From Halanaerobium saccharolyticum (GTDB lineage: Bacteria > Bacillota > Halanaerobiia > Halanaerobiales > Halanaerobiaceae), in NCBI RefSeq assembly GCF_003259895.1, contig NZ_QLME01000001.1, positions 218,819-282,818 of the forward strand: a stretch of DNA of 64,000 bases, in the 5' to 3' direction. A model generated the notes under the pieces. The model did no database searches. It saw only the letters and a list, made by a program, of their open reading frames with translations, and was not told where the DNA came from. A program made the translations under genes and the position numbers. Of the stretch, positions 1 through 64,000 are shown piece after piece; the stretch's first letter is position 1, and each line of letters begins with the position of its first letter.

Positions 1-70
1 TTTCTTCTGCAGTTTAATTGATAATCATTGAATTTTAAAGTATAATTAATTAAAGCTGGAGGTGTCAAAG

Positions 71-1663
71 ATGAAGGATATTACTGTTTCAAAAGCGAAT
101 TTTGAAGAAATAATAAAAGATGATTTTATTTATGTAGATAAAACCGAGTTTTTATATAAAATTATAAGTAGTAGAGAACCATACTTTTTTCTCTCTCGAC
201 CGCGACGCTTTGGCAAAACTCTTTTTGTAGATACTCTAGAAAAATTCTATCAGGGTAAAAAAGAACTTTTTGAAGGGCTTTATATCTTTAATCAAGATTG
301 GAATTGGGAAGAACATCCGATTATTAGACTGGATTTTAATATGATACCTTCAGAAAACAGAGAAGTTTTAAATAAAAGTTTACAAAAGATTTTTAGTAAA
401 ATTGCTGCCAGATATAATATCGACCTAATAGTTGAAGAAGCATACTATATGTTTCCAGAGTTAATAGAAAAGCTTTATAATAAATTTGATCAGGATGTTG
501 TCATTTTAATCGATGAATATGATAAACCTATAATTTCTAATCTTAAGTCTCCTTTAAAAGAAAACAACGCTAATTTTAAAGTTATAGACGAAAATCAGGA
601 TTATCTTAAAATGCTTTATGACTATTTAAAACCACTTGAAGGCTACTTAGAAAAGGTTTTTATTACAGGTGTATCTAAGTTCAGTAAGTTATCTATATTT
701 TCAACTTTAAATAATTTATTTGAAATTGATCAGGAAAGTAAATTTGCTGAAATAATGGGTTATACTGAAGCAGAATTAAATAAATATTTTAAACCACATT
801 TTGCTAAACTCGCAGAAAAAAATGGTTTAACTATCTCAGAATGCAGAAAAAAATTCAAGCAAATGTATAATGGTTTTCGATTTACAGAAAAAGATAGTAG
901 AGTTTATAATCCTTTTTCAGTCGGCTCCGCTTTAAAAAATACTAGATTTGATAATTACTGGTTTAAAAGTGGGACCCCTACTTTCCTAATAGAATTAATT
1001 AAGAAAGAAAATTTTCAGATTACTAATTTAAACAATCTGGAAGTTAATAAAAGTAAGTTAGATGCGACTGATATTAAAAAACTTAAACTTATTCCCTTAT
1101 TATTCCAAACTGGATATTTAACAATTAAAAAAATTAAAAACAAAGAAATTTATAAACTTGGTTATCCTAATCTAGAAATTGAAAAAAGTTTAACTCAAAA
1201 TATTTTAGATGAATTTACTAATGAAAAAATTGAATTACCCCTTATCTACTATATTAAAAAATCACTTATAAATAAAAATCTCGAAAAATTTATAGAACAG
1301 ATGAAATCAATATTTGCAGGCCTGGTTAATATTAATATTCCAAAATCTCTTCAAGAACGAGAAGCTTATTACAACAGCCTCTTTTATCTGATAACTACCC
1401 TATTAACAGATAACAATTTAAATGTTTACTCAGAAGTTCTAACATCTGAAGGAAGAATTGATAGCATAATTGAAACTGACACTAATATTTATATTATAGA
1501 ATTTAAGGCAAATCAAGATGCTGAGATAGCTTTACAGCAAATAAAAGATGAAAATTATGCTGAGAGGTTTAAAATTAAAGACAAGAAATTAGTTTTAATT
1601 GGCATCAATTTCGACACTGGAAAAAGAAATATAAAAGATATTAAAATTGAAGAAATAGATTAA
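71..1663 (+). CDS. AAA-ATPase-like / PD-(D/E)XK nuclease family protein (copy 1, intact)
   Basis: Protein of the PF09820 (AAA-ATPase-like) plus PF08011 (PD-(D/E)XK) type. Visible parts: an N-terminal segment with YVDKTEF, a Walker A-like RPRRFGKT around residues 43-50, a Walker B-like VVILIDEYDKP around residue 145, and a C-terminal nuclease-like module with GRID...IIEFKA, giving the D and ExK residues. The ATG at 71 is preferred over the GTG at 62 because GGAGG (58-62) sits 8 nt before it. The family is multicopy in some anaerobes and its role is not established; defence or mobile-element functions are conjecture. It shares its layout with the broken copy at 5260 and belongs to a different subgroup from the copies at 17917 and 52343. 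Confidence 0.85.
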   Translation: MKDITVSKANFEEIIKDDFIYVDKTEFLYKIISSREPYFFLSRPRRFGKTLFVDTLEKFYQGKKELFEGLYIFNQDWNWEEHPIIRLDFNMIPSENREVLNKSLQKIFSKIAARYNIDLIVEEAYYMFPELIEKLYNKFDQDVVILIDEYDKPIISNLKSPLKENNANFKVIDENQDYLKMLYDYLKPLEGYLEKVFITGVSKFSKLSIFSTLNNLFEIDQESKFAEIMGYTEAELNKYFKPHFAKLAEKNGLTISECRKKFKQMYNGFRFTEKDSRVYNPFSVGSALKNTRFDNYWFKSGTPTFLIELIKKENFQITNLNNLEVNKSKLDATDIKKLKLIPLLFQTGYLTIKKIKNKEIYKLGYPNLEIEKSLTQNILDEFTNEKIELPLIYYIKKSLINKNLEKFIEQMKSIFAGLVNINIPKSLQEREAYYNSLFYLITTLLTDNNLNVYSEVLTSEGRIDSIIETDTNIYIIEFKANQDAEIALQQIKDENYAERFKIKDKKLVLIGINFDTGKRNIKDIKIEEID

Positions 1664-1666
1664 ATT

Positions 1667-1694
1667 AGAGCAGAACATTCTGCTCTTTTCTTTT
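1667..1694 (+). terminator. Rho-independent terminator of the first AAA-ATPase-like gene
   Basis: An 8-bp perfect stem AGAGCAGA/TCTGCTCT with loop ACAT is followed by a T-rich tail, 3 nt after the stop codon. Confidence 0.85.
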
Positions 1695-1821
1695 TATTAA
1701 ACCTACTCATTTAGTATATTTTTAAACTCTTCCTGAATGTCCCCACGAAATATTATTAAGTCCATTATAATCTATAATTTTATATTCATACTCAATGATC
1801 TTTTTGTATTTCTATCATTAA

Positions 1822-1862
1822 AACAAAAAGAGAGCAGTATATTGCTTATAATAACCGCTCTC
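1822..1862 (-). terminator. Terminator of the UPF0175-YgiT gene
   Basis: GAGAGC (1830-1835) pairs with GCTCTC (1857-1862). On the minus strand the hairpin is followed by a T-rich tail (complement of 1822-1829). Confidence 0.7.
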
Positions 1863-1884
1863 AGTCATATGTCATATTAAATTA

Positions 1885-2361
1885 CTAAGCCACTAAATCG
1901 AAATAGTTAATAATTATTACTTCAGCAGCATTTTCTCTATAACTATCAATAATCTTTTCAACTTCTAAAGCAACATCCTGCTCTAAATAATATTCGCCAC
2001 ATTGTTTACAAACATTAGCAGGAACATTTTTAATAATAATAATGAAATTATCAAGATCAGCAATATGATTTGCATTTCCTATTTCTAAATCACCTTTGCA
2101 GATTGAACAATTTCCCAAATCCTTTTTCAGTTCATCCAGATCATCAATATTAAAAATAGAAATATTCTGACTTCCTAAGTGTTTAATGAAATCCTCTTCT
2201 GTCATTTCGGCAAGTTCAGCACTTTGGCCTATGGACAATTTTCTCTCTTTAAAATATTTAACTGCCAGGGTTCTTTTCATTTCTTTAATAACTTCATCTT
2301 CATCCAGGCGTAAACTCAAAAATATTTCTTCGGGCAATTCAATCTCTATTTTGAGACTCAT
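1885..2361 (-). CDS. UPF0175-type domain fused to a YgiT/MqsA-type zinc finger
   Basis: 158-residue protein in two parts. Residues 1-65 look like UPF0175 (PF03683), a small helical DNA-binding family often acting as antitoxins (IELPEEIFLSLRLDEDEV..., SIGQSAELAEMTEEDF). Residues 80-150 carry CSIC...CKQCGEYY, the two CxxC pairs of a YgiT-type zinc finger as in the N-terminus of MqsA antitoxins. RBS AAGGGG lies 8 nt before the ATG. No obvious partner toxin is adjacent: the upstream gene is divergent and the next downstream gene is convergent. The likely role is a DNA-binding antitoxin or regulator; the fusion itself is seen, the function is inferred. Confidence 0.75.
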   Translation of the reverse strand: MSLKIEIELPEEIFLSLRLDEDEVIKEMKRTLAVKYFKERKLSIGQSAELAEMTEEDFIKHLGSQNISIFNIDDLDELKKDLGNCSICKGDLEIGNANHIADLDNFIIIIKNVPANVCKQCGEYYLEQDVALEVEKIIDSYRENAAEVIIINYFDLVA

Positions 2362-2456
2362 AATTATTTCCCCTTTTAATGGATCTTTTAAGCCAAAGCT
2401 ATTATACTGATATTATATCATTCTAAATATAATTAATAAAGAAAGGATAATCTCAA

Positions 2457-2645
2457 ATGAAAAGAATGAGCAGCAAAGAAATTAAAGAGGCAATAGAAAA
2501 TGTCAGAGCATCATTGGCTGTAGAAAATATTGAAGTGGATGAACTTAGTATAATCATCGGAGAAAAATATTTGAAGGGAGAAATATCAAGTAAAGAAGCA
2601 ATCACTAGTATAACTGAGCATATAAAAGCCAAACAGTCAGATTAA
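2457..2645 (+). CDS. VbhA-like Fic antitoxin (small, apparently orphan)
   Basis: 62-residue helical protein resembling the VbhA antitoxin family that blocks Fic AMP-transferases. The inhibitory motif (S/T)xxxE(G/N) is present as SLAVEN near residues 19-24. In known systems the fic gene follows directly; here the next gene is convergent and its stop codon overlaps this one (2642-2645). The only fic in the window, at 3712, is broken and has its own internal inhibitory motif. The gene is therefore probably left over from a lost VbhA/VbhT-type pair. RBS AAAGGA upstream. Confidence 0.65.
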   Translation: MKRMSSKEIKEAIENVRASLAVENIEVDELSIIIGEKYLKGEISSKEAITSITEHIKAKQSD

Positions 2646-3097
2646 GCATTAATTGTTAAATAAATTCTATCAATATTAGTGGCAAATCTATGCTTATATC
2701 CATTTTGATATTTATCCAGATATTTTTGTGCTTTTTCAACAATCTCTTTTTCATTTTTTTTAATCACATTTTCAATTAATTTATAATGTTTGTTGCCTTC
2801 TATATTGAATTTTTCCAGGTAAATTCTTTTAATTGGAAACATTTTCAAAAAGTGTATTGCATGAATTCTATTGTTCTTTGTAGTTGAACGCGGCGGCAGT
2901 GAAAAATACTCAGATTTTGGAAGATGATTTTGAAGATTTGATCTTAATGGAACAGCAAAATCATGCCTGGAATTGTTATATTTTAATTTTAGTATTATTA
3001 AATGAGGACGATTATTTTTATTATATAATAGCTCTTCATCAAAAGCGCATAAATCAAAAAAATCATCCGAGATTGATGCCAGAAACATATAATTCAA
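2642..3097 (-). CDS. ToxN/AbiQ/TenpN/CptN-like endoribonuclease toxin (type III TA candidate)
   Basis: 151-residue protein with the layout of type III toxin-antitoxin endoribonucleases: an N-terminal strand region (FLASISDDFFDL), a central PHLIILKL then FAVPLRSN block, SLPPRSTTKNNR, HAIHFLKMFPI, and a helical C-terminus. Toxins of this type cleave RNA and are neutralised by an upstream repeat RNA in the same transcript. Immediately upstream on the same strand lie a consensus sigma-70 promoter, two direct repeats and a terminator, the order expected for such loci. The start is TTG (3097) or ATG (3088); a TAA lies directly upstream in frame. The GGAGG at 3112-3116 is also the 3' arm of the terminator stem. 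Family assignment is from motif memory; the subfamily is undecided. Confidence 0.75.
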   Translation of the reverse strand: MNYMFLASISDDFFDLCAFDEELLYNKNNRPHLIILKLKYNNSRHDFAVPLRSNLQNHLPKSEYFSLPPRSTTKNNRIHAIHFLKMFPIKRIYLEKFNIEGNKHYKLIENVIKKNEKEIVEKAQKYLDKYQNGYKHRFATNIDRIYLTINA

Positions 3098-3101
3098 CTT
3101 T

Positions 3102-3117
3102 TAAAAAAAATCCTCCT
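3102..3117 (-). terminator. Terminator between antitoxin RNA and toxin gene
   Basis: On the minus strand CCTCC-ATTAA-GGAGG is followed by A and then eight T. In type III loci a leaky terminator here sets the RNA:toxin ratio. Its GGAGG arm is also the only Shine-Dalgarno sequence near the toxin start, so terminator folding could hide it. Confidence 0.8.
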
Positions 3118-3140
3118 TAATGGAGGAATACAATTGAGTA

Positions 3141-3182
3141 GTATTCTCTCTTTTAAAGTTTTCCGCTACTCTCGGGAAACTA
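3141..3182 (-). repeat. Direct repeat unit 2 of the putative antitoxin RNA
   Basis: Toxin-proximal copy of the 42-bp repeat. All seven differences from the other copy lie outside the hairpin stem. Confidence 0.8.
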
Positions 3183-3261
3183 ATTGCTTTGTTTTGGTTT
3201 ATAAAATGATATTATTTTTTACGACCCCGTCATTTGCGTAGGTCAACCATACACCTAAGCA

Positions 3262-3303
3262 ATATTCTCTGTTTTTCAGTTTTCCGTTGCTTTCGGGAAA
3301 CTA
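3262..3303 (-). repeat. Direct repeat unit 1 of the putative antitoxin RNA
   Basis: Promoter-proximal copy of the 42-bp repeat. It begins within about 10 nt of the predicted transcription start. Confidence 0.8.
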
Positions 3304-3315
3304 CCTTATATATTA

Positions 3316-3344
3316 ATTATATACCTTAAATTTGACTATGTCAA
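3316..3344 (-). promoter_or_regulatory. Consensus sigma-70/SigA promoter of the antitoxin RNA
   Basis: Minus strand TTGACA (3344-3339), a 17-nt spacer, then TATAAT (3321-3316). Both hexamers and the spacing match the consensus exactly, as expected for a highly transcribed antitoxin RNA. Confidence 0.85.
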
Positions 3345-3456
3345 TGGTTCCATCAGGCGTTCCATCAGGCGAAAGCCAGGTAAAAACAGCTTAAATTCTG
3401 CCGTTGATTACAACTACGTGTCATAATATAATTATATAAGTGAAGATGTGATACTA

Positions 3457-3697
3457 ATGAAAAAGAAACTCACTTTAAGTATTAATGACGATCTTATAGA
3501 TTTTGCTCATAATTTTTCAAAAAAAAACCAATCAGTCTATTTCCCATATTGTAGAAGAATATTTAGCTGAATTAAAAAAGCAGCAGGAAAAAGGGACTAA
3601 AGAACAGAAATTAGATAAAAGAATAGAAAAACTATATGGTGCCTTTGAAGATGAACCTATTCCGGATAAAAAAGATTTAAAGATTTCAGATATCTAA
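3457..3697 (+). pseudogene. DUF6364-like antitoxin, frameshifted in a run of nine A
   Basis: The ATG at 3457 begins MKKKLTLSINDDLIDFAHNF, typical of DUF6364-type ribbon-helix-helix antitoxins. At the A9 run (3519-3527) the frame is lost. With one A fewer it continues SKKTNQSISHIVEEYL to a stop at 3695-3697. The downstream frame has only a TTG start without a proper RBS. It precedes the broken fic gene by 14 nt, suggesting a former two-gene unit. An assembly error or transcriptional slippage at the homopolymer could restore the product. Confidence 0.7.
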
Positions 3698-3711
3698 GGA
3701 GGACCTTAATA

Positions 3712-4443
3712 ATGTTTGATACTATTGATCAGAAAAAGAGAAAAATGGATGAAAAGAGCCCACTACCAAAAAACACTTTAAAAAGCTTAAGAGAAAAACT
3801 CCTTTTGGAATGGATATATAATTCAAATGCACTTGAAGGTAACACTTTAACCTTATCAGAAACAAAAGTAGTGCTGGAGGATGGTATAACAATTGGTGGA
3901 AAAACATTAAAGGAACATTTAGAAGTTGTAAATCATAAAGAAGCTATTAATTATATGGAGGATATTATAAATAAAAATGAGAAACTTTCAGAAAGACAAA
4001 TTAAAAATATACACTATCTAATACTTAAAGGCATAGATGATGAAAATGCAGGTAAATACAGAAATGAAAAAGTAGTAATAAGTGGCGCGGAGCATGTTCC
4101 TCCTGCACCTGTTTTTATTCACGATCAAATGGAAGGACTAATTAATTGATATTATGATAAAGGCTCAACTTTTCATACTATAGAAAGAGCTGCCAGATTA
4201 GACACTGATTTTGTTAAAATACATCCATTTATTGATGGAAACGGTAGAACAGCCAGGATATTATTGAATTTTGAGTTAATAAAAGCTGGTTATCAAATAA
4301 TCATTATCAGAAATGAAGATAGAGTTAAATATTATGAAAGCTTAGATATAGCTCATACTACTGACGACTATAGTGACTTCATTGACTTAGTATCTGCATC
4401 TTTAAATAGAAGTTTAGACATCTATTTAGATATAATTAGTTAA
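3712..4443 (+). pseudogene. Fic family AMP-transferase interrupted by an in-frame TGA
   Basis: 243 codons in one frame with a single internal stop, TGA at 4147-4149, where related proteins would be expected to have Trp (LIN-W-YYDKG). Upstream is the inhibitory motif SNALEG (about residues 36-41). Downstream is the intact catalytic motif HPFIDGNGRTAR around residues 173-184. The first 145 codons would give a protein without an active site. RBS AGGAGG lies before the ATG. A single TGG-to-TGA change explains the state. The end overlaps the convergent regulator at 4440. Confidence 0.85.
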
Positions 4444-4949
4444 ATAAAGATATTTACCGGTTCTAGATGCTCCACCTTTAAATCCGGATCCCAGTGCAGA
4501 AGCAGACTCTCCTCTTTATTAATCCGGGACAGCTCTTCTTCTGCAGTAAATACTTCAAACTCCAAATTATTTTCCCTTAAGACTAAAGAAACTAGATCCA
4601 GAATCTCATCTTCCTGTTGATCACTGTAGAGATAAAGATCTTTATCCTCTTTTTCAGCCCTAGCTGCCAATTTAAGCACCTCAGCCTCAATTTCTTTGAT
4701 TGCCTGATAAGATTTTTTAACATATCTAATAGTCTTTTTAGTTTTTTCTTTAATACCAGCCGGGGTTAAGATGTATTTAATATTCCGGGAATTAAGCCTT
4801 TCAATTTTAATCAGACCCTTTTTAGCACACTTTTTAAGCAGGGTATTAACCAGACCTAAAGAAATACCGGCCTCTTTTGCTATTTCCCGCTGAGAAGGAC
4901 TATCTTTGCTGTTTAATATATTTAAAATATCTGTTATTTTTTCTTCCAT
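4440..4949 (-). CDS. Winged helix-turn-helix transcriptional regulator
   Basis: 169 residues. The N-terminal 70 form a winged HTH (SPSQREIAKEAGISLGLVNT then KKGLIKIERLNSRNIKYILT), like MarR/EPS-associated regulators. Residues 75-115 are a charged helix, probably for dimerisation. The C-terminal part is acidic and unassigned (YLYSDQQEDEILDLVSLVL). The target is unknown. It is convergent with, and overlaps by 4 bp, the fic pseudogene. Confidence 0.7.
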   Translation of the reverse strand: MEEKITDILNILNSKDSPSQREIAKEAGISLGLVNTLLKKCAKKGLIKIERLNSRNIKYILTPAGIKEKTKKTIRYVKKSYQAIKEIEAEVLKLAARAEKEDKDLYLYSDQQEDEILDLVSLVLRENNLEFEVFTAEEELSRINKEESLLLHWDPDLKVEHLEPVNIFI

Positions 4950-5062
4950 ATTAACGACTCCTGATCTTTTATTACTGCTTTTTTAAAGTCTTCTTTTTTT
5001 GCAAATTTTTTTAACCCACTATAAGTGATAATATCAACTTTAAATATATTATATCACCTACT

Positions 5063-5245
5063 GTGAAAATTATAAATATAAAAATTGAATTTAAGCCAAT
5101 ATTAAAAATCAATATAGGGAGTCTTAATTGTGATTTTTGTCAAAACCGACTTGATATAATCCTTTGCGAAAGTCAACTTGACCAAAAATTATCATCAATA
5201 TATGATGAACACAAAGATGTCTTAGATGCTTTGGATAATCAATAG
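5063..5245 (+). CDS. Hypothetical small protein (doubtful)
   Basis: 60-codon frame with a GTG start and no visible ribosome-binding site. It contains one CDFC pair and an acidic C-terminus. It ends 14 bp before the ATG of the AAA-ATPase-like pseudogene. It may be a chance frame or a gene remnant; no family is recognised. Confidence 0.25.
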   Translation: MKIINIKIEFKPILKINIGSLNCDFCQNRLDIILCESQLDQKLSSIYDEHKDVLDALDNQ

Positions 5246-5259
5246 ATGGAGGTAAACTA

Positions 5260-6819
5260 ATGCAAGATTTAGTAACTGACCGGGCTCATTTTAAGTCAAT
5301 TATAGAAAGCAATTCTTTATATATCGACAAAACAGAGTTTGTCTACAAAATCGCCAGCAGTAAGGAAAAGTTTTTTCTGCTCAACCGTCCCCGCCGTTTT
5401 GGCAAGTCATTATTTGTTAATACCCTAAAGAGTTTCTAGCAGGGTGAAAAAAATCTTTTTACCGGCTTAGATATCTATAATCAGGACTGGCAGTGGGAGG
5501 AATATCCAGTTATCCACCTTGATTTTTGTGCTGTTGTCGCAATAAACACAGAAAGCCTGGATAAATCAATGGGCTATTCCTTAGAGAGTGCAGCAAAAAA
5601 ATATAATCTAAAACTTGAAACCGATACAGCTCCCAGGATGTTAAAAAACCTAATCCTAAAATTATATCAAAAATTTGATAAAAAAGTTGTGATTCTAATT
5701 GATGAATATGATAAGCCCGTATTTGCAAGTCTGATTGATTCTTACAGCTATCAATTTGATTTTGAAAAATACAGCAGATTTCAAAAATCACTAAAATCCT
5801 TTTATCAAAATTTAGAAGAGCTCGCAGAGTATCTGGAAAAAGTTTATCTAACCGGTATTATTAAATTTGGCAGCAGTTCAATTTTTCCTGATTCAATTAA
5901 CTTAGTTGAACTGGATCAGGATCCTGAATTTGCAGAGCTGCCCGGATTTACCGAAGCAGAATTAGACGAGTATTTAACTCCTTATTTTTCCAAACTTAAA
6001 GCCAAATATGAACTTACAACAAGAGAAGCAAAAAAAACTTTTAAAGAGCATTACTTCGGCTACCGCTTTACCGAAAAAAATATTAAGGTTTATAATCCTT
6101 TTGCAGCAGCAAGAGTTTTAGATTTTGGTTCTTTTGATAATCACTGGTTTAACAGCGGCTCACCTAAATTATTGTTCCATCTTATTCAGAGAAAAGATTT
6201 TAGTATTACAAAGTTTGAAGATTTAAGAGTGGAAAAAAGCAAACTGAATCCGTCCAGCATCAAAGAGTTAACACTTATTCCTTTTATGTATCAGACCGGA
6301 TATTTAACGATTAAGGAAATTTCAGCTGAGGGTTTAGTTAAATTGAGTTTTCCGAACTTTGAGGTGGAAAGCAATTTTTTAATTAATTTGCTGGATTTTA
6401 TGACTGAAGACAAAATTAATACTGTCGACATCTACTATTTAAGAAAATCTCTTGTTCAAAATGATAAGCAGCAGTTTAAAAAATATCTCAATTCAATAAT
6501 TGATGATCTGAAAGAAGTGGAAATTAATGAGTCAGAATCAGTTAAAGAATTCTACCAGCAAATTTTCTATTTAATTGCAAAAGCTCTAAGCAGTCTCTAT
6601 CTAAAAATATCTTCCCAAATATTAAACACTGAAGAATCAGTAGAATTTAAAGCAAAAACCGAGGATAATCATTTTCTGCTTTCTTTTCACTATGGGCAGG
6701 ATGAAGAAACATTTAGGCAGCTTAAAGCAGAATCTGAAACTGAAAAGGATTCTACTTATATTTCAATAAATTTTGATCTTCAACAAAGAGAACTGGCTGA
6801 GGTTGAGATTAAAAGTTAA
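5260..6819 (+). pseudogene. AAA-ATPase-like family protein (copy 2), in-frame TAG and decayed nuclease
   Basis: The ATG at 5260, with GGAGG 7 nt upstream, opens MQDLVTDRAHFKSIIESNSL and reaches the Walker A-like RPRRFGKS. The frame then meets TAG at 5437-5439 where copy 1 has Tyr (TLEKFYQG against TLKSF*QG). The same frame is open to 6819. The remainder keeps the IDEYDKP Walker B-like motif. The C-terminal nuclease module has lost the D...ExK residues: copy 1 GRID...IIEFKA corresponds to ESVEFKAKTEDNHFLLSF here. The gene is thus broken, and its product would probably have been nuclease-dead even before the stop. Confidence 0.85.
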
Positions 6820-8072
6820 TTCGTTAATTTCTCCCAGAAGCCGACTACTTTGTAACCAAAAAATTCAGGGTAGATTCTTTCTTCTATTACAGCATCATTA
6901 ATCTTTTTAATAGCCTGATAGTCATCTGCTTCCAGCATCTCTTTGACTTCCTTCCTATAGCTGGAGAAAATATAATCCAGAGCTTTGATAGAATAATTAG
7001 CCTCTAAAAAATCTTTAGTTGCTTCAGCCAGTAAAATGATCACCTCATCAGAAATTGTTTCAACAGTTTCTGCTTTAAAATATCTGTTAACCCTCTGTTC
7101 AGTTAAATCTTTGTCTAAATCTAAAAATAAATTAACCAGAAGACAGTATTTTGTCAGGTCATGCAGAACTTTATAGATCTCGGGATATTTTCTGAGAATA
7201 AATCTATTATCCAGTATCACATCTCCAATGTTAATATAGACTTTCTCATACAATTTTGTCAGCTCATAGTTTTGAACTTCTCGATTGGCCTGAGCGATCA
7301 TTTGAGCTGCTGGAATATTTTTCTCACCCATAATTTCTATTTCTTTGTTCAGCTCTTTTTCTAATTCTCGGCGCTCAAGATTAAAATCATCCCTATTATC
7401 AAAACTTTTAAAAAAGGCTTCATTGTTCTGATATCCGTAAATACATGGTGGATCATATATGGTATCGTAAAAGCCCTTAATCTGAAGCTCATTTTCTCTA
7501 ACAAAATTGGCAGCATTTTTAATTAAGGCTATAAAGAAAAACTCAATGATTTCAATCTCAAACTCTGATAATTCTGCTGGATTATCCTGTTCTTGCTTGT
7601 TAAAAATATGAAAATTCAAACCACCTTTAATATCAAGAATTGAAAACAAAAAAATCTCATCCTGATACTCATCTATCTCTTTGGGTTTAATTTCAAAAAT
7701 ATATCTAAAACTACCCTTATAATTATCAGTACTTAAAGCATCTCCAAAAAAATATTTCAGAAAAGTTCTAATCTCTGGTATGCCCAGAATATCATATTTT
7801 CTGTAATATCTTTCAAAATCACTTATAATATTCGACTGATCAAGTATAGAATCAAAAAATGGTTTATAATTAGCCGCACTGTATTTGGAAATTGAATCTC
7901 CTTTCAATACTCTAAATTCATAGTTTCCCTGCCCACTCTTAATCTGAAAATTATCCTGCTGCTTAATATAATCCTCTACCTCTGATTTTCTTAAATCCAG
8001 CAGACTGGAAATCTTATCGACTGACATTCCTTCCAAAAAATAAAGCTTTTGAGATAGTGTTTTCTTTTCCAT
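6816..8072 (-). CDS. Hypothetical protein with N-terminal HTH-like segment
   Basis: 418 residues, no family recognised. Residues 10-40 (LYFLEGMSVDKISSLLDLRK) could form a helix-turn-helix like those that detect short sequence repeats. The rest is soluble and acidic, with a strand-rich middle (YKGSFRYIFEIKP, IFLFSILDIKGGLNFHIF) and a helical C-terminal half. RBS GGGGG lies 5 nt before the ATG. Its stop region overlaps the end of the convergent AAA-ATPase-like pseudogene by 4 bp. It stands alone in its transcription unit. Confidence 0.55.
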   Translation of the reverse strand: MEKKTLSQKLYFLEGMSVDKISSLLDLRKSEVEDYIKQQDNFQIKSGQGNYEFRVLKGDSISKYSAANYKPFFDSILDQSNIISDFERYYRKYDILGIPEIRTFLKYFFGDALSTDNYKGSFRYIFEIKPKEIDEYQDEIFLFSILDIKGGLNFHIFNKQEQDNPAELSEFEIEIIEFFFIALIKNAANFVRENELQIKGFYDTIYDPPCIYGYQNNEAFFKSFDNRDDFNLERRELEKELNKEIEIMGEKNIPAAQMIAQANREVQNYELTKLYEKVYINIGDVILDNRFILRKYPEIYKVLHDLTKYCLLVNLFLDLDKDLTEQRVNRYFKAETVETISDEVIILLAEATKDFLEANYSIKALDYIFSSYRKEVKEMLEADDYQAIKKINDAVIEERIYPEFFGYKVVGFWEKLTN

Positions 8073-8159
8073 TTTGACCCCCTTTTAAGGTCCGAATAAA
8101 GACTATAGGTATTATTTATTGTATATAAGTATTATACCACCTAAAAAGAGATTTATAAA

Positions 8160-8220
8160 TAAAAAATCCCCTTTCTGATAAACAGATTTTTATTATTTAA
8201 TCTGTCTACCATAAGGGGAT
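8160..8220 (-). terminator. Long two-part hairpin terminator of gldA
   Basis: An outer stem ATCCCCTT/AAGGGGAT (8166-8173 with 8213-8220) encloses an inner stem AACAGATT/AATCTGT. On the minus strand it is followed by a T run. The 269 bp between the neighbouring genes hold nothing else recognised. Confidence 0.7.
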
Positions 8221-8341
8221 CATATAAGCAAAAAGGCGTTTTAAAATAAATATTAATTATTTAAATCATTAGAGTTCATAAAATATCTAATCCTAGTTAA
8301 ACTGTCAATTTATATCAAATCAGCTGTTTAGAAACACTAAT

Positions 8342-9415
8342 TTAAAGTGCGTCAACTGCCAGAATAGCATCTTTGACCATCTCGGCATCTACTGCAAAAG
8401 GCATATTATGAATTGTCTCATCTTCAGCACAGCTGGCTTCGGCCACCTGAATAATTTTCTCTTCACTAATCTCTGTAATCCCTAGATCAGCAAGTGTAGT
8501 AGGCAGCCCAATTCTTCTGCAGAAATTCCTTACCATTTCAATTTCTACTGGATCTCTGTCCTCCATTACCATTTGGACTAAAGTAGAATAGGCAACTTTT
8601 TCTCCATGAGTTTTAGCATGAGTTTCTTCCAGAACTGTAAATCCATTATGAATGGCATGAGCCGCAGCTAAACCTCCACTTTCAAAACCCAGCCCACTTA
8701 GTAAAGTATTGGCTTCTACTATTTTTTCTAAAGCTTCTGTTACTACACCGGCTTCAGCAGCTTTTTTAGCACTTTCCCCATACTTAAGCAGAGTATTATA
8801 GCAGAGTTCAGCCAGATTTTGAGCTGTCATTGTCGGAGCACCGCCTGACATTGCAGTAGTTTTAGTAAGTGCAGAAGCAGCAGCTTCAAAGTAAGTCGCC
8901 AGCGCATCTCCCATTCCTGAAACTAAGAATCTGACCGGTGCCTGAGCTACAATCTTTGTATCAATCATTACTACATCCGGGTTTCTGGGTAGAAATAAAT
9001 ATTCTTCAAAAACTCCCTCTTCAGTATAAATAACAGATAAGGCACTACATGGTGCATCTGTAGCAGCAATTGTGGGCACAATTACTACAGGTAAATCAGC
9101 ATAATGAGCAGCTGCCTTAGCTGTATCTAGAGTTTTTCCCCCACCCATTCCGATTACCATTTCTGCTCCTTTTTCTACAGCCTTTTTTTCCAGTCTTTTG
9201 ATTTCTACTTTTGAGCATTCGCCATTAAAATATTCAATTTCATAATCTAAATCCTTTAGTCCCACTTCTAATTGATCAAAAAAGAGTTCTTCTACAATTG
9301 GATCAGCAATGATTAAGGCCTTAGTTCCTAGATCTTTGATATAATCTCCCATTTCCTCAATTACTTTTTTGCCCTGAACATACTTCCCTGGAGATGTCAT
9401 TACTTTTGTCATCAT
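8342..9415 (-). CDS. gldA: Glycerol dehydrogenase (NAD+)
   Basis: Iron/zinc-containing polyol dehydrogenase oxidising glycerol to dihydroxyacetone with NAD+. The dinucleotide-binding glycine loop is MVIGMGGGKTLDTAKA, followed by PTIAATDAPCSALSV. Metal ligands are visible as the Asp in SGMGDALATYFEA and the His residues in AHAIHNGF and KTHGEKVAY. Length (about 358) is normal for the family. AGGAG is 5 nt before the ATG at 9415; a second ATG at 9412 and a GTG at 9421 are alternatives. Transcribed alone, with its own terminator. Glycerol is a likely substrate in saline habitats. Confidence 0.93.
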   Translation of the reverse strand: MMTKVMTSPGKYVQGKKVIEEMGDYIKDLGTKALIIADPIVEELFFDQLEVGLKDLDYEIEYFNGECSKVEIKRLEKKAVEKGAEMVIGMGGGKTLDTAKAAAHYADLPVVIVPTIAATDAPCSALSVIYTEEGVFEEYLFLPRNPDVVMIDTKIVAQAPVRFLVSGMGDALATYFEAAASALTKTTAMSGGAPTMTAQNLAELCYNTLLKYGESAKKAAEAGVVTEALEKIVEANTLLSGLGFESGGLAAAHAIHNGFTVLEETHAKTHGEKVAYSTLVQMVMEDRDPVEIEMVRNFCRRIGLPTTLADLGITEISEEKIIQVAEASCAEDETIHNMPFAVDAEMVKDAILAVDAL

Positions 9416-9508
9416 TATCACTCCTTTTGATATTTATTTCACAATTTAATTATAGAATAAATATTAGTTTTTAACAAGTTAATTTTTGATTAGAAATTTA
9501 TTAAACAT

Positions 9509-9535
9509 AAAAAACCGCCCCGGGAAAAGGGCGGT
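9509..9535 (-). terminator. Terminator downstream of the MNT-HEPN gene
   Basis: A 7-bp GC stem ACCGCCC/GGGCGGT (9514-9520 with 9529-9535) has T tracts on both sides, so it may work in both directions. Another palindrome (AGCTGCT...AGCAGCT, about 9579-9598) lies upstream without a T tail. Confidence 0.75.
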
Positions 9536-9687
9536 AAAAACAAGGAGAAAAGTATCTAGTACTTTAATTTATGTTATAGCTGCTCTCTGCAGCAGCTTCA
9601 AAAAGGGGATAAACTGTATTTCTTTTAGCTTAATTATATAATAGCAGCTATTGATTAAAAATACTTTAAAAAAATATTAGAAACAAA

Positions 9688-10530
9688 TTAGAAATATCTA
9701 TTGGCAATCAAATCAACAAAACTTTCTATATCTGACAGATTATTATTTATAATCCGATAAATATATTCTTCATCAATTTGATCATAAAGATGAACAATTC
9801 TATTTCTAAATTTAGTCATTTTAACAAACTTTAACAGTAAATCTTCCGTGATAATCCCTTCATCAGCAAGTATTCTAAAAGAATCAGCACTTGTATTAGG
9901 ACTTGTATATCCTTCTCGAGAAATAATATGGGCTGCTATATCCAGCATAGCTTCTACTGCTGCCTGCAGATTATATTTAGCGGCATCAAAGTTCCTGTAA
10001 TCACTCAAAAAATTTATCTGTTCAAGTTCAGCCAGTTCTTTCAACTTTTTCAGATTAGCTCTGATGAATCTTAGCTTTTCTGCTATCCGTTTATGATTTA
10101 TTCCTGATGTTTTTTCCTTTATTGCTGTAATATACTCCTGCTGAAATTTATATTTAATTTCTTCAGCTTCAGGACCAAGTCTTAAAACCTCTTCTTTAAA
10201 CTCAGCAGTCTCAATTTCATCTCTGCTGTAAATTAACTCTCCACCTTTAACTACTTCATACTTAAAATCTAGCTTAACATTATTCAAATTGATTAAATCA
10301 ATATCATATTTTCCTAATTCCAATTCCAGGCGTGCTGCCAGCTCCATCTGCTCGAGGATCTCCGGTGGATCATCAAAAAACACAGCTAAATCCAGATCAC
10401 TATCGGTATTTTGATACTTCGTGCCATAAGAGCCAAAAATGTATGCCAGCCTAACATTTGCTTCTTTTTTTAAAAAATCAGCTACATTTTCTTTAAGCTC
10501 AGGCTCAAGTTTTCTTTTTAACTTTTCCAT
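9688..10530 (-). CDS. Fused MNT nucleotidyltransferase-HEPN (DUF86/HepT-like) protein
   Basis: 280 residues combining the two halves of a HEPN/MNT toxin-antitoxin system. Residues 25-130 are a minimal nucleotidyltransferase with G33-S34 and D45-x-D47 (FGSYGTKYQNTDSDLDLAVF). Residues 145-280 are HEPN, with R242-x4-H247-x-Y249 (RNRIVHLY). In the two-gene HepT/MntA system the MNT antitoxin AMPylates the tyrosine of the RX4HXY motif to silence the HEPN RNase. Here both are in one chain, so modification in cis is possible. The RBS is weak (GGTGAG). A 31-codon HepT-like frame lies just upstream. Confidence 0.85.
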   Translation of the reverse strand: MEKLKRKLEPELKENVADFLKKEANVRLAYIFGSYGTKYQNTDSDLDLAVFFDDPPEILEQMELAARLELELGKYDIDLINLNNVKLDFKYEVVKGGELIYSRDEIETAEFKEEVLRLGPEAEEIKYKFQQEYITAIKEKTSGINHKRIAEKLRFIRANLKKLKELAELEQINFLSDYRNFDAAKYNLQAAVEAMLDIAAHIISREGYTSPNTSADSFRILADEGIITEDLLLKFVKMTKFRNRIVHLYDQIDEEYIYRIINNNLSDIESFVDLIANRYF

Positions 10531-10556
10531 GATCTCACCGTCCTAAATTGAAGGCT

Positions 10557-10652
10557 TTAATTTATATAATCTCTATACTCATCCAGATCATTAATATATT
10601 CTTCCAGGTTCTCAAGCTTAATTTTAAGCACATCTGTATTTTCAGACAGCAT
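10557..10652 (-). CDS. Small ORF, possible HepT/DUF86 N-terminal remnant
   Basis: 31 codons, MLSENTDVLKIKLENLEEYI then NDLDEYRDYIN. The pattern of KLxxLxxYIxxL resembles the first helix of DUF86/HepT proteins. An RBS-like GAGGG lies before the ATG. It ends 26 bp before the MNT-HEPN start. It could be a truncated HEPN gene or a small protein; the evidence is weak. Confidence 0.35.
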   Translation of the reverse strand: MLSENTDVLKIKLENLEEYINDLDEYRDYIN

Positions 10653-10693
10653 AATTTACACCCTCTTTATTTAAACCTGATTATAATCTTAAT

Positions 10694-11110
10694 TTAACTG
10701 CTGAGAAAGATATTATTAAAAAAAGCACTCTTTTCTGTTTTATAAACATCAAAATCAGAATCAAGAGAAATAATGTCCTTAATATCTTCTCTTTCTGCAG
10801 CAGCTATCAGTGAAGCATCAGCGAAATTGACAGGTAAATCGTTATATTTTTTAGTTAAACTAATCACCCGCTTTAAAATACTTTGATCAAAGTTCAAAAC
10901 TTTTAATCCACCTCTATCCAGCCATTTCAAAAAATCTAACTGTACTTCTACCGAAAAACTCAGCACCTGCAGAGCTTCAGTTATTACCGGCCAGGTTGTA
11001 TATAAATAGCCATTATACGACTTTGAAAATTCTAAAATCTGCTGATGGTAAATATCATCTTTATCAAAAAGAGCAATCAGAGGACCAGCATCAACGAGAG
11101 TATTTTTCAT
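10694..11110 (-). CDS. PIN-domain ribonuclease (VapC-like toxin), no antitoxin seen
   Basis: 138 residues from the ATG at 11110 (a GTG at 11122 is the alternative). PIN acidic residues are visible: D7 in NTLVDAG, the Glu in WPVITEAL, the Asp in NFADASLI, and SLDSDFD near the end. Such proteins are Mg2+-dependent RNases, usually preceded by a small antitoxin. Here the only upstream frame is a 14-codon ORF starting at 11134. The palindrome at 11149-11166 resembles an antitoxin operator. It may be an orphan toxin or a housekeeping PIN RNase. Confidence 0.8.
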   Translation of the reverse strand: MKNTLVDAGPLIALFDKDDIYHQQILEFSKSYNGYLYTTWPVITEALQVLSFSVEVQLDFLKWLDRGGLKVLNFDQSILKRVISLTKKYNDLPVNFADASLIAAAEREDIKDIISLDSDFDVYKTEKSAFFNNIFLSS

Positions 11111-11148
11111 GAATTTTATCACTCAAACTAAGCATCAGCCTAACCTCC

Positions 11149-11166
11149 GTAATACTATTGTATTAC
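11149..11166. promoter_or_regulatory. Palindrome upstream of the PIN gene, possible operator
   Basis: GTAATAC-tatt-GTATTAC, a perfect 7-bp inverted repeat 38 nt before the PIN start. VapBC operators are commonly short palindromes in this position. No binding protein is encoded next to it now. Confidence 0.45.
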
Positions 11167-11458
11167 CAAACCATTTAATTTACAATATTATAATATGAAT
11201 TTCTTGATTTAAGAGGTCTTCCATTAATCATATAAATTTAACTATTTCTTAGAATTTACCACAATTTAACATGCTGGTAATGATTTCGTAATAATTACCT
11301 GTAATAATATATTTAAGATAGAATAATGGAAAAACAAAATCTTATGGGGGTGAAAACAGTAAAATTTATTATTCTTAATTAAATATGTGGTAAAAAGTAG
11401 TTCTGAAACTGAAAATTTCAAAAACAATTTACTTAATCATCAAAGGGGGAAATATTAG
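11167..11458. other. Intergenic leader region upstream of alkaline phosphatase
   Basis: About 290 bp without a gene. TTTAACT (11237), TTTACCA (11255) and TTTAACA (11265) resemble Firmicute PhoP-box half-sites, the last two with the expected ~10-bp period. This is weak evidence for Pho control. The 5' leader from about 11330 to 11458 shows no recognised riboswitch. RBS AAAGGGGG (11442-11449) is 9 nt before the ATG. Confidence 0.35.
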
Positions 11459-12709
11459 ATGAAATTTAAGAAGTCTTTAATATTATTTCTATTTATTTGT
11501 TTACTCACAGTTACATCTTTTGCTGCTGTAAATGCTGCTGATGCCAGTACTGCCAAAAATGTTATTTTCATGATTCCAGATGGAATGAGCATGGATATTG
11601 TAACTGCAGCCCGAATACTTAAAAATGGGCCTGATGGTGAACCTCTGGCAGTGGAAAAACTCAATAATGTTGGTTATATCAGAACATATTCAGCTGATTC
11701 TATTGTTACCGATTCCGCTGCTGCCGGTTCTGCAATGGCAACCGGAGAAAAACATAATAATCGCGAAGTAAGTGCTCATTCAGTCAAGGGAGAACTTATG
11801 GATATAGAAAAAAAGTCTAAAACAATTCTTGAGATTGCTGAGGATTTAAATAAAGCCACAGGTCTGGTAGTTACATCTCAGATATCTCATGCTACACCGG
11901 CAACCTTTGGAGCTCATGTACCTGTTAGATACGCTGGAGCAGAAATTGCCCGCCAGTATATAGAGGAAACTGAAGTGGATGTTGTGCTGGGTGGAGGAGT
12001 CTATGGTACCAGTGATGAATATAACGCTCAGCAGTTTGAAAAATCATATAATAATCTTCAGAGTAATGAAGCAATGGCAGATTTAGCCAGGAAAAATGGC
12101 TATCTGACAGTTGATAATGAGTCAGAAATGAGACTTGCTCAAAATAAAGAAAGTGACAAAATATTTGGCATGTTTACAGCTTATGATGAAGGTAAAACTC
12201 CTGAGTTATTTAGACTAAATAAATTTGGACTTAAAGACAGTGAAGGTAATGCTTTCCCGGAATATCCAGAAGGAGAACCAACTCTGGCTGAAATGACAGA
12301 AACCGCACTTAAAACTCTGGAAAAAGATTCTGATGGATTTTTCTTAATGGTGGAGGGATCCCAAATAGACTGGGCAGGACATGGTAATGCTCTTAACTAT
12401 GAACTGGCTGAAATGCTGGGCTTTGATAAATCTGTTGAGACAGTCCTTGACTGGCTTGAGCAGAGTCCTCTGCGTAAATCAGAGACTCTAGTAATAATTG
12501 CTCCAGATCATGATACTGGTGGATTTAGAATTGCCGGACCATATGGAAGTTTAAGCAGCCAGAGCGAAAAAATTGAATCCAGCTGGACCAGTGAAGACCA
12601 TACTGGAGGCGATGTTCCTACCTGGAGCCAGGGACCCGGTAGTGAACTTGTAGCTCAACCGCTGGATAATACAGACATTTTTAAAATTATGAAAAAAGTT
12701 ATGCAGTAA
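11459..12709 (+). CDS. phoA: Secreted alkaline phosphatase (PhoA family)
   Basis: 416 residues with a Sec signal peptide (residues 1 to about 27, ending VNAADA). It hydrolyses phosphomonoesters outside the cytoplasm. Metal ligand D41 in MIPDGMS and nucleophile S86 in TDSAAAGSAMATG are visible, as are VEGSQIDWAGH and the late metal-site PDHDTGG and SEDHTGGDVP. Length is normal for the bacterial family. It lies alone, facing the recombinase; a PhoPR-like operon is 0.8 kb away, so phosphate-starvation control is plausible. Confidence 0.93.
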   Translation: MKFKKSLILFLFICLLTVTSFAAVNAADASTAKNVIFMIPDGMSMDIVTAARILKNGPDGEPLAVEKLNNVGYIRTYSADSIVTDSAAAGSAMATGEKHNNREVSAHSVKGELMDIEKKSKTILEIAEDLNKATGLVVTSQISHATPATFGAHVPVRYAGAEIARQYIEETEVDVVLGGGVYGTSDEYNAQQFEKSYNNLQSNEAMADLARKNGYLTVDNESEMRLAQNKESDKIFGMFTAYDEGKTPELFRLNKFGLKDSEGNAFPEYPEGEPTLAEMTETALKTLEKDSDGFFLMVEGSQIDWAGHGNALNYELAEMLGFDKSVETVLDWLEQSPLRKSETLVIIAPDHDTGGFRIAGPYGSLSSQSEKIESSWTSEDHTGGDVPTWSQGPGSELVAQPLDNTDIFKIMKKVMQ

Positions 12710-12739
12710 TCTAAAATAAAATTGAATTTTGATTAGTTA

Positions 12740-12769
12740 TTAAGCTCTACCGATTACGGTAGAGCTTAA
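12740..12769. terminator. Bidirectional terminator between phoA and the recombinase
   Basis: A 13-bp perfect stem TTAAGCTCTACCG/CGGTAGAGCTTAA with loop ATTA between convergent genes. The T tail is poor on both strands. Confidence 0.7.
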
Positions 12770-12798
12770 TAAATTTAAAAGCAAATTTTCATTTTTAG

Positions 12799-13344
12799 CT
12801 AAAGCGAAAACTTCTCGATCGACTCATCCATTAAATCCTGAGTAATCCCAATATAGTCTAAGGTAATACTGGGAGAAGAATGGTTAAACATCTTCTGCAG
12901 CAGTGCCACATCCTTGTTCTTCTGGTAATGATGATAACCAAAGGTTTTACGGGTCGAATGGCAGCCAATGTTATCCAGGCCAGCTTTGCGACCAGTTTCA
13001 CTAAAAATTCTGTAGGCCTGAAAGCGGGTCAGCGGTTTATTTGTCCCAATCCGGCTCTGAAACAGATGCTCTTCTCCTCGCATATCCTGGCAGTAGTCTT
13101 CCAGTTCCCGGCGCAGGTTTGAGTTAATCAAAAAGCGTTTATTTTTGGAAGTTTTCTGCTCTCTGATTACAATATGGCTTTTATTGCGCACATCTTCGAC
13201 CTTCAGCTTCAGCATATCACTAATCCTCAGCCCGGTGTTGATTCCCAGCACAAAAAGAATATAGTTGCGGTAGCTCTGCTGACGCAAAATATTTTTTATC
13301 TCTTCAATTTTATCCTTATCTCTGATCGGCTCAACTTTATTCAT
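12799..13344 (-). CDS. Small tyrosine recombinase/integrase
   Basis: 181 residues, the catalytic-domain-only size class. The catalytic set is visible: Arg in GINTGLRISDML, Lys in QKTSKNKRF, HSTRKT (H-x-x-R), FNHSS (the later His), and the nucleophilic Tyr in ITLDYIGI. It lacks an N-terminal core-binding domain, so it is not a typical phage integrase; similar short recombinases occur singly in Firmicute genomes. No attachment sites or other mobile genes are adjacent. Confidence 0.88.
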   Translation of the reverse strand: MNKVEPIRDKDKIEEIKNILRQQSYRNYILFVLGINTGLRISDMLKLKVEDVRNKSHIVIREQKTSKNKRFLINSNLRRELEDYCQDMRGEEHLFQSRIGTNKPLTRFQAYRIFSETGRKAGLDNIGCHSTRKTFGYHHYQKNKDVALLQKMFNHSSPSITLDYIGITQDLMDESIEKFSL

Positions 13345-13462
13345 CAGGTCTCCCTTCTGCAGTCATTTAATAAGATTTGTTGGGAAAGTTTTACTTTATC
13401 TATATTATAACACTTCTGAGAAGAAATTTTAAGTATTATTTACAAATTTATCTAATTAAAGC

Positions 13463-13498
13463 AAAAAATAAAGCCACCACTATCCTCCGGGCAGCTTT
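13463..13498 (-). terminator. Terminator of the two-component operon
   Basis: AAAGCCACC (13470-13478) pairs with GGCAGCTTT (13490-13498), including two G-U pairs in the minus-strand RNA, followed by a T-rich tail. Confidence 0.65.
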
Positions 13499-13504
13499 AC
13501 TTTT

Positions 13505-14182
13505 TCAGCGAGCAACAAACTTATATCCAATTCCCCAGACCGTCTGAATATATTCGCCGGCTTCTGCTCCCAGCTTATTCCGGACAGCTTTAATGTGAGT
13601 ATCAACCGTTCTAATTCCACCAAAATAATCAAACTCCCAGACCAGCTCTAAAAGCTTTTCCCGGCTGAAAACTGTTTTTGGAGAAGAAGCCATCTGCCAT
13701 AATAAATCAAATTCTTTGGGCGCTAAAGAAACTTCTCTGCCCTTAACTTTGACCAGCCGCTGTTTTTTATTGATCACTAAATTGGGAAATTTCAATTCTT
13801 CCTGCTTTCGATTTTTATTCATTCTGCGCAAAACATTTTTAACCCGGAGCACAACTTCTTTAGGGCTAAATGGTTTGGTCACATAGTCATCTGCACCCAA
13901 TTCCAGCCCTTTTATCCGATCGTTTTCTCTATTTTTGGCACTCAAAATAATAATCGGTAGATTATTATGAGGCTTCAGTTCTCTACAGATATCCAGACCG
14001 TTTTTTTCGGGTAACATCAAGTCTAAAATTAAAATGTCCGGAGTTAATTCATTTATTTTTTTTAAACCTTCCTTACCATCATGGGCTGTAAAAACTTCAA
14101 AATCCTCATAAGTAAAGTAATCCCGTAAAATCTTACAGATCTGCAGGTCATCATCTATAATTAAAATTTTATTTTGATTCAT
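13505..14182 (-). CDS. OmpR/PhoB-family response regulator
   Basis: 225 residues: receiver domain 1-120 with phospho-acceptor D54 (LILDLMLP), acidic cluster IIDDD, and the Lys of DDYVTKPF; then a winged-helix DNA-binding domain (LAPKEFDLLW, RTVDTHIKAVRNKLG, VWGIGYKF). Third gene of an operon after the nucleotidase-C/LysM protein and the kinase, 73 bp from the kinase. It is most like PhoP/ResD-type regulators. Phosphate control is supported only by context (phoA nearby, nucleotidase-like partner). Confidence 0.9.
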   Translation of the reverse strand: MNQNKILIIDDDLQICKILRDYFTYEDFEVFTAHDGKEGLKKINELTPDILILDLMLPEKNGLDICRELKPHNNLPIIILSAKNRENDRIKGLELGADDYVTKPFSPKEVVLRVKNVLRRMNKNRKQEELKFPNLVINKKQRLVKVKGREVSLAPKEFDLLWQMASSPKTVFSREKLLELVWEFDYFGGIRTVDTHIKAVRNKLGAEAGEYIQTVWGIGYKFVAR

Positions 14183-14255
14183 AAGCCGCCATCACCTCAC
14201 TACTTAATTTATCAAATTTATGTGATGAAAATATGATGGAATCAAAAAACATTTT

Positions 14256-16037
14256 TTAGTGATCAGGCTCGGGAATAGTAAAACTGAAAATAGACCCCTC
14301 ACCACTGCTGCTCTCAACAAAAACCTGCCCCTGATGTTCTTTAACAATCTGTTTTACAATTGCCAGCCCCAGGCCGCTGCTCCGCTCACCGGGAGTTCTC
14401 GCCTTATCTACTTTATAAAATCTCTCCCAGATGTTCTGCTGTTCCGACTCGGGAATTCCAATTCCATTATCTGCAGCAGAAATTTTTATCTGTTCTTTAA
14501 TTTTTTCTGCTCTTAAAATTATATTTCCATCAACAGCAGAATATTTAACGCTGTTGCTTAAAAGATTAATTAAAACCTGCCTTATTTTTTCGTGATTAGC
14601 ATAAACTGATAAGTCCTCGTCCAGCTCGATGTCCAAGCTCTGCTTTTCCTTTTTAATATTCTTAAAAAAGACCTGCAGATTTTCAAAAAGATTCCTGATA
14701 TTAATCTTTTCTTTATTTAATTCAACTCCACCTGCATCAAATTCAGCCAGAGTTAGAGTCTCATCAATCAGGTGAGATAAACTATTGCTTTCCTTTAAAA
14801 TCATTTTTAAATACTCTTTTTTTTCAGCTGGATCATCTATGATATCATCAAGGAGAATCTCAACTGAACCTTTAATTGAAGAAAGCGGACTTTTTAACTC
14901 ATGCGAAACATTTGCCACAAATTCTCGCTGCAGCTGCTCAAACCGATACCGCTCACTGATATCATGAAAAATTGCCACTCCCCCCCAGAAACTACCATCA
15001 TCCAGTTTAATTGAGGTAAAATGGACCAGATAATACTGATTTGTCTCCTCTCTTGCTATAACTAACTGCTGACTGTCAAAATCTTTTTTTTCGGTGATTT
15101 CTTTAAAAACATTAATTATATCGGATGGTAGGTCAGGCTCACCAATTTTTTTGCCTCTGATATCATCTTTAAAATCAAATAATTTAGAAGCTGATTGATT
15201 TGCCAGAATAATCTCGCCTGAACTATTAACAGCAAGAATCCCCTCTTCCATTCCGGATAAGACATACTTAAGCTTATTTTTTTCTTCCGCCAGGCTTTTA
15301 ATTGTCTTTTGCAGCTTTCCGGACATTAGATTAATACTCTCAGAGAGAATTTTAATTTCCTTACTTGCTCCCTGTTCCTTGATTTTTACTTTTTTACCGT
15401 ACTCACCCTGGCTTATCCTGGCAGCAACAAGTCCCATATTGTGCAGTGGATTAGCAAGTGAGCGAGAAAAATAATAGGAAACAAAGAGTATAAAAATAAG
15501 TGCAAATAACGAAATATAAAGCATAATTTTTATTATATGTTCGATTATAGAGTTGATTTCTTCTATCGGGGTAAAAACCAGCAGACCAGCTATCACCTCA
15601 CCCTGATATTCAACAGGCATCCCTACAAAAAGCATTGTCAGCTCAAAATCGTCAGTATTAACCTCTCTCGAAATTGTATTCCCCTCAAAAATGGTCTCAT
15701 AACCAGAAAAAGTTCTTTCTTCATCAAAAGAATAAGGATAACTAAATTCTAAAATCCCCTGATCATTAATTAACCAGGCATGCCCCTCATTTAATTCCCC
15801 AATTATGCTGAGCCAGTTTACAATCTCCTGTTTATTTCCTTCTGCCTTAGAATCTGCAAGATAATCAATAACTGCAGAACTATTTTTATGAATTTGACTC
15901 TCTTTCTGCTCAATAAAAAAAGTTTCAAAATAGGTAATCACAGAAAAACCGAAAATTAAAATGACAATCATTGTGATCACTAAAAATCTGAATATTAGTT
16001 TTGTAAAAAAGGTATTATTTTCTAAGTTAAATTTCAT
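14256..16037 (-). CDS. Sensor histidine kinase (PhoR/ResE/WalK architecture)
   Basis: 593 residues: TM1 about 15-37, an extracytoplasmic domain of about 130 residues, TM2 about 169-190, HAMP, a PAS domain (LSGMEEGILAVNSSGEIILANQ split over 260-281), HisKA with H379 in ANVSHELKSP, and HATPase with NLLSNSVKYS, ADNGIGIP and SSGLGLAIVK. It should autophosphorylate H379 and pass phosphate to the regulator at 13505. Its start is 7 bp from the stop of the secreted nucleotidase-C/LysM gene, so the two are co-translated and may act together. The ligand is not known. Confidence 0.9.
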   Translation of the reverse strand: MKFNLENNTFFTKLIFRFLVITMIVILIFGFSVITYFETFFIEQKESQIHKNSSAVIDYLADSKAEGNKQEIVNWLSIIGELNEGHAWLINDQGILEFSYPYSFDEERTFSGYETIFEGNTISREVNTDDFELTMLFVGMPVEYQGEVIAGLLVFTPIEEINSIIEHIIKIMLYISLFALIFILFVSYYFSRSLANPLHNMGLVAARISQGEYGKKVKIKEQGASKEIKILSESINLMSGKLQKTIKSLAEEKNKLKYVLSGMEEGILAVNSSGEIILANQSASKLFDFKDDIRGKKIGEPDLPSDIINVFKEITEKKDFDSQQLVIAREETNQYYLVHFTSIKLDDGSFWGGVAIFHDISERYRFEQLQREFVANVSHELKSPLSSIKGSVEILLDDIIDDPAEKKEYLKMILKESNSLSHLIDETLTLAEFDAGGVELNKEKINIRNLFENLQVFFKNIKKEKQSLDIELDEDLSVYANHEKIRQVLINLLSNSVKYSAVDGNIILRAEKIKEQIKISAADNGIGIPESEQQNIWERFYKVDKARTPGERSSGLGLAIVKQIVKEHQGQVFVESSSGEGSIFSFTIPEPDH

Positions 16038-16044
16038 TTATAAC

Positions 16045-16959
16045 TCACCTTAGTCCAGGAATTATTAGTTGCTGTCCCTGGTAAATTAAATTTCTATTCT
16101 GGAGTCCATTTGCTTCCATAATCTCAGCAATGGAAACTGAAAATTTCTCTGCAATTAAATACAGATAATCTCCTTTTTGAACCTGATAAAGATAATTATT
16201 TCCTTCTTTTCGGACTGGTATTATCCTATTCATTTCAATATTTTCTACAATTTCCTGCTGCTGCAGATATTCTATTAAGATCTGATCGAGGCGACCCGTA
16301 TTTTTAATTTCCTCTGCCTTTTCCAGCTCTTCAAAACCGTCTCCTCCTGCTGCCAGGGAATCATTGGTTGCAATTAGATACTCGGCTTCTGCTTTTAACG
16401 GTTTAGAATTAATTGTAGCTCGGATAACCTCATTTTCTAGCTCTAGACCTCCGGCAAAGATAATCTTTATCCCACTTACCTGAGGAAAAAAGCCAGCTGT
16501 TTCCGGATATTTAGAAACTGAATGACTCAGGCTTTTAAGTAATTGCTTACCTTTTATTTTCTTTACAACAACCTCATCTTTGGCAGGGATTGCTTCTCTA
16601 ACATCTCTGACACTGATCAAGCCTTTATCAATAGAAGAATTTATTGTCCTGCTGTTAATCAGCACCAGATCTGCTTCAACTTTATTTAAAATTGCATCTG
16701 TAATCAAAGCACCTAAATTGCTTTCGCAGCTCCTTATCTGATCTGCCTCTCCATTTAAGAAAACTACAGTGCTGCCAATAAACATATCTTTTTCTAATTC
16801 ACTCTTTTTTTCAATTTCATTTTTTAATTCCATAATTTGTTGATCATCTTCTAAGTTTATGGAGTCACCATTTACTTCAATCTTCTTATCATCTGCGGCC
16901 AGAAGCAGTGGTGACGATAAAAGTAATAGTACAGCCAGAAAAACCGATAGTTTACCCAC
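16045..16959 (-). CDS. Secreted 5'-nucleotidase C-terminal domain plus LysM, no catalytic domain
   Basis: About 304 residues. A signal peptide ends near LLLAADD. A 5'-nucleotidase C-terminal (substrate-binding) domain follows, about 60-225, with ESNLGALITDAI, LINSRTI and TNDSLAAGGDGF. A C-terminal LysM is about 258-304 (VQKGDYLYLIAEKF...LIYQGQQLIIPG). The metallophosphatase domain that normally precedes this module is missing. The GTG at 16959, 10 nt after AAGGAG, fits better than the ATG at 16968, which almost abuts it. First gene of the kinase/regulator operon, so it may be a peptidoglycan-anchored binding protein feeding the sensor. Confidence 0.8.
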   Translation of the reverse strand: MGKLSVFLAVLLLLSSPLLLAADDKKIEVNGDSINLEDDQQIMELKNEIEKKSELEKDMFIGSTVVFLNGEADQIRSCESNLGALITDAILNKVEADLVLINSRTINSSIDKGLISVRDVREAIPAKDEVVVKKIKGKQLLKSLSHSVSKYPETAGFFPQVSGIKIIFAGGLELENEVIRATINSKPLKAEAEYLIATNDSLAAGGDGFEELEKAEEIKNTGRLDQILIEYLQQQEIVENIEMNRIIPVRKEGNNYLYQVQKGDYLYLIAEKFSVSIAEIMEANGLQNRNLIYQGQQLIIPGLR

Positions 16960-16968
16960 GCTTATCAT

Positions 16969-17294
16969 TCTCCTTCATTTAAATCTTTTCTATTATAATA
17001 CTATATTATTAAAAACTTTTAGTCAATCTGGCAAAAAAGAGTAAAGCGACAGTGATTTTAAGAATAAATAGCCTGCAGAAAAAATTAATTGCTGAACTTA
17101 AATAATAATTCAAACTTTGCTCATACTTTGCTTAAATTCTACTGCTATTATATTAAGTGTCAGGAGGTGATAGAGAAAAAGTAATTAAAAATAATAGTTA
17201 AAACTAATTATAAAAGAAAGACGACTTACAATTTGTTTTTTCTCTAGTCTACAAAAATTAAGGTTTAACTCAAAAAAAGAAAGGATGATTAATT
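16969..17294. other. Divergent intergenic region
   Basis: 326 bp between the nucleotidase-C/LysM operon and the secreted protein gene. A possible plus-strand promoter TTGCTT...TATATT lies around 17130-17155. A GGAGGTGATAG sequence at 17163 opens only a 6-codon frame. No other structure is recognised. Confidence 0.35.
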
Positions 17295-17810
17295 ATGTTT
17301 AGAAGATCAAAGATAATTATTTTCGGACTGGCGGTTTTACTGATTTTTACAGGAGTTATTTATGCTCAAAATCAAAAAGAGCTGGCACAGCAGGATGACA
17401 AATTCGAAATAGCTCAAAATATGGATGATCAAAATACGGAAGAGCAAAATAATGATCAGGCTGAACAAAATGAGGAAAATACAGCTGAGAAAACCACTGG
17501 AATGATTAATTTTGAAGAACTAATGGCAGTCCATCCGCAAACCCAGGAAATATATAATGAATATCAGCTTGAAAAAGAAGAAATTGAAAATGGCGAAAAT
17601 ACCGAAGAAAATCTGATGAAATTAAAAGAAAAATACCACCAATTGGTAGTCGAAGCAACTAAAGTAGATCTGGAAAAATTTGCAGCCAGTCAGAATATTA
17701 ATTTATTATTAATTAATGATAAGGTTGTATTAGGTGAGAAAGCTGATGAGCAAGAGTTAACCGAGGTTCAGGATTTAACTGCTGAATTTAAAGATTTTTT
17801 GAATAACTAA
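17295..17810 (+). CDS. Secreted acidic protein, OmpH/Skp-like C-terminal part (tentative)
   Basis: 171 residues. A Sec signal peptide (1 to about 25, IYAQNQ) precedes a low-complexity Asn/Gln/Glu linker (about 30-68). The helical C-terminal region starts MINFEELMAVHPQTQEIYNE, reminiscent of the opening of OmpH/Skp periplasmic chaperones (short strand, then a coiled coil). It is shorter than typical Skp in its coiled coil. RBS AAAGGA, 9 nt spacing. It stands alone between a divergent and a convergent gene. Confidence 0.55.
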   Translation: MFRRSKIIIFGLAVLLIFTGVIYAQNQKELAQQDDKFEIAQNMDDQNTEEQNNDQAEQNEENTAEKTTGMINFEELMAVHPQTQEIYNEYQLEKEEIENGENTEENLMKLKEKYHQLVVEATKVDLEKFAASQNINLLLINDKVVLGEKADEQELTEVQDLTAEFKDFLNN

Positions 17811-17852
17811 ATTTAAATATAAATTTGCCTAATTGCCACTCCTATTCTAACT

Positions 17853-17902
17853 AAAAGGCTCTATCTACAAAGCTTTACGTTCAGCTTGAGATAGAGCCTT
17901 TT
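17853..17902. terminator. Bidirectional terminator
   Basis: A 14-bp perfect stem AAAAGGCTCTATCT/AGATAGAGCCTTTT between convergent genes, A-rich before and T-rich after, so usable on both strands. Confidence 0.85.
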
Positions 17903-17916
17903 GTTATTTGATCAAA

Positions 17917-19614
17917 TTATATTTCTTCCAGATGAACAACTTCTGCACCGGCAAAGATAATTATCCATTTTTTTAAGTTCTCTTTCTGCTTAAATTCTTC
18001 AGCCTCTCCATAACTAAGCAGTTGCTCTTTTGCTTCCTTAATTTTTTTAGACAGTAATTTTGATTTCTGCTTTTGATAATCACTTTTTTTAATGTATTTT
18101 AATTCAATCAAGGCTTCATAGTTAACAGCTTCTATTTCCTTTTTAAATAATACCAGATCTATATATCCAGTTTCAACCTCATATTCGCTTTTTACATTAT
18201 AAAACTTGCTCAGAATTAAATAGCTGATAAATAATAATTTTATATATTTCTCATCAAATAAAATCAGATCCCGGTTTGATAAAGAATTTAAAATTACTTC
18301 GATTTCCTCTACTAAAGGCTCAATATTTCCATTTAAGGCAAGTTCGGCTACAGTTTTTCTGGTTTCTGAAGAAAAAATTTCTTGCCCCGAATAATCTTCA
18401 ATTATTTTACTGAAAAATTCAAAATAAATCTCTTTAATCGCATAATTAGGTAGCCCCAGCTTAATATTAACTGGAGTCTTTTCTTTAATTGTTAAAAACC
18501 CTAAATAAAATAATAGTGACTTAAAATCGTCTGCATTAAAGCGGTTGTCCAGTCTAAATTCCCTTGTAAATACCACATCCTGTAGTTCTTCATTTAAAAT
18601 GCTTTCCAAAATCTCATTAGTTTTTTCTTCTTCATTTAAAGCAAATAGCTGCTCCAATTTTCGATAGTCACTGCTTATATTACTGTCAATTAAATCTTCT
18701 GGCTCTTTATGCTGCCGCAGATAATATTTAAAGAAATATAAAACCATATCACTGTTAAATACCTTTGATTTAGCATCCTGATGGAAGAGATAGCCATTAT
18801 AATATTCTTTTAATTTATCCATTAAACTCTTTTTTTCTGATTCAGAAATATCCAGACTGTTTAACAATGGTTTCAATTCTCCAGCTGTAAAACCCATCAT
18901 TTCATTTAAATCAGGTTCTCGAGTCAATTTAGCAGCAATATTAAAACCACTGGTCATACTATCTAAAGTAATTGGGCTGACCCCGGTTGCAAAAATACGA
19001 TCTACTACCCCATCTGCTGTTGCCTCTTTTAAAGCCTGATAAAATCTGCGGACAAAACCTGTTTGCGAAACCGCCTTTTTGAATTTAGAATTCTCTTCTC
19101 CCAGCATTTCATTTGCAAATTGATCATACTCATCGATCAAAACATATATTTCCTGATCAATTTCCCCCTGGACTCGGGCCATAAACAGATTTAACATACT
19201 TGCCGGATCATGACTTTCGGGACATTGTAGATCTAGATTATATTTATTTATAAATACTTCAATTGCTTTCTGAACTTTAACTAAAAATGTATATAATAAT
19301 TCTTCTTCAGAAGCTGTAGCTACACTTGAGAAATCAAAACGTAAAATATGATAACTGTTAGCCAGCTCTGTTTTATTTTTTTCTATATACAGATCAGAGA
19401 ACAACTCTGTAAATTCTTCCTTTTTATTAAGATCATAATAATTTTCTAAAGTTGATAAAAATAAAGTTTTACCAAAACGGCGGGGGCGTAAAAAGAAAAT
19501 ATACTTTTCCCCATAACTTTCCAGCAGTTCAATATATTGTGTTTTATCAGCGTAAAAATAGTTTTCGTTTCTTAACTCTGCAAAACTACTGATCCCATAT
19601 GGTATTTTTAGCAT
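17917..19614 (-). CDS. AAA-ATPase-like / PD-(D/E)XK family protein (copy 3, intact)
   Basis: 565 residues, second subgroup of the family. FYADKTQYIELL and the Walker A-like [12 protein letters not shown] are near residues 20-52, EIYVLIDEYDQFANEM about 150-165, and the C-terminal nuclease module reads TGYIDLVLFK...ALIELKYIK, giving D and ExK. All expected motifs are present. It is the closest paralogue of the broken copy at 52343-55351, and the similarity continues into the upstream flank, including the neighbouring gene's terminator. Role unknown. Confidence 0.85.
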   Translation of the reverse strand: MLKIPYGISSFAELRNENYFYADKTQYIELLESYGEKYIFFLRPRRFGKTLFLSTLENYYDLNKKEEFTELFSDLYIEKNKTELANSYHILRFDFSSVATASEEELLYTFLVKVQKAIEVFINKYNLDLQCPESHDPASMLNLFMARVQGEIDQEIYVLIDEYDQFANEMLGEENSKFKKAVSQTGFVRRFYQALKEATADGVVDRIFATGVSPITLDSMTSGFNIAAKLTREPDLNEMMGFTAGELKPLLNSLDISESEKKSLMDKLKEYYNGYLFHQDAKSKVFNSDMVLYFFKYYLRQHKEPEDLIDSNISSDYRKLEQLFALNEEEKTNEILESILNEELQDVVFTREFRLDNRFNADDFKSLLFYLGFLTIKEKTPVNIKLGLPNYAIKEIYFEFFSKIIEDYSGQEIFSSETRKTVAELALNGNIEPLVEEIEVILNSLSNRDLILFDEKYIKLLFISYLILSKFYNVKSEYEVETGYIDLVLFKKEIEAVNYEALIELKYIKKSDYQKQKSKLLSKKIKEAKEQLLSYGEAEEFKQKENLKKWIIIFAGAEVVHLEEI

Positions 19615-19695
19615 TAACAGTCACCATCCCCTGAGAAAAATTCTTTAGTTCACTTAAATTTATTATAACACAGCCAGCTTTACTCTACCAGTTAG

Positions 19696-19722
19696 AAAAA
19701 GACAGCCCCTCTCAGAGCTGTC
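19696..19722 (-). terminator. Terminator of the alpha-xylosidase gene
   Basis: GACAGC (19701-19706) pairs with GCTGTC (19717-19722). The minus-strand RNA continues into a T tract. Confidence 0.75.
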
Positions 19723-19748
19723 TCACTTAAATTATTATATATCTACTT

Positions 19749-22106
19749 TTATATTTCAACAATTATCTTCTTCTCCGTTGGAGTGATGACAATCCTGTTA
19801 TCCTCTGGGACATAGCTTCCACCCTCTAGTGCTTTAACTTCAGGAATAGAATGCAAAATGAGCTTCATATCTTCTTCCAGCCGCTCCAGTTTGAATTCTA
19901 ACCTGTCACCATTCCTTATAGCTGAAACTCGGTTAACAACTTCCCCATCAGAATTTACTAATTCTGCGGCAGCTTCCTGGTCTGCCTGCAGCTGATACAA
20001 ATGGAGACTAACTCCCTTAAGAAAATCATATTCAGCCTGATCATCTCTTGCACCAACCGCTATTAAGCTGTTTTCTCTGACAAATAGTGGGAGAGAAAAA
20101 TAATCATATTCTTCCTGGTACCAGCGTCCTCCTTCTTTAACTTCACCACTTAGATAATGGGTCCATTTCCCTGCCGGCAGATAATATTCTGCCTTACCAT
20201 TTTTATTAAAAATTGGAGCCACCAGCAGTGAATCACCCAGCATGTACTGCATATCAAGATATTTAACTGCTGGATCCTGATCAAACTCTAAAATCAGAGG
20301 CCTCATTACTGGAACACCAGTATTTTGAGCCTTAACCGACATCGAATAAAGATAGGGCATTAATCTCATTTTTAGTTTAGTGAATTTTTCTAAAACCTCA
20401 GAAGACTCTTCGTCAAAAAGCCAGGGAACTCTGTAACTCTCGGAACCATGCAGCCGGCTGTGAGTAGATAGCAGCCCAAACTGAACCCAGCGCTTATATA
20501 AATCAGGGGTGGTTGTCTGTTCAAAACCACCAATATCATGTGACCAGAAAGAAAAACCGGACATTGCAAAAGAGAGACCGCCGCGCAGAGTTTCTGCCAT
20601 CGAAGCATAACTGGCCGAGCTGTCTCCTCCCCAGTGAACCGGAAACTTTTGACTGCCTGCAGTTGCTGAACGGGCAAATAACACTGCTTCATTTTTACCT
20701 TTTTCAGCTTCTAGAACTTCAAACACAGCTTTGTTGTAGATATAAGAATAGTAGTTATGCATTGAATTGGGATCAGAGCCGTCAAAATACTCCACATCAA
20801 CCGGAATTCTTTCGCCAAAATCGGTTTTAAAAGCATCTACCCCCATTTCCAGCAGTTCTTTTAGCTTTTCCTGAAACCACTTTACTGCCTCTGGGTTAGT
20901 AAAATCAACCAGGGCCATCCCCGGCTGCCAGTGGTCAATCTGTTTTATTCCCTTACCGTCTTTTCTTTTGAGCAGGTAATTATTTTTTAAACCCTGTTTG
21001 AACATTTCTGATTCCTGGGCCAGATAGGGATTAAGCCAGACCGAAACCTTTAAACCCTTTTGATGATAGCGCTCCAGCATTGACTCTGGATCTGGAAAAG
21101 TTCGCTGATCCCATTTTAAATCGGTCCAGTTAAGCTCTTCCATCCAGAAACAGTCAAAATGGAAAACATCCAGCGGAATATCACGCTCTGCCATTCCTTC
21201 GATAAAAGAACTGGTAGTTTCTTCATCATAATCGGTGGTAAAAGAAGTAGAAAGCCAGAGTCCAAAGGACCAGGCGGGAGGTAAGGCCGGCTTTCCGGTC
21301 AGCTCAGTATAGCGGCTGAGAACCTCTTTGTTATTTTTGCCGTAAATGAAATTATAGCGCAGCTCCTCTCCCGGGACTGAAAAGCCTACATATTCTACCT
21401 TCTCACTTGCTACTTCAAAGGAAACATTGTCAGCATGATCAACAAAAATTCCATAGCCGCGGCTGGTCATATAAAAAGGAATACTCTTATATGCTACCTG
21501 AGAAGAGGTTCCTCCATCCTCATTCCAGGTCTCAACTACCTGGCCATTTTTGACAAAGGCTGTAAAGCGCTCTCCCAGTCCGTAAACACATTCCCCCGGA
21601 GCAAGCGATAATTCTGTCAGCATATAGGGGTCGTATTCTGCTTTTAAATAATTATCTCCAGGCAGCATAGAAGAAATTTTTTTGTCATAGCGCATATAAC
21701 CCAGATTTCTGAAACCACAGGAAGTTAATACTTCTCCTTCTGTTTCAAACTGATATTTCCAGTTTTCGCGGTCAACTCTGATCTTTAGCTCATCAACCTC
21801 CATCAGTGCTTCCGCTTCTGTAATTGTAACTTCCACAGGCCGGGGATCTGTATTTTTCTCAAATTCAATCTGACCTGAATCATAACCCTGGTGGTGATAA
21901 TTTTTAACTTCAATTACATTTTCCGCCACAGCTCTAAACTCCAGGGTTATAGTGCCGATGTTTAGAGTCTGAGCCCGGGACTCAATTTTCTGCCCCGGAG
22001 CAATAATCTTCATTCCATTTTCTATTTCTTCCACCTTGTAGGCCTGAGAAGCATAAATTGGATTTGCCTTTTCACTTCTCAGCCAGTATCCTTCTGTGAA
22101 TTTCAT
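19749..22106 (-). CDS. yicI: GH31 alpha-xylosidase (YicI-like)
   Basis: 785 residues, usual length for YicI. Glycosidase releasing alpha-xylose (or alpha-glucose) from the non-reducing end of oligosaccharides. The nucleophile is the Asp in AFKTDFGERIP and the acid/base the Asp in WGGDSSASY; LWLSTSFTTDYDEE and HSRLHGSE are also typical. No signal peptide, so it acts on imported sugar. The ATG at 22106, 7 nt after GGAG, is preferred to the TTG at 22109. Last gene of the ABC importer operon, after a hairpin at 22154-22188 that may lower its expression relative to the binding protein. Confidence 0.9.
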   Translation of the reverse strand: MKFTEGYWLRSEKANPIYASQAYKVEEIENGMKIIAPGQKIESRAQTLNIGTITLEFRAVAENVIEVKNYHHQGYDSGQIEFEKNTDPRPVEVTITEAEALMEVDELKIRVDRENWKYQFETEGEVLTSCGFRNLGYMRYDKKISSMLPGDNYLKAEYDPYMLTELSLAPGECVYGLGERFTAFVKNGQVVETWNEDGGTSSQVAYKSIPFYMTSRGYGIFVDHADNVSFEVASEKVEYVGFSVPGEELRYNFIYGKNNKEVLSRYTELTGKPALPPAWSFGLWLSTSFTTDYDEETTSSFIEGMAERDIPLDVFHFDCFWMEELNWTDLKWDQRTFPDPESMLERYHQKGLKVSVWLNPYLAQESEMFKQGLKNNYLLKRKDGKGIKQIDHWQPGMALVDFTNPEAVKWFQEKLKELLEMGVDAFKTDFGERIPVDVEYFDGSDPNSMHNYYSYIYNKAVFEVLEAEKGKNEAVLFARSATAGSQKFPVHWGGDSSASYASMAETLRGGLSFAMSGFSFWSHDIGGFEQTTTPDLYKRWVQFGLLSTHSRLHGSESYRVPWLFDEESSEVLEKFTKLKMRLMPYLYSMSVKAQNTGVPVMRPLILEFDQDPAVKYLDMQYMLGDSLLVAPIFNKNGKAEYYLPAGKWTHYLSGEVKEGGRWYQEEYDYFSLPLFVRENSLIAVGARDDQAEYDFLKGVSLHLYQLQADQEAAAELVNSDGEVVNRVSAIRNGDRLEFKLERLEEDMKLILHSIPEVKALEGGSYVPEDNRIVITPTEKKIIVEI

Positions 22107-22153
22107 CAAAACACTCCTTTATTTCTGATTTCAACATCTTAAAAATTATTTAA

Positions 22154-22188
22154 AACAGGGATCCTATTATTAAAACAGAATCCCTGTT
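22154..22188 (-). terminator. Intercistronic hairpin after the binding-protein gene
   Basis: AACAGGGAT/ATCCCTGTT, a 9-bp stem followed on the minus strand by a short T-rich stretch. Probably a partial terminator or RNA-stabilising hairpin between the binding protein and the glycosidase. Confidence 0.65.
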
Positions 22189-22208
22189 CAGCAGTTTTAT
22201 TTTAATTA

Positions 22209-23453
22209 TTAATTACTGCCATCTATTTCCTGCCATTTTGTTTCAATAGTTTCAATAGTTTCTGCTTTTGTTGCATTTCCTCCAACATAAGTCTGCATTG
22301 CTTCTCCAAAAGCACTGTGGAAAGAGTCAGTTGAATAAATTATAGCCAGAGGAGCAGAACCTTTTTCCTCTGAAGCTTTAATTCCTTCCTGAATAATCTG
22401 ATAGTAGTCTTCTGGAATTTCTACTTCAATTGGTGGTACCACACCCGCTACATCTGTAAACCAGCTTTTACCATAGTCCGAAGTATACCACCAGTTAACA
22501 AAATCTAAAACAGCATCTAAGTCTTCGGAATCACTGCTAACTCTAACTGCCTGATCAGCACCACTAATTACCTGACTCTCAGCTGGATCTTCTGAGACAG
22601 GATAACCGGTAAAACCAATATTTAATTCGGGATCAATCTGAATTAAACTATCTTCAATCCAGGGACCCTGACCAATTACCATTGCTGCCTGACCGGTTGC
22701 AAACTGCGAAATCTCAGTGTTGAGTGAGGACTCCAGGATTTTGTTATCTCCATGTTCCACAACTAAATCAACAAAATGAAAGAAGTTATCTTCTAAAACC
22801 GGATAATCAGAAAAAGAAGCTTCTCCATTTTCAAAATCTCTAACTAAAGCCTGAACATCATCCTCGGCTGCAACCAAGAAATGCTGAAATAAGTGTTTAA
22901 AAACCCACCATTCCGAAAAACCGCTGGTAAAAGGAGTTATCCCCTCAGCTTCTAATTTTTCAATTGCAGTTTCCATTTCGGAAATTGTTTCCGGAAACTT
23001 TTCAATTCCAGCCTGAGCAAATAGATCTTTATTATAGATCAAACCAAAGTAATTTCCCTTGATAGCAAAACCATAAACTCCATTACCATCAGCATCTGCC
23101 ATCGCTTTTTTAACAGAAGGCAGCATTGTATCCATCATTGGCTCTCCCGACAGATCATAAGAATATTCCTTATAAAGTTCAATTTCTTTACCGGAAGTGG
23201 AGGCAAAGAGATCAGGAATATCACCAGAATTTAATTTAACTTTTAATAAAGTTGGATAATCACTCTGAGTTGTCTCATAGTTAATCTCTACCTCATTATT
23301 TACTTCCTCCTGATAGGTATCAATTAATTCGTTAATTGGATCCGCATACTCGGGCATTGAAATAAAAATATCAATTTCAGCAGTCTGTGCCAGCACATTA
23401 AAAGTCCCCACCAACATCATCACTGCAACCAATAAAACTACCATTTTCCTCAT
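22209..23453 (-). CDS. ABC sugar-binding protein (family 1 extracellular solute-binding)
   Basis: 414 residues. A Sec signal peptide (1 to about 22, cleaved near VLAQTA) has no lipobox cysteine, which implies a soluble periplasmic protein. Typical features: SGDIPDLFAS, GFAIKGNYFGLIYNKDLF, GQAAMVIGQGPW. It delivers a sugar, probably an alpha-xyloside-containing oligosaccharide given the GH31 enzyme, to the two permeases encoded upstream. Unusually it is third in the order permease-permease-binding protein-glycosidase. Confidence 0.88.
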   Translation of the reverse strand: MRKMVVLLVAVMMLVGTFNVLAQTAEIDIFISMPEYADPINELIDTYQEEVNNEVEINYETTQSDYPTLLKVKLNSGDIPDLFASTSGKEIELYKEYSYDLSGEPMMDTMLPSVKKAMADADGNGVYGFAIKGNYFGLIYNKDLFAQAGIEKFPETISEMETAIEKLEAEGITPFTSGFSEWWVFKHLFQHFLVAAEDDVQALVRDFENGEASFSDYPVLEDNFFHFVDLVVEHGDNKILESSLNTEISQFATGQAAMVIGQGPWIEDSLIQIDPELNIGFTGYPVSEDPAESQVISGADQAVRVSSDSEDLDAVLDFVNWWYTSDYGKSWFTDVAGVVPPIEVEIPEDYYQIIQEGIKASEEKGSAPLAIIYSTDSFHSAFGEAMQTYVGGNATKAETIETIETKWQEIDGSN

Positions 23454-23504
23454 AGATTAACACTCCTTTTATTATTTTTATTGATGTAAAAACATCAATA
23501 TTTA

Positions 23505-24344
23505 CTAACCTTTTAGAGAACCAGCAACTACTCCTTTAACAATATATTTTTGCAGCAGAACAAAGAAAATTAAAGACGGAACAATAGCCAGCACCATTGC
23601 TGTCATTGCATAATGCCATTGAGTATTATACTGACCGACAAAGTTGTAAGCAGCTAAGACTAAAGTTTTAGTTTTCTGACTGTCATTAACCATCAACAGA
23701 GGCAGCAAAAAGTCATTCCAGATCCACATCACATCTAAAACAATTACCGTTGCTGTAACCGGTTTTAAAATTGGAAAAATCACATAAATAAAAGTCTGAA
23801 AAGTTGTAGCTCCATCAATAAAAGCACTTTCGTCAATTTCTTTGGGTACTGTTTTCATGAAATTGAAATAAATAAAGGTTGCCATTGGGATTCCAAAACC
23901 CCAGTACTGAATTCCCAGCCCGACTCGACTCCCGGAAAGATTAATTATATTCATTACTTTTAATAAAGTAATCATAAATGTCTGAAACGGAATTAACATT
24001 GGAGTAATAATAAATAAGAAGGCCAGACTGGTAAACCTGCTGCGGCTGCGGTCGATAATATAAGCCGCTAAAGATGAAAAAGCAACTATTCCTGTAATTC
24101 CAACCGCTGTAATAAGAATATTATTAACAAATAAACGGGGATAATTCATTTTATCAATTACATAAAAGTAATTATCGATATTTAGCTGCTGAGGTAAGGC
24201 AATGACATCGATTATTACCTCTCTAAAAGTCTTAAAGGAATTAATGAACATTAAAAACACCGGATAAATGAAAATAGCAGCAGCAATAATAGCAATAACT
24301 TCCAGTATAAAATAATTAATTTTGAGACGACTATTTCTTTTCAT
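23505..24344 (-). CDS. ABC sugar permease, MalG type
   Basis: 279 residues with six predicted membrane segments. The EAA loop is visible as KEIDESAFIDGATTFQTFIY. Its ATG overlaps the stop of the preceding permease by 1 bp (TAATG), so the two are translationally coupled. It forms the membrane channel with the MalF-type subunit. No ATPase is encoded nearby, so a shared MsmK/UgpC-type ATPase from elsewhere is expected. Confidence 0.9.
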   Translation of the reverse strand: MKRNSRLKINYFILEVIAIIAAAIFIYPVFLMFINSFKTFREVIIDVIALPQQLNIDNYFYVIDKMNYPRLFVNNILITAVGITGIVAFSSLAAYIIDRSRSRFTSLAFLFIITPMLIPFQTFMITLLKVMNIINLSGSRVGLGIQYWGFGIPMATFIYFNFMKTVPKEIDESAFIDGATTFQTFIYVIFPILKPVTATVIVLDVMWIWNDFLLPLLMVNDSQKTKTLVLAAYNFVGQYNTQWHYAMTAMVLAIVPSLIFFVLLQKYIVKGVVAGSLKG

Positions 24345-25216
24345 TATAGTTCTACCTCATTTCGTCTGGATATTTTTAAAACAATTTGAGTTAATATTAG
24401 AACAATAATGAAAAAGATAATAGCTTTAGCAGATCCCAGACCATAATTGTTATACTGAAATGCTTCTCGATAAATATCTAAAGTAGCACTGTAGGTTGAG
24501 CCGCCCGGACCACCCTGGGTTAAGGCCAGAATAATATCAAAGACCTTGAGGCCTCTGGTTAAAGACATAAACATACAGACTGTAATCGAAGGTCCGAGTA
24601 AAGGTAGAGTTATTTTGAAAAATTTCTGAAAAATATTAGCCCCATCAACAGTGGCCGCTTCTAGAAGATCTCCTGGTATGGCCTGCAGTCCTGCTATATA
24701 TAAAACTATATAAAACCCGAGCTGCTGCCAGACACCAACTAATACTACTGAATAAAATGCAAGCTCAGAATTTCCAAGCCAGCTTAAGTTTAATAATCCC
24801 AATTCTGTTATTTCGTAAAGCCTTGCAAATCCCTGAGAAAATATAAACTTCCATATAAATCCCACAATAATCATACTCATAATATAAGGAACAAAAAATA
24901 TCCCTCGCAGTAATTTTGCGGTTTTCAATTTCTGAACCAGGACTAAAGCGATAATCAAAGCAAAAAGATTACTAAATAACATAAAAAGTGCTGTATAGTT
25001 CCCGGTAAAAATTAAAACATCAAAAAATTGATTATTTTCAAAAAATATTGTCTTAAAATTTTCCAGTCCAATAAATTTAGCCTCTCTATCAATCCCATTC
25101 CACTCTGTGAGAGAATAATAACTGCTGATCAGAAAAGGTAAATAGATTGTAATACTAACCATAAAAATTGCTGGTAAGGTAAATAAATACTTTTCCTTTT
25201 TATTCTCAAAAATCAC
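24344..25216 (-). CDS. ABC sugar permease, MalF type
   Basis: 290 residues, six predicted membrane segments. The EAA loop is visible as DLLEAATVDGANIFQKFFKI. The GTG start is preceded by GGGAGGG at about 12 nt. First gene of the operon; an operator for the LacI-family regulator lies at 25276-25293, 60 bp upstream. Confidence 0.88.
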   Translation of the reverse strand: MIFENKKEKYLFTLPAIFMVSITIYLPFLISSYYSLTEWNGIDREAKFIGLENFKTIFFENNQFFDVLIFTGNYTALFMLFSNLFALIIALVLVQKLKTAKLLRGIFFVPYIMSMIIVGFIWKFIFSQGFARLYEITELGLLNLSWLGNSELAFYSVVLVGVWQQLGFYIVLYIAGLQAIPGDLLEAATVDGANIFQKFFKITLPLLGPSITVCMFMSLTRGLKVFDIILALTQGGPGGSTYSATLDIYREAFQYNNYGLGSAKAIIFFIIVLILTQIVLKISRRNEVEL

Positions 25217-25275
25217 TGGCTGATAACACCCTCCCTTAAGGTTCGTTTAATCATCTTAATTATTCTGAAACTTAA

Positions 25276-25293
25276 ATGAAACACGTACTTCAT
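25276..25293. promoter_or_regulatory. LacI-family operator in front of the xyloside ABC operon
   Basis: ATGAAACACGTACTTCAT, an imperfect palindrome around ACGT. It shares the 11-mer GAAACACGTAC and the TCATT end with the site at 26409-26426 that overlaps the regulator's own promoter region. Confidence 0.75.
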
Positions 25294-25316
25294 TGTGCTT
25301 AAAATATATTAAGGCT

Positions 25317-26378
25317 TTATATTAAGTAATTATAACCCTGATAATATTTAAGATTTTCTTTCATTACGATTTCTAACTTAGTGATATAGCGTTCTTTTTC
25401 AAGCTGACGATCATCTGCAAAGTTTTCAAAAAGCATTTTGATCGGATAATATCCCTGATTAAATGGTTCCTGACAGATCACTGCCTGAACAATCTTTTTT
25501 TCGATTAACTCGATTGATTCCTCAAAAAGGTCATAACCAATTAGCTTAATTTCCCCCACCATGTTTGCCTGAATCAAGGCTTCTGCCGCAGCATTTAAAG
25601 TCTGATTAACAACATAAATTGCTTTTAAATCCTGATTATTTCTAATAATAGCCTTAATTTTTTTTATTGCTTTTTGGTTTAATTCTCCATCCAGATCATA
25701 ATTTTGTGTAATTTTTTGCGGTTCCAGGACACTATAGTTTCCATAGTTTTGAATACTTTCTTTAAAGCCCTTAATCCTTTTAAAACCAGTTTTGTCTTCA
25801 ATATCTCCTATTATCGCAACACTCCCCTCTTCAGCCAATCCGGCCATTAACTCACCACATAATCTACCTGCCTGATAATAATCACAGCCAAAATAAAACA
25901 ATCTATTACTCTGAGCTAAATCTCTATTAAAAGTTGCCACCTTTTTACCATTCTTAATCAATTTTTCTACAAAATCAAGTAGGCCTTCCTGGTTCCAGGC
26001 GGCAAGCATTAAGGCGTCAATTTCTGTTTCCATCTCTTTTAACTGTTCCATTTGTTCGGCAGCAGAATGGGCTTCTTTTAAAATGATATTTAAGCCATAA
26101 TGGCTTAATTCATCGTAAATTTTGTTAATTCCCTGCTTAATTTCGGCCGCAAATCCTTCTGGGAAAAAGTAAGAGATTCCAATTGTATAATTAGTCTTTT
26201 TGGCAAGATGTTTGGCGGCACGATTTGGTTTATAATTAATCCTTTCTATATAATCTAAAACTTTTTTCTGGGTTTCTTTTGCCACACTTCCCCGATTATT
26301 TATTACCCGATCGATTGTACTCCGGGATAAATTTAAATCTTCTGCTATATCCGAGATTGTTATATTCTTCATTTCCAT
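25317..26378 (-). CDS. LacI-family transcriptional regulator
   Basis: 353 residues from the ATG at 26378, chosen because AGGAG lies 8 nt upstream; the longer frame starts inside the operator. N-terminal HTH ITISDIAEDLNLSRSTIDRV and hinge YKPNRAAKHLAKK, then a periplasmic-binding-like sugar domain (IGYDLFEESIELIE, QAVICQEPFNQGYYP). The domain ending with MLFENF and the REFs resemble ribose/xylose-type sensors. It probably represses the ABC/GH31 operon and itself through matching operators. Confidence 0.88.
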   Translation of the reverse strand: MEMKNITISDIAEDLNLSRSTIDRVINNRGSVAKETQKKVLDYIERINYKPNRAAKHLAKKTNYTIGISYFFPEGFAAEIKQGINKIYDELSHYGLNIILKEAHSAAEQMEQLKEMETEIDALMLAAWNQEGLLDFVEKLIKNGKKVATFNRDLAQSNRLFYFGCDYYQAGRLCGELMAGLAEEGSVAIIGDIEDKTGFKRIKGFKESIQNYGNYSVLEPQKITQNYDLDGELNQKAIKKIKAIIRNNQDLKAIYVVNQTLNAAAEALIQANMVGEIKLIGYDLFEESIELIEKKIVQAVICQEPFNQGYYPIKMLFENFADDRQLEKERYITKLEIVMKENLKYYQGYNYLI

Positions 26379-26408
26379 AAATAATTCTCCTGTAATAATT
26401 TTATTGTT

Positions 26409-26426
26409 TTGAAACACGTACCTCAT
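26409..26426. promoter_or_regulatory. LacI-family operator upstream of the regulator gene
   Basis: TTGAAACACGTACCTCAT, 30 bp before the regulator start; matches the operator at 25276-25293 at 15 of 18 positions. Suggests autoregulation. Confidence 0.7.
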
Positions 26427-26506
26427 TAACTATATTCAAGACTAATTTAAAAACTCCTGCAAAATAATTGAATTTCCTTTTTTTTGCGCTTATCTGCTTT
26501 AAAACT

Positions 26507-26536
26507 AAAAAAAAGACAGCTCAATTAAGAACTGCC
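26507..26536 (-). terminator. Terminator of the HAD phosphatase gene
   Basis: GGCAGTTC/GAGCTGTC stem with one G-U pair, followed on the minus strand by eight T. Confidence 0.7.
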
Positions 26537-26553
26537 TTTACTAGTTAATCTAA

Positions 26554-27219
26554 TTATTCCAAAACCTTATTTAAATTTTCCTGATTAAATTCTTCAATAA
26601 TCAGATCCGCCTGCGACAAATCCTGACTCTCATCCTGAGCTCGATTAAAAGCTACCACTTTTGCTCCTGCCTGATGAGCGGCCCGGACTCCATGCTGTGA
26701 GTCCTCAATCACCAGACATTCTTCTGCCCGAACCCCCAGCTTTTCTGCAGCTTTGAGAAAAATATCAGGAGCAGGTTTTCCATTTTCTATAGAATCAGCG
26801 CCAACATAACCTTCCATATACTGATCCAGTCCAAAACGCTGATAGATGTGCTCAATTACTGGTGAATAGGAAGAAGAGGCAATAACCATCTGATAACCGT
26901 GGTCTTTAAAAAACTCAAACCATTCTTCAACTCCCGGCATCAGTTCCAATTCTTCAGCTTCTGCCAGCCCCTGATAGGAGCTGTGAATATGATCTTCCAT
27001 AAAATCTTCCAGCTTATAATGAGCATACTCTTCCTTAACCTGATAACGATCCAGAATATCGGTCCAGATATCTTTTAGATTTGCTCCCAGATGCCGGTCA
27101 TGATCTTCCTGTTTTAAATCAAGTCCATATTTTTCGTAAACTTCTTCATTTACTTTGTCATAAATTGGTTCTGAATCAATAATTGTTCCATCCATATCAA
27201 AGATTACAGCTTTTATCAT
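26554..27219 (-). CDS. HAD-superfamily hydrolase, beta-phosphoglucomutase-like
   Basis: 221 residues. Motif I DMDGTIIDSEP (nucleophile and acid/base Asp), cap domain residues 15-80, motif II VIASSSYSP, motif III Lys in ENGKPAPD, motif IV VIEDSQHGV. The signature fits beta-phosphoglucomutases and sugar-phosphate phosphatases; the substrate cannot be fixed. RBS GGGTGA. In E. coli ycj clusters a beta-phosphoglucomutase (YcjU) is included, but here the gene is 14 kb from the ycj-like operon. Confidence 0.85.
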   Translation of the reverse strand: MIKAVIFDMDGTIIDSEPIYDKVNEEVYEKYGLDLKQEDHDRHLGANLKDIWTDILDRYQVKEEYAHYKLEDFMEDHIHSSYQGLAEAEELELMPGVEEWFEFFKDHGYQMVIASSSYSPVIEHIYQRFGLDQYMEGYVGADSIENGKPAPDIFLKAAEKLGVRAEECLVIEDSQHGVRAAHQAGAKVVAFNRAQDESQDLSQADLIIEEFNQENLNKVLE

Positions 27220-27282
27220 TATTAATCACCCGTTATTTTATTAGTTTAAAACCACTTTTATTTATTATAACACATATTAGTG

Positions 27283-27312
27283 AAAAAGGAGAGCTGCAGG
27301 AGCCCTCCTTTT
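27283..27312 (-). terminator. Terminator of the NhaC-type antiporter gene
   Basis: AAAAAGGAG/CTCCTTTT around a GC-rich loop, with a T tract on the minus strand. Confidence 0.7.
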
Positions 27313-27326
27313 AATTTCCATTATTT

Positions 27327-27349
27327 GGTTCCGTACCCGGTACATGCAC
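27327..27349. repeat. GTACCGGGTAC dispersed repeat, copy 1
   Basis: Minus strand reads GTACCGGGTAC within a 23-bp GC-rich patch next to the stop codon of the antiporter gene. Related copies lie at 32775-32787 and 36821-36833. Confidence 0.5.
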
Positions 27350-27351
27350 AG

Positions 27352-28785
27352 TTAAAACATTATAAATCCGGCTGCCAGATAAAGTACTAAAGCTAGAGCT
27401 CCGTTGAGCAGAGCATAAGGCAGCTGTGTATTTACATGATCAATATGGTCAGAAGCAGAAGCCATGGAAGAAAGAATAGTTGTATCAGAAATCGGTGAAC
27501 AGTGATCTCCCATAATTCCTCCAGAAATTACAGCTCCAATTATCGGATACAGGGGAGCTCCCAGAGCAACACCCATCTGAATTCCAATCGGCATCATAAT
27601 GCCAAAGGTTCCCCAGCTGGTACCGGTGGCAAAAGCCATTGCAGATGCCATAATAAAGACTATTGCCGGACCAAAAGCACCGCTGACTCTCCCTTCAACT
27701 AAAGAAGCCATATATTCTCCTGTTTCTAAATATCCAATTACATTTCCAATCGCGAAAGCCGTGATTAAAAGAATAGCTACCGGAACAATGGCTCCAATAC
27801 CCTGATAGACATAGTCAATATATTCTTTTAAGTTCATTAACCCTTTTAAAACATAAAGAAAACCGGCAAAAGTTACTGCAGTAATTACAGCCCAGAAAAC
27901 TGAGGTTGAACCTGATCCCTGCAGAATACTTCCCTCACCTGTAATATAAAGTGAGATCGGCATCATTGCTATTAAAACTACAATCGGCAGAATCATATTC
28001 CACATATTTGGAATAACTCCCTCTTTGGGAGGGGTAGCAGTTGCCTCTTCGGAAACCATAGGAGTTGCTCCTTCTCTTAAAAGCATCCCTGTTTCTGTGG
28101 CTCTTTTTTCTGCCTTAGCCATTGGTCCCCAGTCCTTACCTGTCATAATATAATAACCAACTGCGATTACTGCAATTATGGAATAAAATTGAAAAGGTAT
28201 TGATCTGGCAAGTATAGCTGCCGGATTACCCTCGATTACTCCATTTGCAATTTGAACTCCGATAACTCCCATCAGCATTGCGCCCCAGCCGTTAAGCGGT
28301 ATCAGTGCACAGACCGGTGCCGAAGTTGAATCACAGACATAAGCCAGTTTTTCCCGGGATACCTTAAATTTATCAGTCAGAGGTCGTGCAACAGTACCTG
28401 AGACTAAAATTGTAATTGAGGACTCTATAAAAATAACAAGTCCTGTTATGTAAGCTAACAACAGGGCTCCTCTTTTATCCTTAACTATATTTCTTTTTTT
28501 CGTTAGATAATCGATAAAACCCTGAACTCCACCTGAAGCAGAAATTACAGTTATTAGTCCTCCCACTAAAAATGAAAACATAATAGTTTTGGTTATCCAG
28601 CCCTCAGAAAAAATAGCTACAATTTCTTCTAAGGTCATATTGATTGCAGCAAAGAGCGACCAATCTGTTAAAATTAATGTTCCCGAAAAAATACCTAAAA
28701 TAAGTGAAATAAAAACCTGTTTTGTTGTCAGGGCCAGTAAAATTGCAATTACCGGCGGTAAAATACTCCAAATCCCATATTCCAT
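27352..28785 (-). CDS. NhaC-family Na+/H+ antiporter
   Basis: 477 residues, about 11-12 predicted membrane segments. NhaC-type features: WSILPPVIAILLALTTKQVF at the N-terminus, ATGTSWGTFGIMMPIG, and GDHCSPISDTTILSS near the C-terminus. It probably exchanges Na+ (or organic anions) for H+, suited to a saline habitat. RBS GGAGG, 8 nt before the ATG. Confidence 0.88.
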   Translation of the reverse strand: MEYGIWSILPPVIAILLALTTKQVFISLILGIFSGTLILTDWSLFAAINMTLEEIVAIFSEGWITKTIMFSFLVGGLITVISASGGVQGFIDYLTKKRNIVKDKRGALLLAYITGLVIFIESSITILVSGTVARPLTDKFKVSREKLAYVCDSTSAPVCALIPLNGWGAMLMGVIGVQIANGVIEGNPAAILARSIPFQFYSIIAVIAVGYYIMTGKDWGPMAKAEKRATETGMLLREGATPMVSEEATATPPKEGVIPNMWNMILPIVVLIAMMPISLYITGEGSILQGSGSTSVFWAVITAVTFAGFLYVLKGLMNLKEYIDYVYQGIGAIVPVAILLITAFAIGNVIGYLETGEYMASLVEGRVSGAFGPAIVFIMASAMAFATGTSWGTFGIMMPIGIQMGVALGAPLYPIIGAVISGGIMGDHCSPISDTTILSSMASASDHIDHVNTQLPYALLNGALALVLYLAAGFIMF

Positions 28786-28936
28786 ACTTTCCCTCCTCTT
28801 TTTATTTAAAAAATATTTGAAAATAATAACTGCTTATTATTATACCATAAATTATCTGAAAAGTTTAGTTTGCAGATTGTCTGACAAAAATCGACAGGTT
28901 CACGGTGGATGTAGATAAATGTAATTTTTTATCGAA

Positions 28937-30331
28937 TTAAATCAAACCGGTAAACTGCCACCAGAAATATTCGAAGACAATTGTAATTAAAGCCACCGCG
29001 GTAAGAGGAATTCCCAGTTTGATTACATCTTTTTCTCTATAATTCCCGTTTTCTTTTCCCATTCCTACCAGAATATTTAAATGATGGAATGGTAAAATAT
29101 AATGGGTTCCGATTGCAGTATAGACAAAGAGGGCAGGTACTAAAGGGTTGATACCAAAACTCTCGGCAAAGATAATAAAAGCCGGAATAGCTATTCCCAT
29201 CACAGCAATTACACTGCCCAGAAACATATGTAAAAACATAGAAAGCCCTGCTGTCATTAAAGCAAAATAGAGCATATTGCCCGGTGCTTCTGCGGGCAGG
29301 ACAACCTCTGCCAGCCACTGATTCATCCCGGTTAAGGATCCCACCTTACCGATGGCTACTGCGGCAGTCAGGAAAATTAAAACCTTGATTGGTACCTGAT
29401 TCCAGTCTTCTTTTTTGAGAACATCTCCGGTTAAAGGTAAGCTCATCATCACAGCAATAGTCAGGGTCAGCCAGCCCAGTTCAACTCCGTGAAACGAATC
29501 AGTCATCCATAAAACTACAGCAGCAATCAGCCAGAAAACAGTCCGCTGTTCTTCTGCTGACATCATTCCTAAATCGAGCAGTTTCTGCCCAATTTTCTTC
29601 TTATTGATTTCTACCTCTTCTTCAGGTTTGAATAATTTGAGGATTACCACGAGAGTCAAAGTTGCCGCCAGTGCTGCCGGGGCCCCCATATATAAAAACC
29701 AGCCTCCCCAGCTTAAATCAACTCCTGCAAATTCCAGGGTCATAAAATTTAGGGTGCTCTCTCCTGTTAAAAAAATCATTGATATCGGAATTGAAGCTGC
29801 AAAAACTGTCAGCCCAATCTTGGAAGCATCATTTTTATTAATCCCGGCATTCTCAATTACTACCGACATAACTGACATAATAATAAAAGCCCGGGGCCAG
29901 GGATGAGGAATAATTAAACTCATCAAAAAAGTTAAAGCAAAAATAGAATAAATTATGGAGCGATAGGAGTCTACAAAGCGGATGATAAATTTATAGGCAA
30001 TCCGTTCTCCCAGGCCAGAGCGTTCAACTGCAGCTGCAATTAAATAAGCTCCAATAACTAAATATACAGTCTGGGAAGTCCAGAGGGAAAGTACTTCCTC
30101 CGGGGGAGCTATCTCAAAAATCAGCATTAACATTAAAAACAAGGCTGCTATATAGGCAGAATCAGCCACCTTGGCCGCCCAGAAAATAACGGTCATCAGA
30201 GTTAAGGAAAACATTTTCCGTCCGGCTAAAGAAAGACCGGGAAGCTTGAGATTCCAGATCAGTAAAGCTACGATAATTCCAACAAATAAAAATATTGTGC
30301 GTTTATCTTTAATTTCAACCACCACCATCAT
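28937..30331 (-). CDS. DASS/SLC13-family anion permease
   Basis: 464 residues, about 11-12 predicted membrane segments. SLC13-type motifs SLTLMTVIFWAAKVADSAYI, TGESTLNFMT and TAIGTHYILPFHH are visible. Likely a Na+-coupled transporter of dicarboxylates or sulfate-like anions; the substrate is undetermined. No clear RBS precedes the ATG, so the start is uncertain. Confidence 0.82.
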   Translation of the reverse strand: MMVVVEIKDKRTIFLFVGIIVALLIWNLKLPGLSLAGRKMFSLTLMTVIFWAAKVADSAYIAALFLMLMLIFEIAPPEEVLSLWTSQTVYLVIGAYLIAAAVERSGLGERIAYKFIIRFVDSYRSIIYSIFALTFLMSLIIPHPWPRAFIIMSVMSVVIENAGINKNDASKIGLTVFAASIPISMIFLTGESTLNFMTLEFAGVDLSWGGWFLYMGAPAALAATLTLVVILKLFKPEEEVEINKKKIGQKLLDLGMMSAEEQRTVFWLIAAVVLWMTDSFHGVELGWLTLTIAVMMSLPLTGDVLKKEDWNQVPIKVLIFLTAAVAIGKVGSLTGMNQWLAEVVLPAEAPGNMLYFALMTAGLSMFLHMFLGSVIAVMGIAIPAFIIFAESFGINPLVPALFVYTAIGTHYILPFHHLNILVGMGKENGNYREKDVIKLGIPLTAVALITIVFEYFWWQFTGLI

Positions 30332-30411
30332 CAGTTTATATTCTTATCTATAATTTTACAAGAAAGTTCAAAATAAAGCAAATTGCTCAGGATTAATCTG
30401 AGCTAATAACA

Positions 30412-31536
30412 TTATTTAATTTCAATGTTTTTAGCATCAGCCTCAGCCGACTGGTAGGCAGCCTCAATTATCTTCTGGGTTTCATAACCATCTTCAAAGG
30501 TTGGCACACCTGGATTGGCCTTTCCCTTAGCAATAGACTCGAAAAAGAAAATTAGACTGACCAAATGCAGATCAATCATCATCCCCTGAGTTGATTTAGA
30601 GCCCGGATATAATTCTAAAAGCCTGTCTAAAAATTGATCTCCGGCCACCATTTCTTCGGTCACCCTGATCTCCTCTGGTGTCTGATCAAATAACTGGACC
30701 TTATCTTCCTGATCTGAGTCAATATAAATTGCTCCCTGATCCCCAAAAATATGAAATCTAAACCCTTCATTACCCGGAGAAACCCTGGAAGCTTCTAGAG
30801 TTCCTCTGGCACCGGAGGCAAAATCCAGCATCAGCATTGCCCAGTCATCAACATCAACCTTTTTTGATTTTCCTGCTGCTGTTTTTCGCGAATTTACAAA
30901 AGTTTTAGTCCAGGCACTCAGGCTCTCCACCTCACCCAGCAAAAATCTGCTTAAATCAATCATATGACTTCCCAGGTCAACTAAGGCTCCTCCACCAGAA
31001 CTATCTTTTTTTAGACGCCAGCTGATCGGGACCTCCGGATTTAAATAGCGAGAATGATAATACTCTATTTTGGCAAACTGGACCTCCCCAATTATCTTGT
31101 TTTTCAATAAAGCATGAGCATAGGCAACTGCTGGAGCAAAACGATAAACAAATGCTATTTGATTCTTAAAATCTTTTCCTTCCAGCTGCTCCATAATCGT
31201 CTCTGCTTCCTCGAGATTTAAGGCCAGAGGTTTTTCACAGTAAATATGCTTATCAGCAGCCAGAGCTTTAAGTGTTTCTTCAGCGTGCAGAAAATTTGGA
31301 GTACATAAATCCACCAGGTCCACATCAGCTTTTAATAATTTATCAAAATCATCTACAACCCTGTCAAAACCAATTTCCCTGGCCAGCTCCCCTTTTTCCT
31401 GAGGATGGCTTGTTGCTAAAGTACTTAAATTAATTTTAAAATCCAGTCCCAGTTCCAGCATGGCTAAATTTTTAAGTCCCATCAGGTGAGTTTTAGCAAT
31501 TCCACCTAAACCACTTAAAGAATAATTTATATTCAT
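30412..31536 (-). CDS. Gfo/Idh/MocA-family oxidoreductase
   Basis: 374 residues from the ATG at 31536, chosen because GGAGG is 8 nt upstream; the longer frame has no RBS. Rossmann glycine motif GLGGIAKTH, then VDLCTPNFLHAEETLKAL and the family motif YCEKPLAL (catalytic Lys), with GGGALVDLGSHMIDLSRFL in the C-terminal domain. NAD(P)-dependent sugar or cyclitol dehydrogenase, substrate unknown. Divergent from an aldo/keto reductase, with which it may share a promoter region and a pathway. Confidence 0.9.
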   Translation of the reverse strand: MNINYSLSGLGGIAKTHLMGLKNLAMLELGLDFKINLSTLATSHPQEKGELAREIGFDRVVDDFDKLLKADVDLVDLCTPNFLHAEETLKALAADKHIYCEKPLALNLEEAETIMEQLEGKDFKNQIAFVYRFAPAVAYAHALLKNKIIGEVQFAKIEYYHSRYLNPEVPISWRLKKDSSGGGALVDLGSHMIDLSRFLLGEVESLSAWTKTFVNSRKTAAGKSKKVDVDDWAMLMLDFASGARGTLEASRVSPGNEGFRFHIFGDQGAIYIDSDQEDKVQLFDQTPEEIRVTEEMVAGDQFLDRLLELYPGSKSTQGMMIDLHLVSLIFFFESIAKGKANPGVPTFEDGYETQKIIEAAYQSAEADAKNIEIK

Positions 31537-31778
31537 TAGATCAGCCTCCCGACTATTTTTCGACTTATAATTTAAATTCAACCTCAAACTAAATAATCCT
31601 TTATTTTTCGAAACCAATTCCGTATAACAAATAATTAACGGATTTTCTATTAATATTGCTGCCAACTTATTCTGCTAATTGTAGTCGATTTACATTTAAT
31701 TACTATGATACTTCTGATATAATAAAATTTGGAAATGAGAAAAAATTTAGATAAAAAATCATAAGAGGAGGTTTTTTG

Positions 31779-32771
31779 ATGCCTTATTTAGCTGATGAAA
31801 ATCGTTATGAGAAAATGGAATACAATTATACGGGAAACAGTGGTCTTAAACTGCCGGCAATTTCTTTAGGTTTATGGCACAATTTTGGGGGTGTAGACAC
31901 CCTAGAAAATGCCCGCAAGATGCTGCGCAAGGCTTTTGATTTAGGAATTACTCACTTTGACCTTGCCAATAATTATGGTCCACCAGCTGGTTCTGCCGAA
32001 GAAACGATGGGGATTTTAATGGAAAAAGACTTTAGACCCTATCGCGATGAATTAATTATTTCTTCTAAGGCCGGTTATTATATGTGGCCGGGACCATATG
32101 GAGAATGGGGCTCCCGCAAATACTTAATTTCAAGTCTTGACCAGAGCCTGCAGCGGATGGGCCTTGATTATGTCGATATCTTTTATCATCACCGCCCGGA
32201 TCCAGACACACCTTTAGAAGAAACAATTGGAGCCTTAAAACAGCTTCAGGATCAGGGTAAAGCTTTATATGTAGGTATTTCAAACTATAATGCCGCTCAG
32301 ACCAAAAAGGCAGCAGAAGTTGCTGAGAGAATGGGAGTTAATTTACTCTTAAATCAGTACAACTACTCTATCTTTGATCGCTGGTCAGAAGAGGAAAGTC
32401 TTTTAGAAACACTTGAAAATGCTGGAATGGGTTCAATTATTTATTCACCTTTAGCTCAGGGATTATTAACTGATAAATATCTGGGTGGAATCCCGGAAGA
32501 TTCCCGGGCTGCTAAAGAAAGCGGCTTCCTTAAAAAAGACAGTATTACCGAAGCAAAACTGGAAAAAGTAAGACAGCTAAATGAAATTGCTGCTGATAGA
32601 GGACAGAGCCTGTCTCAGATGGCTTTAGCCTGGATTTTAGAACAGGGAGTTACTTCAGTTCTGGTTGGAACCAGTAAAGTTGAGCAGATTATTGAAAATG
32701 TTGGTACCCTTAATAATACTGGCTTCACTAACGAAGAATTAGCTGCTATTGAAGCAATCGCAGCTGAGTAA
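31779..32771 (+). CDS. Aldo/keto reductase (YghZ/GAP-reductase-like)
   Basis: 330 residues. Tetrad visible: D in THFDLANNYG with the Tyr, K in ISSKAGYYMWPGPYG, and H in DIFYHHRPDP. NADPH-binding end VLVGTSKVEQI. The extended WPGPYGEWGSRKYL loop is typical of the YghZ/Kv-beta-like subgroup reducing glyceraldehyde-3-phosphate and small aldehydes. RBS GGAGG is 7 nt before the ATG at 31779. Confidence 0.9.
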   Translation: MPYLADENRYEKMEYNYTGNSGLKLPAISLGLWHNFGGVDTLENARKMLRKAFDLGITHFDLANNYGPPAGSAEETMGILMEKDFRPYRDELIISSKAGYYMWPGPYGEWGSRKYLISSLDQSLQRMGLDYVDIFYHHRPDPDTPLEETIGALKQLQDQGKALYVGISNYNAAQTKKAAEVAERMGVNLLLNQYNYSIFDRWSEEESLLETLENAGMGSIIYSPLAQGLLTDKYLGGIPEDSRAAKESGFLKKDSITEAKLEKVRQLNEIAADRGQSLSQMALAWILEQGVTSVLVGTSKVEQIIENVGTLNNTGFTNEELAAIEAIAAE

Positions 32772-32774
32772 AAA

Positions 32775-32787
32775 GGTACCGGGTACC
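32775..32787. repeat. GGTACCGGGTACC dispersed repeat, copy 2
   Basis: GGTACCGGGTACC, 3 bp after the aldo/keto reductase stop codon. Confidence 0.55.
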
Positions 32788-32821
32788 TGAGAATAACTGA
32801 AAACTATTATTCTAAGATAAC

Positions 32822-32858
32822 AAAAAGGCTGAAGTCCAATTAAGGGCTTTAGCCTTTT
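32822..32858. terminator. Bidirectional terminator
   Basis: AAAAGGCT...AAGTCC/GGGCTT...AGCCTTTT between convergent genes, A-rich and T-rich on the two sides. Confidence 0.8.
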
Positions 32859-32926
32859 AAAATTTTTATTAAGTTAAAAATAGAAAATATTTTTATCCAT
32901 CTAGTTTAAACATTTTAACTGGGCCA

Positions 32927-34006
32927 TTAAGCAACTGTATATCTGGCTTTGCCTTCTTCTTTTGACTTATATAAAATATCATCTACACGCTTGAATAGTT
33001 CCTGCAGTTGATCACCTTTTTTAAGTCTGCTCAGACCGGCACTAACTGTAATCGAAATATTCATTTTCTCACTTAAGTTTTCCACATTTCGATAGTAATC
33101 ATCAAGATACTTTTGGGTCTCGATCTCACTTTTATAACAAATGATTGCAAATTCATCTCCACCCCAGCGAGAAATCAGAGTATGTTGAGGCATAGTTCTC
33201 TCCAATTCGTCTGCCAGTTCAATTAAAACCTGATCACCAATATCATGACCATAATTATCATTTATTTCTTTAAAATTATCAATATCGAATAAAATCAGCG
33301 TAATATCCCTTTTAAAATGAAGCTGATCTCTAAAAATATTTTTAATTTCCTGATCAAAAGCCCGCCGGTTAAACTTTTGAGTTAGGCTGTCCCTATTGGC
33401 CAACTTTTTTAATTTTTGATTGGCCAGCTGCAGCTTTTTAGTTGAAAGCCCAAGTTTGCTTTTCTCCCTATTATAGGCATTAGCAAACTGGAGCAGAAGC
33501 AGATAAGATGCTGTCAGAACGATCGGTGTCTGGATTAATTTATCATAAAACTGGGTCTGCTGACTGTGAGCAACCATTATCTCTGGATAAAAATATTCCA
33601 GAGAAAAGATAATCATAAAGACTGCAATCAGGCTTAAAAGCAGCAGACTTCTGGGTTTTGATTTTTCGAATAAAAAAGTAAGAGAAATTAAAATTAAAAA
33701 TATATAAGAGAGGCTGTTATTATTACTCCCCCCTGACTGAAACCAGGCAAAAGGGAGAAAGATAAAAATTAAAAATAAATAATAGCTTAACTTAAGCTGA
33801 AAAAAGTCGAATAAATCTTTTTTCATAAAATATAAAATTGCAGCTGATAGGACTGCCAGCAAAATCCATTTAAAATTAATACCCCAGCTAAATCCGACCA
33901 GATAATTGACTATAATATTCACTATAGAAATTACAATTCCAAAAAATAAAATAATCCTGAATATTTTATTTTCTAAATTCTCTCCAGTCCTGTCTCTGCT
34001 CTGCAT
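32927..34006 (-). CDS. Membrane diguanylate cyclase (GGDEF)
   Basis: 359 residues. About six membrane segments cover residues 15-180, then a short coiled coil and a GGDEF domain with LILFDIDNFKEINDNYGHDI and the intact RWGGDEFAI. It should make c-di-GMP from two GTP. The usual RxxD inhibitory site before GGDEF is not seen (RTMP is at that place), so product inhibition may be absent. RBS GGGGAG. Transcribed alone. Confidence 0.92.
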   Translation of the reverse strand: MQSRDRTGENLENKIFRIILFFGIVISIVNIIVNYLVGFSWGINFKWILLAVLSAAILYFMKKDLFDFFQLKLSYYLFLIFIFLPFAWFQSGGSNNNSLSYIFLILISLTFLFEKSKPRSLLLLSLIAVFMIIFSLEYFYPEIMVAHSQQTQFYDKLIQTPIVLTASYLLLLQFANAYNREKSKLGLSTKKLQLANQKLKKLANRDSLTQKFNRRAFDQEIKNIFRDQLHFKRDITLILFDIDNFKEINDNYGHDIGDQVLIELADELERTMPQHTLISRWGGDEFAIICYKSEIETQKYLDDYYRNVENLSEKMNISITVSAGLSRLKKGDQLQELFKRVDDILYKSKEEGKARYTVA

Positions 34007-34088
34007 AATAATTACTCCCCACTGGTTATAATTTTAACCTCTTCTTATATTTAATTCTAGATAAATCATTTTTTTCCTGCTAGAGGTA

Positions 34089-35468
34089 TTAGATTGCCTT
34101 TTCCTCTTTCCAGCTTCCTTTTTTAAACCAGATTGCTCCAATAATTGCACTCAGTAAATTGGACATAAACATTCCCCACCAGATACCGGTGGTTCCCATC
34201 TGAAAATATTCTGATAAAAGTCTGGCTAAAGGAACTCTAAATCCCCAGAGAGCAACAACTGCCAGCACCATGGCGGCGACTGTGTTTCCTGCTCCTCTAA
34301 AAGAACCACCAATTACGATTCTGACTCCCAGAAAACCAAATGATAAGCCGACAATCTTAAGAAAATCGACTCCGATTGCAACTACTTCGGGATTATCATT
34401 AAAGACTGAAATGATCTGGGCAGGGAAAAATTGAGTAATTAAAATCAGGGCCATCATCAGACTAAATGTCAGTCCTACAGCTGTCCAGGCAATCCGCTCA
34501 GCCCGATCAGCATCATCAGCTCCCATAGTCTGACCGACCATCGTAGTTGTTGCCATTGAAAGCCCGCGCATCGGCATCATGACCACTGATAAAATTCTGT
34601 TTCCAATTCCATAAGCAGCTACGGCCAGGGTACCAAATTCGGAAACTATACCCATTAAAAAAGTCATTCCCAGAGCAATTACTGACTGTTCAGCGGCTGA
34701 CGGGGTGCCCAGCTTAATTATTCTTTTCTGAACTTCAAAGTCCGGAATTAGATTTTTGGCATAAAGTTTAATTCCCTTTTTACCTTCAAATAGTAGATAA
34801 ATTCCATACAGACCAGCAAGTGCTCTGGATAAGACTGTAGCTATTGCTGCACCTCTAACTCCTAATTGAGGAAAAAAGCCCCAGCCAAAAATTAAAAAGG
34901 GATCAATAATAATATTAAACACTGTTGAAAAAACCATCATCTTCATCGGGGTTTTGGTGTCACCAACCCCTCTTAAAAGAGCTGTAAACACAAAAAAGAT
35001 AAACATAAAAGCCACCCCGCCAAAAATAATATCCAGATAAGCTACTGCCTCATCCATGATATTTACAGGTGCTCCAATCCAGCCTAAAATTATGCGGTCA
35101 AAAATAAAGCCGGTAGTCCCGAAAATTACTGAAAGAAAAATAACTAGAGTAAAAATCTGACCGGCCACATGATCAGCCATCTTTTTGTTATCAGAGCCGG
35201 TATACTGAGCAACCAGGGTTGTCCCGGCAATGGTCATCCCTCCACCAATAGAAATTAATAAAAACACAAGGGGAAAACCAACTGAAATTGCAGCCACAGA
35301 GTCTGCTCCCAGTTTCCCAACCCAGAAAGTATCAGCCAGGTTATATAAAACCTGCATTGTATTACCGACCATAATCGGCCAGGAGAGTTTAAACAGTGTT
35401 TTGGGGATTGAATCATTTAAAATTGCTTCTCGATTATTAATTTTTTTATTCTGTTTAATTTTTTTCAT
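34089..35468 (-). CDS. MATE-family multidrug/Na+ antiporter
   Basis: 459 residues with 12 predicted membrane segments in two similar halves. PIMVGNTMQVLYNLADTFWV and the internal SVVMMPMRGLSMATTTMVGQ are typical of NorM/DinF-like transporters. Exports organic cations in exchange for Na+ or H+. Weak RBS (AGGTGA). Confidence 0.92.
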   Translation of the reverse strand: MKKIKQNKKINNREAILNDSIPKTLFKLSWPIMVGNTMQVLYNLADTFWVGKLGADSVAAISVGFPLVFLLISIGGGMTIAGTTLVAQYTGSDNKKMADHVAGQIFTLVIFLSVIFGTTGFIFDRIILGWIGAPVNIMDEAVAYLDIIFGGVAFMFIFFVFTALLRGVGDTKTPMKMMVFSTVFNIIIDPFLIFGWGFFPQLGVRGAAIATVLSRALAGLYGIYLLFEGKKGIKLYAKNLIPDFEVQKRIIKLGTPSAAEQSVIALGMTFLMGIVSEFGTLAVAAYGIGNRILSVVMMPMRGLSMATTTMVGQTMGADDADRAERIAWTAVGLTFSLMMALILITQFFPAQIISVFNDNPEVVAIGVDFLKIVGLSFGFLGVRIVIGGSFRGAGNTVAAMVLAVVALWGFRVPLARLLSEYFQMGTTGIWWGMFMSNLLSAIIGAIWFKKGSWKEEKAI

Positions 35469-35519
35469 TTAAATCACCTAATTATTAACAAAATTAATTA
35501 TACATCTAAATTATATTCT

Positions 35520-36815
35520 TTAATCAGTTTTTTCTAAACTCTTTCGCTCCCTGATTACTACATAGGCAAGGACCAGTACCGCTATTAAGGCTAAAGAAAT
35601 TCCGACTCTAAACATCACCGCCATCCCATAATTATCAATTAAATAACCACCCAGAAGACTGCCAATAATTCCTGCAGCTCCAAAAGCTGACATCATGGCT
35701 ATACTCTGAGCTGTAGTCTTTAAGGCTGGTGGGGCAACCAGTTTAACATAGTAGCGTACTGTTACCAGAAAAACACCAAAAGAAAGCGACTGCAGCATCC
35801 CAAAAAACAGAAAATAAACCGGAGAAGTTGCTGCTGCTGCAATTATAAATCTTAACAGATAAAAAAAGGCCGAAAACAAAAGCAGTGAGTTAGTTTTATA
35901 TTTTTCCAGAAAGTATTTAGCCACAAAAAAGATAGGAGCCTCACTTAAGGCATTAAAAAATAGGGTGTAACCTAAATCAGTGGAATTACCCCCAACAGAT
36001 CTGATAATCGGTGCCAGGTAAACAAAAAGCATCTGGTTGGGAATAAAAATCAGCAGGGTAATAAAAAGGATGAAAATATAGTCCGGATTTTTAAAAAGAC
36101 GCATAATATTTTTATCTTCTAATTCAACTTCAACCTCTTTTGCTGCTGCCAGCTCCCTATCTTCCGGGGAAATATTTTTATTCTGCTTCTTATTTTCAAC
36201 CGCTGTTTCCGATTCTTTCTTCTGCTGCAGCTCACTGTAGCTGTTATCTTTAATGTTAAAAGCAATGATAACTACAATAAAAGCAATTATTCCATAGCCC
36301 AGAAAGTGGACCCGCCAGCCAAATCTTTCTATTATCTGACCAAAGACTGTGACGATAATTGCAAAACCAATTGAGCCCCAGGCCCGCATAAAACCATAAT
36401 TATGGGCAGTATGAGCAGAAGTCTCTAAAATCCAGCTGTCTAAAACTGACTGCTGAGGTTCCCATAAAAAACCGACAACTCCAATTGAAATTGCCAGCAT
36501 CAAATCTCCGTAAAAAGTTAAAGGGGCGACAAAAATCGCCATTAAAACCATTGAGATTATAAAAATTATTTTTCTGCTTTCCAGTCGATCACAGATATAA
36601 CCGACAATTGGAGGTCCAAGCAGCCCCATAAAAGTTCTGATCGACATCAGGGTTCCAATCCGCATATTGCTGTAGCCTAAATCAGTCAGGTAATAAACTA
36701 AATAAGCACCATAGATAGCCCAGGTGCTCCAGAAGAAAAACTGTAAAAAAGAAAATTCCGTGATTATTTTATATGATTCTTTTGTTTTGATTTTTTTGAT
36801 TAAATTAGTTATCAA
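35520..36815 (-). CDS. MFS transporter (PPP/LacY-like)
   Basis: 431 residues, 12 predicted membrane segments, with a long acidic cytoplasmic loop (about 195-235) in the middle. SFLQFFFWSTWAIYGAYLVY is typical of the nucleoside/phenylpropionate/sugar permease group; substrate unknown. The TTG start at 36815 has no Shine-Dalgarno sequence; the position where one would be is occupied by the GGTACCGGGCAC repeat. Confidence 0.82.
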   Translation of the reverse strand: MITNLIKKIKTKESYKIITEFSFLQFFFWSTWAIYGAYLVYYLTDLGYSNMRIGTLMSIRTFMGLLGPPIVGYICDRLESRKIIFIISMVLMAIFVAPLTFYGDLMLAISIGVVGFLWEPQQSVLDSWILETSAHTAHNYGFMRAWGSIGFAIIVTVFGQIIERFGWRVHFLGYGIIAFIVVIIAFNIKDNSYSELQQKKESETAVENKKQNKNISPEDRELAAAKEVEVELEDKNIMRLFKNPDYIFILFITLLIFIPNQMLFVYLAPIIRSVGGNSTDLGYTLFFNALSEAPIFFVAKYFLEKYKTNSLLLFSAFFYLLRFIIAAAATSPVYFLFFGMLQSLSFGVFLVTVRYYVKLVAPPALKTTAQSIAMMSAFGAAGIIGSLLGGYLIDNYGMAVMFRVGISLALIAVLVLAYVVIRERKSLEKTD

Positions 36816-36820
36816 TTTTA

Positions 36821-36833
36821 GGTACCGGGCACT
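36821..36833. repeat. GGTACCGGGCACT dispersed repeat, copy 3
   Basis: GGTACCGGGCACT, 5 bp upstream of the MFS start, where its ribosome-binding site should be. Confidence 0.5.
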
Positions 36834-37049
36834 TAGAAAATTATGTGAAACCCGTTAACTCCTTCCCAGAATTAATTTAAGGTTTTAATTAATTATCCTT
36901 ATATATATAATACTAGAGAATTGATTAAATACCTTTAATAAATGCCGAATAATTATAAATTAAATTAGTTATAGTCTAAAAATAAATTAAGGTCTTATTT
37001 TTTGAAGTTAAAATTTCTTTTAGTATCTTATAAAAAAATGCATAAAAAC

Positions 37050-37084
37050 ACCAGACATCTGCTGGAAAATAACAGATATCTGGT
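37050..37084 (-). terminator. Terminator of the GntP-type permease gene
   Basis: ACCAGACATCTG/CAGATATCTGGT, 12-bp stem with one mismatch, followed on the minus strand by a T run. Confidence 0.8.
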
Positions 37085-37103
37085 ATCTTTAATTAATTTA
37101 ATT

Positions 37104-38438
37104 CTAAATAAAAATCAGAGATAGAATTGCTACAAAAGTAATTGTTACAATTCCCTGAACTAAAGTCGCTGTCGTATAAGTCTTGTAGGCAGTATCAGTA
37201 TCCATATTAGAAAATTGACTTACAACCCAGAAATAACTATCATTAGCATGAGAAACTGTCATCGCTCCGGCACCAATCGACATAACAACAAGTGCTTTCG
37301 CTATAGATCCATCAAGCCCAAGTGAAGGAAGCATTGGAGCTAACAATGCTGAAGTTGTAATAATTGCAACAGTAGATGAACCCTGAGATGTTTTTAACGC
37401 AGCTGCAATTATAAATGGCAAAAAGATGCCCAGATTATATGTTGAAAGAACTTCACCTAAATAATCACCAATTGGAGTTGTTTTTAATATCTGACCAAAA
37501 GCTCCTCCTGCGCCAGTTATCATTATGATAGTAGCAGCATTTACCATACCTTTAGCTACCCAGCCATTTATATATTCTTTATCAAATGAAGGAAGCAGTC
37601 TAACAGCAATAAAAACACCTAATAATAAAGCAACTGTCGGATCCCCAATGAAAACTAAAAATGTGCGGATATTTCCAGTTCCAAAGATATTTGCAGGGAA
37701 TTCTGCAATCGACTTTAAGGTTATTAAAAGTATTGGTACTACAATTGGAGCAAAAGAATCAAATACTGATGGTAGATTAATATCTTTATCATCCGCCTCA
37801 ACCTCTATATCAGCGTCAACCCAGTATCTGGAAGCAAATTTTGTTGCCCAGAGATACCCGGCTAGTATTGCTGGAATCGCAACTACTACACCAAACATAA
37901 TGACCAGACCCAGATCTGCACCAAGATTACCGGCAGCTGCGATTGGTCCTGGAGTCGGCGGAACTAAAGTGTGGGTTGCATAAAGTCCAGTTGAAAGAGC
38001 AACAGCCATAGTTGACATTGATATTTTAGCTTTTTTAGCAAGTGACTTATTTAAAGATGAAAGAATTACAAAACCACTATCACAAAAAACAGGTATCGAA
38101 ATAATAGCACCAGTTATAGACATGGCTAAAGCTGACTTTGCTTCTCCAACCCAGCCAAGTACTGTATTAGCCATTGTTAAAGTACCTTTTGATTTTTCTA
38201 GGATTGTACCTATAATAGTTCCCGCAATAATAACAATTCCTATATAACTTAATATTCCACCAAAACCACTAGTCACAGTATTTACCACTTCAATTAACGG
38301 CATTCCAGAAAAAATACCAACACCAAACGAAGCCAACAGTAAAACTAAAAATGCATGTAAGTTAACTTTTGCTGTCATAAAAATTATGAATGCAATAGCA
38401 GCAGTTAAAATAACCAACAACATTGGACCCTGTACCAT
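37104..38438 (-). CDS. GntP-family gluconate/glycerate:H+ symporter
   Basis: 444 residues, about 12 predicted membrane segments. Family motifs: GTIIGTILEKSKG, FCDSGFVILSSLN, GLYATHTLVPPTPGPIAAAG, and AANLKTSQGS-type KTSQGSSTVAI. It imports sugar acids; next to a glycerate kinase, D-glycerate is the most likely substrate. RBS GGGGG before the ATG. Confidence 0.9.
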   Translation of the reverse strand: MVQGPMLLVILTAAIAFIIFMTAKVNLHAFLVLLLASFGVGIFSGMPLIEVVNTVTSGFGGILSYIGIVIIAGTIIGTILEKSKGTLTMANTVLGWVGEAKSALAMSITGAIISIPVFCDSGFVILSSLNKSLAKKAKISMSTMAVALSTGLYATHTLVPPTPGPIAAAGNLGADLGLVIMFGVVVAIPAILAGYLWATKFASRYWVDADIEVEADDKDINLPSVFDSFAPIVVPILLITLKSIAEFPANIFGTGNIRTFLVFIGDPTVALLLGVFIAVRLLPSFDKEYINGWVAKGMVNAATIIMITGAGGAFGQILKTTPIGDYLGEVLSTYNLGIFLPFIIAAALKTSQGSSTVAIITTSALLAPMLPSLGLDGSIAKALVVMSIGAGAMTVSHANDSYFWVVSQFSNMDTDTAYKTYTTATLVQGIVTITFVAILSLIFI

Positions 38439-38502
38439 TTTTATTATCCCCCTTTATTTTATATGATCAGGACGAATAATATTGTTTTTCTTAACCCCCT
38501 TT

Positions 38503-39630
38503 TTAAATTTGAATTGTCCTGATTATTTGTTCACTTAAATTAGCTAAAAGTTCTGGACTTCTATCTACAATCTCTTTTAATTCAGCCGGTCGATCTATAA
38601 TAGAAAAATAGGCATTAATACCACAATCCAAAACTTTTTCTACTCCCCTGCCTAAAGTTCCGGCAACTGCAATTACCGGTATATCTTTTTTAGCAGCACT
38701 GCGGGATACTCCAACCGGAGTTTTACCATAAATACTCTGACCATCAAGCATTCCTTCTCCTGTAATAACTAAATCAACATCTTTTAAGCGGCTTTCAAAA
38801 TCAATAATCTCCAGTACAATATCTACTCCAGCTTTTAGTTCTGCATTTAAAAAGGCTACCAGTCCTGCTCCCAGTCCCCCGGCTGCTCCTGCTCCGGGAA
38901 TCTTATTTGTATCTTTATCCAGTTCTTTGATAGCGATTTGATTGAAGTGCCGCAGATTCTGATCAAGTATTTCTACCATTTTTTTGTCTGCTCCTTTTTG
39001 AGGAGCATAAACATAAGCAGCACCATCTTCTCCATAAAGAGGATTATCTACATCACAGGCAGCTAAGATTTCTACATCTTTTAATCTGGAATCTAAACTA
39101 TTTAAATTCATTGCTTCTATCTGATCTAAACTGCCTCCACCAAAATCTATTTGATTTCCCTCAGCATCAAGAATTTCTGCTCCCAGGGCCTGGGCCATCC
39201 CCACCCCGGCATCATTAGTCGCACTGCCGCCAATTCCAATAATAATCTGCTCCACTCCCTGTTCCAGAGCCGAAGCTATCAGTTCTCCCGTACCATAGGT
39301 AGTTGTTTTTAGAGGGTTCTTTTTTTCTTCAGGCACTAAGGGCAGGCCGGAGGCAGCTGCCATTTCAATCACAGCCGTCTTTCCATCTCCCAGCAGTCCA
39401 TAAAATGCTTCAACTTGATTACCCAGAGGTCCGGTTACTTCTTTTTTTATAATTTCTCCATCTGTAGCATCAACTAAGGATTGCACTGTTCCTTCACCAC
39501 CATCAGCCATCGGCAGTAAGTCAACATCAATCTCCGAATCAGCTCTATGTATTCCATTTCCTATATTCTCTGCAGCTTCCATTGCAGTTAATGACCCTTT
39601 AAATGAGTCAGGAGCTACTAATATTTTCAA
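38503..39630 (-). CDS. Glycerate kinase (GarK/GlxK type)
   Basis: 375 residues of the GarK/GlxK/PF02595 family, which phosphorylates D-glycerate to 2-phosphoglycerate. KILVAPDSFKGSLTAMEAAE at the N-terminus, MADGGEGTVQSL, GIGGSATNDAGVGMAQALG and ITGEGMLDGQSIYGKTPVGV (split) are typical. The start is TTG with CAGGAGG 9 nt upstream. The kinase feeds lower glycolysis and fits between the GntP permease and the hydroxyacid dehydrogenase. Confidence 0.93.
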   Translation of the reverse strand: MKILVAPDSFKGSLTAMEAAENIGNGIHRADSEIDVDLLPMADGGEGTVQSLVDATDGEIIKKEVTGPLGNQVEAFYGLLGDGKTAVIEMAAASGLPLVPEEKKNPLKTTTYGTGELIASALEQGVEQIIIGIGGSATNDAGVGMAQALGAEILDAEGNQIDFGGGSLDQIEAMNLNSLDSRLKDVEILAACDVDNPLYGEDGAAYVYAPQKGADKKMVEILDQNLRHFNQIAIKELDKDTNKIPGAGAAGGLGAGLVAFLNAELKAGVDIVLEIIDFESRLKDVDLVITGEGMLDGQSIYGKTPVGVSRSAAKKDIPVIAVAGTLGRGVEKVLDCGINAYFSIIDRPAELKEIVDRSPELLANLSEQIIRTIQI

Positions 39631-39746
39631 AATTATCGCCTCCTGTTAATTTTCTAAATATTCTCTATTTTGATTATAGCAGATTCTCATCTGCATTTCC
39701 AATTTATTATACATTGTTTTTATATTTCTATTAAAAGTAATTATTA

Positions 39747-40718
39747 CTAATTAATTTGATTTATCACATTGCCGGCTAAATAACTGTTAAGATTATCAAC
39801 AACAGTCTCCATTAAGCGCTGTCTTGCTTCCCTTGACGCCCAGGCTATATGTGGGGTGACAATTGTTTTATCGGAATTTAAAAGCGGATTTGATGCTGCC
39901 GGGGGTTCGGTTGATAAAACATCAACAGCAGCAGTCTTAACCTTACCTGCCTCCAGAGCGGCTGCCAGATCCGGCTCCACAATTAAACCACCCCGGGCTG
40001 TATTGATGATAATTACCCCTTCCTTCATCTGGGCAATTGTTGCCTGATTGATCATTCCTTCGGTACTCTCAGTCAGGGGACAGTGGAGGCTGATTACCTC
40101 AGATCTTCGATAAAGATCCAGCAAATCAACAAATTCTATCTTTTCTGTTAAAATTTCTGGATCCTTAATTTTCTTTTCTGGACTGCGATCATAAACAATA
40201 ACCTTCATCCCAAAAGCTAGAGCCAGCTCTGCTGTCCGCTGACCAATGCTGCCAAAACCAACAATCCCCAGGCATTTATCCTGCAGCTCCATTAGAGGAT
40301 AATTCCAGAAACAGAAATCATCCGCCTCAGTCCAGCCTCCATTTTTAACTGCTCTATTATGTTCTCCCACATGGTGGGCGGTCTCTAACAGCAGGGCCAT
40401 CACAAACTGAGCCACCGTATTTGTGCCATAGGTGGGTACATTGGTGACCACTACTTCATTCTCAGCCGCTGCTTCAGTATCGATCACATTATAGCCGGTG
40501 GCCAGAACTCCTATATATTCCAATTCAGGCAGGGCTTCAATTGTTTCCCTGCTCAAAGGGGTCTTATTTGTCAAAAGTATTTCTGCTCCCCGGGCCCTCT
40601 CCAGAATCTTAGCTTCCGGAGTCCGCTCATATATTTCAACATCTCCCAAATCCTTTATGCCCTCCCAGCTTAAATCACCAGGGTTTAAAGCATAACCATC
40701 TAAGACAACTATTTTCAT
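39747..40718 (-). CDS. D-2-hydroxyacid dehydrogenase (hydroxypyruvate/glycerate type)
   Basis: 323 residues. NAD-binding motif LGIVGFGSIGQRTAE, catalytic Arg in NTARGGLI, Glu in LSTEPPAA and His in TPHIAWAS. Length and motifs fit HprA-like enzymes interconverting hydroxypyruvate and D-glycerate. RBS GGAGG. Same strand as the glycerate kinase 116 bp away, and after the terminator of the ycj-like operon. Confidence 0.88.
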   Translation of the reverse strand: MKIVVLDGYALNPGDLSWEGIKDLGDVEIYERTPEAKILERARGAEILLTNKTPLSRETIEALPELEYIGVLATGYNVIDTEAAAENEVVVTNVPTYGTNTVAQFVMALLLETAHHVGEHNRAVKNGGWTEADDFCFWNYPLMELQDKCLGIVGFGSIGQRTAELALAFGMKVIVYDRSPEKKIKDPEILTEKIEFVDLLDLYRRSEVISLHCPLTESTEGMINQATIAQMKEGVIIINTARGGLIVEPDLAAALEAGKVKTAAVDVLSTEPPAASNPLLNSDKTIVTPHIAWASREARQRLMETVVDNLNSYLAGNVINQIN

Positions 40719-40776
40719 TTTTTATAACCTCCTGCTGTAATATCTGTAGTCTAAATCTCATTTTTTTTATAATAAA

Positions 40777-40823
40777 AAGCTTCTATTCCTCACCATTAAT
40801 TAAATGATAACAAATAGAAGCTT
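40777..40823 (-). terminator. Terminator of the ycj-like operon
   Basis: AAGCTTCTATT/AATAGAAGCTT, 11-bp perfect stem with a T-rich tail on the minus strand, directly after the GH36 gene. Confidence 0.8.
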
Positions 40824-40838
40824 AACTTTCTACAAAAA

Positions 40839-42596
40839 TTATTTAAAAATAAGGCAGGAAGAAGGTGGGACTTCAATTTTGTGAAGTCCTTTTTCCAGAT
40901 TGATTTTTTTATTTTCCACCAGCTGACCCTGTGAATTATAAATTTTAAGATTTTTATCCTTAAATTTTGTTTCTAAATCCAGCACCAGCTCCTCATTTAG
41001 AGTAGCATTAACCAGAATTAACTCTGGCGGCAGATTTTTTCCTGGCTGAACCAGCATTTTATCGTAAACAGCTATTATTTTCTGCTCTTCATTTTCACTG
41101 CTGATCAGAGGATAAAGATGGCCGGGAGAAAAAGCTTTCAGTTTTCCCTCCAGCAGCAATTCCTTATATTCTTTCCAGAAACCGAGCCAGAAATCAGCTA
41201 CTGCCAGATGTTCTTCACTTAAATCACTTAACTTCATCGAAAACTGAGGTACAGCAAATATAACATTAAGCAGCTGTAGGGCTGCACTTTCTGGACTATC
41301 TTCCGAACTCCACATCAGCATATCCGAATGAACAGCCGTCTCTCCGGCCAGCAATCTTAAATCAATTGTTCCAACTCTATTGGTCACCGCGTCCCCCGGA
41401 CAGTCATTGACCCTAAAGATATTACCATATTTGCGCATATATGGTCCAATATATTCCTGTCTGAATTCAATCATTATTTCTGGATTGAGCTGCTGCAGCT
41501 CTTTTCTAATCTCCAGCATTAACTTATCCACTGCCTGATCCAGAGATTCAAAATCCATCCCTGGATCCACTTTTAAGTTACTTTCTGTTTCCTGAGCAAA
41601 CTGATCAATAAAATCTAGTTTAAGTCCATCAAGTTCCCATTCTTCAACAGCCGTCTTATAGGTTTCAATTAAATAATTTCTAACCTCAGGATACCTGGGA
41701 TCAAGAACTCCTGCTCCTCTGGACTCTGCATAAAAAAGCAGTTTGTCTTTAAACTGGGTCCAAACTTTAGAATGAACTCCCACAAAGGGGACACTGTACC
41801 AGAGCAAATATTTGAGTCCCAGTTTATGTATTCTCTCAACATGTTTTTTCATGTCCGGGATTCTTGATTCTGCAGCCTCCCAGTCACCACAGAAAGCATA
41901 ACCACGGTTATTATCGACTGTCTGCCAGCCGTCATCGACAATTACTGCCTCACAGCCCAATTTTTTTGCCTTTTTGGCCTCTTTTTCAATTTCAGCTGCT
42001 TTTAAATTCTGATGAAAACTGTACCAGCTGGAATACATTGGTTCTTTAGCAGCTGCCGGGACTGAAGCCGGCTGATAACCTTTTCGGCTCTGATACCAGG
42101 CCGAAATATCTTTTATTGCTTGATAATAAGGGATTTCTCTGGTGTCAACTCTAAGCACTGCCTGATAATGACTGCGTTTTTTAGATGGCTGGGTAAAAAG
42201 AATTATCCTGCAGTTTAAACGTCCACTTTCTTCGTTTACTCCCATCTTAAATCTTACAGTCTCCATTGCTTCAGAATAAGCAAGGCTTAAGCGATTTTGA
42301 TCTTTCTGACTTAAAAATGTAATTACCGGGGCCAGCGAAGCCGCCTTCGCGGCAAATCCATCCTCCCAGTCAGCCGCAATCGATTTATCCCGTCCGGCCC
42401 CTGGATGCCAGACAGACTGAATATCGACAAAAGGATAGAAAAAAGAAAGAGTAACTTCTGGAAAATCAATTTTTTCCTCAGCCTCAATTGAGATTTTAAA
42501 ATAATCAATCTGCTCTTTTTTAGAATGTTCGACTCCAAAATCCAGCTCTTCACTCTCAGATTCAATTTTTAAGATTTCCGGACTCAGCTTAAACAT
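40839..42596 (-). CDS. GH36-type alpha-galactosidase (clan GH-D)
   Basis: 585 residues, cytoplasmic (no signal peptide). (beta/alpha)8 motifs VDDGWQTVDNNRGY, GLKYLLWYSVPF, nucleophile Asp in DGLKLDFID, and acid/base Asp in FRVNDCPGDAV. Releases alpha-galactose, or another alpha-hexose, from an imported glycoside. Its start overlaps the preceding dehydrogenase by 8 bp. It ends the operon. In E. coli ycj the glycoside-cleaving gene in this context is a kojibiose phosphorylase, so substrate transfer between the systems is not safe. Confidence 0.85.
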   Translation of the reverse strand: MFKLSPEILKIESESEELDFGVEHSKKEQIDYFKISIEAEEKIDFPEVTLSFFYPFVDIQSVWHPGAGRDKSIAADWEDGFAAKAASLAPVITFLSQKDQNRLSLAYSEAMETVRFKMGVNEESGRLNCRIILFTQPSKKRSHYQAVLRVDTREIPYYQAIKDISAWYQSRKGYQPASVPAAAKEPMYSSWYSFHQNLKAAEIEKEAKKAKKLGCEAVIVDDGWQTVDNNRGYAFCGDWEAAESRIPDMKKHVERIHKLGLKYLLWYSVPFVGVHSKVWTQFKDKLLFYAESRGAGVLDPRYPEVRNYLIETYKTAVEEWELDGLKLDFIDQFAQETESNLKVDPGMDFESLDQAVDKLMLEIRKELQQLNPEIMIEFRQEYIGPYMRKYGNIFRVNDCPGDAVTNRVGTIDLRLLAGETAVHSDMLMWSSEDSPESAALQLLNVIFAVPQFSMKLSDLSEEHLAVADFWLGFWKEYKELLLEGKLKAFSPGHLYPLISSENEEQKIIAVYDKMLVQPGKNLPPELILVNATLNEELVLDLETKFKDKNLKIYNSQGQLVENKKINLEKGLHKIEVPPSSCLIFK

Positions 42597-43584
42597 TTTG
42601 CTCAGCCCGCTTTTTATTATTTTCTTTTATTTCGCTGATCAGTTTGATTGCCTTTAAGCCTTCACTGATCGGTACCCGGGCCTCTCTATTTTCTTTTACA
42701 GCCTCGATAAAATCCCTGTTCTCTAAATAGTAAAGGTCCTGATCGGCCTCAAAAACTTCTGTTTCAACTTCCTCCTGCTGATTATATTTAAATACAGCTT
42801 TTTCTATGTTTTCAAATTCAACAGTTACGTTTTCACAGATTACTGTCAGAGCTTTCTTCCAGCTGCCGGGTACAGCACAATTGGAACCGGCTATACTGCC
42901 CATCGCTCCTGATTTAAACTGAATTAAAGAAAGACTGTTATCTTCAATTGTATATCCTTCAACCTCCTGATGACATAGATTAGCAAGCATTCCCTCTGCA
43001 CTCTGATAATCACCAAACAAATGCAGAGCCAGATCATAAAGGTGGATCACCTGTTCGTAGATCTGGCCTCCAGATTTTTCGAGCTGACTCCACCAGCTGG
43101 AATGAAGGGAATTGCAGAAATAATAACCTTGCAGCAGTGCTGTTCGACCCGCCTGACCACTATCTATTAATTTTTTCAGTTTCTGAATTCCTTCAGCAAA
43201 ACGATAGTGGTAGCCGACCTGAGAAATAACACCTGCTTCCTGCACAGCTTTTAGCATCTCTTCTGCTTTTTTCTCGTTAATTGCTATTGGTTTTTCAATA
43301 AAAATATGTATTCCTTTTCGGGCCGCTTTTTCCAGCTCTCCCTGGTGGGCAGCCGGAGGTAAGCAGATATAGAGCAGGTCTAAATCTTTTTCTGCCAGCA
43401 TCCGGTCAAAATCAGAATAGGCATCCGCTTTTTTAAACTGCAGTCTTTTTATCAAATCAGCTGCTGAGCTTTTGTGGCGGGAAGTGACTGCTGTGATTTC
43501 AACATCGGCGATTTCCCGCAAAATCCCAGCATGAATCCGGGCCATTTCTCCTGCACCTAAAAATCCAACATTTAATTTCTGCAT
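42589..43584 (-). CDS. Gfo/Idh/MocA-family dehydrogenase (YcjS-like)
   Basis: 331 residues from the ATG at 43584 (12 nt after GGAGG; the TTG at 43596 abuts the SD). GFLGAGEMARIHAG is the Rossmann motif, FIEKPIAI the catalytic-Lys motif, and GGQIYEQVIHLYDLALHLFG the C-terminal domain. In E. coli YcjS oxidises C3 of glucosides and works with the zinc dehydrogenase YcjQ; the neighbouring gene here is YcjQ-like, so the pair may do similar keto-sugar chemistry. A YcjR-type epimerase is not present. Confidence 0.85.
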   Translation of the reverse strand: MQKLNVGFLGAGEMARIHAGILREIADVEITAVTSRHKSSAADLIKRLQFKKADAYSDFDRMLAEKDLDLLYICLPPAAHQGELEKAARKGIHIFIEKPIAINEKKAEEMLKAVQEAGVISQVGYHYRFAEGIQKLKKLIDSGQAGRTALLQGYYFCNSLHSSWWSQLEKSGGQIYEQVIHLYDLALHLFGDYQSAEGMLANLCHQEVEGYTIEDNSLSLIQFKSGAMGSIAGSNCAVPGSWKKALTVICENVTVEFENIEKAVFKYNQQEEVETEVFEADQDLYYLENRDFIEAVKENREARVPISEGLKAIKLISEIKENNKKRAEQNV

Positions 43585-43605
43585 AATAGTTTTCAACCTC
43601 CCAGT

Positions 43606-44646
43606 TTAATCAAATTTAAGTACTGTCTGCAGAGCGTCTTTTGGCTTTTGATCCAGCTTTTTAAATAATTTTTCTGCATCTTTAAAACCTTCTATCTGGG
43701 TGATCAGCCCCTTTAAATCAATCTTCTTAGACTGCTGCAGCTCCATTATTGTCTGATTTAACCGCAGTCGATCCCAGCGGTAGCTCAATTCCGGTCTGAC
43801 TCCTGAAATCTGAGAACAGATCAGCTGAATCCGATTATGATGAAATTCTTCGCCTAAATTTAATCCCTGAGAGCTGCCCGCAAAAAATCCAGAAGCAATT
43901 GTTTTTCCGGAATAGGCGGTAGCTTTTATTGCCTGATGGAGTGCTTTTAGAGAACCGGAAATTTCAATACTAACATCTGCCCCTCTACCTGCTGTCAGTT
44001 TTTTAATTTCTTTGGCCGCCTCAACTTCAGCCGGATTGAGAACAATATCTGCTCCCATTTTTTTTGCTGTCTTAAGCCGCTCTGGATTTAAATCAAGAGC
44101 TATAACCCGGGCTCCATTTAATTTAGCCAGCTGAGTCACAATCTGTCCCGGTACTCCCTGACCAAAGACTGCTGCTGTTTCTCCAACATGAATATCTGCA
44201 TCTAAAATTGCATTTAAACCAATTGAACCGATATGTGAAAAGATTCCATAAATTGGATCAGCGGTTTCAGGCAGCCGGTGATCAGCAGCAAAGTCTTCTG
44301 CCAGAACAGCTGTTGTTCGGTGGCCCCAGGTTCCGTAGACTGTCTCTCCGATTTCAACTCTATCTACCTCAGAGCCCACTTCTATAACTTCTCCAACTTC
44401 TTCATAACCCCAGTTTGTAATTGGATAGCTGCTCATTTCATTTTCTTTTTCTTCAAAAATTCTTAAGTCTGAATTCCAGCTTTTATTCAGATGGGGGTTA
44501 AAACCTCTATATGAAGTTAACTCTGTCCCGGCACTGATACCAGAATAAAGAGTTTTAACCCTCACTTCTTTTGCATTTAAATCTTCATCTTTATAATCTT
44601 TAAATTCAATTTTTCCTGGTTCAATTAGCGCTAATACTTTGCCCAT
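43606..44646 (-). CDS. Zinc-binding MDR dehydrogenase (YcjQ-like)
   Basis: 346 residues of the medium-chain dehydrogenase family. SGISAGTELTSYRGFNPHLN and the GVRPELSYRWDRLRL region resemble YcjQ, and AVFGQGVPGQIVTQLAKLNG is the NAD-binding loop. In E. coli the YcjQ enzyme interconverts gulosides and 3-keto sugars. The structural four-cysteine zinc lobe is absent, as expected in this subgroup. RBS GGAGG. Co-transcribed with the phosphorylase (7 bp) and the Gfo/Idh/MocA gene. Confidence 0.82.
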   Translation of the reverse strand: MGKVLALIEPGKIEFKDYKDEDLNAKEVRVKTLYSGISAGTELTSYRGFNPHLNKSWNSDLRIFEEKENEMSSYPITNWGYEEVGEVIEVGSEVDRVEIGETVYGTWGHRTTAVLAEDFAADHRLPETADPIYGIFSHIGSIGLNAILDADIHVGETAAVFGQGVPGQIVTQLAKLNGARVIALDLNPERLKTAKKMGADIVLNPAEVEAAKEIKKLTAGRGADVSIEISGSLKALHQAIKATAYSGKTIASGFFAGSSQGLNLGEEFHHNRIQLICSQISGVRPELSYRWDRLRLNQTIMELQQSKKIDLKGLITQIEGFKDAEKLFKKLDQKPKDALQTVLKFD

Positions 44647-44652
44647 AATCTA

Positions 44653-46410
44653 TTACCTCCTGGCTTTTAACCATCTATTTTGGTATGGTTTTAGTTTTAC
44701 CTTTAAACTATTATTTTCAATTTTGTAATCCTCTTCTGTAATTATATCTCTTAAAACACTTCCATTTCCAGCTTTTATTAAATCTGTTTTAATTTCTAAT
44801 TGAATAGGTCTATCCGAAACATTGATCAAAGCTGTAATTTTTTGATCTCCTTCTCCCCGCTGGACTGCAAACACTCTCCGCTCGAGTTCTAATATGTTCT
44901 GAGGACTCTCAGGCGCAAAAGCCTCATTTTCCTTTCTCAGTTTTAATAATTGTCTGTAGCTGTTAAAGACCTGCTCTCTAAATGAACCCTGCTCTTTTAA
45001 CTCACTTAAAAGCCTGTCTCGATCCAATTTCTCTCTGTTGATTCTTCTGTTTTCCCCACTTTCTTCTACACCCTGCTGATAATTTTCGGATCCCAACAAC
45101 GAATGAAGATAGATACCGGGTACTCCCTGCAGGGCCAGCATAATTGCCTGAGAGGCCATAAACTGTTTAACCTGTAATTCAATTTCATTTTCTTGATCTC
45201 TAACTGCATCTACATAGCTGACATTTATTTCATAAGGGCTTTTTGAACCATCAGAATTAGTTTTATAGGAGACCAATCCTCCTTTTGCTTTAACTTTTTT
45301 AACTACATCTTCAATCTGATTTTCATTTAAAATTCCTTCTACAGGCCTCAACCCAACACCATCATGAGAGGCTAAGAAATTGAAATAATAATTACCTGCT
45401 TCCAGCTCCTCTAAAGAAGCAGCCCACTCAGTCAGTTTGGAGGCATCCTCCTCTAAAAAGCTGTATAATACAAGGGGTGGCAGGGTAAAGTTATAGACCA
45501 TATCTGCCTCATCTACTCCCTCACCAAAATAGCTGATGTTTTCCTCATGTGGCACATTGGTTTCTGTTAGAATTAAGGTTTCTGGAGCCACCAGCTTGAA
45601 AATTTCTTTAAAAAGCTGGATCACCTTATGAGTTTCCGGCAGATGAATACAGCTGGTGCCAATTTCCTTCCAGAGATAAGCAATAGCATCCAGGCGAATT
45701 ATTTCTGCTCCCTGAGCTGCATAGAAGAGAAGGACATCTATAATCTCGAGCAGAACTTCAGTTTCTTTAAAATTCAAATCAATCTGATCTGGACTAAAGG
45801 TTGTCCAGACATGTTTTTTGCCGGCTGCAGTCTCAACTTCAGTCAGCAGCGGTTTGGCCCGGGGTCTTGTCACCTCAGAATAATCTTTTTCTGGATCTGC
45901 CTCAATAAAATAATTGGCGTATTTCCCTTCCTGTTTTTTGTATTTCTCAAACCATTTACTCTCTGCAGAAATATGGTTGACTACTGCATCAAACATTAAG
46001 GAAAAATTGGCTCTGAGAGCCTCTATATCTGACCAGTCACCAAAATCAGGATTAACCTCCTTATAATCAATCACTGCAAAACCATCATCCGAAGAATACG
46101 GAAAAAAGGGCAGAAGATGAATGGTGCTGATACTTTCTTCTAAATGGTTTTTAAAAAATTCATTTAAAGTCTGAAGTGGTGGATCTCCCTCACTTTGGAT
46201 ATGATCTCCATAACAGATTACTACACTATCTTTTTCGCTTAATCTGGCTGAATCTTGATCTCGCTTTCTCAGCTCCGGATGCTCTGCTGCAAATTCCAGA
46301 ATAAAATCTTCCAGCACAGGATAAAATGCTGCTGTTTTTTCTTTTCCGTAGATGAAATTTAACTTTTCTTTTATTTTTTCTTGGGCTGAATATGGAATTT
46401 TAAAATCCAT
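44653..46410 (-). CDS. GH13_18 sugar phosphorylase (sucrose/glucosylglycerate phosphorylase-like)
   Basis: 585 residues from the ATG at 46410 (8 nt after GGAG). Cleaves an alpha-glucoside with phosphate to alpha-glucose-1-phosphate. Nucleophile Asp in IIRLDAIAYLWKE, acid/base Glu in LILTETNVPH, transition-state Asp in FLASHDGVGLRP. The opening VICYGDHIQSEGDPPLQTL is unlike the YADS loop of classic sucrose phosphorylase and more like the YcjM/glucosylglycerate group. Glycerate kinase and permease genes nearby support glucosylglycerate; this is an inference. Confidence 0.85.
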   Translation of the reverse strand: MDFKIPYSAQEKIKEKLNFIYGKEKTAAFYPVLEDFILEFAAEHPELRKRDQDSARLSEKDSVVICYGDHIQSEGDPPLQTLNEFFKNHLEESISTIHLLPFFPYSSDDGFAVIDYKEVNPDFGDWSDIEALRANFSLMFDAVVNHISAESKWFEKYKKQEGKYANYFIEADPEKDYSEVTRPRAKPLLTEVETAAGKKHVWTTFSPDQIDLNFKETEVLLEIIDVLLFYAAQGAEIIRLDAIAYLWKEIGTSCIHLPETHKVIQLFKEIFKLVAPETLILTETNVPHEENISYFGEGVDEADMVYNFTLPPLVLYSFLEEDASKLTEWAASLEELEAGNYYFNFLASHDGVGLRPVEGILNENQIEDVVKKVKAKGGLVSYKTNSDGSKSPYEINVSYVDAVRDQENEIELQVKQFMASQAIMLALQGVPGIYLHSLLGSENYQQGVEESGENRRINREKLDRDRLLSELKEQGSFREQVFNSYRQLLKLRKENEAFAPESPQNILELERRVFAVQRGEGDQKITALINVSDRPIQLEIKTDLIKAGNGSVLRDIITEEDYKIENNSLKVKLKPYQNRWLKARR

Positions 46411-46468
46411 AAATATCACTCCAGTTATTTTTTATTCTTATTTTCTGATACTCAAACAAATTCTGATA

Positions 46469-47791
46469 CTAAATTAATTTTTCCAGTAATTCTTTTAGAC
46501 GCTGATAAGAAAAATTTTCTGCGGCAATTTCAAAATTTTCTTCTACAGCCTGCTGGCGGTAATCTTGATCTTTTAAATATCGTACTGCCTCTTTTAAAGC
46601 AGGCTCAAATTTATCTTCTTCTATCTTAATATAGCCGTCTTCTCTTTTTTGATATTCTGATCCCAGAGAGGCAAGATTTAGGTTGTATTGCTTAATATCA
46701 CTCTTAAAAACCGGATATTCAAAAACTACTACCGGTTTTTTTGCAAATAATGCTTCCAGAAGCTGATTACCCCAGCCTTCTTTAATACTGGTATAGGTAA
46801 TTAGATCAGAGATTACATAGCTGTCCCAGAGGGAATAAATTTTTCTTCCGCCTCTGGCTGAACGCTGATGGGCAAAGTGATCAGTGGCCCAGATGATCTC
46901 TACTTCACTTTCGGCTGCCTGCTGCTTTAAAAACTGAATATACTTTTCATTTCCTTCGGTCAAACCCGGCAGCAGAAAAATAAGCCTGTTCTCACTGCCG
47001 AACTCTCGGCCATCATAAAGTTTTCCCTGCAGGTCCTGCTGCTGCAGTCTAGCCGTAAACTCTATCGCCAGCTCTATTGCCTTTCTTTCGGCAATTCGGG
47101 TTGCATGTAAGATTACAATATCATTTTCTTTAATTCCCATTCTGGCTCTCAAATCCTGATTATACTGATCCTGCTGCCATAAAGGCTGTTTAAAATTAAA
47201 AACATTGGGAACTACTGTAGAATCCAGTCCCTTTCTTTTTTTAAGTTCTTTTTGAGCAATCCTGTTAATCACTACATGTTCAATTTCTTCCATTACCGGT
47301 GGGAAATATTCTGCCAGTATCTCTTCTACAAAAGAACAGACCGGATTACTGTAGAGATCCCGCTCCCAGAAAAAATCATGATGATGGGCTACTGTTTTTA
47401 AATTGAGCTTTTCTATAACTCGTTTAAATGCTATCGCTGCCGGTAGATTCCAGCCCAGGGAAAATATATTATTGGGAACTAAAAGTTCAATTCCCGCACT
47501 TTTTATTTCGTTTTCCAGCTTCTGAGCAATTTGAGCTGCTTCAGCCTCAATCTCAGCCTTAAGTTCTGCTTCGGAGTTGTAATCCTTCAGACAGCGGTAG
47601 GCATTATCAACGAACTTTAGATTTTTTTCATTTTTATAAAACATTTCTTCAATCTGAATTTCAGCTTCAGGAGTTCCTGAAATATAGACTACCTGATGTC
47701 CCATTTTTTCTAAAACCAGGCGCCACTTATCCATCTCTAAGGAAACTCCATCAGTCTGACCGGTACGAAAATGTGCCAGAGCTATTTTCAT
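46469..47791 (-). CDS. GT4-family glycosyltransferase
   Basis: 440 residues, GT-B fold, no signal peptide. N-terminal HFRTGQTDGVSLEMDKWRLV, then VVPNVFNFKQPLW, ILHATRIAERKAIELAIEFT, and the nucleotide-sugar region SIKEGWGNQLLEALFAKKPV. Retaining transferases of this type make disaccharides and compatible solutes. The TDGVSLE opening recalls mannosylglucosylglycerate synthase-like proteins, but acceptor and donor cannot be read from sequence. A biosynthetic enzyme inside an uptake operon is unusual. RBS GGAGG. Confidence 0.8.
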   Translation of the reverse strand: MKIALAHFRTGQTDGVSLEMDKWRLVLEKMGHQVVYISGTPEAEIQIEEMFYKNEKNLKFVDNAYRCLKDYNSEAELKAEIEAEAAQIAQKLENEIKSAGIELLVPNNIFSLGWNLPAAIAFKRVIEKLNLKTVAHHHDFFWERDLYSNPVCSFVEEILAEYFPPVMEEIEHVVINRIAQKELKKRKGLDSTVVPNVFNFKQPLWQQDQYNQDLRARMGIKENDIVILHATRIAERKAIELAIEFTARLQQQDLQGKLYDGREFGSENRLIFLLPGLTEGNEKYIQFLKQQAAESEVEIIWATDHFAHQRSARGGRKIYSLWDSYVISDLITYTSIKEGWGNQLLEALFAKKPVVVFEYPVFKSDIKQYNLNLASLGSEYQKREDGYIKIEEDKFEPALKEAVRYLKDQDYRQQAVEENFEIAAENFSYQRLKELLEKLI

Positions 47792-47837
47792 TCTTAAACC
47801 TCCAAATTTCTTCTTTTTTATTATAACTGCTCTAAAC

Positions 47838-48680
47838 TTACTCTTTTACTCCACCAAAGGTCAAGCCACTGGTAATAAATCTTTCTATAGATAGGAATAA
47901 GATAATTACCGGAACAGCAGTTAAAATAGATGCTGCCATCATTCTACCCCAGATATAATGCTGAGTATAGAAAAGCTGATTTAATCCTAAAGGCAGTGTT
48001 CGCAAACTACTGGAGTTAATAAACACTGAAGCAAATAAATATTCATTCCAGGCAATCATAAAAGCATAAATAAAAACTGAAACTATTGCTGGAGCCGAAA
48101 GTGGTAAAACAATCCTGTAAATAACCTCCAGCCTGCTGCAGCCGTCAATAATTGCTGCTTCTTCAATACTTTCTGGTATTGTTCTAAAATAATTCCCTAA
48201 CATATATAAGGATACTGGTAGGGTCTGGACAATATAGGTGATAACCAGAGAGGTTCTTGTATCAAATAATCCCATTTTACTGATCATCTGAAATAAAGGA
48301 ATAACCAGTAAAACTCCTCCAAACATATAGACTATTAAAACTCCTCGCTGGATAATCGAACGGCCTGAATATTCCAGCCGCGCAAAACTGTAAGAGCCAA
48401 ATATAGAAATCACAACTCCTATTCCAGCTGAAAGAAAAGCCACAATCAAACTGTTTTTAAAATAGACTAAAAACGGAAATATTTCTGGATTTAAAACTCC
48501 CTTATAATGCTTTAAGGTAGGATTATTCGGAATAAATTTTGGTGGCAATGCCGTCTGTTCCTGATCTGGTTTAAAAGATGAACCAATCATTGTAATAAAC
48601 GGAATTAAAACAAAGGCCAGAACCAGCATCAACAGTACATAAAAAATAATTTTATTTTTTAAACTCTTTTTTCCTACCAT
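47838..48680 (-). CDS. ABC sugar permease, MalG type (YcjP-like)
   Basis: 280 residues, six predicted membrane segments. EAA loop ESIEEAAIIDGCSRLEVIYR. It overlaps the MalF-type gene by 7 bp, so the subunits are co-translated. Imports the substrate bound by the protein encoded at 49612. The ATPase subunit is not encoded in the window. Confidence 0.9.
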   Translation of the reverse strand: MVGKKSLKNKIIFYVLLMLVLAFVLIPFITMIGSSFKPDQEQTALPPKFIPNNPTLKHYKGVLNPEIFPFLVYFKNSLIVAFLSAGIGVVISIFGSYSFARLEYSGRSIIQRGVLIVYMFGGVLLVIPLFQMISKMGLFDTRTSLVITYIVQTLPVSLYMLGNYFRTIPESIEEAAIIDGCSRLEVIYRIVLPLSAPAIVSVFIYAFMIAWNEYLFASVFINSSSLRTLPLGLNQLFYTQHYIWGRMMAASILTAVPVIILFLSIERFITSGLTFGGVKE

Positions 48681-49540
48681 TCTAACACCTTCCTCACATA
48701 ATACAGAATAAAGCCTAATACAAAGGCAAATAAGATTACAGATATTGCTGCTGCCTCACCAAAATTGTAAGTTGCAAAGGCTTTTTCGTAAATATAAACC
48801 GGTAAAACCTCAACTGAAGATGATAGGAGATAAACTTCTGAGAACTTATAAAAGTTCCAGATTGTACGCAAAATTACCAGAGCTCCTATAACAAATTTTA
48901 ATTCAGGTAAGGTAATATGCTTAAACTTCTGCCAACCTGTTGCTCCATCAACCTCTGCTGCCTCATATAAGGTGCCAGAAATTGACTGCAGTTCTGCCAG
49001 AATCATTAAAAATGCAAAAGGGAAATTACGCCAGATATTAAATATAATTACTGCAAATATTGCATAGCGTGGTGATTCAATCCAGTTAATATGTTGAGGC
49101 ATCAAACTTAAGACATCAACTACTACATAATTGAACATACCAAAAACAGGGTTAAATAAATATTTCCAACCAAAAGCTGCCGAAATTACTGGTGTTACAT
49201 ATGGTAATAAAATTATTCCTCTGACTATTGATCGTCCAGGAAACTTTCGATTAAGCAATACTGCAACTCCCAGGCCCAACAAAGTCGTTCCTACAACAGT
49301 TGTTGAGGTGAAAATAAGTGAAGTCTTAAAAGATGTCCAGAAATCTATATCTGTTAAAACCTCAACAAAATGTTGTAAACCGATAAAAGTATTAGGTAGA
49401 TTTGGATTCATATTAACTTTGTGTAAACTCAACCAGAGATTATAGATTACCGGATAAAGAATTAAACCTCCAATTGCCAGAACAGTTGGTAAAATAAGCC
49501 AGTAACCAAGTTTTGCTTCCTGATCTGTTTTGATTTTCAT
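48674..49540 (-). CDS. ABC sugar permease, MalF type (YcjO-like)
   Basis: 288 residues, six predicted membrane segments. EAA loop GTLYEAAEVDGATGWQKFKH. Strong RBS GGAGG. A hairpin at 49561-49587 separates it from the binding-protein gene. Confidence 0.9.
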   Translation of the reverse strand: MKIKTDQEAKLGYWLILPTVLAIGGLILYPVIYNLWLSLHKVNMNPNLPNTFIGLQHFVEVLTDIDFWTSFKTSLIFTSTTVVGTTLLGLGVAVLLNRKFPGRSIVRGIILLPYVTPVISAAFGWKYLFNPVFGMFNYVVVDVLSLMPQHINWIESPRYAIFAVIIFNIWRNFPFAFLMILAELQSISGTLYEAAEVDGATGWQKFKHITLPELKFVIGALVILRTIWNFYKFSEVYLLSSSVEVLPVYIYEKAFATYNFGEAAAISVILFAFVLGFILYYVRKVLEW

Positions 49541-49560
49541 AAACTGCCTCCTTTTTTAAA

Positions 49561-49587
49561 ACCCTGCCGGAATAACTCCGACAGGGT
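49561..49587 (-). terminator. Intercistronic hairpin after the binding-protein gene
   Basis: ACCCTG...CGGA/TCCG...CAGGGT, followed on the minus strand by a short T run. Likely a partial terminator giving more binding protein than permease. Confidence 0.7.
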
Positions 49588-49611
49588 CATTGAATTAAAG
49601 TTCTCTTCTGT

Positions 49612-50931
49612 TTATTCTAGAGCATCTTCCATTTCTTTTTGTCCCCATTCAGCAGCTCTTTCTGCAGACCAGCCGCTTTCTGTCATTTTCATTATTGTCT
49701 GACCAACAATAAATTGACTTGCAATGTTTCCGATTTCAGGAAATACTTTTCCACCAACATAACCAAATTTACCAATGCTGTTTAGACCACTTGCTATCCG
49801 GGCTGATTTTTCTCCCCATACCTCTAATAATTCGTGTTCTAAATACTTAGGATCATTAGCTATAGAAGGTCGAACTGCATTCATTCCACCGGGAGCCATA
49901 TGGAGAAATTCAATATAATTTTCTCCTGTCATTAAGAATTCTGCAAAAGCTTTTGCTCCTTCAATTTTTTTCTGATCTTTTGATTTGATAAATGTAAATC
50001 CAGAAATTTGACCAAAAACTGCTTCACTCTTATTCTTCATAGTGTTGGCAAAGTTAGTCTTATCTACCAGATTAGCAATCATTTCTCCTTCTTCTCCAGC
50101 ATAATCTGTTGCGGCCAGACCAATATCATCCATAATATAGGTAGAATACATCATCATTGGAACCCGACCAGCTAAGAACAGATCACGTGCATCACGCCAG
50201 CCATTTGGTCCTGGTGGTGTATATTTGGCTAATTCTGCGTAATATTCGAGGGTTTCAACCATTTCCGGAGAGTTAAATACTAAATTACCATTTTCATCAA
50301 AGATACGAGCATTATTTGAAAGTGCAAACTGAGTAAAAGTCTGTCTCGCATAAGAATCTTTATTTGTACCAACTACAATACCATATTTCTGATTTCCTGG
50401 ATCATGGAATTCTTTTGCTGCAGCCATAATACTTTCCCAGGTTGTAGGTGGCTCAAGTCCTTTTTCCTCAAATAAATCTTCACGATACCAGATACCCTGA
50501 ACCCAGCCGTGGAAAGGGACACCAAAATATCCACCTTCTGGACTTGCAAGCATCTTTAAAGCACCATCATATAAATCATCTTCACCAATTGAATTGACTA
50601 CATCATTAACTGCCTCAGAATCAAGCATACCTTCAGCACCAAGTTTAAGAATGTTTTCTGCCCCAACTTCGATCATAGCTGGCAGACGTCCGGCAGCCAT
50701 CCCTGCCGCCAGTTTTGTTGGGATATCATTTTCCTGAACAGTTACCAGTTCTATTTTATATTCGTCCTGCTGAGCTTCAAAACGATCAATCAAATTATTA
50801 ATAATCTCTACTCTATTTTCTTCTGTCTGAGTTGTCCAGTACTCAACTGTTGTTTGTGCAAAAGCAGCAGTTGTTAAAGTCAGTATTAAAACTGTTAATA
50901 ATATTAGTGTTAAAATTTTGTTTTTTCTCAA
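49612..50931 (-). CDS. ABC sugar-binding protein (YcjN-like)
   Basis: 439 residues. A Sec signal peptide (1 to about 25, AAFAQTT) without a lipobox cysteine implies a soluble periplasmic protein. Family 1 features: ENILKLGAEGMLDS, YFGVPFHGWVQGIWYREDLF, FLAGRVPMMMYSTYI. The start is TTG, with AGGAGGG 6 nt upstream. First structural gene of the ycj-like operon; operator 110 bp upstream. Confidence 0.9.
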   Translation of the reverse strand: MRKNKILTLILLTVLILTLTTAAFAQTTVEYWTTQTEENRVEIINNLIDRFEAQQDEYKIELVTVQENDIPTKLAAGMAAGRLPAMIEVGAENILKLGAEGMLDSEAVNDVVNSIGEDDLYDGALKMLASPEGGYFGVPFHGWVQGIWYREDLFEEKGLEPPTTWESIMAAAKEFHDPGNQKYGIVVGTNKDSYARQTFTQFALSNNARIFDENGNLVFNSPEMVETLEYYAELAKYTPPGPNGWRDARDLFLAGRVPMMMYSTYIMDDIGLAATDYAGEEGEMIANLVDKTNFANTMKNKSEAVFGQISGFTFIKSKDQKKIEGAKAFAEFLMTGENYIEFLHMAPGGMNAVRPSIANDPKYLEHELLEVWGEKSARIASGLNSIGKFGYVGGKVFPEIGNIASQFIVGQTIMKMTESGWSAERAAEWGQKEMEDALE

Positions 50932-51040
50932 TTTTAGCCCTCCTAATAATTTTTAAAAAATTGAATTTATACTCTATTCCCGTTTATACTCTCAATTTTT
51001 ATAGTCTCTTATCACCTCCAAAATTAATAGCGAAATTTGT

Positions 51041-51058
51041 TGGTCAATCGTTTGACTA
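51041..51058. promoter_or_regulatory. LacI-family operator of the ycj-like operon
   Basis: TGGTCAATCGTTTGACTA, near-perfect palindrome. The half-site TTGACC on the minus strand can serve as the -35 of the operon promoter, so binding would block transcription. Matches the site at 52273-52290. Confidence 0.8.
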
Positions 51059-51142
51059 AATTGGTAAAAAAAGCTGCTTCTACTCTATCATTTATAATTT
51101 CAGGCTGATTAAAATTAATAAACCAGCCTAAATTATCTTAAA

Positions 51143-52144
51143 TTAAAGCTTTCTGACAGAACCCCTTTTTTTTAACTCACAGGGTAAAAATATTTTTTTC
51201 TCTTCCAGCTCTTCCCCATTGATTACTTTATACAGCATTTCCATTGACCGCCAGCCCAATTCTGCTTCCGGCTGAGAAATTGTAGTTAACTCGGGATCAC
51301 TGGCTAAAGAAATTATATTATTATCAAAACCGATAACAGAAATATCTTCGGGAACTTTGAGTCCGGCTTTTTTAATTGCCTTAATAGCTCCAACTCCCAT
51401 TTCATCACTGGCTGCAAAAACAGCTGTAATTGAGCTATCTCTTTTTAATATTTTTTCCATTGCCTTGATACCACTCTGCAGTTTAAAATCTCCCTCAACA
51501 ATTAGTTCTTCGCGAACTTCAAGCTTATTATCATTAAGTGCCTGCTTATATCCCTGAATTCTATATAGACCTGACTCTTTGTCATTTGCATTTCCACTGA
51601 TCATAGCAATTTTTTGATGACCATTATTAATCAGGTATTTTACTGCCCTATATGATTCCTTAACATTATCAATGTGGACTGAAGGAAGTTCTTCTTCAAC
51701 CTCTCGGGCCACAACAACTGTCGGAATTTCAGTTTCTCTTAAAAGTTTTCTGCAGCTTTTAGGCATCCGACCACTGGCAAATAAAATTCCATCAACCTGC
51801 TTTTCTTTTAATAAATTTATGTATTTTAATTCTTCGATCTCATCTCCACCAGTAGTAGAAATGATCAGGCTGTAATCATATTTACTGGCTATCTTTTCAA
51901 TTCCACTGGCCACCCTGGCAAAATAAGTATTTGCAAGATCACTTATAATTAAACCAATAGTATGTGTTTTTTTAGTTACCAGGCTGCGTGCAATTTGATT
52001 GGGCTTATAACCTAAATCTGCTGCAACCTGAAAGATTTCCTTTCTGGTTTCTTTACTTGCCTTGGGGATACCATTTAAAACTCTAGAAACTGTTGATTCA
52101 GTTACTCCAACTTTTTCTGCTATATCTTTTAGTGTGACAGCCAT
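51143..52144 (-). CDS. LacI-family regulator of the ycj-like operon
   Basis: 333 residues. HTH TLKDIAEKVGVTESTVSRVL, hinge YKPNQIARSLVTKK, sugar-binding domain with TIGLIISDLANTYFARVASG and VIGFDNNIISLASDPELTTI. RBS GGGG 8 nt before the ATG. The palindromes at 51041 and 52273 bracket its gene: one before the transport operon, one before itself, the standard arrangement for an autoregulated local repressor. Confidence 0.92.
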   Translation of the reverse strand: MAVTLKDIAEKVGVTESTVSRVLNGIPKASKETRKEIFQVAADLGYKPNQIARSLVTKKTHTIGLIISDLANTYFARVASGIEKIASKYDYSLIISTTGGDEIEELKYINLLKEKQVDGILFASGRMPKSCRKLLRETEIPTVVVAREVEEELPSVHIDNVKESYRAVKYLINNGHQKIAMISGNANDKESGLYRIQGYKQALNDNKLEVREELIVEGDFKLQSGIKAMEKILKRDSSITAVFAASDEMGVGAIKAIKKAGLKVPEDISVIGFDNNIISLASDPELTTISQPEAELGWRSMEMLYKVINGEELEEKKIFLPCELKKRGSVRKL

Positions 52145-52272
52145 TTTTAAAACCCCATTTATATCTATTATTTCTAAAGTTCATTGATTTTAAACAAATT
52201 ATTTTTTTGATTCATTAGTTTTAATTATCTTACTATTTCGATTTATTTTTATTATAGTACTATTTTTTTGAT

Positions 52273-52290
52273 TAGTCAAGCGCTTGACCA
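52273..52290. promoter_or_regulatory. LacI-family operator upstream of the regulator gene
   Basis: TAGTCAAGCGCTTGACCA, with a perfect 14-bp core palindrome GTCAAGCGCTTGAC, 130 bp before the regulator start. Confidence 0.8.
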
Positions 52291-52991
52291 AAATTGACCA
52301 GAAATTTTTAGAATAAAAATAACTAAATCCAGTCTAATTTATTTAAATTTCTTCTAAATAGACAGCTTCCGCCCCAGCAAATACAATAATCCACTTTTTA
52401 AAATTGATTTTATTCTTAAATTCTTCAGCTTCACCATAAGCATCTAAAAGAATTTAAAATTATTTCAATTTCTTCAACTAGAGGCATAATATTACCGTTT
52501 AGAGCAAGTTCAGCCACAGTCTTTCTGCTCGCTGAAGAAAAAAGTTCTCGGCCAGAATAATCTTCAATTATTTTACTAAAAAATTCAAAATAAATCTCTT
52601 TAATGGCATAATTGGGTAATCCCAGCTTAATATTAACTGGAGTTTTTTCTTTAATTGTTAAAAATCCTAAATAAAATAATAGTGACTTAAAATCATCAGC
52701 ATCAAAACGAGTATCCAAACTAAATTCTCTGGTAAACACCACATCCTGCAGTTCATCATTTAAAATACTTTCCAAAATCTCATTAGTTTTCTCTTCTTGA
52801 TTTAAAGAAAATAGCTGTTCTAACTTACCGAATTTAGCCGAGAAAGCCTCGCTTATGTTAATGGGCGGGGATGAATCGGCTATTTTAACTTTTAGTCAAG
52901 CTGAAAATAAAAACTTTGTATAATAATCCCTTGAAATTGAACATGTGTTTGTGATATAATGTATTTAACAGCTAATATTTAGGAGATTTTA

Positions 52992-53206
52992 ATGATGAAT
53001 ACCTATATACACCTATTTATATCAGCTTTGCCTAAGTATTCTCCCAGTAAGCTAATGATATTATTAAAGTTACTGGAAGAAGAATATCAAAGCACCTTCC
53101 AAAGTTAAACATAAAAGGCTCTGTATGGACTAGAGCTTATTTTGTAGCTACTGCTGGTAATGTTAGTTCTGGAATTATCCAACACTATATTGAAAACCAA
53201 AGGTGA
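52992..53206 (+). pseudogene. tnpA: tnpA remnant (Y1/HUH transposase, IS200/IS605)
   Basis: Only the C-terminal part remains. The first frame gives YIHLFISALPKYSPSKLMIL and then a shift; the next frame continues ISKHLPKLNIKGSVWTRAYF to YIENQR and TGA at 53204-53206. The HUH motif is reduced to one His (YIHLF instead of HVHL). AGGAG precedes the ATG. It cannot be an active transposase. Confidence 0.85.
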
Positions 53207-53211
53207 TTAAT

Positions 53212-54362
53212 ATGCAATTAACCTATGTGCTGGAGTTATTAAAACCAACTAAAAGAAAAGAAAATATATTCTTAAATAATATTGCAGAAGTAGTTAAAAA
53301 TCGTCAAACTATAGCTGACAAACTTAAAGCAGGAGAAACTAAATTGAGCTCTGCTGATTTTAAAGAGATAAACCTACCTTCCTCTGTTAAAAATCAGAAT
53401 ATTAGGGAAGTTAAAGCTCTCTATAAACTATTCTTAAAATCTGATTCTGATAAAGATAATATAGAGTTCAAAGCTAACCAGCCCGTCTGCTATAATAATC
53501 AAAATTATAAGATTGATCATCATATAATCTCAATTCCCCTTTATACTACTAAATGTCAGAGATTCGCCTTTCCTGTTAAGCAGACTGAAAGGTTTGAAGA
53601 GCTGCAGCAGTATATCGATAGTGGCTGCAAATTAGGTAAAGCTAGTCTCTTCTACAAAAGAGGTAAATGGTACTTTGCTGTAACAATAAAAATCAAAAAT
53701 AAAGAAACTAGTAACCCTAATATAATGGGAATTGATATTGGACTGCGACAATTAGCTGTAGCCAGTGTTAAAAATCCTCAAGGAAAGGAGATTAATCGCC
53801 AATTTCATACTGGTAAACAAGCAGGTTTTATCCGCAAAAAGTATCGTTCATTAAGAAGAAAACTGGGTCAGTCTAAAAAAGTTAAAGTTATTAAAAATAT
53901 TAATGATAAAGAGCAGAGATGGATGACTGATTTAAACCATAAAATTAGTCGCCAGCTTATTAATCTGCTTTGCTGCGACGGTCCTGTGGGCCTAGTGTCT
54001 GCAGCGAGGCGGAAAAAGTGCCGAGCGTAAGACGGCAAGAGCAAGTTGGCACCATAATTATGGAGAATCTAGAGAATATCCGAAATACTGCTAAGAGTCT
54101 TAATAGAGCTGATAGAAACATCCACAGCTGGACTTTCTATCAATTGCAACAGTTTGTTGAATATAAAGCTGAATTAGCTGGGGTTAAAGTGGAGTATATA
54201 AATCCAAAGTACACTTCCCAGAGTTGTTCTAAATGTGCTAAAGTTAAAAAATCTAACCGCAAAGCTAATCTATACTCTTGCGAGTGTGGTAACCATATCC
54301 ACTCTGATTTAAATGCAAGCAGAAATATAGCTAATAAATATTTAGAACAACAATCTGCTTAG
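53212..54362 (+). pseudogene. tnpB: tnpB (RNA-guided nuclease, IS605 type), frame-broken
   Basis: RuvC-like TnpB with the three acidic sites: Asp in GIDIGLRQLAVAS, Glu in IIMENLENIR, Asp in HSDLNASRNIA. The zinc finger CSKC...CECG is present. The first frame runs to 54030; the second, carrying the last two catalytic residues and the finger, continues to 54362. The break is a GC-rich structured insert of roughly 75 bp, about 53971-54045, between ISRQLINL and QVGTIIMEN. The ATG at 53212 follows AAAGGTGA; tnpA remnant and tnpB overlap at that point. Confidence 0.88.
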
Positions 54363-54430
54363 ATGGTAATAGTCTAAGTGCCTGAGTGCCTATATTAGTA
54401 AGAATAATACTAGGATTATGCTATTAAGGA

Positions 54431-54484
54431 GGGCTCGATGCCCTTCATGCTAACTCAACAATGCGTTATAAAAAGGAGAGTTAG
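54431..54484 (+). repeat. Hairpin unit 1
   Basis: GGGC-TCGAT-GCCC (54431-54443), then CTAACTC (54450-54456) paired with GAGTTAG (54478-54484); loop includes ATGCGTTATAAAAAG. Confidence 0.8.
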
Positions 54485-54546
54485 TGGAATGCATAGTCGG
54501 CTATCTCAGGAGGGCTGATGGCACAGCCTAAAGTCGAAGACTTGAC

Positions 54547-54599
54547 GGTCTCGACGACCTAATGCTAACCCAACCATGCGTAATACAATGTAGGGTTAG
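54547..54599 (+). repeat. Hairpin unit 2
   Basis: GGTC-TCGAC-GACC (54547-54559), then CTAACCC (54565-54571) paired with GGGTTAG (54593-54599); loop includes ATGCGTAATACAAT. Confidence 0.8.
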
Positions 54600-54605
54600 T
54601 GAGAT

Positions 54606-54661
54606 GGTCTCGATGACCTAATACTGAAACTATCATTGCGTAATCAAAAGAAAGTTTCAGT
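54606..54661 (+). repeat. Hairpin unit 3
   Basis: GGTC-TCGAT-GACC (54606-54618), then ACTGAAACT (54623-54631) paired with AGTTTCAGT (54653-54661); loop includes TTGCGTAATCAAAAG. Confidence 0.8.
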
Positions 54662-54714
54662 GAATTGGACTACTAGAAATAGACTGTCCTCTAATCATTC
54701 GACAACCTCGTGAC

Positions 54715-54771
54715 GGCCTCGATGGCCTAATACCAAAACTATCATTGCATAATATAAAAGAAAGTTTCGGT
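54715..54771 (+). repeat. Hairpin unit 4
   Basis: GGCC-TCGAT-GGCC (54715-54727), then ACCAAAACT (54732-54740) paired with AGTTTCGGT (54763-54771), one mismatch; loop includes TTGCATAATATAAAAG. Confidence 0.8.
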
Positions 54772-55436
54772 GAAAGTTCTTTTAAGGAATCCTCGTTTGT
54801 GAGTGTTAACGAACGAGCGGGGAGGATGTCAAGATAGTCACTGCTGATATTGCTATCAATTAAATCGTCCAGCTCTTTATTCTGTCTTAAATAATATTTA
54901 AAGAAATATAAAACCATGTCACTGTTAAATACCTTAGATTCAGCATCCTGATGAAAGAGATAGCCATTATAATATTCCTGTAGTTTAGACATTAAATTAT
55001 CAATTTCAGAGTCTGAAATATCAAGGCTTTTTAATACAGGTTTAGCATACTGGCCGGATCATGACTTTCAGGACATTTAAGATTCAAATTATACTTATTA
55101 ATAAATATTTCAATCGCTTTCTGGACTTTAACTAAAAAAGTATATAATAATTCTTCTTTTTTGTTAAGATCATAATAATTTTCCAGGGTAGATAAAAATA
55201 ATGTTTTACCAAAGCGGCGCGGACGCAGAAAAAATATGTATTTCTCACCATAACTCTCTAACACTTCAATATATTTAGTTTTATCTGCGTAAAAATAATT
55301 TTCATCTCTTAATTATGCAAAACTACTGATTCCAGATGGTATTTTTATCATTTAATGCCACCACCTTCTAAATGAATTTTCTTAAATTACTTTAAGTTTA
55401 TTATAACATAAGCTGCAGAGCGGTACCAGTTAGAAA

Positions 55437-55461
55437 AGCAGCTCCCGGAAGAGGAACTGCT
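55437..55461 (-). terminator. Terminator of the SEC-C protein gene
   Basis: AGCAGCTCC/GGAACTGCT stem followed on the minus strand by a short T run. The flanking sequence resembles that at 19660-19722, upstream of the intact paralogue. Confidence 0.65.
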
Positions 55462-55478
55462 ATCTTAGTTCTAGTCTA

Positions 55479-57401
55479 TTAAAATATATCCTTATTTTTA
55501 AGATCTTCTAGAAGTCTTTCTTCCTTTAAAAAGCTCTCACCTTCCTGCATCATTCGCTGGAAAATTTTCATACCTTCTGCTGTTTGGAGATTTGTTAAAT
55601 AATCAAGTGCTGTTTCTAGACCTTCTCTGTTTAAAAGAGCTACCATTTTATAAAAAGCAAAATCACCCGGCTGAAGCAGATTTTTTTCTTCTGCAAAATA
55701 TTTTTCTTCTAAAAGATAGTCATAGTTTCTTATTTTTAAATTATATTCAAATTTAATTTCAGCTTCTTCAGTAAATTCCGCCTGCCTCTGATTAATTTTT
55801 GCAAGTTCTTTTAGGCTTTCCTCTTCACTTAGCTGCTCGCTTTTTAGATATATTTCTGCCATTTGAGCCAGCTGATTATCATACTTCTCCGCCATCTCAG
55901 CAAGTACTTCCTCAAAATCATCTCTTAATTCAGCCAGGCTGAGGCCAAGCATATCTCTTTCCACAAATAAATTATATAAAGTGCCAATATATAATTTCTT
56001 TTGATCAATCTGATTTTCAAGCTCAAGCTTTATTAGATTTTTAAATAATTTTACATAGGTACCGATTGGATGGGGGCTTAGCCCTTTAGCTAAAGCAGAT
56101 ATAATTGGAATCTCAGCTTCTACCTTAATTTCTTTTAATAGTTCAACTACTTCAACAAAATCTTCTTGACCCATCAAGATTAATAGTTTATCTGTCATTA
56201 GTGTTAGTTTTTCGAATTCGGTTTTGGGAGAATAGTATTTTAAAGCCTGATTTATATCTTCTTCCGCTTCAGTCAGATTTTCTAAATAATAATTCAAGCG
56301 GGCCTTAAACATTAAATACTCAGAGTTTTTCTGATTAAAATCTGCTGCTTTTTCAATATATTTTTCTGCAGCAGTATATTGTTCTATTCCAATTAATTTT
56401 TCCAAAAGCATCAAATATAAAGTTGAGCCAAAAGAAATTTCGTCAATTACTGTCTCGATTTTTGTTAAAACATCTTTTATCTCTTCCTCCGTCTGCTCAT
56501 CATCTATTGCTTCAATATTTTGATGAAGTTTTAAAAAGATATCAGCTTTTTCTCTGATTTTATTTTTAGAATTAAAATCAAGATTACTCTCAAAACCAAA
56601 ACTATCTCTTAAAAGATTTCTTAGAGAGCTGACCAGAGGAATATTTTTAAGTCCATGCTGATCTATCAATTTATTTAATGTTTCAAAATTATTTAACCAG
56701 AGATCAAACATAATCTCATACTTTTCAGCCTGGTAAAAATAATACATAAGCTCCTGTAAAACCTCAATCTTCTGCGGTGAATCAGCCCTATTGAAAGCCG
56801 CTTCTAAATATTGAACGGCTGGATCAAAATACAAGTTGACCATATTAAAAAGACTAAATAACAAAAGAAGATCTGGATTATTAATTTCTTTAGGCTGCAG
56901 GTCTTTTTCGATTTCTTCAATCGGATCAAGTTCATTCTTTTCTAATAACAAACCAATCAGCATCAAAACCAGATTTTCTCCCATTTCCATTCCCAGCAGC
57001 CGCCAGAGTTTAAGCAGCTTATCTCTTGTTATATCTAAATCTCTTCTTTTACCGGACATCAGCATAAGTTCTAGTATAAATCCGATATCTAGAGGATGAT
57101 TCTTTTCCGCTTCAATTAAGACTTCATAAGCTTTGTCTAAATCATTTGTCTCAGATAATTTATCTAGATAATATTCTTCGCTGTGTTTTGCTCTAAGTCG
57201 GGCACAGCATTTTTTGTATTTTTTACCACTGCCGCAGGGACAGGGATCATTACGACCCACCTCGTAGAGTTTATATCTTGTTTGCCCATCATAAGCCTTT
57301 TCCATTAATATTTTAACATCAGTCATAAAATCAACCTGGGCTTTATCTTTAAACTTAAAACCCTGATCACTTAAATTTTCTTTCTCAGAATAAAAGTCCA
57401 T
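55479..57401 (-). CDS. SEC-C motif protein with helical (TPR-like) repeats
   Basis: 640 residues from the ATG at 57401 (AAGGG 7 nt upstream). Near residue 50 is a SEC-C zinc motif, GRNDPCPCGSGKKYKKCC (C-x-C...CC). The rest is a long helical array of TPR-like units such as EQYTAAEKYIEKAADFNQ and NLTEAEEDINQALKYY. SEC-C motifs occur in SecA and in many proteins of unknown role, some beside defence genes. It lies 55 bp downstream of jetD on the same strand and could be transcribed with the Wadjet locus; a functional link is not shown. Confidence 0.75.
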   Translation of the reverse strand: MDFYSEKENLSDQGFKFKDKAQVDFMTDVKILMEKAYDGQTRYKLYEVGRNDPCPCGSGKKYKKCCARLRAKHSEEYYLDKLSETNDLDKAYEVLIEAEKNHPLDIGFILELMLMSGKRRDLDITRDKLLKLWRLLGMEMGENLVLMLIGLLLEKNELDPIEEIEKDLQPKEINNPDLLLLFSLFNMVNLYFDPAVQYLEAAFNRADSPQKIEVLQELMYYFYQAEKYEIMFDLWLNNFETLNKLIDQHGLKNIPLVSSLRNLLRDSFGFESNLDFNSKNKIREKADIFLKLHQNIEAIDDEQTEEEIKDVLTKIETVIDEISFGSTLYLMLLEKLIGIEQYTAAEKYIEKAADFNQKNSEYLMFKARLNYYLENLTEAEEDINQALKYYSPKTEFEKLTLMTDKLLILMGQEDFVEVVELLKEIKVEAEIPIISALAKGLSPHPIGTYVKLFKNLIKLELENQIDQKKLYIGTLYNLFVERDMLGLSLAELRDDFEEVLAEMAEKYDNQLAQMAEIYLKSEQLSEEESLKELAKINQRQAEFTEEAEIKFEYNLKIRNYDYLLEEKYFAEEKNLLQPGDFAFYKMVALLNREGLETALDYLTNLQTAEGMKIFQRMMQEGESFLKEERLLEDLKNKDIF

Positions 57402-57455
57402 AGTTATTCCCTTTTGATTCACATATATCACTTCCTATTTATATTTATACAAAAC

Positions 57456-58619
57456 TTAACTAAAATATCTCTTCAACACCTCAAAGGTTATAAGCTCCTG
57501 CGGCAGCCTCACATCTTTTGCCCAGGCTTTTTCTAAACTGGCCGCTAATTGAGTAAAATCCTGAGATCTAAATTCTGCTGCAGCCTCAGTTAAAACATTG
57601 CTGTTTTTATTCTGCTTTTTCTGACAGGGATAAAACTTATCGGCCTCATCTAAAAGCAGCTGATAATATTCTGCCAGCAGTTTAATCTCATACTGCAGAT
57701 ATTTTTCTTTTAAAGATTTATAAATTGCAAAACCCTCCGGGTCCAGATCACCAGCATAATAAATATTTAGCTTTTTAATCCTATCAAGCCGCTCCGGCTC
57801 ACCTGCCAGCAAATCAATACCCAGCAGTTCTTCTAAAAATGAAAAACTGCTGATAATCTTTTTACCCTGACCATAAATTACAGTATCAAAATCCTGATTA
57901 AAAATATTAATTCCTGCAGCCAGTGCTTTTTTGGCGCCAATAAAAGCTGAATGGTTTTCCAGAATTAAAATATTTTTGATCTGAGCCGGATCTAGAGTCC
58001 AATAAACAAATAAGTGGTTATATTGCTGAGCTTTTAAATCAGCCAGATTTAACTTTAAATTATTTAAAAGTTTTTTTCCTTCCGCTCTACTCAAAAATTT
58101 CTCATCAGTAAATAATTCCAGGGAGCGCTCCTCCCGGCTGGCCCATTCCCGCTCAGCTTTACTGCTTAAAAACTTGCAGAGTCGAAAGAGTTTCTGTTTC
58201 AAGTCTTCAGTCTGCTGGTCAGGTCTTTTTAAATAATAGTTCAAATTAAGATAACGTGAGAGCTGCAAAATATCTTTATCTGACCAGAATTGATGCTCTT
58301 TTTTGACCAGACGCCAGCGCTTTTTAAGCTGGGGTTGGCGCTGATTAAAGTCTGAACTTTTAATTTTATTAATTTTATGATTGGCTTCCAGCTCCTGCAG
58401 CAGCTGATAAAGATTTTGATAACCACCAGCGGCCTGATAGGCAGAAACTCCACCCAGCTCTGTTTTAAAATATTGCTCCAGTTCAGACAGCTCAAAACGC
58501 TTCCTAGAGGCCAGCTCTTCATCCCTAAATTTTTTGAATAACTTATTCCATTTTTCTTCTTCTCTCACCTGAAACCACCTGTCCTTTAACAACACCTCTG
58601 TTTTTCTGATCATCGGCAA
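57456..58619 (-). CDS. jetD: Wadjet nuclease subunit JetD (DUF2220, TOPRIM)
   Basis: Up to 387 residues. The C-terminal half holds the TOPRIM-type region: the conserved Glu in ILILENHSAFIGA and the Asp pair in IYYAGDLDPEGFAIY. JetD cuts plasmid DNA after loop extrusion by JetABC. The N-terminal half is helical/winged-helix. The frame opened by the ATG at 58619 overlaps jetC by 77 bp; a GTG at 58568 would overlap by 26 bp and is an alternative start. Last recognised gene of the Wadjet set. Confidence 0.9.
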   Translation of the reverse strand: MPMIRKTEVLLKDRWFQVREEEKWNKLFKKFRDEELASRKRFELSELEQYFKTELGGVSAYQAAGGYQNLYQLLQELEANHKINKIKSSDFNQRQPQLKKRWRLVKKEHQFWSDKDILQLSRYLNLNYYLKRPDQQTEDLKQKLFRLCKFLSSKAEREWASREERSLELFTDEKFLSRAEGKKLLNNLKLNLADLKAQQYNHLFVYWTLDPAQIKNILILENHSAFIGAKKALAAGINIFNQDFDTVIYGQGKKIISSFSFLEELLGIDLLAGEPERLDRIKKLNIYYAGDLDPEGFAIYKSLKEKYLQYEIKLLAEYYQLLLDEADKFYPCQKKQNKNSNVLTEAAAEFRSQDFTQLAASLEKAWAKDVRLPQELITFEVLKRYFS

Positions 58620-61600
58620 TCTCTAAGGCCCAGAAAACAGGGAAGCGTTCGGATATTTCTGTTTTAATAATCTCCGGAGCTGCAAAGGCCACCAGCTGAA
58701 AATTGAGCTTATCAGCAATTTTAAAAATTGGATCCAGCACATGAGCTGCCGAAGCCTTACCGAAGGGATTATCCAGAAAAAGTACTGTCCAGGGATTAGT
58801 ACGGTCAAAACGCTGTTTTTTGTAATTTAGAAGCATCATCATCATAAAAGCATTAATTGATAATGACTGACCACCACTGCCCTCCGGTGCATTACCCTTA
58901 CCCTGAATTACAGCCTCCCAGTCAGAATAGAAATAATCCTCAGGTTTAGCATGCAGAAATTCGTTTTTCTCAGTCATCTTATAAACCTGGAGAACGGGAT
59001 AACGTCCGCGCAGAGCCCGGGAGAAAAGAGCTGCATCTCCACAGTATTCTTTGAGCTGATAATCAGTTAGACGGTCGACCTCAATTTCCTGCTGCTTAAA
59101 CTTCTGCAGCAGTTCCAGAAAATATTCTTTCAGTTCAGCTATTATCTCTTCCTCAGTCTCCGGCAGCAGATCACTGCGGCGCAGACGGACTAAAGGAAAA
59201 GCATAACCCCGCTGATTGTGATAAACCATATTGTTGATCATTTCCTGCATCGAAGTAATTAGGCGCATCACATGCAGGGCCGAACGCTCAGCCCACTGAC
59301 TGCGGGCTCTTTCTGCCTCCGATTTATCTTCATCAATTCTATTTAGCTCATTGTTTAAATATTCCTTAAAGCTGCTCAGCATTTCAAAATTATACTGATA
59401 GTCATTCATCCTAAAATTGTTGAGCAGTTTTTCGTTAATTCGACTGCGTAAAGTTTTATTTTCTACAATCTCTGCCACTTCATTTTTAAAGCGGTAATAA
59501 TTCTCCTCTGTTCTCTCCCTTAACTTCTGCAGTTTGGAACGAATATTTTCGTAATCAGCAGTCCAGCTGTCAACCACAGCTGCCGGATCTTCTTTAAGTT
59601 CCTCTTTAATACCGGCATTAAGTTCACCTTTAGCTGCCTCAAGCTGATAGTATTCGAGCTTGTTGCTCAAATTGCTGTAATGAGAAATTTTATCTTTATA
59701 ATTGATAATCATTTCCTCTAATTTAGCCTTGAAATCCTTTGCTTCGCTCAGCTCTTTTTTTATTTCCAGCTCTTTGACCTTTAAATCAACTTTTTCCCAG
59801 CTCTGAACCGAGCGCTGAAATCTATCTTTAATTTCGGCTGCTTTTTCACTTAAAACCCGGCTCTGATTATTGATTTCTCCGGTTCTAATATTAATTTCAG
59901 CCTCTAATTCTTTAATCTCAGCTTCCAGACTTTTGAGCTGGCTTTCTACTTCTTCCAGACTGATTTTCAGTTTTCTACTTGATTTGAAATCATAATCCCT
60001 TGTTTCCCAGTCCTCTGCCAGCTGATTGAGCTCTGATTCTGACTCATTTAAAGCAGCCAGAGTTTTCTGCAGATCTCGGCGCAGATATTTTAATTCACTC
60101 TCTATCTCAGCTTCTTTTTTCTGCAGGTCAGTTATTTTTAGAAAATCCTGATAGGCTTCAGTCTCCTCAATTCGTATAAACTGGGGATAGTCTTTAGAGG
60201 CCTTATAATCACCTGCGGCTGATTTAGTTATTTTTAGAGTCTCTACCCCGCTCAATATTTCCTGCAGCTGATTTTGAAAGTTTTTCAGCTGCTGCTGCCA
60301 GTTATCAAAATCATTATCCAGCTGCAGCTTCAATTTATTATTTTGACGCTGTTTGTCCGAGTTTTCCTCCAGGCTGGATTCCAAACTTTCAATTTCCGCT
60401 TTTGCCTGCTGATAACGGGAAGCTTTCTGTTCTAAATTTTCCTTAGCTTCTATAAACTCTTCTATCTGCTCCAGATTAGTTTCATTTTCTTTAAGCTGCT
60501 GCTCTTTTTTCTCTATTCTGCCGCTGAGAGAATTAATATTTTGGGCAGTATTATTGAGCCTGCGATTATTTTTCTGCAGCGACTTCTGCAGCTCTTCTAA
60601 GCTGGCATCCAGATTATCCAGTTTAGTTTTTAGCTCTGATGCTTCTTTTTTCTGCAGCATCTCGGCTGCCTGATAGTTGAGCTCCTCCAGCTTATTTATC
60701 TTTGTTTCCACAATAGAAGTAGTTTCTCTAATTTCTGCTTCTTTATTTTTAAGACCGCTGTACCAGCTGCTAAAATTTTGATTATCTTTAATAAATTTTA
60801 ATTCAGTTCCGGACAGAACCTGAAAGGGAAGCTTTACTTCCTCCTGATCCAGCTGGTGATTAATAAAAATTGGAACTGCATAATGCATCAGCTCTTCTAA
60901 AGAGAGATTCTGCTTTATTTTCTCCCAGTCTGACTGATAAACAACAACCAGGCCATAAGGCAGCTGTGGATATTTCTTTAGCAGCTCTTCTTTATCATCT
61001 CTCAGTTCAAATAGGAATTCACTACCATAGTAAACTCTGATATTTAAGCCCTTAATTTTCTGGTATAACTTCTGCTGTTCGTGATTGGCCACCCAGTACT
61101 CCTGGTCATTTAAATTTAAATCAAGCTGCAGTTCAAAACTCTGATTGTTTAACTGCTTCAGCCGTTCTTTTTTTTCGGTGATTAATTTTAAAAGTTCATT
61201 TTTCTGCTGCTGCAGCCATTTTTTGCTGTAGAAATTATCGAACTTATCCAGCTCCAAATTCTTTACCAGCAGTGAAAAAATCTTTTCTTCCTCCTGTTTC
61301 TGCTGCTGATAAAGTTCGGTCAGATTGGCTCTATCTTTTCTCGCTTCTGCCAGCTTAACTTCCAGCTCCTGCTGCTTGCTTTTTAATTCTTTTTCTTTTT
61401 CTGTTTCTGCTTTCAGTTTTTCGTTGAGTTCGGCCAGCTTTTTCTCCAGCTCGTTCTTTTTCTTTTTTAATTCCTCTAACAGATAGCGCGGACTTTCCAG
61501 CTGCAGGGGATTAAAAAACTGAGCCAGTCTTTTTTCTTCACTTTCAAATTTTTCTTTTTCAAATTCATAGTCAGCAATAATTCTCTCCTGATCCCGGAGC

Positions 61601-63021
61601 AAATTTTTAAGATCTTTTTGCCGCTGAATCAGAGTTTTTTCTTCTGATTTTAAATACTTCTGATGAGAATAATAATCGGCTGCACTGGCCTGCAGTTCAT
61701 TTTTTAACTGCTGGTAATCTTCTTTCAGTTCCGATTTGATTTTTTCAATCTCAGCCTCTACTTCCTTAAACTCACTGCGCTCTTTTAAGTTAGAAATTTT
61801 CTGCTGTGTCTCTGCTGCTTCCTGCTGCAGCCTTTGATATTTTAGATATTCCAGATTGAGCTGATACTGCAGCCTGCTCTCTTTTAACTCAGTTTCTTTT
61901 GTCTGCAGTTCCTGCAGCTGTTCCTGTTCCTGCTGCTGCAGTTCTTTTAGTTTTTTAAGCTCTCTGGCTTTATCTACATATTTTAAATTTTCCCGGGCAA
62001 AATTTAAATCTTTAATCTTCTTTTCCGCTGCTTCCAGATCATTCTCACTGCGGCGCAGTTCATTTTCCAGAAAAGTCTGGCGGTCAGCTATTCCCCGGAG
62101 ATAATTGTTACCTCTTTCTCTAATCATGGTCTTCGTTTTTTTCAGCCTCAGACCCTGTTCAGCATCATTTAAGAGTGGTTCAACCATCTGATCTAAATTC
62201 TGCAGATCTTCAGTTCGAGAAATCAACTCCGGCAGGTTTTCTGCAATCTTAATATTATCCACAAAAATATTGATCAGAGAATTCTGTTCTGATTCTCCCC
62301 GGTAGGAAATACTTTCACTAACTGCTGGAATAATCAGCTGTTCAAAAAGTGCTTTATTATCCCTGGCCTGAGAAAAATATTTCTCCAGTCCACCCTCACT
62401 GCGGTTGATATTTTTCATGATTTCCCACTCGGAGCGGTAAATTCCGTGGCTGCTTAAGTACTGATAGTATTCAGAGTTAAGGCTGGAAACTGCTGTTTTC
62501 GAAAACTTCATAAAATCACTGCGGTTCTGATCTATAAATTCTTCCAGTCTATCATATTCTAAAACCTGATCACTGCTTTTAGTATACAGAGGCAGATTCT
62601 CCAGTCCAAAACGGCTCTGACCCTGATACTGGTGGGTATAAAGGAAGTATTTTAAGCCGACCTTCCCCTCCTGATCGTTAGTACTCTGCTGCTTGTGGGC
62701 TGAAACACAGATTCCGGCCAGCAGCTTTTTATCCTCGTTGCCGTCAAGCCTCCACTCCAAAACTACGTGGAAAGTGTAGGGCTGAAAAACCTGGTAGCGG
62801 TCATAGAACATTCCTTCCAGCTTGTTACCATTTCTTTTACCCCAGGCTGTTCCGGGCAGCATCAGCTGCGAAATCAGCTGCAGCATAACTCCCTTACCAC
62901 TGCCGTTCTGCAGGGTAAAAAGGGTGTGGTCAGCCTCCAGATCAAAAATTGAATTGCGGTGCTGTTTTTGAAATCCATCATATTTATTTCCGGTAATTCT
63001 TATTTTACTCAGTCTGGGCAT
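58543..63021 (-). CDS. jetC: Wadjet SMC-like ATPase JetC (type II)
   Basis: 1,492 residues from the ATG at 63021 (AGGAGG 9 nt upstream). Walker A is TLQNGSGKGVML with residues 39-44 N-GSGKG. Two very long Glu/Lys/Gln/Leu coiled-coil arms flank a globular hinge-like segment about 620-760. Signature SGGQSLSINAFMM and Walker B TVLFLDNPFGKASA are at the C-terminus. It is the condensin-like motor that extrudes plasmid DNA in the MukBEF-related JetABC complex. Its start overlaps jetB by 17 bp and its end overlaps jetD. Confidence 0.93.
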   Translation of the reverse strand: MPRLSKIRITGNKYDGFQKQHRNSIFDLEADHTLFTLQNGSGKGVMLQLISQLMLPGTAWGKRNGNKLEGMFYDRYQVFQPYTFHVVLEWRLDGNEDKKLLAGICVSAHKQQSTNDQEGKVGLKYFLYTHQYQGQSRFGLENLPLYTKSSDQVLEYDRLEEFIDQNRSDFMKFSKTAVSSLNSEYYQYLSSHGIYRSEWEIMKNINRSEGGLEKYFSQARDNKALFEQLIIPAVSESISYRGESEQNSLINIFVDNIKIAENLPELISRTEDLQNLDQMVEPLLNDAEQGLRLKKTKTMIRERGNNYLRGIADRQTFLENELRRSENDLEAAEKKIKDLNFARENLKYVDKARELKKLKELQQQEQEQLQELQTKETELKESRLQYQLNLEYLKYQRLQQEAAETQQKISNLKERSEFKEVEAEIEKIKSELKEDYQQLKNELQASAADYYSHQKYLKSEEKTLIQRQKDLKNLLRDQERIIADYEFEKEKFESEEKRLAQFFNPLQLESPRYLLEELKKKKNELEKKLAELNEKLKAETEKEKELKSKQQELEVKLAEARKDRANLTELYQQQKQEEEKIFSLLVKNLELDKFDNFYSKKWLQQQKNELLKLITEKKERLKQLNNQSFELQLDLNLNDQEYWVANHEQQKLYQKIKGLNIRVYYGSEFLFELRDDKEELLKKYPQLPYGLVVVYQSDWEKIKQNLSLEELMHYAVPIFINHQLDQEEVKLPFQVLSGTELKFIKDNQNFSSWYSGLKNKEAEIRETTSIVETKINKLEELNYQAAEMLQKKEASELKTKLDNLDASLEELQKSLQKNNRRLNNTAQNINSLSGRIEKKEQQLKENETNLEQIEEFIEAKENLEQKASRYQQAKAEIESLESSLEENSDKQRQNNKLKLQLDNDFDNWQQQLKNFQNQLQEILSGVETLKITKSAAGDYKASKDYPQFIRIEETEAYQDFLKITDLQKKEAEIESELKYLRRDLQKTLAALNESESELNQLAEDWETRDYDFKSSRKLKISLEEVESQLKSLEAEIKELEAEINIRTGEINNQSRVLSEKAAEIKDRFQRSVQSWEKVDLKVKELEIKKELSEAKDFKAKLEEMIINYKDKISHYSNLSNKLEYYQLEAAKGELNAGIKEELKEDPAAVVDSWTADYENIRSKLQKLRERTEENYYRFKNEVAEIVENKTLRSRINEKLLNNFRMNDYQYNFEMLSSFKEYLNNELNRIDEDKSEAERARSQWAERSALHVMRLITSMQEMINNMVYHNQRGYAFPLVRLRRSDLLPETEEEIIAELKEYFLELLQKFKQQEIEVDRLTDYQLKEYCGDAALFSRALRGRYPVLQVYKMTEKNEFLHAKPEDYFYSDWEAVIQGKGNAPEGSGGQSLSINAFMMMMLLNYKKQRFDRTNPWTVLFLDNPFGKASAAHVLDPIFKIADKLNFQLVAFAAPEIIKTEISERFPVFWALEIADDQKNRGVVKGQVVSGERRRKME

Positions 63022-63784
63022 CGTTATTTTCCTCCTGCTCAATTTTACTGCGGGTTTCTCTGATTAAATCCATAAATTGGTTGTACCTTTTCTGATCATG
63101 ATAAATCTCGTCCAGGCGCTCGTAAAGTTGGGGGCGGGGAATGATCTTCAGCTCATCACTCTGATCAATGATCAATCCCTGTTCAGTTAAGGGTTTTAGA
63201 GCAGTATTGATAAAAGAAAGGCGGTTACCTCTGGTTCTGGTGACATCTATTGTCTCATCAACCTGACTTAACTTATATTCGTTAAACTCTGTCAGCCAGA
63301 GTTCTGCCACCTCTTCAACTGCGATTGACCACTGCTCGGCAAAACTATCATCTTCCTTTTTGCGCTGCTGCCAGCTCTCCAGGGTCGAGGTTACCAGATC
63401 AGAAAGCCGGTGGTAGCTTACTCCTTCTTCCTCCCAGCGGATCCGGACATGGCTTTCTTTATCTACCTCTGCCAGAAAAATTGAAATAATGATATTGGCC
63501 AGATAAAAATATCTTTTACGCTTTAAACCCGAATATTTACTTTTCATTTGAGTATAGGAGTTGGCAAAACTTGAACCCCTGGCCTTTGAGATCAGATGGA
63601 CATTTCTGGCTGTAGCAAAAACCTTGAGTCCAGCTTCAGCTGCCATGGTGTTTACAATATTATGAACTTCACTGTCACTGCGGTACTTTTCCGCCAGCGG
63701 TTCAGAAGCCGAAATTATCTGCTCATCTAGTAGTTTAAAAAACAAAGCTGCTCCCTTTTCTAACTGTTCCTGATTAAAAGCCAT
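63005..63784 (-). CDS. jetB: Wadjet kite-like subunit JetB (type II, DUF6063-like)
   Basis: 259 residues, the MukE-like/kite subunit position of the JetABC complex. Winged-helix content is suggested by NRLSFINTALKPLTEQGLII; the middle reads RKRYFYLANIIISIFLAEVD. GGAGGAAG inside the end of jetA serves as RBS, and the ATG lies 1 bp after the jetA stop. Identified mainly by position between jetA and jetC and by resemblance to type II JetB. Confidence 0.85.
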   Translation of the reverse strand: MAFNQEQLEKGAALFFKLLDEQIISASEPLAEKYRSDSEVHNIVNTMAAEAGLKVFATARNVHLISKARGSSFANSYTQMKSKYSGLKRKRYFYLANIIISIFLAEVDKESHVRIRWEEEGVSYHRLSDLVTSTLESWQQRKKEDDSFAEQWSIAVEEVAELWLTEFNEYKLSQVDETIDVTRTRGNRLSFINTALKPLTEQGLIIDQSDELKIIPRPQLYERLDEIYHDQKRYNQFMDLIRETRSKIEQEENNDAQTE

Positions 63785-63785
63785 T

Positions 63786-64000
63786 TTATTCTTCCTCCAG
63801 ATATATTTTATAGGGTGAAATGATAAACTGATCTAAAAGATTCAATTTTTCTGTGCCTGCATTTAGTTCTGCTTTAACTCTTTTCCCTGCCAGTTCAGCA
63901 AATTCTTCATTTTTCTCTGTCAGGCGTTTAAATAAGAGCAGGCGTTCATCTAAACCCGGGTATTCCTCAACCAGTCTTAATTTAATCTCAGTGATAATGA
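63786..64000 (-). CDS. jetA: Wadjet kleisin-like subunit JetA (type II), C-terminus only
   Basis: Partial: 71 codons up to the window edge, ending in ...FIISPYKIYLEEE and TAA at 63786-63788. The helical RLLLFKRLTEKNEEFAELAG and the final strand are consistent with the MukF-like/kleisin JetA C-terminus (DUF5716-like), which would bind the JetC head. The call rests on order (A-B-C-D) and on the short visible tail. Confidence 0.7.
   Translation of the reverse strand, partial: IITEIKLRLVEEYPGLDERLLLFKRLTEKNEEFAELAGKRVKAELNAGTEKLNLLDQFIISPYKIYLEEE

Follow-up and report, generated by a model that had tools for sequence, protein, structure and literature searches.

Introduction

The BOX, RUP and SPRITE sequences of Streptococcus pneumoniae are small non-coding interspersed hairpin repeats located in transcribed intergenic DNA, and they have been judged to be parasitic and slow to move (PMC3049150). 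Other short hairpin DNAs, called REPINs, are formed by two inverted REP sequences beside a RAYT gene, and they reach many copies in intergenic regions, where they cluster and insert into each other (PMC3116915). The small dispersed repeats (SDRs) of cyanobacteria are named in the same work (PMC3116915). The means by which the smallest repeats of bacteria move have long been an open question. As Elhai et al. reportedly found in 2008, cyanobacterial SDRs are only ~21-27 nucleotides in length, carry compensatory changes and insert into other repeats.

In the literature on Halanaerobium we found no description of repeats like those analyzed here, except for inserts in IS605 elements of Halanaerobium hydrogeniformans. 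These comprise 64-nucleotide inserts in tnpB and a 28-nucleotide insert in the right end, they form small hairpins, and they were explained by the authors as being carried along with IS transposition (PMC7290912).

The window analyzed in this study is a 64-kb stretch of the Halanaerobium saccharolyticum genome, in which an earlier note had described four two-hairpin units downstream of a tnpB gene. From the data presented below, it is likely that these four units are copies of a mobile, non-coding interspersed DNA repeat of ~59 nucleotides that belongs to the order Halanaerobiales.

Results

The four units reside at the right end of a decayed IS605 element, whose features are as follows.

53039..53200, + strand: tnpA remnant (Y1_Tnp; G000:C1:271857-272018)
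53215..54362, + strand: tnpB pseudogene in two ORF pieces, with OrfB_IS605 and Cas12f1-like TNB domains
53965..54040, + strand: insertion (~60 nt) disrupting tnpB, with no match to the unit model
54427..54486, + strand: unit 1, 60 nt, GGNC start at 54431
54543..54601, + strand: unit 2, 59 nt, leading member of a tandem pair, GGNC start at 54547
54602..54662, + strand: unit 3, 61 nt, following unit 2 in the tandem pair, GGNC start at 54606
54711..54772, + strand: unit 4, 62 nt, GGNC start at 54715
54792..54832, + strand: IS right end, with terminal hairpin CTCGTTTGT..ACGAACGAG and end ...GGATGTCAA

All four units are present where the earlier note had placed them, and the stem arms quoted there proved correct. 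Units 2 and 3 constitute one tandem pair, and the second stem of unit 4 (ACCAAAACT/AGTTTCGGT) carries a single A-C mismatch. The unit consensus of ~59 nucleotides can be written as N-GAC-stem1-TCGAT-stem1'-TAAT-stem2-RACCATGCGTWATAAAAWGAA-stem2'-GTG. Folding of the four-unit region is 6.4 standard deviations better than that of dinucleotide shuffles. Furthermore, a covariance model (R1) built from six short-type units, with unit 2 inside the training set and units 1, 3 and 4 outside it, retrieves exactly these four units from the window, with E values from 9e-24 to 6e-13.

The same model was used to search for units elsewhere, as had been suggested when they were first described. At least 24 units are present in this genome, for which 150 of 629 candidates were scored. 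Matches were obtained for 27 of the 38 Halanaerobiales genomes searched, with at least 35 units in the fullest one, and copy numbers are lower bounds. The units therefore recur both in this genome and across the order, mostly at places unrelated to tnpB. A strict exact pattern, searched in one genome per species, matches only in Halanaerobium and in one Halanaerobiaceae MAG. Outside the class, a 199-genome sample of the phylum yielded one doubtful match (G207), which is weak (29.5 bits) and GC-rich and is taken as chance. Searches of plasmids, phages and viral contigs with the unit gave no match, and a search of Rfam with the units gave none at the gathering score or at E values up to 1.

Most units are intergenic and lie in regions unrelated to tnpB. 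Arrays are found at fabG-acpP (10 genomes), at rplF-rpsH and ilvC-ilvN (both antisense) and 3′ of groEL, and also between a T-box and valS, before a TPP riboswitch, at dprA-smg and ffh-rpsP, 3′ of glgP, and in rRNA leaders, including those of 16S rRNA. The T-box, TPP, 5S and 16S assignments at unit sites were confirmed by Rfam, and the other gene names are readings of protein sequences. Relative to co-directional neighbors, ~15 sites are sense and ~10 are antisense, in a count for which units were merged manually into sites and those within IS or multi-copy elements were omitted. Across 12 congeners, the number of units in the rplF-rpsH gap varies from none to two. In several species, units in rRNA operon leaders sit directly before a conserved AACCTTGAAAATTAAACAG, and units also occur downstream of 23S rRNA (L053, L114, L128, L038, L025). 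In G005 (L046, L067, L080-L087), a single unit lies within a longer multi-copy element that has many dispersed copies and apparently terminal inverted repeats (CAGACAAATATATTTACT). Next to a unit downstream of a glgP-like gene in L015 (G000:C10:48600-49600), there are two copies of another repeat (AATTAAGG..CTGCCCTAACTCG...TTTTCTTAATTTTAT).

Stem pairing was evaluated with an alignment of 76 units from many genomes that was fitted to the structure. In this alignment, 97.6% of stem cells are paired compared to 70.0% after shuffling, two-sided changes are evident in 11 of 11 stem pairs, and pairing in slid controls never exceeds 51%. The covariation between units that had been noticed in the window is therefore real and far beyond chance, and the covariation between homologues by which RNA families are recognized is present. 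The earlier note had gone further and had taken this pattern to indicate selection on RNA structure.

An RNA encoded on one strand tolerates G-U pairs but does not tolerate A-C pairs. For a DNA palindrome, G-T and A-C mismatches are equivalent because each becomes the other on the opposite strand. A total of 923 stem cells from 84 units (<85% identical) include 863 Watson-Crick pairs, 19 G-T pairs and 16 A-C pairs. By comparison, the acceptor and T stems of tRNAs from this genome, plus a few from relatives, contain 23 G-T pairs versus 2 A-C pairs in 516 cells (Fisher p 0.002 versus the units), in a test that is blurred by the random mismatches of both kinds in decayed copies. The excess of G-U over A-C expected of an RNA family is thus absent (19:16 in units versus 23:2 in tRNA), and the units occur in both orientations. 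This combination of nearly exclusive Watson-Crick pairing and both orientations speaks for a palindrome that moves as DNA rather than for an RNA under selection, and it fits DNA hairpins or template-switch palindrome repair better than RNA. The claim of selection on RNA structure is therefore not upheld.

Template switching is a documented one-step route to paired changes (PMC8794818), and in yeast, palindrome mutations are linked with highly transcribed DNA (PMC3820800). Since paired changes can be made in this way, covariation alone proves neither RNA function nor selection. The proposal that the units represent an independent structured RNA family survives only to the extent that they are genuine, independently recurring, structurally conserved and without an Rfam match, whereas selection at the RNA level is not supported. 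The units are thus unlikely to constitute an RNA family as the term is commonly used, but an RNA role may exist at some sites.

That some of the units may be useful to the host is argued most strongly by acpP, where a host function is possible. Arrays at this gene (L035, L040, L041, L042, L060, L063, L097, L113, L124 and L126; ten genomes in two families) keep a constant distance to the acpP ribosome-binding site despite differing stems, and conservation is highest in their terminal unit. If the units were a selected RNA module, in which an intercistronic or 5′ UTR hairpin pair stabilizes or processes mRNA or tunes translation and has spread and been kept because it is useful, then one could explain why arrays stop a few bases before the acpP Shine-Dalgarno sequence in ten genomes, and similarly at valS, rpsP and smg. 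Retention of the acpP array across two families though its stems are quite different, and the copies in rRNA leaders, point in the same direction. However, we consider this explanation improbable for the family, because G-T is not commoner than A-C, antisense copies are conserved in rplF-rpsH and ilvC-ilvN, the majority of sites are absent in congeners, and copies reside in IS ends and nest in each other.

Several observations speak for units moving as discrete DNA segments. Arrays are arranged head to tail with an exact 59-nucleotide period. In a nearest-neighbor comparison, the closest match of unit 2 belongs to the fabG-acpP array of G013 (L041:1501-1558), at 95% identity, with the next best match at 85%. 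A match of this quality at an unrelated locus of another species indicates movement of one unit. Most units in this comparison group by site at acpP, valS, thi and ilvN, which indicates vertical descent at these places.

Six units are nested in another unit, and joining of the flanks by script restores the host unit with E values from 1e-9 to 1e-17. The nested inserts are 58-62 nucleotides in length (59 in four of them), five of the six have the form TGAC...GTG, and the target is the 5′ arm of the second stem after CTG or its equivalent. This fixed nesting point is used in L040/L097/L113, which share a single event through descent, and in L131, L066 and L142, of which L142 is from another family; this amounts to at least four separate cases. 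The nested units define the ends of the element, which is 59 nucleotides long and inserts without target duplication; at nested and IS sites alike, no duplication is seen beyond an ambiguity of 1-2 nucleotides. Whole units are present or absent at the same site in sister sequences, stack head to tail and nest precisely, and the same unit type is found at unrelated loci.

Some of these data could also be accommodated if a reverse transcriptase copied unit RNA into transcribed regions, in line with the 5′-truncated first copies of some arrays (L013, L014, L023) and with the many sites in highly expressed loci (rRNA, groEL, acpP, ribosomal proteins). Such RNA-mediated spread is nevertheless very unlikely, since the copies have no tail and no target duplication, G-T pairs are few, and units are found in both orientations. 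The strict sense-orientation rule that goes with this idea failed on rplF-rpsH and ilvC-ilvN.

Insertion into the host element was read as empty and filled sites from an alignment of IS right ends, with the end placed at 54832 because conservation between IS copies stops there. The unit 1 site is filled in the window and in the IS copies of G019 (L056) and G016 (L118), whereas two sister IS copies of this genome, as well as the G036 and G014 copies, lack exactly this unit. The site of units 2 and 3 is empty in the sister IS copies of this genome and in G019 and G036, is occupied by one unit alone, a relative of unit 3, in most G014 copies, and is doubly filled in the window and in L092, where the first units are unlike. 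Unit 4 is an old resident of this IS right end; nearly all IS copies have it, among them those from two genomes outside the family (L058, L062). It is precisely missing in G019 (a fragmented assembly), and three G014 copies have an extra tandem unit beside it. The ~60-nucleotide insert that breaks tnpB is unrelated to the units; it is absent in two sister IS copies and 93% identical in the G014 copy L092. An antisense unit between tnpA and tnpB of the latter copy (L092:4101-4157) is 100% identical to a unit at a G016 locus (L117:2075-2131).

The earlier suggestion that the units are an expanded omega-RNA guide scaffold of this TnpB, which gains from their location between tnpB and the right end (the usual omega-RNA place) and from the age of unit 4 in this IS lineage, can be dismissed almost entirely, because a scaffold would be a constant part of the right end found with tnpB, whereas units 1-3 are missing from sister copies whose tnpB is intact, unit 4 is missing in G019, the majority of units are away from tnpB, and the tnpB gene in the window is broken.

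Discussion

The units are a small interspersed hairpin repeat similar to REP, BOX and SDR sequences, and they display the general characteristics of such bacterial repeats in that they are multi-copy, dispersed, intergenic, non-coding, and present or absent at homologous sites. Like BOX, with its tandemly repeated boxB module, the family is built of interspersed, repeatable hairpins (PMC3049150). However, BOX is bounded by separate end modules, A and C, whereas the unit is a self-contained 59-nucleotide two-hairpin element that nests in itself, and unlike BOX, RUP and SPRITE it has no terminal inverted repeats. Nor is it a MITE by the tests applied, as TGAC at one end and GTG at the other do not form an inverted repeat and target duplication at nested and IS sites does not exceed the 1-2 nucleotide ambiguity.

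The units share with REPINs their short hairpin form, high copy number, intergenic location, clustering and mutual insertion, but the two hairpins of each unit are unlike rather than inverted copies, and 29 Y1 loci of the order lack a unit. Three unit-bearing genomes (G018, G024, G025) have no Y1 match. In a comparison with IS200/IS605-type PATEs, judged by eye only, the units have no common 4-nucleotide left flank. Cyanobacterial SDRs are likewise very small and dispersed; they differ in their reported size and in phylum. The H. hydrogeniformans inserts are also small hairpins in an IS605 right end of the same genus, but compared by description they were reported only within tnpB and have an AAGCT loop, whereas the units have another loop and occur genome-wide (PMC7290912).

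Integron attC sites resemble the units in forming folded single-strand hairpins and head-to-tail arrays that are conserved by structure. They differ in that each unit has two hairpins and no cassette; units are not found near the integrase-like gene in five genomes, and their ends lack the GTT core. By the tests applied, the units are neither attC sites nor REPINs. This genome carries an integron-like locus.

L226:9743-16000 (G000:C28:33700-40000): integron-like locus with a 361-aa tyrosine recombinase

The recombinase matches NF040815 above its cut-off and TIGR02249 with 195 bits, below its cut-off, and similar proteins are present in many Halanaerobiales. Five palindromic repeats (TATAACATGGGATT..AATCCCAGGGACGTTATA) come after it, placed between ORFs much as in a cassette array. 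These repeats are different from the units, which are absent from the locus. No moving enzyme was found at the Y1 loci of the order or at the integron-like locus.

For the mobile repeat, we propose that the unit moves as folded single-stranded DNA on which a recombinase or transposase would act in trans, and that resident copies receive it next to or within themselves, with no target duplication. The stems of the unit would be kept perfect at the DNA level by recognition of the folded DNA, by template switching between arms, or by both. At least two entries (unit 1; units 2 and 3) would have occurred into the right end of the decaying IS605 beside the old resident unit 4, and any effects on transcripts in the window, such as the presumed omega-RNA, would be by-products. 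Against this proposal, insertion is reconstructed from sequence comparisons rather than observed as an event in real time, and some sites are old, such as the acpP array, whose position suggests a host function. It is conceivable, though rather doubtful, that a shape-recognized 59-nucleotide element targets its own kind, with a recombinase inserting it directly 3′ of a resident copy (tandem) or at the fixed point in the second stem (nesting). If so, arrays would grow by self-insertion guided by structure, in a manner unlike REPIN, MITE, attC or IS200/IS605 transposition.

As far as we could find, this unit family has not been described before, and it is set apart from SDRs and the H. hydrogeniformans inserts by their descriptions. 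RNA motif discovery would catalogue the unit as a new RNA family, and therefore the G-T versus A-C mismatch comparison, which separated the RNA and DNA readings here, matters for such efforts. Strong stem covariation need not imply functional RNA. The mobile two-hairpin repeats of Halanaerobiales are a real family found across the order, which has entered an IS605 right end several times and is not a TnpB scaffold. Because nesting defines their exact ends, congeners differ in which sites are empty or filled, and arrays grow in tandem, the mechanism by which the units move becomes testable.
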